NCBI RefSeq assembly: GCF_026210795.1
Contig: NC_089457.1
Coordinates: forward strand, 868,001-932,000
Direction: 5' to 3'
Source of the DNA: Rhizophagus irregularis
Taxonomy: Eukaryota > Glomeromycota > Glomeromycetes > Glomerales > Glomeraceae
DNA length: 64,000 nt
The notes below the pieces were generated by a model that made no database searches, was not told the origin of the DNA, and was given only the letters and a program-made list of their open reading frames with translations. The first letter of the stretch is position 1. The number at the start of each line of letters is the position of its first letter. The position numbers and the translations under genes were made by a program. Below are positions 1 through 64,000 of the stretch, in pieces.

Positions 1-5
1 AAATA

Positions 6-1304
6 AATTTTGAAGATCATACCTTAAGAATGGAAGAACAGGGAGAAATAATAACAATTCCAGTAGGATACGAAAGGGAGGTATATGAAAGTGAGGAGAG
101 CGAAGACGATGAAGAATATGAAAGCAACGATGAAGGAGAGGTATTCAAAATGCACCAGAATTTTAAATAGAGAGTCTTGGCTCTGAAGAGAGAGACGGAA
201 AAGATGCTCGAACCAAGTGAAAAATTTATGCAAAAACTAAGTATAGGGAAAGTAGAAGAACCAATTTGGGAAAATATGGTAAAATTACTATTAGAATACC
301 AAGATATTTTGGAATATGACGGGGAAATAGAAGGAAGAACAAAAGCAGCACAACATGAAATAAAGATAAAAGAGGGGGTAGAACCAATAAAGCAAAGAAG
401 ATACAAAGAAACAGATGAAAAGGCAAAATTTATAAGCGAAGAAGTGGATAAATTGTTAAAACAAGGAAGGATAAGGAAATCAAAAAGTCCATGGAGTTCA
501 CCGGTTACGTTAGCAGGAAAGAAAACGGGCAAATATAGATTCTGTATTGATTATAGAAAGTTAAACAAGATAACTATAATGGATAGTTTTCCTTTACCAA
601 GAATGGATGAATTATTAGACAAATATAGAAAAGCAAAATGGTTTTCAAGTATAGATTTAGCAGCAGGATTTAATCAAGTAGAGATGAAAGAAGAAGACAA
701 AGAAAAAACAGCATTTGTATGTTCGAAAGGATTGTTTGAATATAATGTAATGCCGTTCGGTTTAACGAATGCACCAGCAACATTTCAAAGATTAATGGAT
801 GAAATATTAGAAGAATACATAAACGATTTTGTGGTAGTATATATTGACGATATTATGATATATTCAGGAAATTTGAAAGACCATATGGAACATGTGGAAA
901 AAGTATTAAAGAAGTTACAGGAGAATAATTTGATAATAAAATTAAAGAAATGTAGATTTTTGGAAAGAAATATAGAATTTTTAGGACATATAGTAGGAAA
1001 TGATGGATTGAGGCCGGACGATAAAAAGATAGAAAAGATAAAAGAAATGAAGGCACCAACAACGGTGAAAGAAGTAAGATCATTTTTAGGACTTTGTTCA
1101 TATTACAGAAAATTTGTGAAGAATTTTTCAAAGATAGCAAGACCAATAAGCGACTTGAGAAAGAAAGGAGTACCTTTCATTTGGGGAAAAGAACAACAAG
1201 AAGCGTTTGAAAAATTAAAAGAAAAGTTAATACAATATCCAATATTGCGACATCCAGATTGGAAGAAAGAATTTCTATTAATAACAGATGCATCAGGGAA
1301 AAGG
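6..1304 (+). pseudogene. pol: Pol fragment: acidic linker and Ty3/gypsy reverse transcriptase
   Basis: An open frame runs from position 6, is broken by TAG at 168-170 and continues in the same frame to the RNase H junction. The first part is a very acidic linker (SEESEDDEEYESNDEGE). The RT part shows the classical gypsy blocks: RKSKSPWSSPVTL, YRFCIDYRKLN, PLPRMDELLD, FSSIDLAAGFNQV, the MPFGLTNAPATFQRLM block and the catalytic YIDDIMIYS box, then FLGHIV and the SFLGLCSYYRKF thumb/connection. The frame ends early at 1334 because of one extra base in the A run at 1299-1302. Beyond it the peptide TDASGKGLGAVLS is restored only in the next frame. No ATG precedes the RT, which is normal for an internal polyprotein piece. 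Confidence 0.92.
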
Positions 1305-1650
1305 ATTAGGTGCAGTATTAAGTCAAAAAGATGAAAAAGGAAAAGAAGTAGTAATAGCATATGCAAGTAGAAGTTTATTACCAGCAGAAGAAAATTACCC
1401 GATAACAGAATTGGAATGTTTAGGAATAGTTTGGGGAATTCAACATTTTCATAAGTATTTAATCGATAGAAAATTTAAAGTAATAACAGATCACAGTGCA
1501 TTAAAAGGATTAATGAACGCAAAAATACCGAAAGGAAGAAGAGCAAGATGGGTAATGGAATTACAGCAATATAATTTTGAAGTAGTACATAGGTCGGGAA
1601 AAGAAAATACGAACGCCGACGCACTAAGTAGATTATTGAAGATAGTGGAG
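1288..1650 (+). pseudogene. pol: Pol fragment: Ty3-type RNase H domain
   Basis: Continues the polyprotein in the frame shifted relative to the RT. The four acidic RNase H positions are visible: TDAS (just upstream, in the RT frame), ITELE, TDHS and NADALSR. The blocks IAYASRSL, FKVITDHSAL and FEVVHRSGKENTNADALSR are standard for gypsy-type RNase H. The domain runs without a break into the kinase-like domain annotated next, in the same open frame (1288-2286). Confidence 0.9.
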
Positions 1651-2286
1651 GAACAACCAGAAATAGTAATAATCGATGGAGTAGACGGATTGGGAAAAAC
1701 AAGTATAGTACAAAATTTAATTAAAGAATGGGAAGAACAAGGATTAAAAGTAAGATTCAATACTTATAAAAGAAGAAGAAAAGATAAAGATGAATTTCAC
1801 GAATCGAAGATGGATACAGAATGGAAATTCAGAAAAGAAGTAGTGGAACAAATAAATAGAAGAATGGTAGAATACGATGAAGATACAGATATAATAATTT
1901 TGGACAAATCACCATATTGTGAATATTATTACCAAAAGACGAAAAGTTTTGACAGAGGATTAATTACTCCACATGGAAATCATGAGATGGAAAAAGAAAT
2001 ATTCAGATTGAAAGAAACAATAGATAAATCAATAGTGATATTTTTAGAAAAAGATGGCGACGTATGTTGGAAAAATTACATTGGAAGAGAAACAAAGAAA
2101 ACGGAAAAATCATCATATCCAACATTAAAAAAGGATGAATATTTGGACATGGTTAGAATGTTTGAAGAAAATCAGGGTGTGTACAAAGATACTAAAAGAT
2201 ACAGTCGAGTAAAAGTTAAAAATGACAATAGTAGTTGGAGAAAAGTATTTAAAGAGGTGGAGAAATGGAGAAGAGCACAGAACTAA
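1651..2286 (+). CDS. Thymidylate/deoxynucleoside-kinase-like P-loop domain inside the gypsy polyprotein
   Basis: About 205 residues in frame with RNase H, starting at PEIVIIDGVDGLGKTSIVQN. The Walker A loop is GVDGLGKTS. A second motif, IIILDKSPYCEYYYQK, fits the DR/DxSxY substrate motif of thymidylate and deoxynucleoside kinases. A later IVIFLEKDGD strand followed by NYIGRETKK fits the hydrophobic strand plus arginine lid. The end (DEYLDMVRMFEE, then WRKVFKEVEKW) matches the C-terminal helices of the family. These kinases phosphorylate dTMP or deoxynucleosides, so a role in local dNTP supply for reverse transcription is inferred. The frame stops at 2284, before the integrase. A linker of about 30 residues is open in another frame (2282-2370), so one or two indels are likely here. 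An alternative is another P-loop NMP kinase. Confidence 0.75.
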   Translation, partial: EQPEIVIIDGVDGLGKTSIVQNLIKEWEEQGLKVRFNTYKRRRKDKDEFHESKMDTEWKFRKEVVEQINRRMVEYDEDTDIIILDKSPYCEYYYQKTKSFDRGLITPHGNHEMEKEIFRLKETIDKSIVIFLEKDGDVCWKNYIGRETKKTEKSSYPTLKKDEYLDMVRMFEENQGVYKDTKRYSRVKVKNDNSSWRKVFKEVEKWRRAQN

Positions 2287-2346
2287 AAATACAGAACACA
2301 TAACGAAAATAACAAATTTAGAAGCGAAATCAATTAAAGAGGTATT

Positions 2347-3573
2347 ATGGAAGAAAATAATTACAAGAGAATAATTGACAATATCAAAAAGGAGAATAAA
2401 TATGAATTGAAAGAAGGAATTCTATATAGAGTAAAAGGACAAAACAAATTTAGAGTAATCAGGGATTATGAATACGAAGGATTGATGTATATGATGCATG
2501 ATAACGAATTATCAGGACATTTTGGAGTAGAAGCGACATTAGATAGAATAAAAGAAAATTATTGGTGGAAAAATATGAAAGAAGATGTAGAAGAATATGT
2601 AAAAACGTGTTGGAATTGTCAAATGAGAGGAAAACCAAGAGGAAAGAACGAATTAATGCCGATAAAGATAAATGAACCATTCGAGATGATTGGAATAGAT
2701 ATAGTTGGACCATTAAAAGAGACAGAAAAGGGAAATAAGTATATTGTAGTAGCAATGGATTATTTTACAAAATGGCCCGAGGCCGCACCACTAAAAGAAG
2801 CTACAGCAAAAGAGGTAGTAGAATTTATTTGGAGGGACATAATTTGTAGACATGGATGTCCAAAGAAAATAATTAGCGATAGAGGGACTCACTTTAACAA
2901 TAAAATGATGGAAGAATTAGTAGAAAGGTGTGGAATAAACTATAGATTAAGTACACCATATAGGCCACAAACAAATGGTCTGGTCGAAAGATTCAATAAA
3001 ACTTTATGCGAAGGATTAGCCAAATTAGGAGAAGAAAATTGGGATAAACATATACCATCTGTATTATTTGCATATAGGACAAAGAAGCAATCATCAACAA
3101 GAATTAAACCTTTTTATGCAACATACGGAAGAAGAGCAAAACTACCATTAGATAAAGACGAAAATAAAATAACATTAACTGATAGAATAAAAATATTAAT
3201 TGAAGAGCTACCGGTAATAAGAAGGAAAATAAAAGAAAATGTGAAAGAAGCTCAAGAGAAACAAAAACAACAACATGACAAAAGAGGAATTAGAAAACCT
3301 AAATTTGAAATAGGAGAAAAAGTATTATTATATGAAGCATGGAGAGAGAAACAATGGTCTGGAAAATTACAGAGCAAATGGAAAGGACCATATTTAATTC
3401 ACGAAGAATTTGGAAATGGAGCATACAAACTTAAAGAATTGGATGGAAGAATACTAAAAACACCACAAAATGGAGAATGGTTAAAGAAATTTTATGATCG
3501 AAGGGGATTTACACCAAAAATAGTAATTAAAGGAAAAGAGGTATTCGATAAGACCCGAGTTCGATTCGATTAA
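2347..3573 (+). CDS. pol: Ty3/gypsy integrase
   Basis: A 408-residue open frame. The N-terminal HHCC zinc domain is seen as HDNELSGHFG...CWNCQMRGK. The catalytic core has the D,D(35)E triad: GIDIVGPL, ISDRGTHFNN, and the glutamate in YRPQTNGLVERFNKTL. The C-terminal GPY/F module (KWKGPYLIHEEFGNGAYKLKELD) is intact. The integrase inserts the element cDNA into the genome. It is in the same frame as the kinase-like domain but separated by two stops. The ATG at 2347 may not be a true start, since integrase is normally released from the polyprotein. The integrase reading frame itself has no break. Confidence 0.93.
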   Translation: MEENNYKRIIDNIKKENKYELKEGILYRVKGQNKFRVIRDYEYEGLMYMMHDNELSGHFGVEATLDRIKENYWWKNMKEDVEEYVKTCWNCQMRGKPRGKNELMPIKINEPFEMIGIDIVGPLKETEKGNKYIVVAMDYFTKWPEAAPLKEATAKEVVEFIWRDIICRHGCPKKIISDRGTHFNNKMMEELVERCGINYRLSTPYRPQTNGLVERFNKTLCEGLAKLGEENWDKHIPSVLFAYRTKKQSSTRIKPFYATYGRRAKLPLDKDENKITLTDRIKILIEELPVIRRKIKENVKEAQEKQKQQHDKRGIRKPKFEIGEKVLLYEAWREKQWSGKLQSKWKGPYLIHEEFGNGAYKLKELDGRILKTPQNGEWLKKFYDRRGFTPKIVIKGKEVFDKTRVRFD

Positions 3574-3649
3574 AATTATTATGAATGAGACCCGAGTTCG
3601 ATTCTTTTAAAGTTATTTGTGAGGTCACAAATAGCGAAGAGGGGGATAA

Positions 3650-4900
3650 TGTAAACGGCCGAATATCAAGCATGAGAAGATGATAAAACACCACCGCCAA
3701 ATGTAATTATCAAGTATTAAGAACGAACAAATTAATCGTGGATTGGTGTGGATGGATAAATAATTAGCCGAAAAGGATAAACATTTAAGAAGAGTAATGA
3801 TCTGCATGATGTAATATTTATTGAATGATTGACAAAGAACCAATAGGATAAATAGAGTCGATCATTTGCGGCTTAGCGATCTTTAACAATGAGAACGATA
3901 AGAAAGAATAATTATAAGCCACAAAAGATAGATTATAAGCAAAACACATAAAGTGGATTAAAAGAATATATAAAATAATGTCGGAAAGATTGGAGAACAC
4001 AAAATAATATAAAGGATAATATGAAAAGATGGCATAAAGATGGAATATAAAAGATAACATATTAAAAAGAATATATATAAAAGATAACACAGCCACAAAA
4101 GATGAATTATATCTTTACGACATAATATTTGAAAGATTATTTAAAGAAAAGGTAGCACAGCCATAAAAGATGGGTTATAAATTATTTCTTTGCGATGTAA
4201 TATTTGAATAATAGAAAAGATAACATATAAAATAATATAAAAGATAGCATATTAAAAGATAGCGTATTTAAAATATAGATAGTATATTAGAAAGATAGTT
4301 CAAAGATAATATGTAAAGAACATAAAAGATAGTATATAGATAGAATAGAAAATAGCATAAGAATTGTATATATAGAGAACGGAATTCAAAGTAATTCCAT
4401 AGTTCTCATCCACAGAACTCAATAAAAATATAAGTTTCATTTAATTATTTGTTAATGAAGTTTAATGTTAATTAAAGGTAATAGGTTCGCCCTAAACTTT
4501 AATTAATGTTCGCTTAATTAATTTTAATTAAACAAATGAAAATGTTAAGATGAATTAAATATATGTTTTTGAAAAGTAATAATTCGTAGCGAGAGCTATC
4601 GAAGTTTGAAATTAAAGGTAAAAGTGGATATAATTTGGGGAAAATTTAGAGAAGTTAATTTTATTTTATATCATTTGATGTTTTATATTACAACGCTATT
4701 TATGTTGTGAACCAAGAATGTTGTTGTATATTGACGTGTATTGTTCGGTGATTGTGTCGCTTGTTAATTATGTTGTTGATTAATCGCTTGTTCGTTTAAT
4801 TGTTCGTTCGTTCGTTTGTTTGTTCTCATTCGTTCGTTCGACCATGAGAATGCCCGTTCGATGTGGCAACCTTGTAAATTGATGACAGGGGGAATTGGGG
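3650..4900 (+). mobile_element. 3' long terminal repeat of the gypsy element (end uncertain)
   Basis: Begins with TGTAAACGGCC directly after the polypurine tract. It is purine-rich. Two imperfect direct repeats of about 75-80 bp are visible near 4089-4208; both carry CACAGCCAYAAAAGATG and a later TAATATTTGAA. A GTTCG/GTTTG microsatellite lies at 4797-4845. The right border was not fixed: the window has no 5' LTR for comparison and no clear 5-bp target duplication. A CA-ending position near 4880 is one candidate; the TA-flanked element at 4945 is an outer limit. Confidence 0.6.
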
Positions 4901-4944
4901 GATCTCAACGTACTCGTACTTTTATCCAATTTTGATATTGGCTA

Positions 4945-5833
4945 AGGTTGCTTAGCTAAACTCATTTTAACTTTTGACAAAAGTCTAAACTTTAATTAGT
5001 AATAGTTTAAACTATGACAAAAGGTTTCGACAATAGCTAAATGTCTAAACTATGTCTAAACTTCTAATTAATAAAATTTAAAATAAATAATTATTAATAC
5101 ATTATTATATATATTTAAATAAATTTTTTATAAATAAATATTATATATTAATTAACAATTATTAATAAATATAGTTAGACTTCCATATAGTAACATTCCA
5201 TATAATTATATTATATAAAATTTCTCCATATAATCACACCTTTGGGAAAAACTAATTTATATACTTATTATATAAAAAACCTTTGAGATCTGTTTGTATT
5301 AGTAATAATATATAAAAAGTAAAATTACTAGGGAAACGGTAAACCGTTACGTAGTCCGGAGCTTATCAGTATATAGGTAGATAATCACATGCTCAATTAA
5401 CCGATCGAGATAATTTCATGTGATATAAGAACCAATTAAACGTCGACTCAAAGAACAAGCGGATGGACAACGGGATATTTTGTACCACCATGGATAGAAC
5501 ATAAAGAGTCCTTCGCTACACTCCGAACTAATAAAACTGGTTATTAATTAAACTTACTATATATTTTAATATATATAATGATTTAAATAATTAATATAAT
5601 GTATATTAAATTTTATAATTGTAAAACTGATTGAATTTATATTAAATCATATAATTTATTATAATAAATAGTAAACTTTATTAATTACTATGTAAAAATA
5701 TGTCTAAACCTTTCACAGTTTTACTAGTTTCGTTAGTTTCGCAGTTTCGCAAATTTTTAATTTTTTAATAAAATGTTTCAACTAGTTTCGATTTCAACAA
5801 TTGTCTAAACTACTTAGTTTCGCCCAGCAACCT
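4945..5833. mobile_element. TA-flanked TIR element (AGGTTGC family), long copy
   Basis: Starts AGGTTGCTTAGCTAAAC and ends GTTTCGCCCAGCAACCT, flanked on both sides by TA (4943-4944 and 5834-5835), as expected for Tc1/mariner-type target duplications. The outer parts share CTAAAC and GTTTCG words with the three short copies at 13938, 55688 and 56464. The core (about 5085-5690) does not match them and may be a nested insertion. No transposase frame was seen. Confidence 0.7.
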
Positions 5834-5875
5834 TAATATCGGCAAGCTTGCTTTTACCTTAGCCTTTATTTTAGT

Positions 5876-6992
5876 TGCCCACATTGCAAGACTCCAGCTA
5901 CCTATATTATATCACATTTTTGTTATGCTTGTCATATTCATGACAAGAAACTTATCCAAACTCCTCCTCCTCCACCTTCTTCTTCCTTCAGCTTACCTCA
6001 TAAACATATATCGAAAAAACAAGATGATGGCTTCTATAAAGATGTAACTTCTTGGCACTTAGGAATTTCCTACCGCAAGTCTTATGCTTTCCACGATGTT
6101 TTTAAACATGATAATGGCTCGCATACAGCTCGAACTCTTATCACATATTCTGCTCACAAATCCATCTCCCATCCTATGAAGAAACAACTTGCCCATTAAC
6201 ACCGCCATGAAGCTCTTCTCTCAAACTGAAGCAAATTTTTATGGCACCTTGTTCACCCTGACCTACTTGATTCTTCTATGTGGATGGCTACTAAAGAACC
6301 TGCTGTTGTCATTCCTCCTTCTTTCTACAAATTGAATATGTCTACTACTGATTACTTACTTGTTCTGAGTGTACGTAATTTAATATTCTCATGTCCTGAT
6401 ATTTCCTTCTATCTGAAAGAATGCTTCCACCACTCCTCAGTTGCACTTGTATCCTCTAACTTCACGAGTTTTATTCAGAAAGTGGTTTTGAACCCCTCCT
6501 CTATAGTTTCAAGCTATTTCATTACTGACAAACCCACTTCTGGTCCATTTGTCAGTCTGAACTGTCCTATTATTAACCCTTAAGATTTTAAAACTCTTGG
6601 CTTTAGTTATTCCATTATTGATATGGTCTGAAGAATACTCTCAAATAGTGCTTCCCTTTATGTACCTTCTCATAATTTTCTTTGGTTAATAATTTCCAAG
6701 CACAATACCTCTTCAGTATCACAGAAGTATCTCCATGAAGCTATTCAATCTGTCATTACCACATCGGCCTTCTCTTCAACTTTTTCACATCTTTGGAATA
6801 GTGATACATGTTTTTTTTTCAAACTTAGCTGTGTTAAACCTTGTGATATCTTAATGTTAATAGATGTTTGCGCCCCTTGGTTTGACTCACATACTTGTCC
6901 TACTCCTTCTGATGCTCGAACACCGTGGAAATTACCTGCTGATTTTGTTCATCCTGCATTTTTATTGTGCTTATTACGCTGATTTTCCATAC
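5876..6992 (+). pseudogene. Eroded coding region with a Cys-pair zinc-like motif, unidentified
   Basis: One frame stays readable for about 370 codons with no frameshift but several in-frame stops (around 6197, 6226, 6581 and 6629). The beginning reads CPHCKTPATY, then FCYACHIHDKK, i.e. two Cys pairs plus histidines, suggesting a zinc-binding module. A proline/serine stretch and a longer conserved-looking segment (6278-6580) follow. Base composition is less AT-rich than the surroundings, which supports former coding. I do not recognise the family. In this setting it is probably a transposon-encoded protein. Confidence 0.5.
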
Positions 6993-7716
6993 TTATTATT
7001 ATTTTTAATTATCTTTTCTTCTTATCTCTTCTTCTTATGCTTATTTTAATAGAAATTTAAGCTCTTCTATCCCTCCCTTTCTATATATTATGAATACCAA
7101 ATTTATTATTCTATATCGAAAATTTACATACAGCACCTTGGCAATTGATGAATTTACCTTATTGAATTACAAAATTTCACAAAATTTTATGTCAGCCAGA
7201 ATTTACACATAAAACTTCGGTTAAAGATTAATTCGACTAGCTCTATTAGTGAAAATCTTCACCTCCTCAAAATCACGAGACCCTTCTGATGTCTCTTCTA
7301 CTGCTTCTTCTCCTCATTATATCACAACTCTTCTTTAGCGTCAGTTTTTCAGAATTCCTGGATTTCTTGAATATCCTCTTCTATAATTCGGGGTGGATCT
7401 TGGATCTCGCACTTGGATTTTTTGCATCGCTTAACAGTTCAACCTCTTAGGATCTTTTTCTGGTAACAGACTGGATTTTTGGATGTTAGATAGTTGACTC
7501 ACACTGGCCTTCAGGTAAAGTTGAGATATGCGATTCTGTAATAGTTCAGTTTTTCTTTTCTTTAATTTATTTTAGTTTAGATTTTTTTACTTGTATGAGT
7601 TGTGAATCTACTCCTTTTATTTTTTATTAGTTTATTTTCTTATTTTATAATATTGTTCATTTATTTTCTCAATTTTAAAATATAAATAAAAGATAAAGTC
7701 ACAAGACTGTTTGTAT
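6993..7716. other. Stretch without a recognisable gene
   Basis: AT-rich. Around 7260-7330 a short serine-rich readable frame could be a further relic of the preceding pseudogene. Nothing else can be supported. Confidence 0.4.
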
Positions 7717-7733
7717 AGTAAAAGGATAAAACT
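7717..7733. repeat. Left 17-bp target-site duplication of the SINE-like element
   Basis: AGTAAAAGGATAAAACT, identical to 8714-8730. Confidence 0.85.
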
Positions 7734-8713
7734 GGGTTAGTCACTCTATCTCAGTGGTTAGTCACTGAGACCCTCATTAAGCCTGAGTATGGAGAGGTCG
7801 TAGGTTCGAGTCTCATGACCACAGAAATAAAAAGAATTTTACTGCAGATGCTACAACCAATAGCGTGAAGGTACAGGGATTAGTGTAGTTAGACTGCATT
7901 ATGGTGAATTAGTGTATACAGTTAGGCCGCATATTTCAACTAAGGGTCATGGTATCCTTTTAACGTTCCCTATGAGGCCATTGGCATGCCAAGCAATCCT
8001 GTCCTTGAGGTCACTACTATACCTTGAAGGGAACTTCTTGTCTGTGTGGTCACTTCACAATACCACTTGAAGTCAGTAATAGCTAGATGGTCATCCTAGA
8101 TGGTAAAGCTGAGGGTGCAATGTCTTAGTGGTAGTTTGACCTTCTATTAGGTTTTAGACCAACCAAGATGTTCGTGCACAGAACAGGTAGCATGGTTATA
8201 GGGTTCAATTCTCCCTTGCTTGCAGGTATGGTTGGTGATCCTGGTGGTTGATACCCACCATAATAGGTGATCTTGGACAGATGCCTGCTACTTCCTGTCT
8301 GAGTGGTCACTACAAAGTATACCACTTGGGTAAACAACTGTACTATCAGTGCTAGGTAATCGCGGGCTGTAGTGGCCTTTGAGTGAGACTTAGTACCTAA
8401 AATGGTGGTATAGAAGGGTACTAGATGGTTGATGTTACCTGTCGAAAGTCCTCCATAAAAGTAGGTCTCTCTCAAAAATCGTTAAATAAATTGAGTACCA
8501 GTATCATGCAATGGGTATAGGATGAGTAGGCGGCGTATTCCTAGCTTCAGATCAGCTTTAAAAGTGGCCTGATGGGGATGTCTTCAATAGTGGTGCTGTT
8601 ACCTGAGGAATTAAGTACTTGGTATAATGGTTGCCCTTGTGAAGATGATAGGATACTAGTCTGAGAATGCCTTAAAAAGAAGTAGAAGGAGGCTTGGCCG
8701 TAAACACTAGCAA
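7734..8713 (+). mobile_element. tRNA-derived SINE-like element with 17-bp target-site duplications
   Basis: Flanked by perfect 17-bp direct repeats AGTAAAAGGATAAAACT at 7717-7733 and 8714-8730. The head looks like a tRNA: an A-box-like ATCTCAGTGGTTA (about 7748-7760) and a B-box GGTTCGAGTCTC (7803-7814), 54 bp apart, the RNA polymerase III internal promoter layout. A second, weaker tRNA-like unit lies inside (TGTCTTAGTGGTAG at 8121 and GGGTTCAATTCT at 8201). The body is less AT-rich than the flanks and has internally repeated phrases around TGGTCAC...CCACTTG. At about 980 bp it is long for a SINE. No poly-A or microsatellite tail is evident. Confidence 0.65.
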
Positions 8714-8730
8714 AGTAAAAGGATAAAACT
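8714..8730. repeat. Right 17-bp target-site duplication of the SINE-like element
   Basis: Identical to 7717-7733. The target lay in an older repeat: about 8728-8785 matches 55045-55098, the right arm of the inverted repeat in the Mutator-type MITE (shared ACTACCATT and GAGACGATTC). Confidence 0.85.
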
Positions 8731-9305
8731 ACTACCATTCGATTTGTCTCAGTGAGACGATTCTAATAAGCTATAGTACATCTTTGTACGATTATTAGAT
8801 GCCAAGTTATTTAATATATTCTTTATATAACTGTGATTATAAACATTTCTTTTTAATATAAGTTTTTTGAGGATAGGTGTGATAGTGACTATAGATAGAT
8901 TGTGACTATATAGGATAGATTTTAATAATAAAGTGTTTTAAACATTCAACTGGTGTGACTATATAGTAGAATGTGACTATAACGGAAGTGATTATAGAGG
9001 GAGTTGGCTGTAATACTAAAAATCATCTGATTGATGATCACTTGACTAAATAATAAGTTAAACAAAAATTTACATTTGTCAAACTTAAATTATTAAATGT
9101 AAAAGAAATGAGAAAAACCCCATTTTATTAATAAAAAACTCATTTCTCATATATTTTCATATAATAAGTTTAGAACTACTTTATTTTTGTTTTATATTAA
9201 TAAAGTTTTATTCTTATTTACTATATAATTTATTTTTTTTAAAAAAAAAGTTGTATTATAATTTTTTAAATAAATATAAAAAATTACCATATTTGCATTT
9301 ATAAA
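8731..9305. other. AT-rich repeat debris
   Basis: The first 55 bp are a fragment of the repeat family found again at 54831-55138. Then come phrases of the type GTGACTATA (8885-9005), related to ATATAATCACACC near 5225, probably ends of a further DNA transposon. No gene is visible. Confidence 0.4.
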
Positions 9306-10356
9306 TTATGTAAAAAACCTCCTCGAGATTGGATCTAATCGAGTTTTTACAACCCAAAGCGGTTCCAAGTTCTTCCAGTCCATCAATCGTTGGAGCATCT
9401 GAAGGGCATCCTCATCTCCCAGATTATATTTTTGTCAAAACTGATAAACTGCATTATACAAATTTTTTTTGTGAATAGGCTGATCTGGATAGTCATACCT
9501 TAATAGGGGATATATAGATACCGAATCTATTCGCCCTTTAATGACGTACTTCTCTATATCGGCTAACATTTCCTTTGTCAACTTCTGAAATCGCGGGGCT
9601 ATTTCTTGAATCAACGGGATAAGCAGATGATTATGTTTGTTATTAAACGAGTTTACTTTTACAACTCCTGTTTTCAGACGAGTGACGTTAAGTTTCTAAG
9701 GGCATAATGTTCGTTGGGAATAAGCATTGCGTTGCTTTGTCAGATCCGATGTAGTTTGTGGATTATGAGACCCAGATTTTGCGCATTCGTAAGTGGCCCT
9801 TTACATTACACCTTGAATAGTTTCGCTTGTTCTGATCTTATAACTGAAACCTTCTTTTGACACAAACTTATGTAACCAACTTTTGAAGTCTTCCCAATCG
9901 GTAAAGGTAACACTGGTAAAAAAATGGTCTATCCTACACATATCCTACACATATTTTACATATATCGGGTACTCAAAATGTAGAAAATCATACACAAATA
10001 ATACACATATCATATACATATCGGGTACTTATATATATAGTATACCTATCAGGTACCTAATATATGTATGATATATATATTAGTACCCGATATGTGTATG
10101 ATATGTGTATTATTTGTGTATGATTTTCTACATTTTGAGTACCCAATATGTGTAAGATATGTGTAGGATAAATCATTTTTTTACCAGTGTAAGCCCAGAG
10201 GTTAATTCTAAAGAATCGGATGGCTCATCTGGTCTATCAGACTCATCCGTTTCGTCATCAATGAATGATTTTGGGTCCATATCATTATCAACGAATAATT
10301 TTGGATCCATTACATTATCAATAAATGAATTTGAGTTCGTTTCATTAAGCTGTTAG
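9306..10356 (-). pseudogene. FAR1/MULE-type transposase relic, interrupted by a MITE
   Basis: On the minus strand the reading begins with an acidic N-terminus (SFIDDETDESDRPDEPSD, about 10210-10345). It is interrupted by the palindromic element 9911-10189 and resumes directly with VTFTDWEDFKSWLHKFVSKE and GFSYKIRTSET. It continues with YECAKSGSHNPQ, TRLKTGVVKVNSFNNKHNH and DIEKYVIKGRIDSVSIYPLL. This is the FAR1-type DNA-binding region that precedes the catalytic domain in MULE transposases. The part before the insertion stays in register, but at least two stops or frameshifts follow (near 9696 and 9795, and an isolated stop near 9438). The catalytic domain is missing. Confidence 0.7.
9911..10189. 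mobile_element. Palindromic MITE with TAA target duplication, copy 1
   Basis: A 279-bp almost complete inverted repeat. Ends are CACTGGTAAAAAAATG and its reverse complement. It is flanked by TAA at 9908-9910 and 10190-10192, a TWA target of the PIF/Harbinger type. Internal arms share GGGTACT...ATGTAGAAAATCATAC phrases. A related 253-bp copy lies at 14187-14439. Its insertion splits the FAR1/MULE relic. Confidence 0.85.
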
Positions 10357-11297
10357 GCAGATTCTTTAATTAGATGATTGATGACAAATAATAAGATAGA
10401 AGAAACATATACAACAAAGATAGAGAAAACATATATAACGAAAGAAAGAGGGAACATGTAACAGAAGATAGAGAAAACATAACAATATACAACAGAAGAA
10501 AATTATGTAAGTTATCATTGAAAGCGAAGCATCATATTGTTCACCACAACTAACATTTTCTTGTTCTGTTTTATTCATCTTAATTATACCAAAAGGTTAG
10601 ATAGAAAGCAAGAGAGAAGAACAATGTAATTTTAACAATAGGACCTTATGACTATGATGTAAATAATTCCATCGTATGATGTAAATAAATGTATTGCTAT
10701 TGGCGCAGCAGCTATATTTATCATGACGCGAACATATATCACGTGGTACGTGTCCACACACTACGTGTACATTTATATATTTTCTTTACCAAATTATAGT
10801 ATAATAACATTAAATAAAATTTTTTAATACTCATTTCCAATTTACTATATATTATATAGTATTTTGTATAATAAAAATGTAACAAAATCAATATTTTAAT
10901 TAAAGATAGACAAATCAACCCATATGATATTATTAAAAATGATATAGATGTCTTTACAAACCCTATGATTGAGATGAAGATTGAAATTGGAATTAAAATT
11001 AGTTTGAGATTAGGATTAATATTTTAATCTTAATTTACATAAAATTCAGATTAGGATTATATCTATCTGTTAATACTAGTTAGAATTGTTAATGCAGACT
11101 AAAATTTCAATATAACACTAAAATAAAATTTTTACTTTTTTAATATTAAAGTAGTACAAAATACATGTAAATGCATTCCTTATATATGTAAAAATCTTTG
11201 TATATTTTAATCTTAATTCTAATCTTATTCATTGAGTAAGATTAAAATTTCATATATAATTTGAATTATAATTAACTTAAAATTGAAATTAATTTCA
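10357..11297. other. AT-rich stretch with no supported gene
   Basis: A short minus-strand frame (10366-10578, starting MNKTEQENVSCGEQYD) could be the original 5' exon of the FAR1-like relic, but it runs into a very hydrophobic non-conserved tail. From about 10960 on, GATTGAGATTAAAATT-like phrases look like sub-terminal repeats of an older element around 11298-12420. Confidence 0.3.
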
Positions 11298-12420
11298 ATT
11301 AAAGATGGTTATCAATTCCAAAAGACCACAGTCTTACGGTCTTACATCTTAAAAAGATAGACCAGTCTGTCTTGATATAGGACCGCAGTCTTTCAGTCCT
11401 ATAATATGTACAATAAGACTGACGGTTTTTTTAAAACCTGCAGTCTTTCTAAAACCGATCAGTCTTTTTTTTTCTACAAATAAAAAATTTTTTCTATTAC
11501 TTTACTAGGAACAGTCTTCTAAAAACCATTCCAAACGTATATTATAAACAAATAACATATATAAAGACAGATTTATTATACTTTATTAACATTAATTGCC
11601 AATTCGCTACTCAGCAATACAAAATGATCGGCAATCTATAATTAATCTCATCGGACATTTTTATATTAAATACTATTGCTTCTGAATGGTATTTGCACAA
11701 GTTTGAAAACGTTTTATTGTAATATAAATGCCCTAAAAATACATTAAAAAAAGGTGTTACATTACTTAGGTATAGTTTTATAAAACTGGTAAAACTAAAA
11801 CATTGCCAAAAAAAAAAAAATTTATTTTATTTTATTTTTTTTTAAACATTATTTTGTTAATCTAAGCAAGAATATACCATATATTATATAATAATACAAA
11901 AAAATCTTGTAAAATTTGCAAAATTCGCGAATAATTGGTGTAAAGTTACCTAAAATATGAGCTGGAATGGTGACTTTCTCCAAAGTAAATTCTCTAAATT
12001 TTATAGCAAACGAAAAAAAATTTTTTTTTTGTGACATTTTCACGTTTTGCATTATTGATTGGTAAAGTATGGTTACATTAAGCATGACTTATGTAGGACA
12101 AAATTGGAGTTGAAATGTGTCAATCGACGTCATTCATATAAGAACTTGTGACAGATCTACTAATCAATTTTGTATTATTGAGTGGCAGATTGGCAATTAA
12201 TTTTCTTTTTTTTCTTAGAGACAATCTTTTCTAGAAATAAAGTGAAGTTTCAATATACATGTAATAACTTATATAAAGACTGATATAAAAGATCAAGTCA
12301 TTCTCAGGACTGGTTCTACTGCACCAAGAAAAATGAAAGACCGTGGTCCAGTCTTACAAGTCCTGGGATTGACCGGTCTAGAACTGAGTAGGACTGATAG
12401 GACTGATAACTATTTTTAAT
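11298..12420. mobile_element. TIR element rich in GACTGAT/CAGTC words, non-autonomous
   Basis: The ends can be aligned as imperfect inverted repeats of about 21 bp around ATTAAARATRGTTATCARTY. Both sub-terminal regions are packed with CAGTCTT, GGTCTT, GGACTGAT and ACCGGTC words, the clustered sub-terminal motif design seen in hAT-like elements. The middle has no transposase frame. No clean target duplication was found, so class and borders are tentative. Confidence 0.45.
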
Positions 12421-12677
12421 CTCAATTACATTTTTTGTGAAATCAGATTAGCCTTTAATTTCAATTATAATTACTGTAAAAACGTCTTATATCAACTTAC
12501 AATTACTTTTACTAATATTTCACTGAAATTATAGTGGTAAATTTAACAATAATAATTAAACAACTATATGTATATCTTTTTGTGTTTTTATTTTTATATT
12601 ATTATAATATTATATGTTAATATATATTAATTATATCTTTTTTTACTTTTATGTATTTTATTTAAGAAAAAATGTAT

Positions 12678-12990
12678 TTGTAACAGCCTGTTACATATCT
12701 TATTTGTAACATCCCTTTTTTATTTTTTTTTAATAATAAATTTAATATGTGTTTTACAAATAAAATTTTTATATGCAAAATTTAATTTGGAAAACTTTTA
12801 CTTAATGTACTTAAGACAGTTCATAGACAAAATTTTAAGTTATATGCAGTTTCTTGAAATTTTTTAAAAATTTTTTTTATCTTAGTTACACAACTAATCT
12901 TTTGTTTTTGTTTACATTATGCCTGATCTTAAATTTTAATTGAATAAAATTGGGGTTGTTACAAATAAAACATATAATAGGCTGTTACAA
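12678..12990. mobile_element. MITE with 38-bp terminal inverted repeats (TTGTAACAGCC)
   Basis: The left end TTGTAACAGCCTGTTAC... and the reverse complement of the right end match over about 38 bp with roughly six differences. No coding capacity. Target duplication unclear. Confidence 0.6.
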
Positions 12991-13460
12991 TTAGATTTAT
13001 CCTTTATTTAATTTATTTAATATATTACTAATATTTCTACTATTATTTTATTACCTTTTTATATTTAATTAATATATTATTAATATGGGCTTTTTGTAAT
13101 AAAAAGAGGAAAACCTACCAAAAAAATTAAATTTATATTTATATACTAAAAATACTCTAAATATTATAATTTATTCAGAATTAATATTAACTAAAAAAAT
13201 TTTTTTTTAGCAGTTTTTTTCTTTTCTATTGTAAAGAGTTCATATTACTAATTTTTTATTATTTCTTTTTTATAGTATTTAAAATACTAATGATAATAAT
13301 ATTACTAATTAAATTTTTTTTTTTATTTATATTTTACTAGTATTATTTTTTTACAAATAATATATTATTTTATTCTAGTTTTTTATTTATAAAAAATATT
13401 TGTATATTTAATATTATTTAATAAAAATTTTATTAATTATAAATGCATTTAAATTCTATT
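12991..13460. other. AT-rich stretch, nothing recognisable
   Basis: Low-complexity A/T runs, with no open frame or repeat that I can support. Confidence 0.4.
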
Positions 13461-13886
13461 CTTTACAGAAACTTACCATTTTTAATCAATATAGAATCGA
13501 TATCGTTAAGTTTATCTTAACGATATCATTTCGATATCATTTCGATATCATTTCAATATCATTTCAATATCGATTTAATATCGATACGATATCGAAATAA
13601 AGTATTATCACTTCGATATCATTTCGATATTAAATCGATATCGAAATGATATCGAAATGATAATTAAAATGATATCGAAATGATATCTTTAAATTAAACT
13701 TAAAGATGTTGTTTCGATATCATTTCTATTATCATTTTGATATCATTTCGATATCGATTTAATATCGAAATGATATCGAAGTGATAATACTTTATTTCGA
13801 TATCGTATCGATATTAAATCGATATTGAAATGATATTGAAATGATATCGAAATGATATCACTTGAAAACTTAAAGTTTCTGTAAAG
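13461..13886. mobile_element. Fold-back element built of GATATC-containing repeats
   Basis: A 426-bp structure with perfect 14-bp inverted ends (CTTTACAGAAACTT at 13461-13474 and its complement at 13873-13886). The interior is an inverted array of roughly 11-bp units GATATCATTTC on the left and GAAATGATATC on the right, with about 30 palindromic GATATC or GATATT sites. Two long sub-arms (13500-13660 and 13700-13860) can also pair with each other. No frame. Confidence 0.75.
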
Positions 13887-13937
13887 TTTGCAAATATAAA
13901 TATATGATTTAAATTGAATAATATATATTATTTATTA

Positions 13938-14177
13938 AGGTTGCTTGTCTAAACCTCTTCAAAATCCTACGATTAGTTTCATCAAAATTTTACTATAGAT
14001 TTATTATAGTTTTGGTAAAGTTTCGGCAGTTTTGGCATTTATAATAAGTTTCAGCAGTTTCGCTTTTTTCCAAAGTTTCGCCAGTTTTTTAATATAACTT
14101 TAATATAGTTTTGGCAGAATTTCACTTTTTGGCGAAACGCCATCTTGCCTAAATTCCTAGGTTTCGGCAAGTAACCT
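13938..14177. mobile_element. TA-flanked MITE (AGGTTGC family), short copy A
   Basis: 240 bp, flanked by TA (13936-13937, 14178-14179). It is in reverse orientation relative to the two copies at 55688 and 56464. Shared internal phrases include AAACCTCTTCAAAATCCTAC and a TTTGGCAGTTTCGCC-like core. Confidence 0.85.
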
Positions 14178-14186
14178 TATTATTTA

Positions 14187-14439
14187 TACTGGTAAAAAAA
14201 ATGATCTATCCTACACATATTTTACACAGATCAGATACTCAAAATATAAAAAATCTTACACAAATAATACATATATTATATACACATCAGGTACTTATAT
14301 GTATATCATACACATATCAGATACCTGATATATGATATATATAAGTATTCGATATGTATATGATATATGTATTATTTGTGTAAAATTTTCTACATTTTGA
14401 ATACCGATATATGTAGAATAGATTATTTTTTTACCAGTA
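14187..14439. mobile_element. Palindromic MITE with TTA target duplication, copy 2
   Basis: 253 bp, ends TACTGGTAAAAAAAATG and complement, flanked by TTA at 14184-14186 and 14440-14442. Same family as 9911-10189 and more diverged in the centre. It lies 9 bp from the AGGTTGC MITE at 13938-14177. Confidence 0.8.
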
Positions 14440-17293
14440 TTATTAATATAAAATATGCAATTTATATTAAACTGAAAAAAGTACTGTTTATCAGTATACT
14501 TTTCGTCAAAATGACAAAATACTAATTAAATTTATTTTGAATTTTGATAAATGTAATTAATTCATAATAATTTTATAATAGATAGTAAATTGGTCTGTTC
14601 ACTAAAATATGACATAATTAATTAGCGGAGAAGTATATTTATTAGTATAAAATATATAGTTTATACTGAAAAAGTATACTGTTCATAATATAAAATATAG
14701 AAAAATATACTGTTTATTAGTATAAAATATACAGTTTTTATAGATAAATATACTGTTTACAAGTATAAAATATATAGATTAAACTGAAAAATATATATAT
14801 GCAAATCATATAATTATATAATATAGTATATAGAATACCAAATATATACAGTATGTAATAATACTGTAATAATTATACGGAAATATACTATTTGTAAAAT
14901 ACAAAAATACAGTATATATATATATGTATATATTTTATAGGGATCCTATAATCTGAATAGAGAAGTTTGCTTGAATAATACTGATTTTACTAAAATGCAA
15001 ATTGGTAGGATAATTAAAATTAACTCCTATTTCTTTAATTTATGGAAAAATATATAATTATTGTAGTGTAATAAATTCTATAAATATTTTGTATAGAAAA
15101 AGAGATATTATACACTAAAGAAGAACTGTTTCATATAAATTCTACTTTTTAAGCAAAATTTATCAGCTTGATCATTAATAATATTAGAATTTATAGCATA
15201 ATTTAATACACTTATATATTTAGATTAAAATTTGATTTTAATAAATTTTTAAATGCATTGCAATTAAAAAAAAATTAATTCAATATTTTGTTACAAAAAT
15301 ATGATTAATTATAAATTGAATTGGTTGAAATATTTATTTTAATTAAAATTAAAGAAGCATTAGTCTGATTATTATAATTTATAACAGAAATCATATGATA
15401 TAATTTAATATTGCTAATATCTTTTCTACTAAAGTCAAATTCTTGATAACACTTTAAATTTAATTAATAGTAAGATTTGAAATAATATATATAAACACTA
15501 AAAGTAATTTACTTAATTTTATCATTTTTTTCAAATAATATATAAATTTTTTCAACTTTTAGAGTTTTTATATATAAGTTTTCTAATATAATACCAATAA
15601 ATAGAAATTCAATAAAATTTTCTAGTAATTAAACTAATTAAAAACTATTTAGTTCAGCTTAAAATTTATCTGATAAAAAAGAAAAAAAAGCATTACAGAA
15701 AAATTTTTATCTTTGATAATTTATTATTATTTCTGTTTATTATTTTCTTTTGTTCTAATTTCTTTAAATTTATTTTAGTATTTTATATATTATATTATAT
15801 ATTTTAATTATTATTAAATTAATATTTTTCTTATTGTTTTTTCTTTTTTATTACATCTTTTAAAGAATTAATTTGTTTAAAATTTACTTTCTTTTATTAT
15901 TTTATTTAAGAATTTTGATTTTTTTTTCTACATTACTATAATCAATCTTATTATTTTCTTTTTATTTTACTTATGCAAAATCTATATTATTTTTAAATTT
16001 TATTATAAAGAATTTTTTTTTCAGTTAACTGTGTTATAGTTTTCTTTTGACTTAAAAGTAAGAGTTTATAATAAGATTGGGTTTATCTATTTAAATAGTT
16101 CATTATAGTAGATAAAAAAAACAATAGTTTTTTTTAGTTTGTAATTTTTGTATTAACAGTTTTTGTACTGTTTACTTTTTACTTCAATAAATTAACCTAC
16201 AATTTTAGTACAAAAAAAAAACAATAATTTAGTAATTAACTAATTATTAATTAGTATTAGTTTGGTAAAAACTAAACTGAATATTTTGAATTATAACTTT
16301 TATTGTAAACTTTTATAGAGAATTTTATATAAGTGTATAAATGTAATTTGAATATATATAATTTTTTTATTTTTAATAATTGCAAATTCTGAAGTAATAC
16401 TAATTATTTAGCTTTTTTATTTTTGCGCTTTTTATAATTTTTTATTCAATTTATTTTTTTACTTTGATTATTATTTAATAACCAATTTATTAAATTTTAT
16501 AATTTTAAATAATAATTTTAAGGGTTTTCACCAGACATATAAGGATGACAAATAAGATTTTGCCTAGTCTAAATTCTTAGAATAAATAAATAAAAATGCG
16601 GGGACAGTATATTAATAATAAATTGATTTTCAAAATATAAAAAATCTAGTAATATAATTTGGTCAATTTCGGCCATTAAATTGGCCTATTTTAATTTTTT
16701 AATATAAGATTCTATATTTACTTGAAATCTAAAAATGGAATATTCAATATTTTGTTATTAATAAATTAAGAAAATATAGTATTCTAAAGTAAAAATAAAA
16801 AAAAGAAAGCAGTTATGATTTTTCCTTAGTAAAGTAAATTGATCTACATGGTCTACGTCTTTTACTGCCTTCTAACAATATATAAGAAATAATCATATGT
16901 ATATTTTCATTCTTTAATTAAATTAATTTATAAAAATACCCGTTTAGCCATTTTAAGAAAGCTTTTTTTGAACTTTGTTATATTAAAATATATAAATTGA
17001 ATTTGAAACATTTGAACATTTGAAATCAATTTTCGTATATCATTTCCATAAACCACCTTTTTTGCCGTTTCATTTTTTTGACGAACTCGTTATGTCATAA
17101 TTATGTACAACGCAAACGCTCATGCGTAAGTAAGTAAGCTGTTTCACGAAGTGTCTACCCTCCCAGGGTTTAAAACTGGGATACCCGTTTTCGGGGGAGT
17201 TATGTATATATTTTAATAACCTTTTACTGTTTTCTCGAATTTGGCTTTTGCTAATAAAACCGAATATTCACATCTTTCGAAAACGAACTTAAA
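14440..17293. other. AT-rich intergenic region with a diffuse tandem array
   Basis: At 14470-14790 there are four or five diverged repeats of an AGTATAAAATATA...ATACTGTTTA unit of about 50-60 bp. The rest to about 16500 is low-complexity A/T. From about 17040 base composition rises toward the LIM gene; the region 17150-17290, with TCCCAGGGTTTAAAACTGGGA, probably contains its promoter. The arms of this 21-bp sequence form an inverted repeat. Confidence 0.45.
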
Positions 17294-19413
17294 ATGGATG
17301 TTCAACAAGATACGCGAATTAGTCAATTACTACCTTCAGTAAAATGTTCAGATTGTGGGGAAATGGTAGAGTTTCGAAGGTTAGGTGAACACATTTGCCA
17401 GGCTGCTCCTGCTGTTCCTGCCTTACCTAGTGCTTATAGAAAACCTACTATTAAAAATCAAACTCCTTCCTCAAGACAAGGTATTTTTTAAGCTTGACTA
17501 AAGTAGTTATATTTCAAATAAAGCATCAACTTACCTTTATTTGTTATGCAGTTGATAATATACTTAGACCGAACCTTAATCCATTATCAGTGTCTGGTAT
17601 GATCAATCAATTCAACTTTTTTTTTCGTTAATTGAAATTGTGTATTTAATTCATTGTCTAATTAATTGCTTAGATAATAGCTATGATGTTGGTCGTTCAC
17701 CATATGATACTTCTCCCTCACCTACAGATTCCGGTTATTCTGGGTATTCAGGCAGCAAATACACATCTCCGCCTTCATCTACATCGAGCCCTAAGGGACC
17801 CACAAATTTCCTACAAAAATATGAACAAATGACCGGTAAACAAATCAATTCATCATCACAATCTCCTAGAAGCTCTCCAACATCACCTATTGACAATAAC
17901 CAAGAATATTATAATAATGGATATCCTACTACCCCTAAGCGATTTGATAGACCACAGGACAATTTTAATAATATTAATGGTAATGACTATCCATATGGAC
18001 AGGGCTATCCATCAGATCGTGGAATACTTGATCCAAGAAAATTTCCTAATAATGATAGATACATTCAACAACAGCCTTTCGATGAAAATAATAACCGTTA
18101 TAATATGGATGATCCTTATCGAACGGGTAAACCTAGAGTTCCTAATGATCCATATGTTCAAAGACCAGATGATCGTTATATGCGAAATCAAAATCCTAAT
18201 GACCGTTATAACGATTATATGCGTGGTCCACCACCGCCATCATCTAATCAACCATATTTGCGAGATTTTGATCCTTCTCGTAAACCTACTTATGACCGAC
18301 AGAATGGACAATCACCATATAATTATGATAGCTCTAGACAATCACCTCGTAATATTTCGCAAGAAAAGGTTGGTCCACAACCACCTTTTTCAAAACCTTA
18401 CGTGCCACAATCATCACAAGGTAGAAATAAGGCCGTAATAATATTTCTTCGGTTAATAATGAAATATTTATTTATTTTTCTTTATAAAATTTACAGGAAG
18501 GTATGATCAAGGAAGTAGAAGTAATACGTCTGATTCTTATGAAGGAAATAAGGTTGATGATTTGATGAACGATTTGATGAGAGAGATGGATAGTATGCAA
18601 ATTCCACCAAATTCATTCGAACTTGATGAGCCTAGAAGTAAAAATGGCCGTGATATTTGTGCTTATTGGTATGTATATATGGTACTTTTTTTTAATAGGT
18701 TATTCAAAAATAACTAAAGCTTTTTTATATCAAATGGTATAATTTGTAAAGTAAAACTGAGATAGTATCTCAAGCTACTACGATGTGGGCGCTTGGTAAG
18801 ACATGGCATTCAGATCATCTACTTTGTGCACATTGTCGTAAACCAATAGATCCAAATGTGGGACATGTAGAAAGAGAAGGCAATGTATATTGTCCAAATG
18901 ATTTCACGGACTTATTTTTACCAAAATGTAGAAGATGTAATTTACCTGTAGAAAAAGAAGCCGTTAGTGCTAGTGATGGCAAACTTGAGGGAAAATGGCA
19001 TGTAAAATGCTTCGGTTGCCATACTTGTTACAAATCTTTCCCAGACAAATCATTCTATGTCTTCGAGAATGCACCATATTGTAGACGTCACTATCACAAA
19101 TTAAATAATTCCCTCTGTAAAACTTGTGATGAACCTATTGAAGGTCCTTGTGTACAAACAGTCGAAGGTTGGAGATATCATCCAAGTTGTTTTGTTTGTC
19201 TCGTAAGTATAAATATGGTATTCAAAAATGGTTTATCTCATTATAACATTAATATTTATTTATTTTCAAATGTTATAGGAATGTCAAACACCTCTTACAA
19301 ATATTTATTATAGTTTTGATAACAAACAATATTGTGAAACACATATTATGGAAATTAAACGAATCCGTAAAATTAGACCAGAAAGGCGTCAAACAATATT
19401 TCGGAACATTTAA
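17294..19413 (+). CDS. Paxillin-like protein with three LIM domains
   Basis: Six exons: 17294-17480, 17552-17596, 17674-18420, 18497-18668, 18752-19202, 19279-19413, giving 578 residues with consistent phase. Order: an N-terminal Cys/His motif (KCSDCGEMVEFRRLGEHIC, about 17-35) of the type at the start of fungal LIM proteins; a long Pro/Ser/Asn/Tyr-rich disordered region (about 60-340); an LD-like leucine/aspartate helix (VDDLMNDLMREMD, 346-358); then LIM1 (CAYC 381-384, HSDHLLCAHC 403-412), LIM2 (CRRC 443-446, CFGCHTC 470-476) and LIM3 (CKTC 506-509, CLEC split by the last intron). LIM domains are zinc-binding protein-interaction modules. Fungal paxillin-like proteins act at the actomyosin ring and polarity sites, so a scaffold role there is inferred. 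The second cysteine of LIM1 is encoded across an intron. Confidence 0.9.
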
Positions 19414-20070
19414 GTCAATTCTTACCATTTGTTACTTGTTTGTTAAGCAAAGCGAAGTTATTAAATCATACTTCGTTGAAGACTATGATTTATATGAGAA
19501 TTGGCTTGTTAACTTTTTACCTTACAATCCATTATTGTTAAACATTTTTAGAAGAAAAAATTTTTTTTAATCTAGATAAATATATTTAATCACTTCATAA
19601 TTTATTAATTACTGTAATTTCTAATATCCATTTTTCTCACTTCTTCATTGTGGTATATTTTGTAATCTTCAATATACAGCTAAAAAAAAATTCATCATTA
19701 TCAATAAAACTGACATGTTTTTGTATATATTTGATAAGTAGTATGTGCCGGCTATACTAATTTTCGCCCCTACTTCCATTAATTCATTAATTAGTGAATC
19801 ATTTGTAATCATCCGGACCCATGTCTGCCGTCATTATATGGAATTCGAGCTCGGATCCAATGGGAACCTGGTGGCAAAAATTAGTATAGCCGTGGATAAA
19901 CAATATTTTTTCCAGTTTAATAAAAACTAAGTTTTGCAAGATTATATGATTATGTACGGTATGTTTTTCCAAATTGGGTAATAATAAGCCGGAATCAGAA
20001 TAGTGATCGATAAAAGTAAAGATCTCGGGACATAGTTGCTTAAATTAAATTTTTTTTTAAAAAAAAAGAG
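19414..20070. other. Intergenic region: 3' UTR of the LIM gene, a small inverted-repeat element, promoter of adenosine kinase
   Basis: No gene. Contains the 142-bp inverted-repeat element at 19750-19891. A T9-A9 run (about 20050-20067) lies directly before the adenosine kinase ATG. Confidence 0.5.
19750..19891. repeat. Short inverted-repeat (MITE-like) element with a polylinker-like core
   Basis: Arms GGCTATACTAATTTTCGCC (19750-19768) and its complement (19873-19891) match at 18 of 19 positions. The core contains GAATTCGAGCTCGGATCC (19841-19858), i.e. EcoRI, SacI and BamHI sites end to end. No target duplication was seen. Confidence 0.6.
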
Positions 20071-21565
20071 ATGTCTGAACAAAATTTTAAACTTCTTTGT
20101 ATGGGTAATCCTTTATTGGATATCCAAGTTCAGGGCGACGATTCTTTACTTAAAAAGTGGGTTTATATTGATTTATAGGACTAACATTGAAGGGAAAAAA
20201 TTAAACGAGTTTATGTTTTAGATATGGACTTGATCCTAATGGAGCTATTCTTGCCGAGGAAAAGCATAAACCATTGTAATTGTATACATTAATTACTAAA
20301 TTGATTATTTTGATTTAAAAGTTTTTCACAAAAAATTAAAATATAACTTATATAATAATAAAGGTATGAAGAACTTCTTAAATATAAACCTGTTTACGTA
20401 GCAGGAGGTGCAGCTCAAAATTCTGCTCGTGGTGCTCAGGTATTGAATTTAATTATTCAAATCTAAAATTATTTGATAATAAATATTATGTTTTATTTAT
20501 TTTGTTTCTTTTTTTTTTATAGTATTTATTGCCACCTAAAACTACGGCCTATTTCGGATGTGTTGGAGATGATCAATTTGCTGAAGAAATGAGAAACGCA
20601 GCTACTAATGAAGGCTTAACAGTTGATTATTTAGTCAATAAAGATTATCCAACGGGAACTTGCGGTGTCATTATTACTGGTCATAACAGGTAACTAATTA
20701 ACTCATATAATATATATTTTAAATTAATATTTAAAGATATTATACTTTATTATAGATCTTTGATAGCAAATTTATCAGCCGCAGAACGTTATAATGAATC
20801 AGATCATTTAAATTTACCGCAAAAATGGAATATTGTAGAAAACGCCGAGTGTTATTATATTTCGGGATTTTTTCTAGCTGTATCACCTAGTTCTATCTTA
20901 AAAATTGCTAACCACGCAGCTGAAAATAATAAAGCAAGTATCTAACAGATCACAATTTTCTTTTCTTTTAACAAAATAAAAATTACTAAGCAATAAAAAT
21001 TCAATGATATAGACATTAATTATGAATATATCAGCAACATATATATGTCAAGCTTTTAAAAAGCCCATGAGTGAAGTAGCTCCTTATTGGGATATAATTA
21101 TTGGTAATGAAACCGAAGCTGAAGCATTTGCTACCTCAGAAGGCTGGGAGGTAAATATATCATATTAACTATTAAACTTATATCTTTACTATTATAATTT
21201 TATATCTAACTTTTTTGTTATAGACTAAAGATCTAAAAGAAATTGCTATTAAAATGGCACAATTACCAAAAGTCAATACAAAACGCCAACGTGTCGCAAT
21301 TATTACTCATGGGGCAAAATCAACTATCGTAGGGTATCAAGATGGCACAATAAAGGAGTATCCAATTATTCCAATAGAAGATAAAGAAATAGAAGATACC
21401 AATGGAGCAGGTGATGCTTTTGTTGGTGGATTCTTAAGTCAATACGTTCAAGGCAAATCCATCGACGAATGTATCAATGCAGGCCATTGGCTAGCTAATA
21501 TTAATATTAAACTTGTTGGTCCAGCTTTTCCTAAAGAAAAAATTCCCTACCCTGGGTTAGTTTAA
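20071..21565 (+). CDS. ADO1: Adenosine kinase
   Basis: Phosphorylates adenosine to AMP with ATP, for purine salvage and removal of adenosine from the methyl cycle. Seven exons: 20071-20156, 20222-20275, 20364-20439, 20523-20689, 20756-20933, 21013-21150, 21224-21565, giving 346 residues, the usual length. PfkB/ribokinase-fold signatures: MGNPLLDI near the N-terminus, VAGGAAQNSARGAQ (nucleoside-binding glycine pair), FGCVGDDQFAEEM, TGTCGVIITG, MNISATYICQAF, and the signature DTNGAGDAF (291-299) with catalytic Asp 297. The fifth intron appears to use a GC donor (AAA|GCAAGT at 20934) with a normal AG acceptor; this is the only splice that restores KTLIMNIS in phase. The tail differs slightly from the common consensus (NIKLVGPAFP) but is in frame. 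Confidence 0.95.
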
Positions 21566-22116
21566 ATATGCACATATAAACTGTATATTTAGGTTTTTTA
21601 TTTAAAAAGAAGGCAATAAATAATAAATTCATATTTGTGAAAGAAATTAATGTCCATCAATTTTTATTTAAGACGGAATATCAAAGCTTACAAATTTGTA
21701 AAATATATAATGAAAGACATATTCTAAATACTATATAGTACTAATATAATTATATATTATTATGTGTATATATATATTTAAAAATGCAAAGAAATTTACA
21801 ATTGAAATAAATAAATACCAGCTACTAAATTTTGGTTAAATTGTATAATTCTCCACTCGAAACCAATAAATGAGTATTAACTAAATATAAGAATTTATGT
21901 AATTATTAGCAAATCCAATAAATAATAATAAATATTATATATACCTTTGTAGAAAAAAAAAATTTACAAATAATCAAAAATAAATATTAAAAATTCAAAT
22001 GTTCTCTTCTAATAAATAGTGTAAACGCGATAGTAACGAATACAATAATAATGAAAATGAAAAATAAACTATAATTTAGTGATTGATATCAATTAATAAT
22101 AATAATAATAAATAAA
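21566..22116. other. Short spacer between two convergent genes
   Basis: AT-rich, holding the 3' ends of adenosine kinase (+) and raptor (-), with an AAT microsatellite at about 22090-22115. Nothing else is visible. Confidence 0.6.
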
Positions 22117-25100
22117 CTAATTATTAGCGACTCCGTATAGCGATAAATAATTGTCAGTAGCACCGATTGCCATGACCATATGATGACCTGCAAGAGCTAA
22201 CGAAGTAACTTGAGCACCCCATCCAAGAAATCCAGTGTTATATCGAGTAACTGATAGATTTGCTCCAGTATTTGTGTTCCAAACCTTTATAAGTTGGTTG
22301 GAATAAACACTAAAAATTTTTGATGAATTAATAAAATATTTAAACTATTATTATATATTATATATCAAAAGAAACAAAAAACCACGTTAAATTAATATTA
22401 CCTAGCAACAACATTTGCATGATGATGAACATCCAATGCATTCATTTCGGAAGTATTGGAATCAAATATAGTGAGTTTTGAATGGCTTACTCGAATGTCC
22501 CATAATTTAATTTCGCCTGACTTGCTTCCTGAAACTAATTCACGTCCTGCCCCACTTTGCCATACAACTTTAGTTATAGTATTTTTGTGCTCTTTGCTAG
22601 TCAATATCATGGCGTCTCTAGGTTGAATACGCTTATCATATACACGAATTGCTCCATCTGCAAAACCAGCGACAAAAATATCTCCCCCATCACTTGTAAG
22701 ACTAGTAATTGGACTACCGGTTCTAGTAGGAATAAGCTAATAAAAAGTATCTTATGTCAATATTTAATAATACAAAATTATAATTCAAATTATTCACTCA
22801 CATTTATCGTAATTTCACGTGGTGCATCCCAAACTCGAACCATATTATGGTCTCCTCCAACTAACAAAACCCCACGATCTTGTTGCCACTCAGCAACAAG
22901 TCCACTTCTTTGGTTGTTAGCCATAATTTCTGGCATAGCACGCCATGATGTTACTAATTCTGTAGATGACGGTAAACTATAATTTCGATATATACGTACT
23001 ACACCATCGCCTATTATAGCAAATTAAAGGAAAAAAAGATAGGTTTAATACTTTGCAGAAATTAAAAAAAAAATAAGAAATTAAAAATTTTGTACTTGAT
23101 CCAGTCAATAACATTGAAATTTCGTCTTCGTTGATAAATTTTAATGTCGTTATTTTGCTACCAAGCGGATTTCCATTAGAAAAGGAATGTGTATTGTAAT
23201 GTTTTCTCCAATTCCAAACACTATCATAACAAAGATTATTCAATTTTGTTTAGTATAATATTTAATTACATATCAAAATACCAATATATATTAAATACTT
23301 CACCTAATCATATCTTTGTCGTTAGCAACAATTAAATGCGGTTCGAATTGGTGAAATAATAATCTTGTAGGTTCAGAATCATTATTAAAAAATGCAATTT
23401 GCTTATTCCATCGACTTGAACCTTGTAACGATGGAACAATATGTTAGCGCAATTTTAAATAAACAATAAATTAAATTTTTATTATCTATATGTACAAACC
23501 AGCTACTTCTTTTAATGGTCGAGTCGATTCGATTATACTTTCATTTCTCCTTCGACGCCATGATCTTTCATTATCATCGATGCTACCCTGTTGTTCAGAT
23601 TCAGCGGGCTTTAAAAAAAAAATAATAAATTAAATTTTAGTCAAATTAAGGGAAAAAATTATTATTTTTTTATATAATAATATATTTACTCTCATTTGAG
23701 GCTCTCGAAAGTATTCGCAACTCCAATCAAAAAATTTTGATTTGAGAGGTAACACACCATCTGCTGGGGGAGGTCTATTTAAAAACTGTCGAAAAGTTTC
23801 AGACTCCTGTGAACTCTGTTCTTGTAAAACTTGCCGTATAGTCAATGCAACATTTTCGGCATGATGTGACTCTAACAACTGATCATGAATATAATCAATA
23901 ACCGTTGATGCAAGCTGAGAAACTTCAACGTCAGGGTCAGCTGATAAATTCAATAGTGCTTTCCAAATACACGTGTATACGGAACTTGATCGAACTGCTG
24001 GTTGTCGTGCCGTCGAGTTTCTCCTCCGAATTTCCTGTAATTCCTCATAAGCGGCACGTGTAAACTGTTCAGCATATGCATTTACTATGTGAGAAAGAGC
24101 GATCACTAATTCTCGACGGACTATAGGGGAAGCATCATTAATGGCATCAAGAGCACTAATTGCTATATTCTGCTCAATATTAACGATTTGTTCAGTGCGA
24201 TTCAAATCACCAATAAAAGTTCCTAAAGCATAAAGTGCTGCAGCACGAACTTCAGGAACTGGATCCAATAAAAGATTAAAAAGTTTTATATGGGCTTGAT
24301 TTTCAATACCCTCGCTCTTTGCATCTACATAATTAGTCCAATATTGACCGATACACAAACAGGCCCATTGTCGTAAAAGTGCGTCAACGTCACTAATACG
24401 AGCTAAACATGCATGTAAAACATTAGCTTTTTTACATGCGACTTGTCCTTGATTAAAATTTGTACAAAATATTGCTAAAATAAAAGAACACATTGCACGA
24501 TGTTCAGATTCATTTTGAATATTTAACATACTACTAGGAGACAAGATATTCACAAAATAAGTGTAACCATTGTCCTTTAATAAATCTTGTTGACAAGACC
24601 TATCAACAGCCAAAATTCTAGTCCAAATAAACACCAAAGGAGGTTTCAAATCTGCAGCAGGACTTTGTAGTAATTTTAACACGTATGGGAAGATACCTAT
24701 TGACAATGCCAAACTAACAGCACGAGGTCCTAAATCCAAATATTTACTTAATAAACCTAATGCTCGAGATCTATGTACTTGACTAAGAAGTACTTGTAAC
24801 ACTATTGGTAATTGTTCAGGTGGTTTTAGCGAAACCGAACCTCTTGATAACCAAACTTGGAATGCTGTTAATTGTTCATCAAAGAAACTAGAGTGTTTAT
24901 ACTCAACCTCCGGACCTCCATCATCAGCATTTAAAAGTGCTGGTAATTGTGCTAAACACATGTCAACAGCAAGATCCCATGAGTCCCACATAGGATGATC
25001 GTAAGTGGGCGGTAATTGAGGATGAGACATGGGATTACATTGATAACGTCGCATGATCCTTTCCGCCAGCAGAAAATTTCTAAACAACGCAGCAACCATG

Positions 25101-26080
25101 AGATCTTGTCGAAATAATTGTTTAAATAAATCTCGGGGTAATACATTCCAAGCAATGGTATCGGTAATAGCTGTAAAAATCCAATTTAATTCTCCTAATG
25201 GTGTTCTGCGATCTTGTAATCTACCAGGAAGTTTCAATACCATATCAACCGTAAGAGATGATGGTAAGGGATTTTGTAAAACAAACCACCTTAAAGCTAT
25301 TTCTATTGGAGAAGTTAAACATGATGTAAATAAATCTGCTGGTAGATCAGGATGCATCGGTAAGGTTTCATTGGGTCCACAAGCAGCCAATTGAATATTA
25401 GGAGGCGCTTGTGGAGTTGAACTTGATTCAGCTCTAGCAGCTTCTATATATCGTTGTTCCGCAAAACGTTTAAAACTTTCTAAAATATTTCCTGCAGCAG
25501 AACAATCATAAACGTAAACACATGGAGATCCTAACCATGATTGTAAGTCACCTAAAGACACTGGAATGTATTGAGTAAAGTGTTTATTAAAACACCATAT
25601 TTCTCCACTTGCTGTTGGTTTAGGGACACCATGACCATTATAATGAAATAATATTCGTTCTTCCTTTGCACTCTTTCTTAAATTTGTACAAAACTTTTTC
25701 ATCTCGTCTACTGAAGGATCTAAATATTGTCTATATCGAGTTCTAATGCTGAGTTGTTCATATTGAGCTTGAAGATTCTTACCAATTGCGTCCAAAGCTT
25801 TTGCCGGAGGAAGGGCAAAAGGGTCAACCCAACATTCTAATTTAGCACAAGGGCTCGGTTTAACCACGTCTGGTGGGTCTACGCCAATATTTAAACACAA
25901 AACTAAAGCACCTGATACAGTCTTAAGTCTTTCACGCATTCTCCAATCTTGAACCGACCCTTCCTCTCGGTTCTGAACAGTTGTAGAAATATGTCGTTTC
26001 TCTGTATAGTATACATATTTAGCCTCCGTCGTATTCGTTTGATCAATTTCATTAGTTCCACTAATTGCATCTTGATCCAT
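22117..26080 (-). CDS. KOG1: Raptor homologue, TORC1 scaffold (Kog1/Mip1 type)
   Basis: Recruits substrates to the TOR kinase in TOR complex 1. Seven exons on the minus strand: 26080-23690, 23608-23500, 23421-23304, 23220-23096, 23010-22802, 22736-22402, 22309-22117, giving 1159 residues with all phases consistent. The raptor N-terminal conserved, caspase-like domain is at about 45-260: DWRMRERLKTVSGALVLCLN, DPSVDEMKKFCTNLRK, ILFHYNGHGVPKPT and YVYDCSAAGNI. HEAT/armadillo-type helices fill about 400-720 (for example LDPVPEVRAAALYALGTFIGD). The C-terminal exons encode WD40 repeats (SVWNWRKHYNTHSF, SDGVVRIYRNY, DHNMVRVWDAP, GEIKLWDIR), ending in GVANN. It is somewhat shorter than the roughly 1300-residue animal and fission-yeast proteins, mostly in the linker before the WD40 part. 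Exon 1 holds two thirds of the protein. Confidence 0.96.
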
Positions 26081-27774
26081 TGTCCCTTCAAAAGTTAACG
26101 CAGATCTTCTGCCTATTACTAATATTACTATTATTATCTGTTTTTTTCGTTTCGTTCGTCAATGAATATACAAAGTAACGTATTAGTTTTGGAATTAAAA
26201 TCCAAAAATAACATTAGAATTTTAAATCGAACTCCAAAGAATGAAAAAAAAAGATTTTTTTCTATGGAGTCTCGAGAATTGATCATCAAATATTTATACC
26301 AAATAATTAAAGTCATATGATTTACCAGCTATAATTTATTAAGATCATATCTGATTGAGTGTGATTAATAAACTCGTATCATATGCCAAATACAGAAATA
26401 CAGCTTCAACTATACCAGAATTAGTATTTATGAACTTTTGGTGAAATCTGGAAAAGTTGATAACAATCTATAAGATCAAATTTGATTATATTTGAAACGA
26501 ACCGTAAAAAAGCAACCTGATCTAACACAATTACAGATTAGCAATATAGTAAGTGCATAATTAACGTTTATTTACTGCGGATATAAAGATATTGGGCTGA
26601 ATAAGGAATTGCGCACAATATTGTGTTTCCATCTATTATGATCGTTAAATTTGGATATGATCAATTTTTCTCAATTTTTGATTTATTACAATTAGTTAGT
26701 CAATAAATATTAAAGTTTCTTTATTTATAAATAGAATGATGACACCTATTTTATGCACGAGAGAATTGTCTGTCTACACACGGTGTGACGCATATTCACC
26801 TAGAACTTACTTATGCTAGATCCAAGCAAATAATTGCTTTATTCCAATAGAGATTGATAATTTATTAATATATCTCTCTTTATTACAAAATCTTTAGTAA
26901 CAAGATACTATAAAATTTAATAGAAAGTATTTATCAATAGTTACATTTAATATTTTTGAATTTAAGTCGTGAAAAAAATAACGTAATATTCATAATATTT
27001 CGTAAGAAAAAAAATTCATTAGATAATCAAATTACACTTGAACTTATTTGACTAATCATAATTTAAAATTAAGTTTTAAAATTCGAAAAACTGATAAAAT
27101 TGGCAAAAATATAAATTTTATTAAGTACTTTGCTGACGAACTTTATATCATCAATCAAAACCGCAAAACAAGAATAAATTTAAAGGAAAGCCGGATTCTA
27201 TGCTTTTATGAGAAAAACATTATATTATCATATATATATATATATATTGTAATATCGGCATCGTGGCACTGTGGTTATGTAGTCATCTTGCATGCTTTAA
27301 ATTTGGTGCAGCATTATATATATATGATGATTAGATTTCTGTAATTCGCGTTTGCAGAAATAAAATCCTCGTCGGTAAAAAAATATAATAGAGTGAATAG
27401 AAATAAGTGTAATGATGTTGTTGAGACATAATTTCGGAGGTGTGTTTGGTTATCTGCGTTAATAGAAACAAACTATCCGTCCGGAATGTCTTGCATTAAA
27501 TGGAGCTTATTTCCCTCTTTGAAAGCGGTGACATATATTCTGTTTACTTTTTCTTATACTAGTATAAATTTCTAATTATTCTACGTACAGTATAAGCATA
27601 CAGCGCAAAAATAATAAAAGCATGTGAAAATTAACGTTTTTTTTTAAACTAAATTAATATGGATTTTTTTGGAGCGTCGATTATTCCTTTAATCGTTTGG
27701 ATTCCTTAGTTACTACAGTCCCAACGTACCACATGATTCCGCCGGTTCTTTAGCAACTTCGTTCACTGGTATAT
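26081..27774. other. Intergenic region upstream of raptor
   Basis: AT-rich. Several small frames are not supported by composition or motifs. A TA dinucleotide run is at about 27230-27247. The sequence GTGGCACTGTGGTTATG (27265) resembles a tRNA A-box but no B-box follows. Confidence 0.45.
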
Positions 27775-28249
27775 TTATTGACAAAGCAAAGATAATCCTG
27801 TTGAAAAGGATCCGAGTATCATTGCTATCATCAATACGAGACCACAAATACCATTGGCTGAACTACAGACATCATTTTGAAGGTCGATAATCAGTAGATC
27901 GGCAATCTTTGATAATATTATCCATACAAGATATCATTGTTAGTCTCGTCACAGGATGATATTCACTTTTCAATAAATCAAAAAGTGAGAGCACATCTTG
28001 AGAGTATTTTGTTCTATCAGTTGACAATTCTTGCAAATTTTTTTTCAATACTCCATTCGCATCTTGTAAGTTGATATCTTGTCGTATTTCTAAATTTCTC
28101 TCGATCATAATTATGCCTTTCATTCCACATTCATCATTGATGGACGGTTCTTGAATTTTGCCCTAAAATAATTGTTCATTTTCTAATTGCTTTAAAGAAA
28201 AAGAAATTCCGTTTGTTGTTCGAAAATACTTGAAATTGACCGAAAGGGA
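27775..28249 (-). pseudogene. Decayed gene with a C-terminal membrane segment, unidentified
   Basis: The minus-strand frame from about 28249 (NFKYFRTTNGISFSL) runs through an in-frame TAG at about 28163 (LENEQLF*GKIQEPS; the TAG could be a mutated CAG or an intron acceptor). It continues through a helical stretch (LSTDRTKYSQDVLSLFDLLK) to a stop at 27872. In the next frame the reading goes on as LIIDLQNDVCSSANG and a hydrophobic helix (LVLMIAMILGSFSTGLSLLC) to a stop at 27775. This suggests one ancestral protein ending in a transmembrane anchor, broken by a stop and a frameshift. Family not recognised. Confidence 0.4.
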
Positions 28250-28687
28250 TCATACTGCGTGAGTTTCTCTCGCGATTTATTGTTCTTCCTTGGGGATCGC
28301 ATTCTCTATAGATTTAATATAATTTTTCTTATGAAAAAGACTTCAGATTAGTCAATACCTATATCAGTTGTTCATAATATTTATAATATTTTAATATTTT
28401 TACTGCCTGAAGTATACTATTCTTGCCTCACATTTATTAAATCGAGTTAAAATGCTCTTTAATGATTATTAATCAGAATCACGTCATGGAAAACTAGCTT
28501 TTTTAATTAATAGTTATTATGCTAATAAATGATGTTTATAAAATTTAATATAATTAATATAATTAATATAATTTAATAATTGATTGTGATATGATGATTT
28601 CTGAATTAAAAAGTAATTTAATCTAAAAAAAAAAAAATTATTATGTTAATAACTTACAGTATTTTCTTTATTCTTTTATAAAGTAAG
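28250..28687. other. AT-rich spacer
   Basis: Downstream of the first pseudokinase gene. Nothing recognisable apart from short AATATAATT repeats near 28550. Confidence 0.4.
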
Positions 28688-31263
28688 TTACTTACCATTT
28701 ACTCCTAGTGCTTTTAATCTTTCTTTGGCTTTTTTATCATCTTTTAATGCAGCTCGTTTATACCAAAGTTTTGCCATTTCTAAATTTTGAGCATAACCTA
28801 AATTTCCATTATAATATCCTTCTCCTATTTGAAATTGTGCGCTTCCGCTGCCATTTTCAGCAGCTATTCGTAAATATTTAACAGATTCTTCTTTAGAATT
28901 GGTTTGAATTTTTGATTTTATATCTTTATCAAGTAAAGCAAATGCATAACGATATTGAGCATCAGTAATACCATCATCAGCAGCCTCTTTATATAATGCT
29001 AAAGCAGCTAATTTGTCTTTTTGATTGAATAAACCCCCCCATAAATAGAAAGCCTTCCAATATTTTCCAAGACTATTTTGATTTTCTGCTTGTTCATTAA
29101 AACATTTCCATGCTTTTTCATGATTTTTTTCCTTATATGCTTTTACACCTTCACTAATTGGAATCAACGGCTCAAAATCAACATCAATATTACTAAAATC
29201 AACATCATCGGGGATTTCGTCACCCTTATCATTTAGTGAATTGGAAGGTATATCAAAATTCGCAATTTCTTGAGGTTCAAGGCCTGGCGAACAACCAGGT
29301 TTAACATACTTCTTAGATAAATCATCTAATTGAATCAATAACTTCGTAATGCTTATACGAATATTAGGATCTTGATTCCAGGCTTCAATAAAAAAAAAGT
29401 CAAGATACTATTCAGTTCTTAAAATAAAATAATTATTTTTTATATGAATAGTGATTTACCTTCTTTAATTATTTCTTCAAATCCTTTTTGGATTTTAGCA
29501 TCAGATGAATCAGGTAAAGCAAGACTATTTTCAAATTGAATTTTTTCTCTTTCACCACTGATCACATGATCTAAAATATCTTCAAGTTCCATATCTTCAT
29601 AGGGTTTTCTTTCAAAAGTTAATTCCCATAAGAGCATTCCAAAGCTACAAACAAATATATAATATTTTTAGATAATATTTATGGTGTATAAAATTAAAAA
29701 TTAAATGTTTCTAAATATACCTAAAAATTTCACATTTATGATCATAGCGGTATTTAGGATCTATTAATTTTTCAGGAGCAAGCCAACGACCATCTTCAAT
29801 TCGACCAGCCATTGATGTGCTCGTATGATCTTTTCCACGAGAAAAATAAAAGTTTGTCAATTTTGCTACGTTTCTTTCTGTTACCTTTTTTTTTTAAAAA
29901 AAATAAATTTTGATTTCATCGATTGTTATGTATGCAAATTTAGAAAGAAAAGAATGATCATACCATTACATTACTGCATTTCAAATCATGATGATAAATA
30001 TTTAATGCGTTTAAATAGGCGACACCTCGACAAATATCAAGTGCATAAGATAACTATAAAATGCAGAAAATACAAAAAATATAGCGTGACATAAAATTTT
30101 AAGACGATAAAATTTAAGAAAAATAGTGAGAAGATATTAACAAACCTTTAGTTTCAAAGGAATTAAAGGAATTTTGTTTTCTTTGTATAGTTCCCTTAAA
30201 CTTCCAAGCTCGGCCCATTCTAAAACCATAACTGTAGCACCATCAATAATTGAAAGCCCGTAAAATTGAATAATATTTGGTGATTGAGTAGCTTTTATAC
30301 AAATAGCCAAAAACCGTTGCGTAATTTTATAATCAGGAGAATCTTCTTCAGGAATATTAATAGCTCTACAAGCTACTTCAATAGCATTCATATACATTCT
30401 TCTTTTTGTTCTTCCCCGAAACCCACGCGTATCACTCTGTCTTCCTACTACTGGTTCGGTTAATTTATTACTATCTATTCTTTTCGTCTCATTAATTTCA
30501 GACTTTGATATCATTGATTTTATATTTTGAACTTCTTCATAAATGAGGGACATTTTGATACTATTCTCTTCGATATTATCACCAATTTTTTCGAGAAACT
30601 GATTTTTTTAAAAAAAAAATTTATCAAATTAAATTAATTAACCATATGTAAAATTATTATAAAATAAAAATTAGAAAATAAAAAGAAAAGAAATACGACC
30701 TCATTCATTTCACTTAAATCAGCTTTCAAACTTTCACTATCAATTTGTCTTTGTTGATCATTGGCAATAGCCATAGTAAAATTTAAATCTTTCATAGCAT
30801 TATCGTAATCATCCATAAGTAAATTAAACTTTTCTGAAACACTTCTAGCTTTAAAATAAACTTTAAATCCTTGTAATTGTGAAACTTTTTCAGCGAAAGT
30901 TTTAATTTTACCTAAAATTACAACGAATCTATTAAATGCATGATACCATACTTGACTTTTAAAATTTTTTTCATTTTCTTTTCTTCTACGAATTAATTGA
31001 TCGATTGCGATTTCTGATAATCTTGCTCTATCTAATAGTGAATTACAAATCCTTTTATTATATTGTGAAGTTTGATATATATTTATTATTTCTACAATTG
31101 CAGTGGCAGCTAATCCAATTAATGGTATAAACGGTGTTATAGCCTCGCCTGCTTGAGCTGTTATCTGAAGTGCTTCTTTTGCGAAAGCTAAATTTGACGA
31201 TTTTATTTCATTTAACCCTTTTGTAACTTCTATCGCACCTTCTATAGCATCTGTTACTGTCAT
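28688..31263 (-). CDS. MLKL-like four-helix domain / TKL pseudokinase / Sel1-repeat protein, copy 1
   Basis: Six exons: 31263-30700, 30598-30146, 30053-29964, 29884-29721, 29644-29460, 29382-28688, giving 716 residues with consistent phases. Residues 1-188 are all-helical with a hydrophobic hairpin (AGEAITPFIPLIGLAA...IYQTSQYNKRICNSLLDRA), like the N-terminal four-helix domain of MLKL-type proteins. Residues about 225-470 are a TKL kinase fold: WAELGSLRELY, IYHHDLKCSN (358-367), RWLAPEKL, LLWELTFERKPYEDM. The beta-3 lysine is arginine (VACR, R266), DFG is NFY (380-382), and no glycine loop is visible, so it is a predicted pseudokinase. The C-terminal part has about four Sel1 repeats. The terminal stop overlaps GTAAGT, so a further exon cannot be excluded. 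A role in immune- or self-recognition-type signalling is inference. Confidence 0.85.
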
Positions 31264-31299
31264 ATTTGTTTAATAATATTAAAATTAGATAATTTGGGA

Positions 31300-31309
31300 T
31301 TATTTATAA
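31300..31309 (-). promoter_or_regulatory. TATA-box-like element of pseudokinase copy 1
   Basis: Minus-strand CTTATAAATA about 40 bases upstream of the ATG. The surrounding block is conserved upstream of the tandem copy (39299-39330), which suggests that the promoter was duplicated with the gene. Confidence 0.5.
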
Positions 31310-33304
31310 GAAATTTCAAAATATCAAGAATGAGTAAATGCCAAGATTGATTTTATGTTTTACAACCAAAAATAACGCAATAAATCTAAATTTGGTTATG
31401 ATTGCAATAATGATGATTTTTTAGATTAAAATTTTTTGTTTGTTATTTTTTGACTTTATGACTAATTAATTCCATTGCTGAATTCTTTCAAAGCTTTTCT
31501 CTAATTTAATAAAGTTCAAAAGAATTTTCTAAAAGAAGTATGACAAATATTGTTATAAGGTAATTCAATATTCAGAATTCTCGGCGTAAATTTGAAATTT
31601 GAAATTATTGAAAATATTGATATAGTAATTATGTAATACGATCAGCTATTGTACAATAAGTACAGTAAGTACATTAATGATACCAATAAAAAATACATAT
31701 TGCTAAAAACTTTTAGAGTAATATATAATTAAAATTAGATAATTATTAAATTGAAAATATTTGTTATTGATTATTTTACTTGTCAAAAAATTTATATTTT
31801 ATCATAATTATATTAGTAAATTTAATTATACAAAATAAATTTATATTTAAACTTAATTATAGTAAATTGTATTTGTATGATTTTTATTTTATTTTAGTTT
31901 ACTTTATAGCATTAATTAGGGTTTTTTTATTGATAAATAAATATTTTATTTTATTTATTATTTTAAAATTCACTATAAAAATATTTATTTTTTTTATTTT
32001 CCTATTTATATTCATTAATTCTATTTTTTAGCAATTAGTCTTCTTTATTATTACATTTGTTTTTTGCTTAATAATTAATTATTTTATTTTAAATACTTTA
32101 ATAATATAAATTTTATATAATAAATATAAGTATTAAAAATCAAATAAAAAATTATATTATAAATAATTGCTTTTTTTTTAAAAAAAAAAAGGTAAGCTGT
32201 TATATGAAAAAGATAATAATTTGCAAAGTATAATAACAAAAATATCAGTAATGTTTAATAAATATTACAGCAAATATTTCCAAATATAATATTTAAATCA
32301 AGTAAACTTTATTAATTAAATTGTTCAGTTCCTACAAAATACTAGTTAGTAAAGAAATTTATTAATTAATATTATCAGTTTAATTTAAATTACAAATATT
32401 GTAAAAAAGAGAAAAAATAATATAAAATAAGCAATTAATTAAATATAAATTCTAATTAGATTCTAAACTTTCATTTTTTTTATTTTTATAGATATGGTTT
32501 TGTCATATTATAATATCGCTTATTTATATACATTTAACTTATACAAATAAGAAAATAAAAAATATATAAGGACTAAAAAATAAGCATTATAAGACATTAA
32601 AGAAAAAGTCAACTATATCATTATTAAAAACAATAATACAACTAAAATTTCTAGATAACAGTCAAGATTTACCTAAAAATTTGATTAAATGACTACTACA
32701 ATGGAAAGAAAAGTCATTTCATTTATTTCATTTGCATTCCTATTTTTTTTGTCTTTACTAGTAGTAATATTATACTTTTTTCTTTTCTAATTTGCATCTC
32801 ATTTCTAGGCTTCCAATTAATATCTGCATATTACTATATATATTTCTTTTTTTATTAAAAAGAATAATGAAGATAAAACAAATAGATCATTAAACTATAT
32901 ATAATGAAGTCTATATATTTTTCTTTCAAAATTGCAATCTAACAAAATAATTCAATTAGATAAAAATCTATAAATTTTTCTTTCTAACTAAATAGCCCTA
33001 TAAAATATTATCAATAGGAAATGATAGATTCTAAACTTTCATAATTAAGAATATGAACAGATTCTAATTTAATTTCAAATTATATAGAACAATATTATGA
33101 AATATAATAATTTTTAAAGTATTTGAGCAATTAGAATTTTTTAAACTTTTTAAAGCAGCATGTTTATTGCTCTTTTCATTTGTTTAAAATATGGAATAAA
33201 ACATTTATTTTTGAATAAATATTACAGTATAAAAGAATAAAATAGAATAAAAAATTTATAAAACATACATTATTGTACAATATTACAATAAAATAAGTTA
33301 AATC
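31310..33304. other. AT-rich intergenic region inside the kinase cluster
   Basis: About 2 kb of A/T-rich sequence. The frame 31780-32031 encodes only Phe/Ile/Leu/Tyr-rich low-complexity peptide and is not counted as a gene. Confidence 0.45.
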
Positions 33305-34851
33305 TCATTCCCAATCCACATTTTCGTCATCAAAATCTTCAGGGATGACGAATTTATTAATATCCTTTTCTGAAAGAGATAAAATCCTACTAGTATGATA
33401 AGTCTGATTTGTCGGCTTATTAGCTTTTCGAGATCCTGAATAAGTTTTCTTTTCATTATCATATGCAATACTTAATTCTTCAGTTTCAAGAATTTGTCTA
33501 TATTGATATTTAATTACATCAAGGATTTCTTCAATAGTTGGCCTCTTCGAAGGATCTCCGTTCCAGCATCGCTTAATAAGGCTTTGAATTTCATTTGGAA
33601 TCTCGGATAACATTGGTGGTCTCAAGCCAGAGATAATGTTAGAAATAGTCGAAAGATCGTGGGGAATATCATTAAATGGTGGAAATCCACCAAAAATCTC
33701 CCACATCAACATACCAACACTATATATATCACTTGCTTTTGTATATTTCTGAAGTAGGAATAATTCAGGAGCCATGTATGGAACAATTCCATACAATTTT
33801 CTTACATTATCATCGTCTACTGGACCGCATAATCCCAAGTCAGCAATTAAACATCTATTTGTATATAAAAGGATGTTCCCACTATGCAAATCGTAGTGAA
33901 CCAAGTCTTGAGCATGAATATCTGATAAAGCAAAACAAATTCGCCAAATGGCGAACACTTTTTCTTTCAAACTCATTGTTTCATGATTCTTTTCTAAATA
34001 ACTTCGTAAATTTCCTTCGCCAAAATAATTCATAACTATAGCGTAATTGCCATCTTGAGGAAATTTTGTAATGCCATATGCATTAACAATATCACCAGAT
34101 CTAACATTGACAAGTGCTTTAGCCTATATAAAAAAAAAATAGAAATAAAATATATCGTTTATATCCTAAATATAAAAACACTGAACGTATAAAACATGAT
34201 ATATACCTCATCAAAAAACTCTTTAGTGGGTTGTTTTGAATTGTTTAAAGATTTAAGTACAACCTTATGAGAACCCTGATAAATAAATTCTTGTTTGCTT
34301 TCATTCCAATCTAGTATTGCTCCCCGTTTCCACTTTGCAGTATATATTTTAGCAAATCCACCATCTGCTAAGTATTCTACATCTTCAAATTGATCGAACG
34401 AAATCCATTCTATAATATGTAAAGGAAGCGCTGATTTTGACTGGCATTCACGAATGAACTCATCAATAGCTTCGCTTCCAGACGCCCAAGTTCCAAGGAG
34501 ACTTTTTAAATATTGAATGATGCAATTTTCGCAGTAACGCGTAGAATATCTCGTTAACTTGCAATGAATACATTCAAACGGTTCGCCCCTTTTAAACAAT
34601 TCTTTTTCTCTTTCAATATTCCTGGAAACTCTATCTCGCAAAAGTTCTTTTTCTGGCCGTGAAAGCACAGTATTTTCAGATAACACTTTATTGAAAATTT
34701 CTATGGTTTCTTTATAGTTCGATGAATGTAACTCAGAATAGTAAATAAGCTCAAAGTAAATTTTTGATATTAACTCTTTGTCATTTGAATTTTTCTTAAA
34801 AAAAGAAGAAAAAAAAGAAATTATATATTCAACGAACGAAAGCACATCCAT
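33305..34851 (-). CDS. Tyrosine-kinase-like (TKL) protein kinase, probably active
   Basis: Two exons, 34851-34207 and 34123-33305, giving 487 residues. A helical N-terminus is followed by a short zinc-ribbon-like motif (CIHCKLTRYSTRYCENC, about 93-110) that often precedes the kinase domain in AM-fungal TKL kinases. The kinase domain starts after IIEWISFDQFEDVEYL. Catalytic features present: glycine loop LADGGFAKIY, beta-3 lysine in KVVLK, HYDLHSGN (291-298, catalytic Asp 293), DLG at 310-312 (the DFG position), YMAPEL, and GDPSKRPTIEEIL near the end. The C-terminal tail after YQYRQILE is charged and disordered. It lies between the two pseudokinase genes on the same strand and, unlike them, keeps the catalytic residues. 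No signal peptide or membrane helix. Confidence 0.9.
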
Positions 34852-35210
34852 TTTTTTTTTTGATCCTAGTGATGATATACGAGCACCTACCTACCGCACT
34901 AACTTTTCAAGGTAATTAAACTTTACTTATTTCAAACAACCATCTGGTTTGCCGATCATTTAATTTGTATTAATAAATCCTAATTTAGCTATACGCGTAA
35001 AAAAAGAAATCATATCTTCCATACTTGGAACTTTCTTTATATGTACTTGTTCAGAAATTATGGAATTTGAATGATAAATGATAATATTTTGACTATAATT
35101 TAGATTCTTACTGGAATAAAATTCATAGTAATATCTGATTTTTAATACAAAATGGAATTGGTGTCAAATTGTGCAGAGATATTTTGTTAATAATACATCA
35201 AAATAGACAA
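34852..35210. other. Upstream region of the TKL kinase
   Basis: AT-rich. Probably holds the kinase promoter; no specific motif can be supported. Confidence 0.4.
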
Positions 35211-35700
35211 GTGGTCATGAAGTTATTGATAATTCAGTAATTAAAGAGTTTCAATTTAAAGCAAAAAATGAATTTGAATTTATAGAATAGATTCATTTTT
35301 AATAAATTTAATAATAATATTAAAGAATAAAGATGAAATTGGTATGGGTAAATTTAGTACAGTTTATTTTACTATGTAAAAAAATAGACCTTTAATAAAT
35401 TGGAAATTTTGAAAGAATTAATAGAATTGGGTAATAAAGTTTTTATAAACTTTTGGTTATTCAAATAATATTAAAAAAATTTTACATGAATTAAAGACTT
35501 ATATAAAATATATTACAATATATTCAAATAATTTTTTTGCTATATTTAAATATTATAGTTTAAGACTTCATTTCAAAATAAAATTTAAGTAAATATTTAC
35601 AAAAAGATTTTTAACTTTTAAATAGAATGAAAATAAATTAAGATTACCTGCAAAATATCTAGTAAATTAAAAGTAGTTTATAATTTTCATATTGAAAATA
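35211..35700 (+). pseudogene. Decayed TKL kinase N-lobe fragment
   Basis: Readable pieces on the + strand: NEFEFIE*IHF at about 35270-35300, then DEIGMGKFSTVYF (about 35332-35370), the glycine loop of a TKL kinase, then AT-rich remnants such as KELIELGNKVF and NIKKILHELKTYIKY (35400-35510). These follow the order of an AM-fungal TKL kinase, but stops and shifts are frequent. It faces opposite to the neighbouring kinases. The rest of the domain could not be traced. Confidence 0.55.
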
Positions 35701-36640
35701 TTTTAGATCTTATAATTTTTTTATTTTATAATTATATTTAAATTCAAATTTCTAAATTATTTTTGTAATATTTAAATATTTATTATTATTTTTTCATTTA
35801 TAATATTTGCAAAATTTTTAAATTATTATAAAATGAATATATTAAATATAAAAAAAACTATATAATTTTCAAGTAAAATTATTAGATATTCAATAATTAT
35901 AAAAAAATAATACAATTATTTTATTAAAATGAATTCTGTTAATAATAGCAATTTAAAATAATTTAATTCTAAATTTGCACTTTTTATATAAAAATAAACT
36001 AATTTACATATTATTTTTATTATTAATCTGCACTTTATATAGTTACATTTCTATATAATTAATTTAATTTAATTGAAAAATAAATAATAAAAAAAGTAAT
36101 TTTAAAAAAATTTTATATGCTGAATTTTATAATTTAAAAAAATTAATATAATAAGATAAATAGTTACATTTTAGATAACTTATTTCTTATAAAAGGCTGT
36201 AGAATGTAATCTAAGTTGATAAATAATATATATCAGAAAAAGCTATAAATCAAATGAAATGCTAATATATATTAATTTAAATATATATAGTATAATATCT
36301 AATTATAAATGTAAATAAGTAATATTTATTTAATAAATTCTTTCAATTACAGATTATCAGATAATTTGTCTTAACTGATAGTTGACCCATATTAAATCAA
36401 TAATAAATTATAATAAACAATGTGACCCATCTAAAATATAAATGACATAGTATAACTAATTCTATTAATGTTTTTGTATACGTACGAATGAAATTATACG
36501 TAACGTTTAATTATTAAACAAAGAAATTTATAAGAATTTAAGATATAAAGCCGTAGGAAACACAAATACACAATTTATTAATCTAAAAAGAAAATAGTTA
36601 TTAATAATTTAATTATTTTCTTTTCTTTTTTATAAAAAAG
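35701..36640. other. AT-rich stretch, nothing recognisable
   Basis: Very high A/T, with no frame or repeat worth naming. Confidence 0.4.
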
Positions 36641-39188
36641 TTACTTACCATCTACTCCTAGTGTCTTTAATCTTTCTTTGGCCTTTTTATCATTTTGTAA
36701 TGCAGCTCGTTTATACCAAAGTTTTGCCATTTCTAAATTTTGAGTATAATTTAATCGACCTTTTGAATAATTTTCTCCTACTTGAAATTGTGCACTCACA
36801 CTACCATTTTCAGCAGCCATTTGTAAATATTTAACAGCTTCTTCTTTAGAATTAGGTTTAATTTTTGATTTTAAATTTCTATCAAGTAAGGAACATGCAT
36901 AACGGTATTGAGCATCTGTAACACCATTATCAGCAGCTTCTTTGTATAATTCTAAAGCAGCTATTTTATCTATTTTTTGATCGAAAAATCCTTCCCATAA
37001 GTAATAGGCCTTCCAATATTTTCCAAGACTATTTTGATTTTCCGCTTGTTCATTAAAACATTTCCATGCTTTTTCATAATCTTTTTCTTTATGAGCTTTT
37101 ATACCTTCACTAATTGGAATTATCGGTTCGAATATTTCGTCAATATCAATCGAATCAAAATCAATATCATCGGGGATTTCGTCACTCTTATCATTTAGTG
37201 GATTTATAGGTATATTAATATCTGCAATTTCTTGAGGTTGAAGGCCTGGAGAACAACCAGGTTTGACAGACTTCTTAGTCAAATCATCTAATTGAATCAA
37301 TAATTTCGTAATGCTTATACGAATATCAGGATCTTGATTCCAAGCTTTAATAAAAAAAATCAAGATATTGCTCAGTTCATTAAAAGAAATATTTATTTTT
37401 TATACAAATAAAGATTTACCTTCTCTAATAATCTCTTCAAATCCTTTTTGGATTTTAGCGTCAGGTGAATTAGGTGAAGCAAGACCTATCTGTTCAAATT
37501 GAATCTTTTCTCTTCCGCCATTAATTACATAATTTGAAATTTTTTCAAGATCCATGTTTTCATAGGGTTTTCTTTCAAAAGTTAATTCCCATAAGAGCAT
37601 TCCAAAGCTACGAACGAATATAAAATATTTTTAATTAAATTAATAATAATGTATCAACGCGTAAAATTAAATGTTTCTAAATATACCTAAAAATTTCACA
37701 TTTATGATCATAACGGTATTTATTGTCTTTTAATTTTTCAGGAGCAAGCCAACGACCGTTCTCAATTCGATTAAAAACTGATGTTGTCCTTCCATCTTTA
37801 TCACGCGAAAGATAAAAGTTTGTTAGTTTCGCTACATGTTTTTCTGTTACCTTTTTAAGAAAAAAAATTAATTTTAGTTAATTTCATCGATTACTATGTA
37901 CCATCTAGTATGAGCGACATACCATCACATTACTGCACTTCAAGTCATGGTGATAAATATTTAATGCGTTTAAATAAGCGATACCACGACAAATATCAAG
38001 TGCATAAGATAACTATAAAATATAAAAAAATACAATAAATACAGCATGCCGTAACTTTTAAGATGACAAAATCGAAAAGATATTAACGAACCTTTAGTTT
38101 CAAAGGAATTTTGTTTTCTTTGTATAGTTCCCTTAGACTCCCAAGCTCAGCCCATTCTAAAACCATAACTGTAGAACCATCAATAATTGAAAGCCCGTAA
38201 AATTGAATAATATTTGGGGATTGAGTAGCTTTTATACAAATAGCCAAAAAACGTTGTGTCATTTTAGAATCTTTTTCAGGAATATTAATAGTTCTACAAG
38301 CTACTTCGATAGCATTCATATAAATTCTTTTTTTTGTTTTTCCCCTACTAGAACCACGCGTATCACTCTGTCTTCCTACTACTGGTTCGGTTAATTTATT
38401 ACTATCTATTCTTTTCGTCTCATTAATTTCAGACTTTGATATCATTGACTTTATATTTTGAACTTCTTCATAAATGAGGGACATTTTGACACTATTCTCT
38501 TCATTATTATTCTCAATTTTTTCGAGAAACTGTATTTTTTTTTAAAAAAAAAATAATAAGTTATCAAATTAATTTATTAGTTATATATTATTAAAATAGA
38601 AATAAAAAAAAAGAGAAAATGCGAAACCTCTTTCATCTCGCCTATATCAGCATTCAAACTTTCATTATCAATTTGTTTTTGTTGTTCATTAACGATAGCG
38701 ATAGTGAAATTTAAATCTTTCATAGCATTATCATATTCATTCATAAGCGTATTAAATTTTTCCGAAACTTTTTTAGCTTTAAAGTAAACTTTAAATCCTT
38801 GTAATTGTGAAACTTTTTCAGCAAAAGTTTTCATTTTATCTAAAATAAAAACAAATCTATCAAACGCATTATACCATATTTGACTTTTAAAATTTTTTTC
38901 ATTTTCTTTTCTTCTACGAATCAATTGATCAATTGCGATTTCTGATAACCTTGCTCTATCTAATAATGAATTACAAATCCTTTTATTATATTGTGAGGTT
39001 TGATATATTTTAACAATTTCTACAATTGTAGTAGAAGCTAATCCAATTAATGGTATAAATGGTGTTATAGCTTCACCCGCTTGAACTGTTATTTGGAGTG
39101 CTTCTTTTGCAAAAGTCAAATTTGATGATTTTATATCATTTAAACCTTTTGTAACTTCTATAGTACCTTTTATAGCATCTGCTACCAT
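36641..39188 (-). CDS. MLKL-like four-helix domain / TKL pseudokinase / Sel1-repeat protein, copy 2
   Basis: Tandem paralogue of the gene at 28688-31263, with the same six-exon structure: 39188-38628, 38529-38092, 38012-37923, 37850-37687, 37607-37420, 37344-36641, giving 714 residues. The four-helix domain (1-187) keeps the hydrophobic hairpin TPFIPLIGLASTTIVEIVK. The pseudokinase again has VACR (R266) instead of the ATP-binding lysine, HHDLKCSN with the loop aspartate (D356), and NFY (374-376) for DFG. The identical losses pre-date the duplication. Sel1 repeats fill about 530-705 (AWKCFNEQAENQNSLGKYWK, NLEMAKLWYKRAALQNDKKA). The stop again overlaps GGTAAGTAA. The two proteins are highly similar, with small indels, so both appear to be under constraint. 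Confidence 0.85.
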
Positions 39189-39298
39189 TTTTTTGTTTAA
39201 TAATAAAATTTAATTGTGAAAAACTTTGATAATTTGATAATTTAATTAAATGTAAAAAAGATAATAATTTGATAATTTAATTAAATGTAAAAAAAATA

Positions 39299-39330
39299 AG
39301 GATTATTTATAAGGAATTTCAAATATCAAG
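39299..39330 (-). promoter_or_regulatory. Duplicated upstream block with TATA-like element, copy 2
   Basis: GGATTATTTATAAGGAATTTCAA-type block (minus-strand TATAAATA at about 39304-39311) matching the block at 31297-31325. Here it is about 115 bases from the ATG because of a local tandem duplication of about 40 bp (39231-39298, TTTGATAATTTAATTAAATG). Confidence 0.45.
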
Positions 39331-41515
39331 ATGAATGCGTAATAACAAGATGATACTTCAATTATTCTTTATATATACTTTTGATTACAACTAAAAAAAA
39401 ATGCAATAATCCAATTTTGGATATGATTAAAAAAACACCGTAATAATATCAAATTTGATTGATTGAATTTAATATTTTTTTTTTGTTTTGTATGTTAAAA
39501 TATAAATACAATAAATTTCAAAGAGCAGTGAGACAAATAAATAAAAGTACGAATATGATATGATATTCACGATATTCATGATATTAAAAATTCTCTGGTG
39601 GTGTAAAAATGATCAGTACTATATAGTATATTCATGGCGGGGGAGAAAACTTTTAAGAATTAACTATTAAATCTATTAACCCTAATTGTAAATGCTCTTG
39701 GGGGGTTTTTTTTTATCTTTTTTAATGTATGCTTTAAAAATTACGCGTTTTTTTGCTGTATTGTGATATGCAGTGATCGTTGACTCATGCGAAACAATTA
39801 CTGTAATACATAATACGACAGTACTTCCCGAAATTTCAATTGAAATTTCGTAGCCAATAATTGTCATTTGTGTTAAACAAAATACTATTTTTAATTCAAA
39901 AGTAATGTTATATTTACTTGAGAACCAGTCGGTTTTTTTTACTGCGTAATTCAACATATTAATAATAAATATTGTATAAGCGACTTTTATTTATATAAAA
40001 TTGGAACCGATTTGTCAAACCATGCTTAGTTTCTTTTTTTATTTTGCAATTACAATTCTGATATCTAAAAACATTTAGAAACCCTGCTCCCCTTACCTAA
40101 TCCCAAGGTAGAAATATATTAGTTAATTATTATGTATTTTGACGATCGTCATTTCCATATTTTTTAAATTAAAAGAAACCATCAAAATGGAAACAAATTA
40201 AAATTAGAAATTATGTCACATGTACAGTAGTTTCATTTATGGTAAATATTTAAACTTCAAGTCACACGATTAAAAAAGTTCAACTGAAAGTTTATGATAT
40301 TAATTACAAAATAAATAAACACATATAGGTCCTGAGTCCTGACAACATATGGTCTTCTTACGGATATCGATTCCGCATATAACTTCACAGCTATTCCGTA
40401 ACCGCAATTACCGTATATTGCCCCCCGGGTATCTTGCAAATTGACCTTGTACCAATGCACACACCATATTGCGGAACCGTATGCATAGTATTTCCTTCCT
40501 TCACCTAAAAAGTTCCGTTTTCTATTGATTTTGTTATTAAAGAATCTAATTTTACGCAGATATTATACATAAATATTTTTCTGGTTATTATACAAGCTTT
40601 TAAATACATTCTATTCATAATAAAAATTCGAATTACAGATATGAATATACGGTAGTATATTTCGACGGCATCTATAAAACTACAGTCCTACACGCTTATA
40701 AAGATATCTAACGGTATAAATTTATTTAAATATACTTATATAAGATGAGATAAAGTATTTAATTTTAAAAGATTAATATTTATCTATAAATACTATTAAA
40801 AAATGGGATAAATCTTCTTGCCCTTTCTCAATTGAGAGATTATTAGGATACTGACTTGCAATTTCATTATAAAGTATTCTCAAAATTTAATATAATTGGT
40901 TAACTAGTACTCAGGTTCTCTCCAAAAGCATAATATTTATTTAATAGTTCCTTGATCGTGTTCTCAAGTTATTTTTCAGTCTAATTGCAATAAATAGTTC
41001 ATGCATTTATCTGTCTGCGTAGTATTTCAGTTCGGTTCGCGTGATTTATTCATGAGATTCTCTTATAAATAAAAAAGAAAGTTCCAGATAGTAGACGTTT
41101 GGTCACAAGTCCACATTTTAGTTTGAAGTGTAACGAAGGACTATATAATTATACGTAAGGAGTCCGAATGTCAATCAAGCATGTGACTATGCACAATAAC
41201 AATAATTTCCGTTGTCTAGTGTTTAAAAGACATTATAGCCAAACTTGATTGTAATCTTTCTATCCTAATGAAAGCTAATTTTAGTGTTTTTTTTTGTTAT
41301 TGTTCAATTTGTCAAACAATACCAAAAATATTAACAAATACATATCCTAAAATTAGATTATAATTTACTAGTATAAGGATACGCAGATCTCTACTTTTAT
41401 CTCCTTAATTCGCATAAATAATATTCAGTGAAATAAACATATTTAAATGAGACGAAATTGAAACAGATTATGATTGTTTTTTTTAGTGCGTTTTATTTCC
41501 ACTTTTTTTTTCAAT
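39331..41515. other. Intergenic region without supported genes
   Basis: Frames at 39682-39957 and 40257-40460 (minus) have no recognisable features. The second lies in a less AT-rich patch (40330-40500) that could be a gene or repeat relic. Confidence 0.4.
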
Positions 41516-42892
41516 ATGAAATTTTCTTATTTTAGACAAAAAGACATTCGTGATATAAGGTAAATATTTTTGAAAATAATTTATAAATTAACTTATTGTT
41601 ACCGTAAAAAATATGAAATTTTATTATGAAATTTTATTATTTTATTAGTAATGAAGATGATTCTAGAGATACAAGATTAGTCTTTTCTAGTGGAAGATAT
41701 AAATTTTCTACAAAAAGATATCACATTTTGGAATCGGATAATTTTATTGACGCCAATAAAGTTGAATACAAATTTGTTAAAGATGATATTAAAGAAGACA
41801 AATATTATATTCGAAAAGTTGAAAATTCAAAAAAAGATTTTATGTTTGTAGATTTAGGAGGATTCACAACATATAAAATTTTAGGCGGTTGTATAAATCA
41901 GATTACTGCCCGATTTTTAGAAATTTTTAAAGCTAATCTTTTAAACGTTATGTTTAAAACACCCGATGATACTGTTGAAATATTTAAATTTCGTTTAAAT
42001 ATTTATTTTGGTCGAGAATTATTTTCTAATATTGAAAAAGAAAGTTTTACTCCTAATGAATGGATTAAACATAGGCGTGAACCTGAAAAAAATATGCCAT
42101 CATTCCATCATTATGCACCTCAATTTTTGAAAAAATTGCTTAAACTTCAAGGAGAGTTTAAATTTCAATTGGAAGAAAAGGAAGATTATGAAATAACTAA
42201 AGGAAAAGTTCATATTTATTTTAATCATGGTTTAAAACGAAGAATGGCTAAATTAAAATATAGTGAAGAAGATTCTTTATGGAAATTAACCGAATTACGT
42301 GATACTAATACACTAGGTAAATTAATTTACTAATATAACAATTTAATTATGATTATATTATTAATTTTCTTTTCTTTTATTTAGTAAATTTGGATTTAAT
42401 ATCTGGAACTGAAGAACCAGATTTTAGATTTTCTATGAGAATTAGATGTGAAACATATAAGTCTCCTATTATATCTAAAATTGAAAACATTGTAAATGAA
42501 GCACATACTAAAAATTCTAAACCAAAAAATGGATTATGGCTTCAGGCTAAATATTTTGAAGGTGTACTTGAAAATGTTGAGATAAGCCAAACTATCACAA
42601 AAAAACGATTCATGTAAGTTTTTATAAATTAATTTTATTTTAAAATTTAATATCATCTTTTCATAATGATATTTTATTTATTAGAAATGAAAATTATAAA
42701 ATCTCCGTTCATACTCTTAAAAAAGAATCGAAAGGTGAATTATCAGATCAAGAAACAATATGTCTTGAAAGTTTAAATTGGAGAGATATAGAGGATGAAA
42801 ATAAATTGGGTTATGGAGATATCTATAATACAATCTCTAAACCAATACATTATGTTAGGGGAATGATGAATGAACTTAAAAAAATACGTTGA
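41516..42892 (+). CDS. Orphan protein of 382 residues, duplicated nearby
   Basis: Four exons: 41516-41559, 41649-42316, 42385-42613, 42685-42892, giving 382 residues with consistent phase. I do not recognise a family. The tiny first exon (MKFSYFRQKDIRDI) is supported by the decayed paralogue at 44856, where the same TTCAATATGA context, first-exon length and GTAAAT donor recur. Notable segments: FVDLGGFTTYK, NIYFGRELFSNIEKE, FHHYAPQFLKKL, DLISGTEEPDFRFSMRIRCE, LESLNWRDIEDENKLGYGDI. It is charged and lysine-rich, with no signal peptide or membrane helix. The alternating strand-like pattern around ISGTEEPDFRFSMRIRCE suggests a globular fold. An alternative start is the ATG at 41626. Confidence 0.75.
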
Positions 42893-43316
42893 CATTTAAT
42901 GTTATTATGATTTTGATTTGGATTATAAATTATAGTTTTTTTTCAACATATACTATATAAGTATTTATTGGAGCACCAGATTTATTATTTTTCATTTTGT
43001 ATTATTAACAATAAAATGAATTACAAAGTTTTTTGTCAATAACCTTTCATTATAACAATACAAAGTGAACTAATATCATGATAAAGATTACAGATATATT
43101 TCTTATTTATTTACGTAATTAATGAAAAGAACTCATGTGGTACAATTTCCAAAAATACTAAAGATATGGTATTAAATATTAATATCACTAGTTCCCCACC
43201 ATCAATTATACCCAATATGAGTATTATAAAAAAAAAATTAATAAAACATGATCAATTTTTCATCGCCTTCTTGAACGAAATCATCATTATTACATAGTAA
43301 TAGTAATGGATAGTTA
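42893..43316. other. Spacer between convergent genes
   Basis: AT-rich, with no features beyond the 3' flanks of the two genes. Confidence 0.4.
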
Positions 43317-43811
43317 CTAAACTGTTGGAGGACAGTTAACTACGACTCTTTCTTTAGTAAAACATGAACCATCTATTTGTTTTGTAATCACTATATCCGG
43401 ATTATTTGAGTAAATAGTAAAATATGCTATGGCGGCACCAATTAATCCTTCTTTAGGTGCATTATAGCATTCTGAAGGGTCTGCATGGAGTGAATAGTAA
43501 CCGGGACCTAATTTTCTTAGTCCATAACCCTCCATATTAACAAATTTACCATCAACTACTTTCCATAATGCATACTCGGTAACTTCGGTTGATACAGTCT
43601 TTGAATTGCAGGTAATAGTTAAATGCGTGTTAATACTATTTGCAGGTATATTTTCCGTAACTGTATTTGACTTGTGAATATAATCAAAAGCGCATTTGCA
43701 TTCAACTTGCTGTTGTTGTCGAGCCACAATAGCTGTAGCATGAGTATAAAAACTGTTTACAACCAAGATTATAAGGACTATAAAGAGACTCTTCAAAGTA
43801 TGGATTCTCAT
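43317..43811 (-). CDS. Small secreted cysteine-containing protein
   Basis: A single-exon frame of 164 residues. The N-terminus is a clear signal peptide: positive MRIHTLKS, a hydrophobic core LFIVLIILVVNSF, and a likely cleavage after THATA (about residue 27). The mature part has a CKC pair and four more cysteines (C65, C114, C147, C158, approximate), compatible with disulphides, and strand-rich segments (NTHLTITCNSKTVSTEVTEYALWKV). It ends CFTKERVVVNCPPTV. Size, secretion signal and cysteines fit the small-secreted-protein class that includes effectors of mycorrhizal fungi, but no specific function can be assigned. Confidence 0.75.
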   Translation of the reverse strand: MRIHTLKSLFIVLIILVVNSFYTHATAIVARQQQQVECKCAFDYIHKSNTVTENIPANSINTHLTITCNSKTVSTEVTEYALWKVVDGKFVNMEGYGLRKLGPGYYSLHADPSECYNAPKEGLIGAAIAYFTIYSNNPDIVITKQIDGSCFTKERVVVNCPPTV

Positions 43812-44855
43812 ATTTAAGACTTTTTAACGTGTGAGAATTGAAAAAAGAATGGCAAATGAACAATAATTCGTTTATAATTACATTCTGAAACATTTATCCC
43901 TCGAATACATAAAAAAAATAGTATTTGCAATGCTGATCATATCTCTAAATACGTAACAATAATGGTATGCGGTGTTAAATACTCTGTATAGGATATAAGA
44001 GTATTCTGCTAAACTAAAAAAAGCAATATAATTGAGATAAATTCATTTCAAATTACAATACTGTATATCTTATTAATTAGCAAGAAACACGCAAGTATAT
44101 TTCTATAATCCTCAGTTTAGCTTCTCTCCAAACTTTCTTCAGGATTGATAATAAATACAAATTAAATCATTGACAAGATGATGTAATAGTTACACGTAAA
44201 GATTTTCCGCAGAAATCACCCATTGTGAATAATTATATTTTATTAGTAAAAAATATATGGTTAGGAATATACCGTATATTCATTTAAAATATTTCGAATA
44301 CGAGATGAAATGACATTTTTCCTCTATTGTATGTATCCCGGTCCTCAGAACAAAGTAATCGTTGTGTCCCTGTTGATGTTCACCTAACAGCAAGAAGGAA
44401 TTTCAAAAATTATAGTGAAGTCAAAATATCTCACTATGCCATTTCGACTTTATATCTTTCACATTTTACGCAACGATCAATAATTGGAGTATTTCACACT
44501 ATTACCGTTTTGGCATTTCTTATTTCTAATATATTATGAATTTAAACAAAACCTCCTTCTACCAAAAATCGCAATTCAGAATCAATCATTTTATGTACAA
44601 GCACCTGCTTTTGTATCATATATTACTATGGATTCAGCAAGACGTTAACTAACTAGCCGATTATAGGATAGGAATATGTTTGCAATTGTAATATTGTTTC
44701 GTCACTAACTTTGAGGAAAAGCACGTTTTTATCCTCGTAATGTAATAATTGTCAATCTTTTTTGGTAAAAACGGACTTGCATACAATAAAAATGAAACGG
44801 ACAGTTGATGTCATTACGATAAGCTTTTTTTATAAAAATTTTTTTTTTCTTCAAT
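43812..44855. other. Intergenic region
   Basis: AT-rich. It should include the promoter of the secreted-protein gene (minus strand, to the right of 43811). The 44327-44539 frame has no features. Confidence 0.4.
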
Positions 44856-46265
44856 ATGAACAAAACACAGTCTAAACAAAATATCAATTCCTATAACGAC
44901 AGTATTAAGTAAATATGTAAAATTCATTACTCTATATGAATTTTTTCTAACTAAACAAAATGTTTAATTAAAAATATATATACATTTTTCTTTAAAATAG
45001 AGATGATATAATTTTAATTAAAAAATTTATCACCGGAGAATATAAATTTCCTATAAACGATTTGTCATCTTGGAAATAGATAATCTAATTAATGCCAATG
45101 AAGCTAAATTTAAATTTGTTAAAGTGGATGATGATAGAGGCAATACTTTGTTCAATTAATTGAAGAAACAAAAGATCCTATAAATTTATATAATGAACCA
45201 ATTTCACTGGGAGAATTTACAACAACTAAAAATTTGTTATTGTATTGATAAAATTTCAATACAAATTTTAAACCTTATAAATGCTGGTTTTTTAAATGTT
45301 GTACTCCTAAATATTGATTCAACTAATGTTGAAATAATAAAGTTTCATTTAAATATTTATTTTGGTCGTGAATTATTTTCTAATATTGAAGAAGAAGTTT
45401 TTACTACTTATGAGTGGAGTAAGTTTAATCGCGAATATAGAAAACATATCACATCATTTCAACATCATACATCTCAATTTTTGGAAAAATTGCCTATACT
45501 TCAAGGAGAATTTAAATTTCGAATAAAAGAAAAGGAAGAAAAGGAAATAACTGAATAAACTGATAAAAGTAGCATCTTTATATATTTCAATCAAGGTATA
45601 AGACAGAGAATGGAAAAGTTAAAATATATTCAAAAAAATTCATAGAAATTAAGTGAATTTCGTGATACCAGAAAAATTGGTAAATTATATAATCATTTTT
45701 TTAATGATATTATAACACTGTATATTAATTATTTTTATTGGCGAATTTGGATATAGTTTCTGGAATCGAAGAACCAGATTGTAGGTTTTCTCTGAGAATT
45801 AGATGTGAATCATATGATATATTTTTTAGGTCTGAAATCAAAAAAATTGTAAATGAAAACATATTAAAAGATCTTCTAAACCAAAAGATGGAATGTGGTT
45901 TCGGGCTAAAGATTTTGAGGGAAAACTTAATAATGTTGAAGTAAGGCAAACTATCACGAAAAGAAGATTCATGTAAATTTTATAAATTAATTTCGTTCTT
46001 TTATTATTAAAAAGAAAATTATTATCTAATATTTTTTTTTAATGATATATTTAGAAATGAACATTACCAAATCTCTGTTGATACTATTAAAGAAAATGCA
46101 AAAGGTAAGTTATTAGATCTTCAGACAATTGGTCTTGAAAATCTAAACTGGAGAAGTATGGAAAGTGCAGATAAATTGAGTTATAAAGAAATTAGAGATA
46201 CGATCTATGAAACAGTTCAATATGCAAGAAGAATAATAAATGAACAAAAAAAGGTTTGCAAATAA
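44856..46265 (+). pseudogene. Decayed paralogue of the orphan gene at 41516
   Basis: Same layout as the 41516 gene: first exon at 44856 (MNKTQSKQNINSYNDSI, GTAAAT donor), then EYKF, NLINANEAKFKFVK, NIYFGRELFSNIEEEVF, ASQF/TSQFLEKLP-like, LDIVSGIEEPDCRFSLRIRCE, and a last part LENLNWRSMESADKLSYKEI to the stop at 46263. Frame breaks occur near 45075, 45160, 45556 and 45880, and the second intron has lost its AG acceptor (ATTATTGGCG near 45740). Protein-level similarity is clear through most of the length. Confidence 0.8.
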
Positions 46266-48720
46266 TTGGTTTTATATGAAAATTTCACCCAGGTAAATTC
46301 AGGTTATACTTGACATTAAACAAATTATAATTAAAGGGACTTTATTTTTATTCTATAAAAGCAATATTCAATAATAATAAATAAATTATTTGCATTGATA
46401 TTTTATTTAATACTCACTATTTATAAATCATATTATAAATTTCTTTTGAATTTTTTTCAATTTAAATGCTTAATATTACTGTATTTATTATAATTTTCCT
46501 TTATTTAAAAATTATTGGTTTATTATATAAATTATCCTTTAAAATCTTTAGTTTAAAAATATTGTGTATATAATTAAAAATTTACTTCATATATATTTTT
46601 CAATTTTTTTTTATATTGCAATATTTTGAATATATATATTTTTTTTAATCATTTTCAAGGATGCTGAAGTATACTATTAAGTGATCAATTTGACTTAATA
46701 GGTAAACATTGTTTAAAACATATTATTTTTAGCCTAATAACTTTATTTTTTACATCAGATAATTATAAAACTCACAGTATTTTATAATTAATAATTATTA
46801 TATAAATATATAATTATAAATATTTATTAAATTATAATTTTATATACTATTAGATTTATTTTAAATTAATTATTATATTAAATAATTTTATATGATAATA
46901 ATTTATAATATACAATTATATAAGATGTAATTATATAAAGATCACTTGAAAGTATACATGTAGGATTCCATAGCAGAATGACAAATGGTTTACAAGTTAA
47001 TAATATTAGAATAGTTATATAATTTTTACTTTATGTATAATCACTAGGTAATAAATTTGTAAATGTACTGCAGTTAACAAGCAAAAAAAAATTGTATAAA
47101 GATTTAATTGTTAATTTTTTTTTTAATAAATAAAGTTAAAGTAATTATATAAATTAAAATATGTGTTTTTATTAATAAACAGAAAAAAATTAAAATATAT
47201 TGGATTGGTGTGGTTTAAATTATTTATTTAATATAACAAGATTGAGATTTACTGGAGAAAGAGAAGAGGAATTTAGCAAAAAAATGGTCATAAAAAAAAA
47301 TAAAATATCAGGTTAATTATTTAAAAATAATGTAAATACTATAATATAAAAAAATGTGCTGCTAAATTTCAATCGTTCATTAACGGGTGGAATTTCATGA
47401 AATTTTTAATTCTTCCCAAAATTCTATCCTAATTCTGGTAAGGTGACAATTACCAGCAGCGATATTTAGCAATCTATTTTATTTTTTGTCTCTGATATAA
47501 TTAAATAAAAATTATATATGACGAATAAAAACTTGTTTATTTTAAAATTTTTACACTTTGGATATTATGTATTCGTCGTAAATCTATACCATGAATTTTT
47601 TCGTGGCACCTGTGACGAATAATTGGCTTAGCCTACCTAATTGATTAATTGGGCCTGTATATTGACTAATTAGGCCTCTCTCTAATGTTAATGGCTCATT
47701 TAGTTATTTAGATATGCATGGTCTTGTTTGCAGTACAGCAGCACGCGCACTTGCTTAAGAAAGTGAAAATATTATATATTATAATCAACTAGACCTTGTA
47801 CATGAGTATATATTTATTTTACTTTCAGAATCATATCGCTGTTATAAAGAGCCAAAAGGCAAAGTTATACAACACGCGTCTAAAAATATATTAAATTTAA
47901 TTACGCATTAAATCTTATTGTTGCAATTTAATATAGCTCCATTGTTATCTAATATTGTTTAGCCCTTGGTTTGCGGTCAATTGCGGGGTAATTCCATTCG
48001 ATAATATCTAAATAGGGATTCCCATTTAATTTTCATCCGATTGTTTCTCGATAATGAGGTAATTCCATTAATAAATATCGATAATATCTATATAGGGATT
48101 CCCACTTAATTTTTATCCGATTGTTTCTTGATAATGAGGTAATTCCATTAATAAATACCGATAATATCTAAATAAGGATTAATTTTCTTTAATAATAGAC
48201 CGATTTTTTCTCGATAAAACAATTTATTATCGTATGATAAAAGTATAATATCAGATTAATAGATATATTTAAAGTTTAATTTCTAAATTACTTAATTTCC
48301 TGTCCGGAATTGTTTATTTATAGAATAAATATAAAACAAATTTATTCGATAGCACTAATTTATTCGATAGCACAATTTTTGTGCATGCGAAGATTAAAGA
48401 AAATCATGTTACACTCTTGTGGTTTTCTATTTTTAGATTCCAAAATGACGGTAAAATTAGATCAGAGAGTTTAATTGTGAATACTTATTTGGGATAAAGT
48501 CTTTTAACGAAAAGAATATAGATTTAATCGGAGTTCTGCTAAAAATAGTATGCACATCATGGTGTTGATTGATTCCATGATGAGATCTTCTTTAAAGTTA
48601 CAGGACCAATGTTTAAATGCTTAGAAACTTATAAATTGACATTGAATTGGCCTAAAAAACTAAAAAAAACTAAAAAAGTTTTTTTTTTTAAAATAATAAT
48701 AATAATAATATCTTTCCAAA
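46266..48720. other. AT-rich intergenic region with a minisatellite
   Basis: No gene. A three-unit tandem repeat lies at 47987-48225. The rest is A/T-rich. Confidence 0.5.
47987..48225. repeat. Tandem repeat, about 72-80 bp unit, three copies
   Basis: Units begin GGTAATTCCATT at 47987, 48059 and 48139 and share GATAATATCTAWATAGGGATT and CCGATTGTTTCT. The third unit is degenerate. Confidence 0.8.
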
Positions 48721-49784
48721 ATGAACTCAAACATGAAATTCATTCTACTTTTCTTTATTTTCGTATCTAATATAATGAATTTTTTAGTAATAAACTCTAA
48801 TGCACTTCCATTTTCAGATAATAAAAAATTCCCTATAATCGACGTTATTGGAACTATCACTGGTAACATAATATTAACATAAGATAGTTATAGTTTTTAG
48901 ATAAAACGTGCTAAATTTTTTTCTCATGGTTTATAATACAGAAATGCCAAATATTGATTTTCCAAAGAATATTACAATACCAGATCATCATAAATTTGAT
49001 TTCTTACTTTCAGCTTATGGAGTGCAAATTTATAAATGTTTTGTTAATAATCATATTCCAAATAATTGGACGCTCGGTATAAATTTTTATCGCTCTTAAT
49101 TGAATTTATCATTTATTTCTTGAAGCTTATATCCCATGCCTTTAATTTTTTTCCAATGCGCAGTAACACCCGACGCGTTTTGCATCAATGATAAACATAC
49201 TCAAACTTTTACACCAGAGTTTGAAGTTGTCCATCATTATTTCTTACCAAAGCGTTAGTATATTTTATTAATTTATTTATTTTAAGGACTTATTCATAAT
49301 CGATAACAAGATTCCTTTTTTTTTCCTTCAATTTATAGTTATTAATGGCGGAAGGATTGTGTGGAAGTCAATAATTAAAAATGACAATTCCTTAATTGTA
49401 GCAAAAGTCATTGCACAAAATACTTCACCTGATGGTCCAAGTAATCTCCCTTGGCTAGTTAGTCAAGTCACTGTAAGTGTACAAAATTATGATATTTTTT
49501 TTTCAATTATTATTATTAGGTTTTGTTAATCGATCTTATATTTGTAATTAAGCATCATGAAGGTGAAGGAAGATATTCTGAAGTCACATATGTCTTACGA
49601 GTGAATACTCAAGGAGGGGTCGCTCCTGCTGCCGAACAATGTAATAAATATATAAGTCTTTATTTTTTTTTTATGTTAGTTTTATTAATTATAAATTTAT
49701 CTATTCTAAATAGGCGGAACTTTTTATCCGGATGGAGCAATAGTGAAAATTCCATATAACACTGATTATTTTTTCATAAAATAG
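48721..49784 (+). CDS. Secreted DUF3455-family protein
   Basis: Six exons: 48721-48862, 48942-49076, 49164-49253, 49339-49472, 49553-49640, 49714-49784, giving 219 residues with all phases consistent. The signal peptide is evident (MNSNMKFILLFFIFVSNIMNF, cleavage probably near residues 26-33). The mature protein follows the DUF3455 pattern: LLSAYGVQIYKC, WTLVTPDAFC, HHYFL, GGRIVWKSI, PDGPSNLPWLVSQV, GRYSEVTYVLRVNTQGGVAP, and the end CGTFYPDGAIVKIPYNTDYFF. The function of the family is unknown; it is common in fungi and bacteria, often exported. Introns are very short and AT-rich. Confidence 0.85.
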
Positions 49785-49961
49785 AATATAGATCACATGA
49801 TAGATTTATATACTTTTTAAAAAATTCTTTTCCTCCGATAATTCTTTTAGACTTTCTTGTCGTAATATTAAAAATAAAATAATTCTTTTGGACCTCTAAA
49901 AGATTTTATTAATTAATAATTATATGCTGTAATCATCCGAACTTTAAATATTATTTTATGG

Positions 49962-50003
49962 ATATTGGTTAACGTCACGAAGTGAAGTGAAGTTAACCAA
50001 TAT
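49962..50003. repeat. Perfect hairpin with GTTAAC arms
   Basis: ATATTGGTTAAC and its complement flank an 18-base loop with three TCAC/GTGA words. It lies about 180 bp past the DUF3455 stop. It could be a solitary repeat end or a regulatory palindrome. Confidence 0.45.
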
Positions 50004-50080
50004 AAATACCACCGCTATATTATCGTACGGCGCTAATGCAGATTATGCTCAAATAAATTACCCATAAATTAGATTATATA

Positions 50081-50262
50081 GAAAACAAGTACAGTATGGA
50101 ATCCTATGTATGTATGTATGGTGGTCAATGTATGGTATGTATGGTGTTAATTTTCATACGGTATAGTTATCACAATAGTAATATACTATACATAGGCCAC
50201 CATACATCCATACATAGGTCACCATACATACATACATAGGATTCCATACTGTACTTGTTTTC
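50081..50262. mobile_element. Fold-back MITE with 43-bp perfect terminal inverted repeats
   Basis: A 182-bp palindromic unit. The left arm starts GAAAACAAGTACAGTATGG and the right arm is its exact complement over 43 bp, each containing a TATG/CATA tetranucleotide run. No target duplication was resolved. Confidence 0.8.
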
Positions 50263-53234
50263 GTCACCCCCAATAAGGATGAATAAGGATTAAGATATCA
50301 ATATTCGATATTCAATATTGTACTATTGATATAAATAAAATTAGCATGGGCCGTGCGATAAATGCTGCTATAATTTAATTGGAATATACACATACATTAT
50401 AAAGACGATCAAAATAGTATAACTAAACTCAAATAAGATTAGATTAGCTGCGGAATAAATTATTTAAATTGGTTCATGCGTAACATAATTTGATGTCAAA
50501 AAATAATTAAAAAATGGAAGTAGTAATTTATCTACTGGTGACCGATCCCCGATCCGCTTACGGACCGTTTCCCGACAGGACATTTCCCGACAGCCCAACG
50601 CTGGCCAATTGATCACGTGTTCGTGCATGACTCTGCATAACTCTGGCCAAACTTGTCGGGCAATCAAATCGTGTCGTAACCCGACCGATCCTTTATTTGT
50701 CACCTAGTATTCTGGGAACAATTTGTCACATGGCTTAATTTCTTAATGCCCCAAAAATTGGGGGTCGATAAATTACAAAAACTTTAAACAAAGAAATTTG
50801 ATATCGATATAACGGATATCATACGGATATCATAACATAATGGAATTCTTGATATAATGGATTTCCAGTTAATTTCCCTTCAGTAGTGTAGTTATTTTCT
50901 TAAATAAGTTACATAATTATTAAAATAATAATTATGTTATTACCGGGTAATTACTTTTTAGCAAAAGTTTATAAATGACGATTTCTATTTGTACACTAAG
51001 TATTCAAACATGGGTTTCTTAATTTTTTAAAATTAAAGAAATTGAAATTTTTAAAAAAATGCATTTTTTTATTTAGTATTACATAGTATTAGCATAATAA
51101 CAAAATTATTGGAGTTTATTATAAAAGTTGCATGAACGGTCCCGTCAAACTGACAATAATATTATTAATGAAGTCATATAACTTTGATATTTTTTATAAT
51201 TTATTTTATTTTTATATAAAGAACAAAATTATTAACATATATAAATTTTATTGGCTATATATTATTAATTTTGCTTATTATATGTTCTAGTAGTATTTTA
51301 GTATTGTAATTGCTTACAAACTTTACATAATAAATAAATTATTAATATATTACTAAAATTATTAGTTTTATTAGTAATTTAAACTATTTAATACTTAATT
51401 TCATATTTAATTTAGAGTAAATTTATATCCAGCCCTTCTGTAATCTGTATAATACTTAAATCTAACATCTAGGATGTGATATATATAAATCTTACAGGAT
51501 GAATATTGAAATTTTACCACCAAGTTTTATTGGATAAAAATTTATATTTATATATATAATTTGTAATATGTTTATTTATTTTGCAAAATAATAATTTGTA
51601 CTACTATACAAATTAAAGATTAATTTACTAAAAATTGAAAACATTGAAACAAAAATTACATTAAAGACCAAAACAAAATTACACAAAAATCAAAAATAAA
51701 ATTTACTTTACAAAAATTACTAATTTTTTGAAATATTATTATAAACTTAGATATAGCAATCATTATAAAACTAAATGCAAATTACAGTAAAAATTTACTA
51801 AAAATTAAAAATAAAATTACTATTAAACCAAAAAATTAAAGTTATACTAAAGATTGCTAAAGAGATAAGAAGAAAAAAATTTTTATGAGTTTTTAATTTA
51901 ATATATTTAAAATTCAACACTTATAGGTAATTTAATGATGAATTCTAAAAATATTAGTGGCAGACTGACAGTTCTATTAATTTAATCAAAATAACCTAAA
52001 TTTTTAATAAAAATTTTAAACACTTAATAAATTTCATTTCCTTTTTATATTTAATTTAAAATGATTTTATGCCTATTTGTTTACTAAAGCAAAGAAATTT
52101 ATTATTATTAAAGGTTAAGATATATATGACAGTAAAATTTTTTGATATAAATATTACTTTAAAATTTATATAAATATTTTTTAATTATTTTGATATTTAT
52201 AAAATAAAGATTCAGCTAGTTTTAAGAAGATTTATATAAAATACTTTCTTATTATGATGAAAATTGTTACAATAACAGTCAGTAAAAATGTTATAAAATT
52301 AATTAGCAGGGAGTTTTTTTATATTATAATATGATTACAATATAAATTATTGGTATAGTATAATTTTAATAATAGTTAATATATTATATACTATTTATAT
52401 TTGCTTTCTATAATAAATATATAAAAATCCTGTATAAATTTATAGATAACAATTTTATATAACCATACACTTAAAATAAACTAATGGGAAATTTTAAATT
52501 TGATAAACTCATTAGTTGTTTTACTATATCTGAATCATCAATTCATTATGTGTTAAAAAAAATTGTATATTTAATGTAAAATAATATAGTAATTGGTAAT
52601 TTAAATTCATTAAATTTGCATAAATTAAAATATTCACTAATTTAGAAACTTTATTTATCTAATTTTTCACAATTTACAAATATAAAAAAAAAAAATTTAT
52701 TTATTCTTTGTATTATTATATATAAATATTGCCCAAATTATTTTAGGCTGCCGTAATTATAAGTAAAATTCTAAATTCAATTATGGCACTTTAAATTATT
52801 TTAACACTTTACATAGTAAATTATATATAAACTGAATAAATTATGATATCCCAAATTATAATTATGGCATTCTAAAATAATTTAGAGTTTTAGACATCAT
52901 GTATATTATTATATTTCTTTTTCTGATTTTCTAATTTTAACACTTCAACTTTTGCTTTTATAAATCATACTTCTACAGTTCTACTTCAACTGTTTATACT
53001 TTAATTTCACATTTTTTTAATGTTATTTTTCTTTTTTCAATATTTAATTTGAATAATTCATTATTATTAGTCTTAAGTAATATTGTTTCCTTATTTTTTA
53101 ATGCAGAATCTTCTTGTCTTTTTTTTTATTAGATTTTGATAATAGAGAAAGAAAGCTAATAGCAATTTATCATTTGTATCAAAATTATTATTTTAAATAT
53201 GAGATTCTATATTATTAAAGAAAATATTAGAATT

Positions 53235-53860
53235 TTAACATAAATTTAAATACATTGAACTGTCAGCATCAAAGTCATTTAATACTTTAAACATATAGAC
53301 TTTCTCGATAACCTTTTCTAATATATATAATTGATCAATAGAATCTGGTATAGAGAATTCCATTAACCTGTTCACAACGAAATAGAGACACTTGTGTGTT
53401 ATGCAATAATATAAAAGAGGTTTATTCAGAATCACAAAAAGTATATAAGATTTGTAGAACCTTTTGATTAACAATTCACATCATTTATGATAGACTATAA
53501 TTCCATATGATTTCAAACAGGCAAGTTGATTTTCTTTAACCTCATGTTGAATGTGGTGTTATTATCAGTAAAATAATGATATCTGCATGCATTGCTGTCA
53601 GATAATATATAAAATAAAGTATGAAAAAAACAATTATTGCATAGCAAATTACTCACCTTTCAGTACTTTATTAAAATCATCTCCTAACTTTTTAATATCA
53701 ACAACAAGAGCATTTTCTACCACTTCTAGTTGCATTAACGTTTACTTTAAAGATACCATCTTAATGACATCTGATGCTAATTTGTTGCGAGTATTGTTAG
53801 GTCTCGTTTCGTTAAGTCTTATTAAAAAATATTTTCAATCTCTCCACTGTAAATGAGATT
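53235..53860 (-). pseudogene. Coding-like fragments, unidentified
   Basis: Minus-strand pieces: NTRNKLASDVIKMVSLK*TLMQ and VVDIKKLGDDFNKVLK (53860-53655), then a frame at 53474-53235 with SIDQLYILEKVIEKVYMF. Composition and helix periodicity look protein-like, but there is an in-frame stop and no known motif. It may be continuous with 56786-57180, split by transposon insertions. Confidence 0.3.
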
Positions 53861-54830
53861 AAGTAAATAAAAATCAGCATATTTTAATAAATGGCAGGCT
53901 TTTTACATAAAAAATTTCAAACATACATTTTTACTTGAATAATCTCCATTAGTGCTTCGATCTAGATGAAAACCATCATTCAGATTACACAAAAAAAAAG
54001 ACAGATTTTATCCAGATTGATTCAGATTCTTATTCAAGTTAAATAATTTGAATAGAAACCAGAATTTGAATTGGATTTACAACTGATCAGCAATAATTCT
54101 GGCCAGTATTAATAACGCCAGTCAGAATTACAAATTTGTGTAATATTAAAAATTTTTATGCCATTATGCTTAGCCAATAAAAAATTTTTTTACCCAATAG
54201 CTAAACTATTTTTCTGGTATTACGTGATATTAATTTCGGCCAGAATTATAAATTTGGCTAAAATTATCTATAAAAATCGTGAAATTTTCATAATTCCAAT
54301 AATCCAATTTTATTTAATACTTTTTTTTAAAAAATATTTCATATTATTTTAGTATTGTCTCAGGCTATTGTTTAACATTTTTTTGTAACTATAATTATGA
54401 AATTTTGATAAACAAGATATTTTTATATACAGCTAAAGATTACTATAAATAGATGTGTTTAGTAAGGCAATTTTTAAAATGTTAAAATCAGATTTGTTTC
54501 TTCTTTCAAAATTAAAAAATCAAATTATATAACATTAAGATTTTAATTTCTAAAAAAAGTTATTATAATTACATAAATTTTATAGTATTTTAATTTTTTG
54601 TAATTTAATCTGAATAAATTTTCATTTAAAAAATAATAATTATTATTTCATTGTAAAAAAAATAATAATAAATTTTTTTTTTCTTTTGAAAATTTGAATA
54701 TGAAAAATGATTCTTTGTTTAGTAAATTATTATGTTTTAAACTTCAGTTGACCAACATATGATGCAAGTGTTTTTGGTAGGATCCCGCTTACTTATAATA
54801 AAAGTCACTGTTACAGGTCAAAAAGTGAAA

Positions 54831-55138
54831 AATCAGGCAGTTTGCTAACTTTTGATCCAGTGATCAGAAAAGAATGAAATATAGCTCATTTGAATCGTCT
54901 CAATAAGACGAATCTAATGGTAGTAAAATCACATTTCTAGGATTAATAGTTAATAAAAAATCAAATAAAATATAAATGATACATTTTTATTTTTATATTT
55001 TACTTAATTTCTCATCAAATATTAATCCTAGAAATGCGATTTTACTACCATTAGATTCGTCATATTGAGACGATTCCAATGAGCTATATTTCATCTTTTT
55101 CTAATCACTGGATCAAAAGTTAGCAAACTGCCTGATTA
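54831..55138. repeat. Large inverted repeat nested in the Mutator-type MITE
   Basis: Arms of about 120 bp, starting AATCAGGCAGTTTGCTAAC and ending with the complement, separated by an AT-rich loop. A 55-bp fragment of the same family is found at about 8728-8785. Confidence 0.8.
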
Positions 55139-55193
55139 GTAACGGTATTTCTGGATCAAAAGTTAGCAAACTGCCTGATTAGTAACGGTATTT
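55108..55193. repeat. 43-bp exact direct repeat, two copies
   Basis: CTGGATCAAAAGTTAGC... at 55108-55150 and 55151-55193, identical. Only the first copy belongs to the inverted repeat, so the duplication is later. Confidence 0.9.
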
Positions 55194-55687
55194 GGCGAAA
55201 ATGCCAATTAGTCACCAATTAGTCACCAATCAGTCACCAATCAGCTACCTGATTGATGACTGATTGGTGCCTGATTTTTCACTTTCTGACTTGTGTGTAG
55301 AAAATTGGCTCTTTACTAATAATTTTTACCTTACTTTTTTCTTAAATTCTATTGGTTAATTAGCTAAAAAGGAAAAAAATCATAACAATGTAACATAAAA
55401 ATTTTTTTTATATTAGGATCTGCAAAGAATTTTATATATGATTTTTACCTTAGGCTTAGGAGTGACCTATCTTATAAGTAAGTGGGGTCCTGTTTTTGGT
55501 GTTTTCACTTTTCAGTATTTGAAATTTTATCTACAGTCGCACTTTATATAATTAAAATTTACAAATTATTATAGAAGTATATTTTTTTTTCATTAAAGTT
55601 ACAGTGCTATGCAAAAAAATATATATAAAAATTCATCCAGATTTTGGTTTAAACTATATATTTTTCATTCAGATTACAATTCAGATT

Positions 55688-55928
55688 AAGGTTGCTTGCC
55701 GAAATCTAGGGGTTTAGGCAAGATGGCGTTTCACCGAAAAGTGAAATTCTGCTGAAACTATATTAAAGTTATATTAAAAAACTGGCAAAACTTTGGAGAA
55801 AGGCGAAACTGCTGAAACTTATTATAAATGCCAAAACTGCTGAAACTCTGCTAAAACTATAATAAATCTATAGTAAAATTTTGACAAAACTAATCGTAGG
55901 ATTTTGAAGAGGTTTAGACAAGCAACCT
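55688..55928. mobile_element. TA-flanked MITE (AGGTTGC family), short copy B
   Basis: 241 bp, TA at 55686-55687 and 55929-55930. Close to copy C at 56464 along its whole length. Confidence 0.88.
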
Positions 55929-56463
55929 TAATCCAGATGAAAACTGTAAAATCTAAATATCTGAAAAAAAAAAATATCTGGATTGAAACACTAATCTCCA
56001 TTATATCATCAAACAATTTTGCAAGAATGGAGTTAACAAAATTTTCTTAGTATGATAAAATAAACTAAACAGAGATAAAACAGTATTAAAATACATTACA
56101 CACCAATTTATACTTATCATTACTTACAATCATTTGTAAAGATCTTGTACTCATAACAGATCATAATAGTGTTTGAAATTAAACATTTCTGTATATAGCC
56201 TCTCAGTAACAATTTCAATTGTAAAATCTAAAGGAAAATTATCAAACACAGATTTCAGTACTAAGGTTTTTTAATACTTTTGTAAAAGTAGTTTTATAAC
56301 TTCGTTTTATTTGTCCTAGCAGATTATCTTAAGTTTTTCTTCAGATGCTTTTAACTAAGAAGAGAAAGCAAGAATATTAAAATCTCACAAATGGTAACAT
56401 GAAGAGTATAATAAAAAAACATAGTACCAAACTCTAAGCCATTTTTAGTAAGTGTCTGTCATA

Positions 56464-56703
56464 AGGTTGCTTGCCGAAACTTAGGGGTTTAGGCAAGATG
56501 GCGTTTTGCCGAAAAGCGAAATTCTGCCAAAACTATATTAAAGTTATATTAAAAAACTGGCGAAACTTTGGAGAATGGCGAAACTGCCGAAACTTATTAT
56601 AAATGCTGAAACTGCCAAAACTCTGCCAAAACTATAATAAATCTATAGTAAAATTTTGACGAAACTAATCGTAGGATTTTGAAGAGGTTTAGACAAGCAA
56701 CCT
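56464..56703. mobile_element. TA-flanked MITE (AGGTTGC family), short copy C
   Basis: 240 bp, TA at 56462-56463 and 56704-56705. Same orientation as copy B. The interior carries repeated CGAAACT/CAAAACT words. Confidence 0.88.
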
Positions 56704-56785
56704 TAGTCTGTCAGCTTCTGTCATTCAGATAAATTAACTATATAATATTGAAAAAGATAATATTCAGATCGTTTTATTTTTTCAA

Positions 56786-57180
56786 CTATTTTATGGACTT
56801 CTTCTGTAACAACCTTTGAAGTTTAAAGATAGAACATTGATTAAATGAGGTATGATGTAATATTAAAATTGTGCAAATAAGCGTCATTACATTTTGAGAT
56901 AAATAGACAACTTGTAGGTAGTCATTTTTGCTAACATTATCATCAATATTATCATTAGTGTTATCATTACAGACTTCATAAATTTGCCCGTTATTCAAAT
57001 CCAAGAATGATTTCTCAATATCACACTGTTCATATCAAAAAAGATGATCAAATTCATAGTTGCGAATTAAACATAATTACTTCTTGTGTTTTTTTTTGCC
57101 ATCTTTACCATCTTCATCACATTCATCATCATCTTCAGATTCATAATCTGGATTTTTTGTGTGAATCAAAACCTGGATGT
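56786..57180 (-). pseudogene. Acidic/lysine-rich coding-like fragment, unidentified
   Basis: Minus strand: after a plausible CAG acceptor near 57176, VLIHTKNPDYESEDDDEC followed by DEDGKDGKKKHK. After a gap comes CDIEKSFLDLNNGQIYEV and NDNTNDNIDDNVSKNDYLQ to a stop at 56786. The splice phases do not join, so this is either a relic or two exons with an undetected junction. No family recognised. Confidence 0.3.
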
Positions 57181-57900
57181 TGAGGAGAAAAAATGCAAAT
57201 TTTAAATTTAATCTAATTCATAAAAGTCCTGTAAAATCAAATAAATGAAATAATTACTACCGTTTCAATAACTGACTTTTTTATCATTTTATTAACAGTT
57301 CGTTTCACTTTTAATGAGCTGTAGATTTGCAATAACAGAATTGTGAAAAGCTGAAAAGCTGAACACTAAATATTTCAAATACTTATTTAAATGCAATCCT
57401 ACTTGAATTTGCTTTTATTCCCAATTATACTCGTAAGTATCCTGAAAATCCAAAAAACATTTTCTTTCAGTTTTATTATTTTTGACACAGTAAGCTATAT
57501 TTCTTGCCTTTCCTGTATAGAAGAGAAAAGATCTTTATGGTTCGCTATTCTTGTCAGATCCCATACAAAAGAGCTATAAGACGGTCTTTTTGCTATTGAG
57601 AAGTAAAGATCATAGTCGTTCTAATTTGAAGTGAAATTTCTTTTGAAAAAAATTCTAACTTTTGGACAGGCCATTATTAGATCATAAGAGAGAAAAAAGA
57701 AAATAGGTGATAAGTATAATTATTAAGCATGTGACATATAGCATGATTAAAAATCATAATGATTGGTTAATTTGAAGTAATACAAAATCAATATAATCAT
57801 ATGCAAGTTATATGAGAGAAAAATTTTTATTGACAATGTCTGAAGTTTGAACAGATTAAAAATTTTTGCTTTCAGAACAACACTTTTTTATACCTAGTTA
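57181..57900. other. AT-rich stretch without a supported gene
   Basis: Small frames only; no motif or repeat recognised. Confidence 0.35.
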
Positions 57901-58165
57901 GTCTTCTGGCCTTGTGCTTTAGTGTTCATTGGCGGGTTTATGAGACACAAATGCCTTTGAGAATATTGTTCTATAGACGTTGCAGGTCTATTACTTATTT
58001 GAGAGCATTTTCTTACGTCCAGTCGGCAGTCGGTCTTCTGGCCTCATGCTTCAGTATTCATTGGCAGGTTTATGAAATGCAAATACCTTTTGGAGATGTT
58101 AGATGTCTTATAAAGCTAGTCTTTACTATTATATTCTGAGATTATAAAATTTATTAATATAACAT
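57901..58165. repeat. Diverged tandem duplication, 132-bp period
   Basis: GTCTTCTGGCCTTGTGCTTT at 57901 and GTCTTCTGGCCTCATGCTTC at 58033. The units stay similar through TTCATTGGCRGGTTTATGA. Base composition is higher in GC than the flanks. Confidence 0.75.
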
Positions 58166-58176
58166 ACTACTCATTC

Positions 58177-58358
58177 GGGACCCTGCTTACTTATAAGATA
58201 AGTCACCCCCAGGCCTAAGGTAAAAATCATATATAAAATTCTTTGCAGATCCTACTATAAAAGGAAATTTTATGTTACATTGTTATGATTTTTTTTCCTT
58301 TTTTAGCTAATTAACCAATAGAATTTAAGAAAAAAGTAAGGTAAAAACTATTAGTAAA
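58177..58358. mobile_element. Solitary arm of the Mutator-type MITE family
   Basis: Reverse complement matches 55313-55493, the right arm of the MITE 54779-55491, over about 180 bp with few differences. It begins GGGACCCTGCTTACTTATAA. No partner end of its own was found before 59578. Confidence 0.75.
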
Positions 58359-58579
58359 GGCGTAATTGAGATAAAAAAATAAAGCAATATAATATATACT
58401 TACCATTACTATTAATTTTCAAAACATTCCATTCCACCTGAAATTTATTGCTTAATATATTATAATAAAAGTATTTCAATTTTTATGATACTGTATAGAA
58501 TTCGGCAAGTAAAGATGTTTATGATCTGATATACTATACTAGACCTTTGCTATGAAGTTGCATGTAATGAGATTCAGGC

Positions 58580-59578
58580 AGGACTCTGCTTACTTCTAAT
58601 AGAAGTCACCCACAAGCCTAAGGTAAAAATTACATAGAAAAGTTAAAAAAACTGGTTGAATTCATAAGGTAAAATTCTTTATAAATTAAAAAAAGTAAAT
58701 GTAATTTTGTGGTAAGTTTTTTTTATGTAACTGTTAAGTATATTGTAAAATTAAACAGGATTTTAAAATGTAACTTATAATTATAAGATAAAATTTATGA
58801 TTTCGTAAAATTTATTAGTATATACTATTTTTAGTACAAAGTTTATTATATAGACACGTAAAATTTCATTACACAAATACGTAAAATTTATTATATTATT
58901 TTTAGTATAAGTTTATTACACAGACACATAAAATTTATTATACTATTTTTAGTTACAAGTTATTATATGAACACGTAAAATTTCATTACACAAACATGTA
59001 AAATTTATTATACTATTTTAGTATAAGTTCATTACATAGATATGTAAAATTTCATTACACAAATGCAGACACGTACAAATTTATTACACAAACACGTAAA
59101 ATTAAAAAAATAAATATATAAAAAAGAATTTTTTATAGATATCTGTGTAATATAAAAAATTATAAAATAAAGTAAAGATCGTAAAGAATAGGTGATTGAG
59201 GGCAGTAGGTAGAATAAATTAGTTATTTTTTATTATTTTTTTTTTGTCAAAAAATAATATATATATCTATAACTATTGATCAATTTTGAACTTATTTTAA
59301 ATAGGAACTTTTTTACATTTTTTTAAAATAATTATATCTAAAAATTAGGCCAATTTTAAAAGAAATAAAAAGTACCAAATGTATAAAATAAATTATGTTT
59401 TATATAATCTATAATTATAAATGTTATTGAACTTGTAAGGTAAAAATATATATGATTTAAAAATGTAACTGAAAAGCTGGTAGAATTACTTAGTAGAAGG
59501 AAAATTTGAAGTAAAGTAAATTTACATATAAATCTTAAAAATTTTACAGTGATCTCTATTAGAAATAAGTGGGGTCCT
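58580..59578. mobile_element. Mutator-type MITE, second copy
   Basis: Ends AGGACTCTGCTTACTTCTAA and, complemented from the right, AGGACCCCACTTATTTCTAA. Flanks ATTCAGGC (58572-58579) and ATTTAGGC (59579-59586) look like an 8-bp target duplication with one change. The interior holds a tandem array (about 58800-59100) of CACGTAAAATTTATTA units. Confidence 0.7.
58800..59100. repeat. Minisatellite inside the Mutator-type MITE
   Basis: About eight diverged units of the type ACACGTAAAATTTATTA, alternating with TACTATTTTTAGTATAAGTT. Confidence 0.7.
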
Positions 59579-59789
59579 ATTTAGGCGCAAATTCTTAATA
59601 TAGAACTAGCATTCAAACTGGCTGTAACATCTAAGAAGGATAGTACAGCATTACGTATCTGACCGGCAATCAAAAGGCTTAAAAATGGAACTACCTACTT
59701 AGTAACCAATTAGCCATCAGCATAAATTATACCATATATTTAAGATTTTACATACAGTATATAATTAATAATTTAATAATAAAATAATA

Positions 59790-60100
59790 AAATTTAATTA
59801 TATTGGGCAGGCTCTTCTTGTTCTTGAGTTATTTTGTAAATATTTGCAAGATGGTTAGAACAATTACTAGTTAACGTTCTTATCTTGTAAGCCTTTTCAC
59901 ATTTCTTTTCCACTATTACTTCTACTTTGCAAACTGCATATCATACTTCTTTCTTAAAACTAGGCTCAAAATATTTCCAAATCCAACTTCTAATTTTATT
60001 CCTCCACGTCTTTCATTTAATTTTATTCTTTTTTGGTTTAGTTGTTCAATTTCTGTATTACTATTATCATGAATTCCTTCAACTTCAGTCATTATTATTA
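59790..60100 (-). pseudogene. BED zinc-finger relic, hAT-transposase-like N-terminus
   Basis: Minus strand: MTEVEGIHDNSNTEIEQ start (near 60090), then after a frame change RSWIWKYFEPSFKKEV, a stop, and YAVCKVEVIVEKKC, LTSNCSNHLANIYKITQEQ to a stop at about 59797. The WxYF start, Cys pair and SNHL spacing fit a BED finger, the DNA-binding domain of hAT transposases, with the last histidine lost. No catalytic domain follows. Confidence 0.6.
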
Positions 60101-62159
60101 TTTATTATATATTTATGTAGATTGTAAGTAGAAATAGATAATGCGTAATTCTTGTGCATTTATTCTGCATTGTGTATTTCATTCTTAATTTTTTTATCAT
60201 ATTCGCTGATTTGCAAAATTTGCCAATCATCAGTTATGTGGCGCAGTACCAATTAAAATTGATCAAAACCCATTCTTACATAAGAAAAAATGTCAAAAAA
60301 TATATAAAAAAAACTTTTAAGATCTCTCCCAAAATATTTATCTCTTTAACCCAAAACCAGTAGAAGGAATTTCTAGAAAAAAAAGGAAAAAAATATTATA
60401 AAGTTAGTTTATTAAAAAAAAACAAAAGACAAACTTTACAAAATCCAGAATATTTAATGATTTAACGAAAAAAAATTAACTGAAAAATAATTAATAATAC
60501 TTCAAATCACTGAGGATGATTATCACTGTTGGCCAGAATTATCAATTTTTACTAGCACTATACTTTTAATGCTGGACAATCATCATAATTTCAGTCACTG
60601 GTGATCATCACCCCTGGTGATAGTTAGAAAAATTCAATAATAAATATCAAATAGATTTTAATTAAACAATTAATCAATATATAATCTAAATTCGCTAAAA
60701 CATTGTTATTAATATTTAGAGTTATTTATTTATTGAAAGATTTTTTTGAATAATTTTGCTTTCTAAATAAATTTTTTCTATAAACTATAAAAAAAAAAAA
60801 AAAGCAGCTCCAAGTTGTATCTAATATAAAATAATTACTAATATACTTGCAAAAATTCTCAACTTACTTGATGTAAAAACTGGTTAAAAAGTTGATGGGA
60901 GAGTTGATGGGGAGTTTAATAGGAAGTTTACGAAAGAAAAAAAAATTTTTAACGCTACTTTTTGTTGAAGTAATTTCTTAATATCTGTTATATGATCATG
61001 TAACACAAGTGTGATCATTTTTGTGAAACTTAATTTACCTAATTTTTATTAAATTATTGTCAAATTCCTTAATTTAGAAGAATTTTGTTAATTCTGCAGA
61101 TTGACGGATATGTATAGTAAATACATGCATTTTATTACTGCTGATTAGGAATTTAAACTTATATTAATTAACCAATCATATTTACCAGATTGAACAGATT
61201 TATACAGATGATCTGATGAAAATTCTGTCAAAATTTTGTAATACGTATATCATCCCTTTAAAAAAACTCAATCCAGATTGTGGCTTAAATCCAGATTTTG
61301 ACAGGATGACAGGATTCCAGATGACTGAATCATATATCTAGTTCTGTGACCTTATCAAGGTTAATATCATTAGTGTATTTGTTCAAGTGTAACATTTTTA
61401 AGCTATAAAATAAAAAAAATTTTAAATTATTTTTCTGCTAAAAAATGATCATAATGATCATCAGAAAGAATTCCCCCTTTATATGTTATTGTATAATAAA
61501 AAATAAAATTAAAATATATAAATTCAAGTAAATTTTCAAACATAAATCAGATTTATTTAAAAAATTCCTTTTTTTTTATTTTATTTGTAATAATTGTATT
61601 ATATAATTTTATTTACTTTGGTAGTTTTAATACTGTTTTAATTGTTAAATAAACTATATATTAATTTAAAGAATAATTAAATATTAAAAAATCTTTTTTT
61701 GATGATTAAATTAATAGAAATCTAATATTGAAGTATAATTGGACAGAAATAAATTAATTAAAAATAATAAATATTTTGTAGTTTTATTTAATCAAAATGA
61801 ATTTATTATCCAAAAATAAGTATATTAACATTATTTTTTTTTTCTTGCTATCTATTAATAAATGAAATTTTATCATTATTTTAATTATAATTTAAAATCT
61901 AGTTAGGTAATCAGCTTTATTACCTTAGTAAAAGTTGTTTTTTTTGTAATATTATAGCTAAAAATAATATATTTATTATTAGTTAAATACTTTTCTTTAA
62001 GTTTTATTAATATAAAAAAACTTTTTTTTACTAAAATACTAGTTTTTTGTATATATAAAAACTACTTAAAAACTATACTTACAACTTTAGAAAAACTTTC
62101 ATCTTATGTAAAATTACATGTATTTTTACTATTAAAATTATATATTTATTTATAGGCAG
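60101..62159. other. AT-rich region without supported genes
   Basis: Short repeated words (for example GGCCAGAATTAT, GGTGATCATCACC near 60520-60615, and CCAGATT-rich patches near 61190-61330 related to 53950-54090 and 55620-55690) suggest old repeats. No borders could be set. Confidence 0.35.
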
Positions 62160-62416
62160 TTTCTATTTGTACACGAGGTGTTTAAACACAGGTCATATTA
62201 GTAGATTAAAAACGGCATTCAAAACCTCCTTTAATGCCTTAAGTAAACTTGCAGAGCAGGTGAAAATACATATATTTATTTGTAATATAATAAGAATAAA
62301 AAGTAAAAGAGTATAATGTCGGTAGCATTCAATTTTAAATTAAAAAACAAAAAATTAGTCTATTAAAAATTATATTTATATGACCTGTGTACAAACACCC
62401 TGTGTAAACTTAGAAA
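62160..62416. mobile_element. MITE with about 39-bp imperfect inverted ends
   Basis: The left end TTTCTATTTGTACACGAGGT... and the complement of the right end TTTCTAAGTTTACACAGGGT... agree over about 39 bp with several differences. A lone similar end is at about 50975-51015. No frame. Confidence 0.65.
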
Positions 62417-63690
62417 TTTTCTTATTTATACTTTTAAAAGGACTTTATATATAAGAAAAAAAAAATAATTATAAAAATGGAAAATTAGCATGATAATTTA
62501 TGAAATTATTTAATTTGTATAGAAATTGTATATTAAAATTAATGGTTAATTATAAAATACATAAATTTCTTTTAATATGAAAATAATCTGTATGTTACAT
62601 GCATAATGACTAATAAATAATTAAACCTTTTTTTACTAATTTTTTTTAATAATTTATAATTAAAGTTTTAATTAGTTTAATAATTATTAAATTATACTAA
62701 TTAGTTTTAATATTAGAATAGTTTTAATATGAATTAAACTTTTTGTAAATTTACTGATCAGGTTTTAGTAATTTCAATTTTGATATTAGTTTATTTACTA
62801 AATTGATTTATCAATTAAATAATAATAAAAAATGTTGCAAAAATATTTTTATTAAATATTTAATTAAAAAGAATGATTTGCAATATTTTTTTGATAATTT
62901 AATAATAAAAAATATTAATAGTAAAATATTTTTTATAATACTATATATTATAAATCATAGTATTTCTATGTATAATACTTTTTAAAAATTTAGATATAAT
63001 ATGTAATAATACTTTAATTATTTTATAAATTTTAAATACTCTTTATTAATAGTAAAAATTTGCATAATAAAAAAAAATGGAAAATTTTAACGCTTACCCC
63101 AGGTGAAAATCACCTGATCACGTGATTTAAATTTTGTGATTTCGTTTAACTTTTTTTTATATGGCAAATCTTAAAATTTTAAAAGTAATTTAAAAAATTC
63201 TTTACATTTTTACATAATAAAATATATAAATAATTAATTGATAACGTGTAGAATTTTTTTCTCTTTCTAATGAATATTTTATTATAATTATTAAGTAAAA
63301 AATGATTAACTTTCATTAGAAGTAACTGTGTAAAAAAAAAACACTTATATTTTTTCCCTAAATCTCCCAAACCTCCCACCCACCATAGGACAGATAGTCT
63401 TTATATAGTTTTTTCTGAACCCCTTAAAAAATTAAAAAAAATGCATTGCACCGTTATACACTTTCGTGTTCGCTCTAATTAAGTAATTTGTGACGCAATT
63501 AAATTATAAATTAGTAAACGCACATATATACATTATTTTATTAATATTAAATCAACAAATACCTTGACGAACTTGTATATATCAATATACTACATCTTGT
63601 ATTTAATATCCATATACTACGTCTTGTATTAATATCCTTATATCTTGTATTAATATCCATATACTATGTTTTGTATTAATATTTTCGCAT
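62417..63690. other. AT-rich region with a small minisatellite
   Basis: At about 63570-63685 there are four units of ATATCCATATACTAYGTYTTGTATTA, about 26 bp. No gene is visible in the rest. Confidence 0.5.
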
Positions 63691-64000
63691 CTACCTTCTA
63701 CCAATTGGGCATTTTTTTTGGTAATGTCCAGATTGACCACATAAAAGACATTTTCGCTGTACTCTTGTAGTTTGATTATCATTTATTTCTGTAACTTCTC
63801 GCATTGGAATTCTTTTTTTGACAATTCTAATACACTCTTTAATCTTCTTTTAGAAGGAGCTCCCCGAATTTTAGTAACATTAGGATCAGTAATCTGATCA
63901 ATTAAATCTTTTTGTAATGAAATTATGTTAGCATTCTGTGCAGCTCTTTCTATACCATTAATTCTTCTAAATTATCATCATCACCAACTTCTATACTTCT
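63691..64000 (-). pseudogene. FAR1/MULE-type transposase, C-terminal part, runs off the window
   Basis: Minus-strand reading from the right edge: EVGDDDNLEEL, AAQNANIISLQKDLIDQITD, VTKIRGAPSKRRLKSVLELS, then after a shift in an A7 run at about 63816-63822, IPMREVTEINDNQTTRVQRK and the zinc knuckle CLLCGQSGHYQKKCPIGRR, stop at 63691. The RGxPSKRRLKS segment followed by a CCHC knuckle is the usual C-terminus of MULE transposases of the FAR1 type in AM fungi. A second shift lies near 63955. The catalytic domain lies outside the window. Confidence 0.7.

Follow-up and report, generated by a model that had tools for sequence, protein, structure and literature searches.

Between the RNase H and the integrase of a Ty3/gypsy element, one stretch of Rhizophagus irregularis DNA (64,000 nucleotides, hereafter the window) carries a domain that looks like a nucleotide kinase, which raises the question of whether this domain belongs to the element and, if so, what it might do there. 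The coordinates are given in Table 1. The domain order reverse transcriptase (RT), RNase H, integrase of Ty3/gypsy elements is present (Pfam RVT_1, RT_RNaseH, Integrase_H2C2, and rve), as are a purine tract and long terminal repeats: window positions 4284 to 4907 match at 91% the repeat that flanks the sister copy L011 on either side, whose terminal repeats are at least 608 bp long (a reach limited by the stretch read) and 98.7% identical to each other. The window holds the 3' LTR, and the 5' LTR lies outside it. A preliminary description of the locus had seen an uninterrupted frame running from the RNase H signature NADALSR into a P-loop domain, and such a frame indeed extends over positions 1285 to 2286 (333 amino acids [aa]), open from RNase H onward, without a break at the junction (NADALSRLLKIVEEQPEIVIIDGVDGLGKTS) and with all three of the segments GVDGLGKTS, LDKSPYCEYYYQ, and NYIGRETKK in it. 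The integrase reported beyond the stops was likewise found, as an ORF with PF17921 and PF00665 matches downstream of two TAA codons. The further idea of a four-enzyme polyprotein held for the fusion of the kinase to RNase H but not for the integrase, which is a separate ORF in the window's lineage. A chance open frame was ruled out by stop counts and shuffling: the kinase stretch has no stop in its own frame versus 21 and 19 in the other two forward frames, and it stayed open in 0 of 20,000 mononucleotide and 0 of 20,000 codon-position shuffles. Since the RT frame (171 to 1334) and the RNase H-kinase frame of the window copy differ, this copy is frameshifted inside RNase H and decayed. Locus L009 has a kinase identical to that of the window, within an RT-RNase H-kinase frame of 704 aa, and other copies have these three parts as one frame of 704 to 706 aa.

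Table 1. Features of the Ty3/gypsy element in the window and of its kinase domain
Feature	Position	Strand	Evidence or remark
Ty3/gypsy element, 3' part	first 4.9 kb of window		
Reverse transcriptase ORF (RVT_1), entering start of RNase H	171..1334	+	PF00078, E 9.6e-45
RNase H part of RNase H-kinase frame, terminus NADALSRLLKIVE	1285..1650	+	PF17917, E 1.4e-32
Kinase domain, 211 aa, dNK/thymidylate kinase superfamily	1651..2283	+	
P-loop GVDGLGKT, residues 10-17	1678..1701	+	G10, G15, K16 in 25/25 genomic copies
DKSPYCEYYYQ motif, residues 85-95	1903..1935	+	aligned at DRTP of host dNK
NYIGRETKK, lid-like segment, residues 142-150	2074..2100	+	conserved in alignment
TAA stop directly 3' of kinase	2284..2286	+	sequence
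Second in-frame TAA, 5' of integrase ORF	2335..2337	+	sequence; L010 arranged alike
Integrase ORF (H2C2 zinc-binding and rve core; PF17921, PF00665)	2338..3573	+	first ATG 2347
Polypurine-tract-like stretch, 5' of 3' LTR	3636..3649	+	sequence
3' LTR (TG...CA)	3650..4907	+	left edge inferred: TG next to purine tract

The kinase is present in many other copies of the element, for which the preliminary description had suggested a search. In the genome searched (146.7 Mb, 32 contigs), there are at least 151 kinase matches, and among the 150 listed at least 130 cover 195 or more of the 211 residues; these counts are lower bounds, and in some cases several partial matches come from a single copy. 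Sorted by their identity to the window, the listed full-length matches form lineages A (57 matches, 92 to 100%), B (21, 84 to 87%), C (15, 59 to 65%), and D (34, 53 to 57%), with 3 others. No stop interrupts the kinase in 53 of 57 matches in A, 13 of 15 in C, and 33 of 34 in D, and 99 of the 127 full-length A-D matches are fused open frames. Each of the 21 lineage B matches has at least one stop; in those B copies that were read, this is not a premature stop, as the TAA near residue 208 of 211 is the natural end of the domain. The architecture was read at twenty 10-kb loci. In lineage A the kinase directly adjoins RNase H, and in lineages B and C an extra module of about 75 aa separates the two; in an AlphaFold model of the metagenomic protein P0063 (mean pLDDT of 74, pTM of 0.52, RT part poor), the module and the kinase are both confidently predicted units on the C-terminal side of a disordered hinge (residues 261 to 279). 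The integrase is a separate ORF at A, B, and C loci wherever it is intact. In lineage D, RNase H closes with a stop and the kinase and integrase form one ORF, with an ATG immediately 5' of the kinase (MGPKIIIICGVDGTGK). We considered whether an intron separates RNase H from the kinase in lineage D and rejected this, the length difference of about 229 nucleotides between L024/L025 and L026/L027 having no GT..AG edges; from its sequence, the difference resembles a deletion between short repeats that contain ATGG. Among related proteins, P0070 of Rhizophagus clarus has RNase H, kinase, and integrase within a single gene model, P0065 of R. irregularis is kinase plus integrase, and P0063 is RT-RNase H-kinase. 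None of the 20 loci read keeps all four enzymes in one frame; because the architectures vary in this way among lineages and relatives, the kinase belongs to the element, and it is the ORF breaks that shift around it. At 13 of the 20 loci (L009, L010, L012, L015, L016, L019, L020, and L022 to L027), a gag-like frame of 399 to 1001 aa ahead of RT stops at a TGA and resumes in phase past it for 169 to 212 aa, a candidate case of stop readthrough.

Is the domain maintained as an enzyme? Across 29 aligned rows, 43 positions are invariant, including the P-loop, DK, and lid residues; R146, E147, K149, and K150 are among the lid residues without variation in this alignment. In a set of 25 genomic copies (open copies only, picked from 150 matches to span the lineages), the P-loop, DKSPY, R61, R102, R146, and E147 are unchanged in all 25, as is K150, and K149 is found in 20. 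We take DKSPYCEYYYQ to be the equivalent of the textbook ERS and DRY motifs. Thymidylate kinases follow the motif rule DR[YFH], and the host enzyme has DRY, whereas the family has DKS in 25 of 25 copies. Similarly, a Glu after strand 2 is catalytic in deoxynucleoside kinases (dNKs), and the position aligned to this Glu of the host dNK is Asn37, invariant in the 29 rows. Judging from these motifs, Lys for the conserved Arg of DRY/ERS and N37 at the place of the dNK Glu may indicate an unusual substrate. The same two replacements, together with a fusion partner that varies between RNase H and integrase, would also fit a pseudo-kinase or folded nucleotide-binding module with a structural role, that is, a non-enzymatic part that serves RT or integrase as a spacer or in assembly or targeting. 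A mere spacer would need none of the conserved P-loop, DK, and lid residues, which therefore speak against it, and all 25 of the genomic copies keep the GxDGxGK P-loop and the lid Arg unchanged. Selection on the kinase also argues for the contrary. A dN/dS below 1 had been named beforehand as a sign of function, and codon maximum likelihood (ML) gave an omega of 0.089 for seven representatives of A, A2, B, C, and D (a set without L018, which has a stop), near that of RT (0.078, six representatives); RNase H and integrase gave 0.061 and 0.094 (five each), the sets for these other domains leaving out copies with stops or partial matches. Within single lineages, the codon ML omega of the kinase was 0.078 (A), 0.083 (C), 0.199 (B), and 0.213 (D), and in D it exceeds that of RT (0.036). 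By NG86, the A and B kinases differ by a dN of 0.047 and a dS of 0.640; dS is near saturation between more distant lineages, which makes those NG86 ratios rough. The kinase is thus under purifying selection and is almost certainly a selected part of the element, and we consider a purely structural module unlikely.

Which substrate such a kinase would use is less readily read from profiles. A profile search of the window domain, recommended in the preliminary description, bore out the likeness to thymidylate kinase below the specific thresholds and the likeness to dNK not at all: PF02223 matched at 21.1 and 24.0 (cut-off of 27 bits), TIGR00041 scored 19.7 (cut-off of 83.25), and PF01712 had no match at an E value of 0.1, nor did any dUTPase family at this value. 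Among relatives scanned, the best PF01712 score was that of P0022 over its whole length (21.0 versus 27 bits). In 20 family proteins scanned, the PF02223 cut-off was passed by 5 and that of KTI12 by 6 (P0036, P0024, P0022, P0065, P0010, and P0025), and NPHP3_N, MeaB, NB-ARC, NTPase_1, or cobW passed theirs in single proteins; Pfam hence does not assign the kinase family uniquely to thymidylate kinases. The predicted structure agrees with the original reading, with a fold that is that of thymidylate kinases and dNKs alike. The family shares with thymidylate kinase (PF02223) the predicted fold, the P-loop, and Pfam and PHROG similarity but differs from it in DKS versus DRY. With dNKs (PF01712; the host dNK and dCK/dGK/Dm-dNK) it shares the predicted fold, and its DKSPYxEYFY and FxEPxxxYEW resemble DRTPLSSYFF and FYKEPLKYQY of the host dNK; the Asn for Glu after strand 2, the Lys for Arg, and the Pfam score below cut-off set it apart. 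PDB sequence searches returned mainly P-loop or repeat-protein background, with thymidylate kinases at E values of 0.05 or higher only. Given that P-loop kinases are diverse, that KTI12 is matched as described, and that the acceptor motif is unlike that of either thymidylate kinase or dNK, the acceptor could be another one, such as a nucleic acid 5' end, a tRNA primer, or a ribonucleotide, instead of a dNTP precursor. The top rows of the structure comparison are mostly thymidylate kinases and dNKs, however, and the PHROG name with the best score is thymidylate kinase, so we regard such an acceptor as slightly less probable still than a structural module.

The history of the element supports a kinase that is exchanged and retained. 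Lineage B is similar to C in its RT (82%) and its integrase (85%) and retains the C-like module 5' of the kinase, but its kinase is 90% identical to that of A versus 62% to that of C. Forcing B with C was rejected in the kinase tree (p-AU of 0.0023), and forcing B with A was rejected in the RT tree (p-AU of 0.00018) and the integrase tree (p-AU of 0.0016); a kinase cassette has therefore passed from one lineage to another without disruption of its frame. L021 is also a mosaic, with an RNase H 95% identical to B and with a kinase and an integrase 81% and 88% identical to C. The RT tree (built without L011, where the RT match falls in a neighbouring element) is compatible with a single kinase gain in A-D (p-AU of 0.52, equal to the best tree), the branch setting the kinase-less families apart being weak (74/63), and the kinase may have been lost in L039/L040, the nearest kinase-less relatives (RT, 56 to 58%; integrase, 56 to 57%). 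Among 150 integrase hits scored of 268 candidates, none from lineage D, 91 are preceded by a listed kinase match at a distance of up to 2.5 kb and 59 are not, from which it follows that gypsy elements thrive without the kinase in the same genome; no kinase match was seen at the 8 kinase-less loci read of these 59. At two other gypsy loci, the place between RNase H and integrase is occupied by a different ORF, rich in Cys and His (L045, oriented positions 1860 to 2747; L046, 1740 to 3176), in which Pfam matched nothing, and the RNase H-integrase junction seems, on this evidence, to take cargo repeatedly. By eye, a small frame (...NYHCILFEDKEIKFILPFENEIENLLTNG) looks common to the kinase-integrase gap of lineage C and the RNase H-integrase gap of L039/L040, and it also appears at the end of P0040. 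That the kinase is a host or viral gene fragment hitchhiking without benefit in one successful family, for which the unrelated ORFs of L045 and L046 could be cited, is very improbable in view of the roughly 57% identity kept across lineages at near-saturated synonymous sites, the omega of about 0.09, the 99 of 127 fused open frames, and its presence in three named species.

These species, R. irregularis, R. clarus, and Glomus cerebriforme, are the only organism-named matches from three protein searches, the others being metagenomic or unnamed; all three are Glomeraceae, and the named relatives at 98 to 99% identity are R. irregularis. In the metagenomic protein P0084 (393 aa), a NUDIX domain (24.8 bits; cut-off of 21.1) lies N-terminal to a kinase that is a divergent member of the family. 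The host encodes a CDC8-type thymidylate kinase (C13:3242213-3242981) and a dNK (G000:C28:1224011-1224604; PF01712, 111 to 112 bits). A recent origin from these genes was not favored, the kinase being 22% identical to the host dNK over 110 columns; the host thymidylate kinase was compared by eye, which tests this origin weakly. A host gene at L029 (positions 1 to 2449; G000:C24, around 3288271) has an HMG-box-like stretch (by eye) and a thymidylate kinase-like region (47.9 bits, above the Pfam cut-off) with a degenerate P-loop (LIVLEGCEDTNTT), an apparent HMG-box/pseudo-thymidylate kinase fusion. The searches likewise gave no confirmed phage or bacterial source: P0022 had no tblastn match (E value of 0.01) in 50,697 phage records, pattern scans yielded 3 and 96 stretches in IMG/VR and 109 in GTDB, none confirmed, and among 5.8 billion proteins (E value of 1e-3) a profile search and a search with the P0084 region gave 105 and 43 hits, judged to be of the kinase family only. 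Such searches depend on common words or patterns, which a distant source could escape, and the PHROG match indicates that distant phage relatives exist.

Reverse transcription is limited in resting cells by the scarcity of dNTPs, which hosts exploit via SAMHD1 and which some retroviruses counter with dUTPase or Vpx. The nuclei of hyphae and spores are mostly nonreplicating. With a probability of roughly 0.6 for the whole chain, our reading is that a glomeromycotan Ty3/gypsy group carries a catalytically equipped P-loop kinase of the dNK/thymidylate kinase superfamily that raises the local dNTP supply. The kinase would be produced within Pol, joined to either RT-RNase H or the integrase N terminus, and be packaged with RT in the particle; its substrate would more likely be a deoxynucleoside monophosphate than a deoxynucleoside, and by phosphorylating it the kinase would raise the dNTP supply beside RT for reverse transcription in hyphae and spores. 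With a thymidylate kinase and a dNK already encoded by the host, any gain would be local or confined to resting cells. These host enzymes, the Lys and Asn replacements in the motifs, the window domain's score below the thymidylate kinase cut-off along with Pfam matches of the family to other P-loop families, the frequency of kinase-less gypsy elements, and the higher omega values in the B and D sets count against this dNTP-supply reading.

We propose this role by analogy with the dUTPases of lentiviruses and of fungal and rotifer LTR elements. According to the text available in part of PMC4531489, non-primate lentiviruses (FIV, EIAV, CAEV, and visna virus) have a dUTPase between RNase H and IN that is important chiefly in nondividing cells. 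The likeness is that of a nucleotide pool enzyme taken into pol at a corresponding position; the lentiviral enzyme, however, hydrolyses dUTP and has the dUTPase fold, whereas the fungal domain is a P-loop phosphotransferase and belongs to the RNase H ORF or the integrase ORF. Excerpts of PMC2864245 and PMC5408684 describe dUTPases in Ty3/gypsy elements of fungi (Postia PosPlaTy3) and bdelloid rotifers, which are LTR retrotransposons with a nucleotide metabolism domain in Pol as well, but of another enzyme family and, in those excerpts, placed between PR and RT or at an end of Pol instead of between RNase H and integrase. Capture of a nucleotide metabolism enzyme by an LTR retroelement is thus known, and the kinase class seen here is unreported in the open-licence literature searched, where we found no relevant report of a retrotransposon with a thymidylate kinase or dNK; in the accessible portions of two papers on R. 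irregularis transposons (PMC8647823 and PMC11075540), kinases appear as expanded protein kinase genes. The odds seem to us about even that this is the first LTR-retroelement lineage known with its own deoxynucleotide kinase, a dNTP-precursor enzyme of the particle from a new DKSPY/NTFKRRR subfamily with its own substrate range, traded as a cassette and, in one metagenomic relative, coupled to NUDIX as a supply-and-cleaning module. A retroelement encoding the anabolic side of dNTP supply would represent a separate solution to the dNTP limit, and it would be testable whether transposon activity in coenocytic obligate symbionts is set by nucleotide supply as well as by silencing; in one such symbiont, about half of the genome consists of repeats (PMC11075540, in the part available). 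As a naturally divergent kinase subfamily, the domain would also be of use to enzymology.

Elsewhere in the window, the minus strand carries a Raptor (TORC1) gene with a HEAT-repeat match (positions 23630 to 26158), a protein kinase-like ORF (33305 to 34123), and two Sel1-repeat ORFs (28688 to 29407 and 36641 to 37399), of which one falls just short of the Pfam cut-off.
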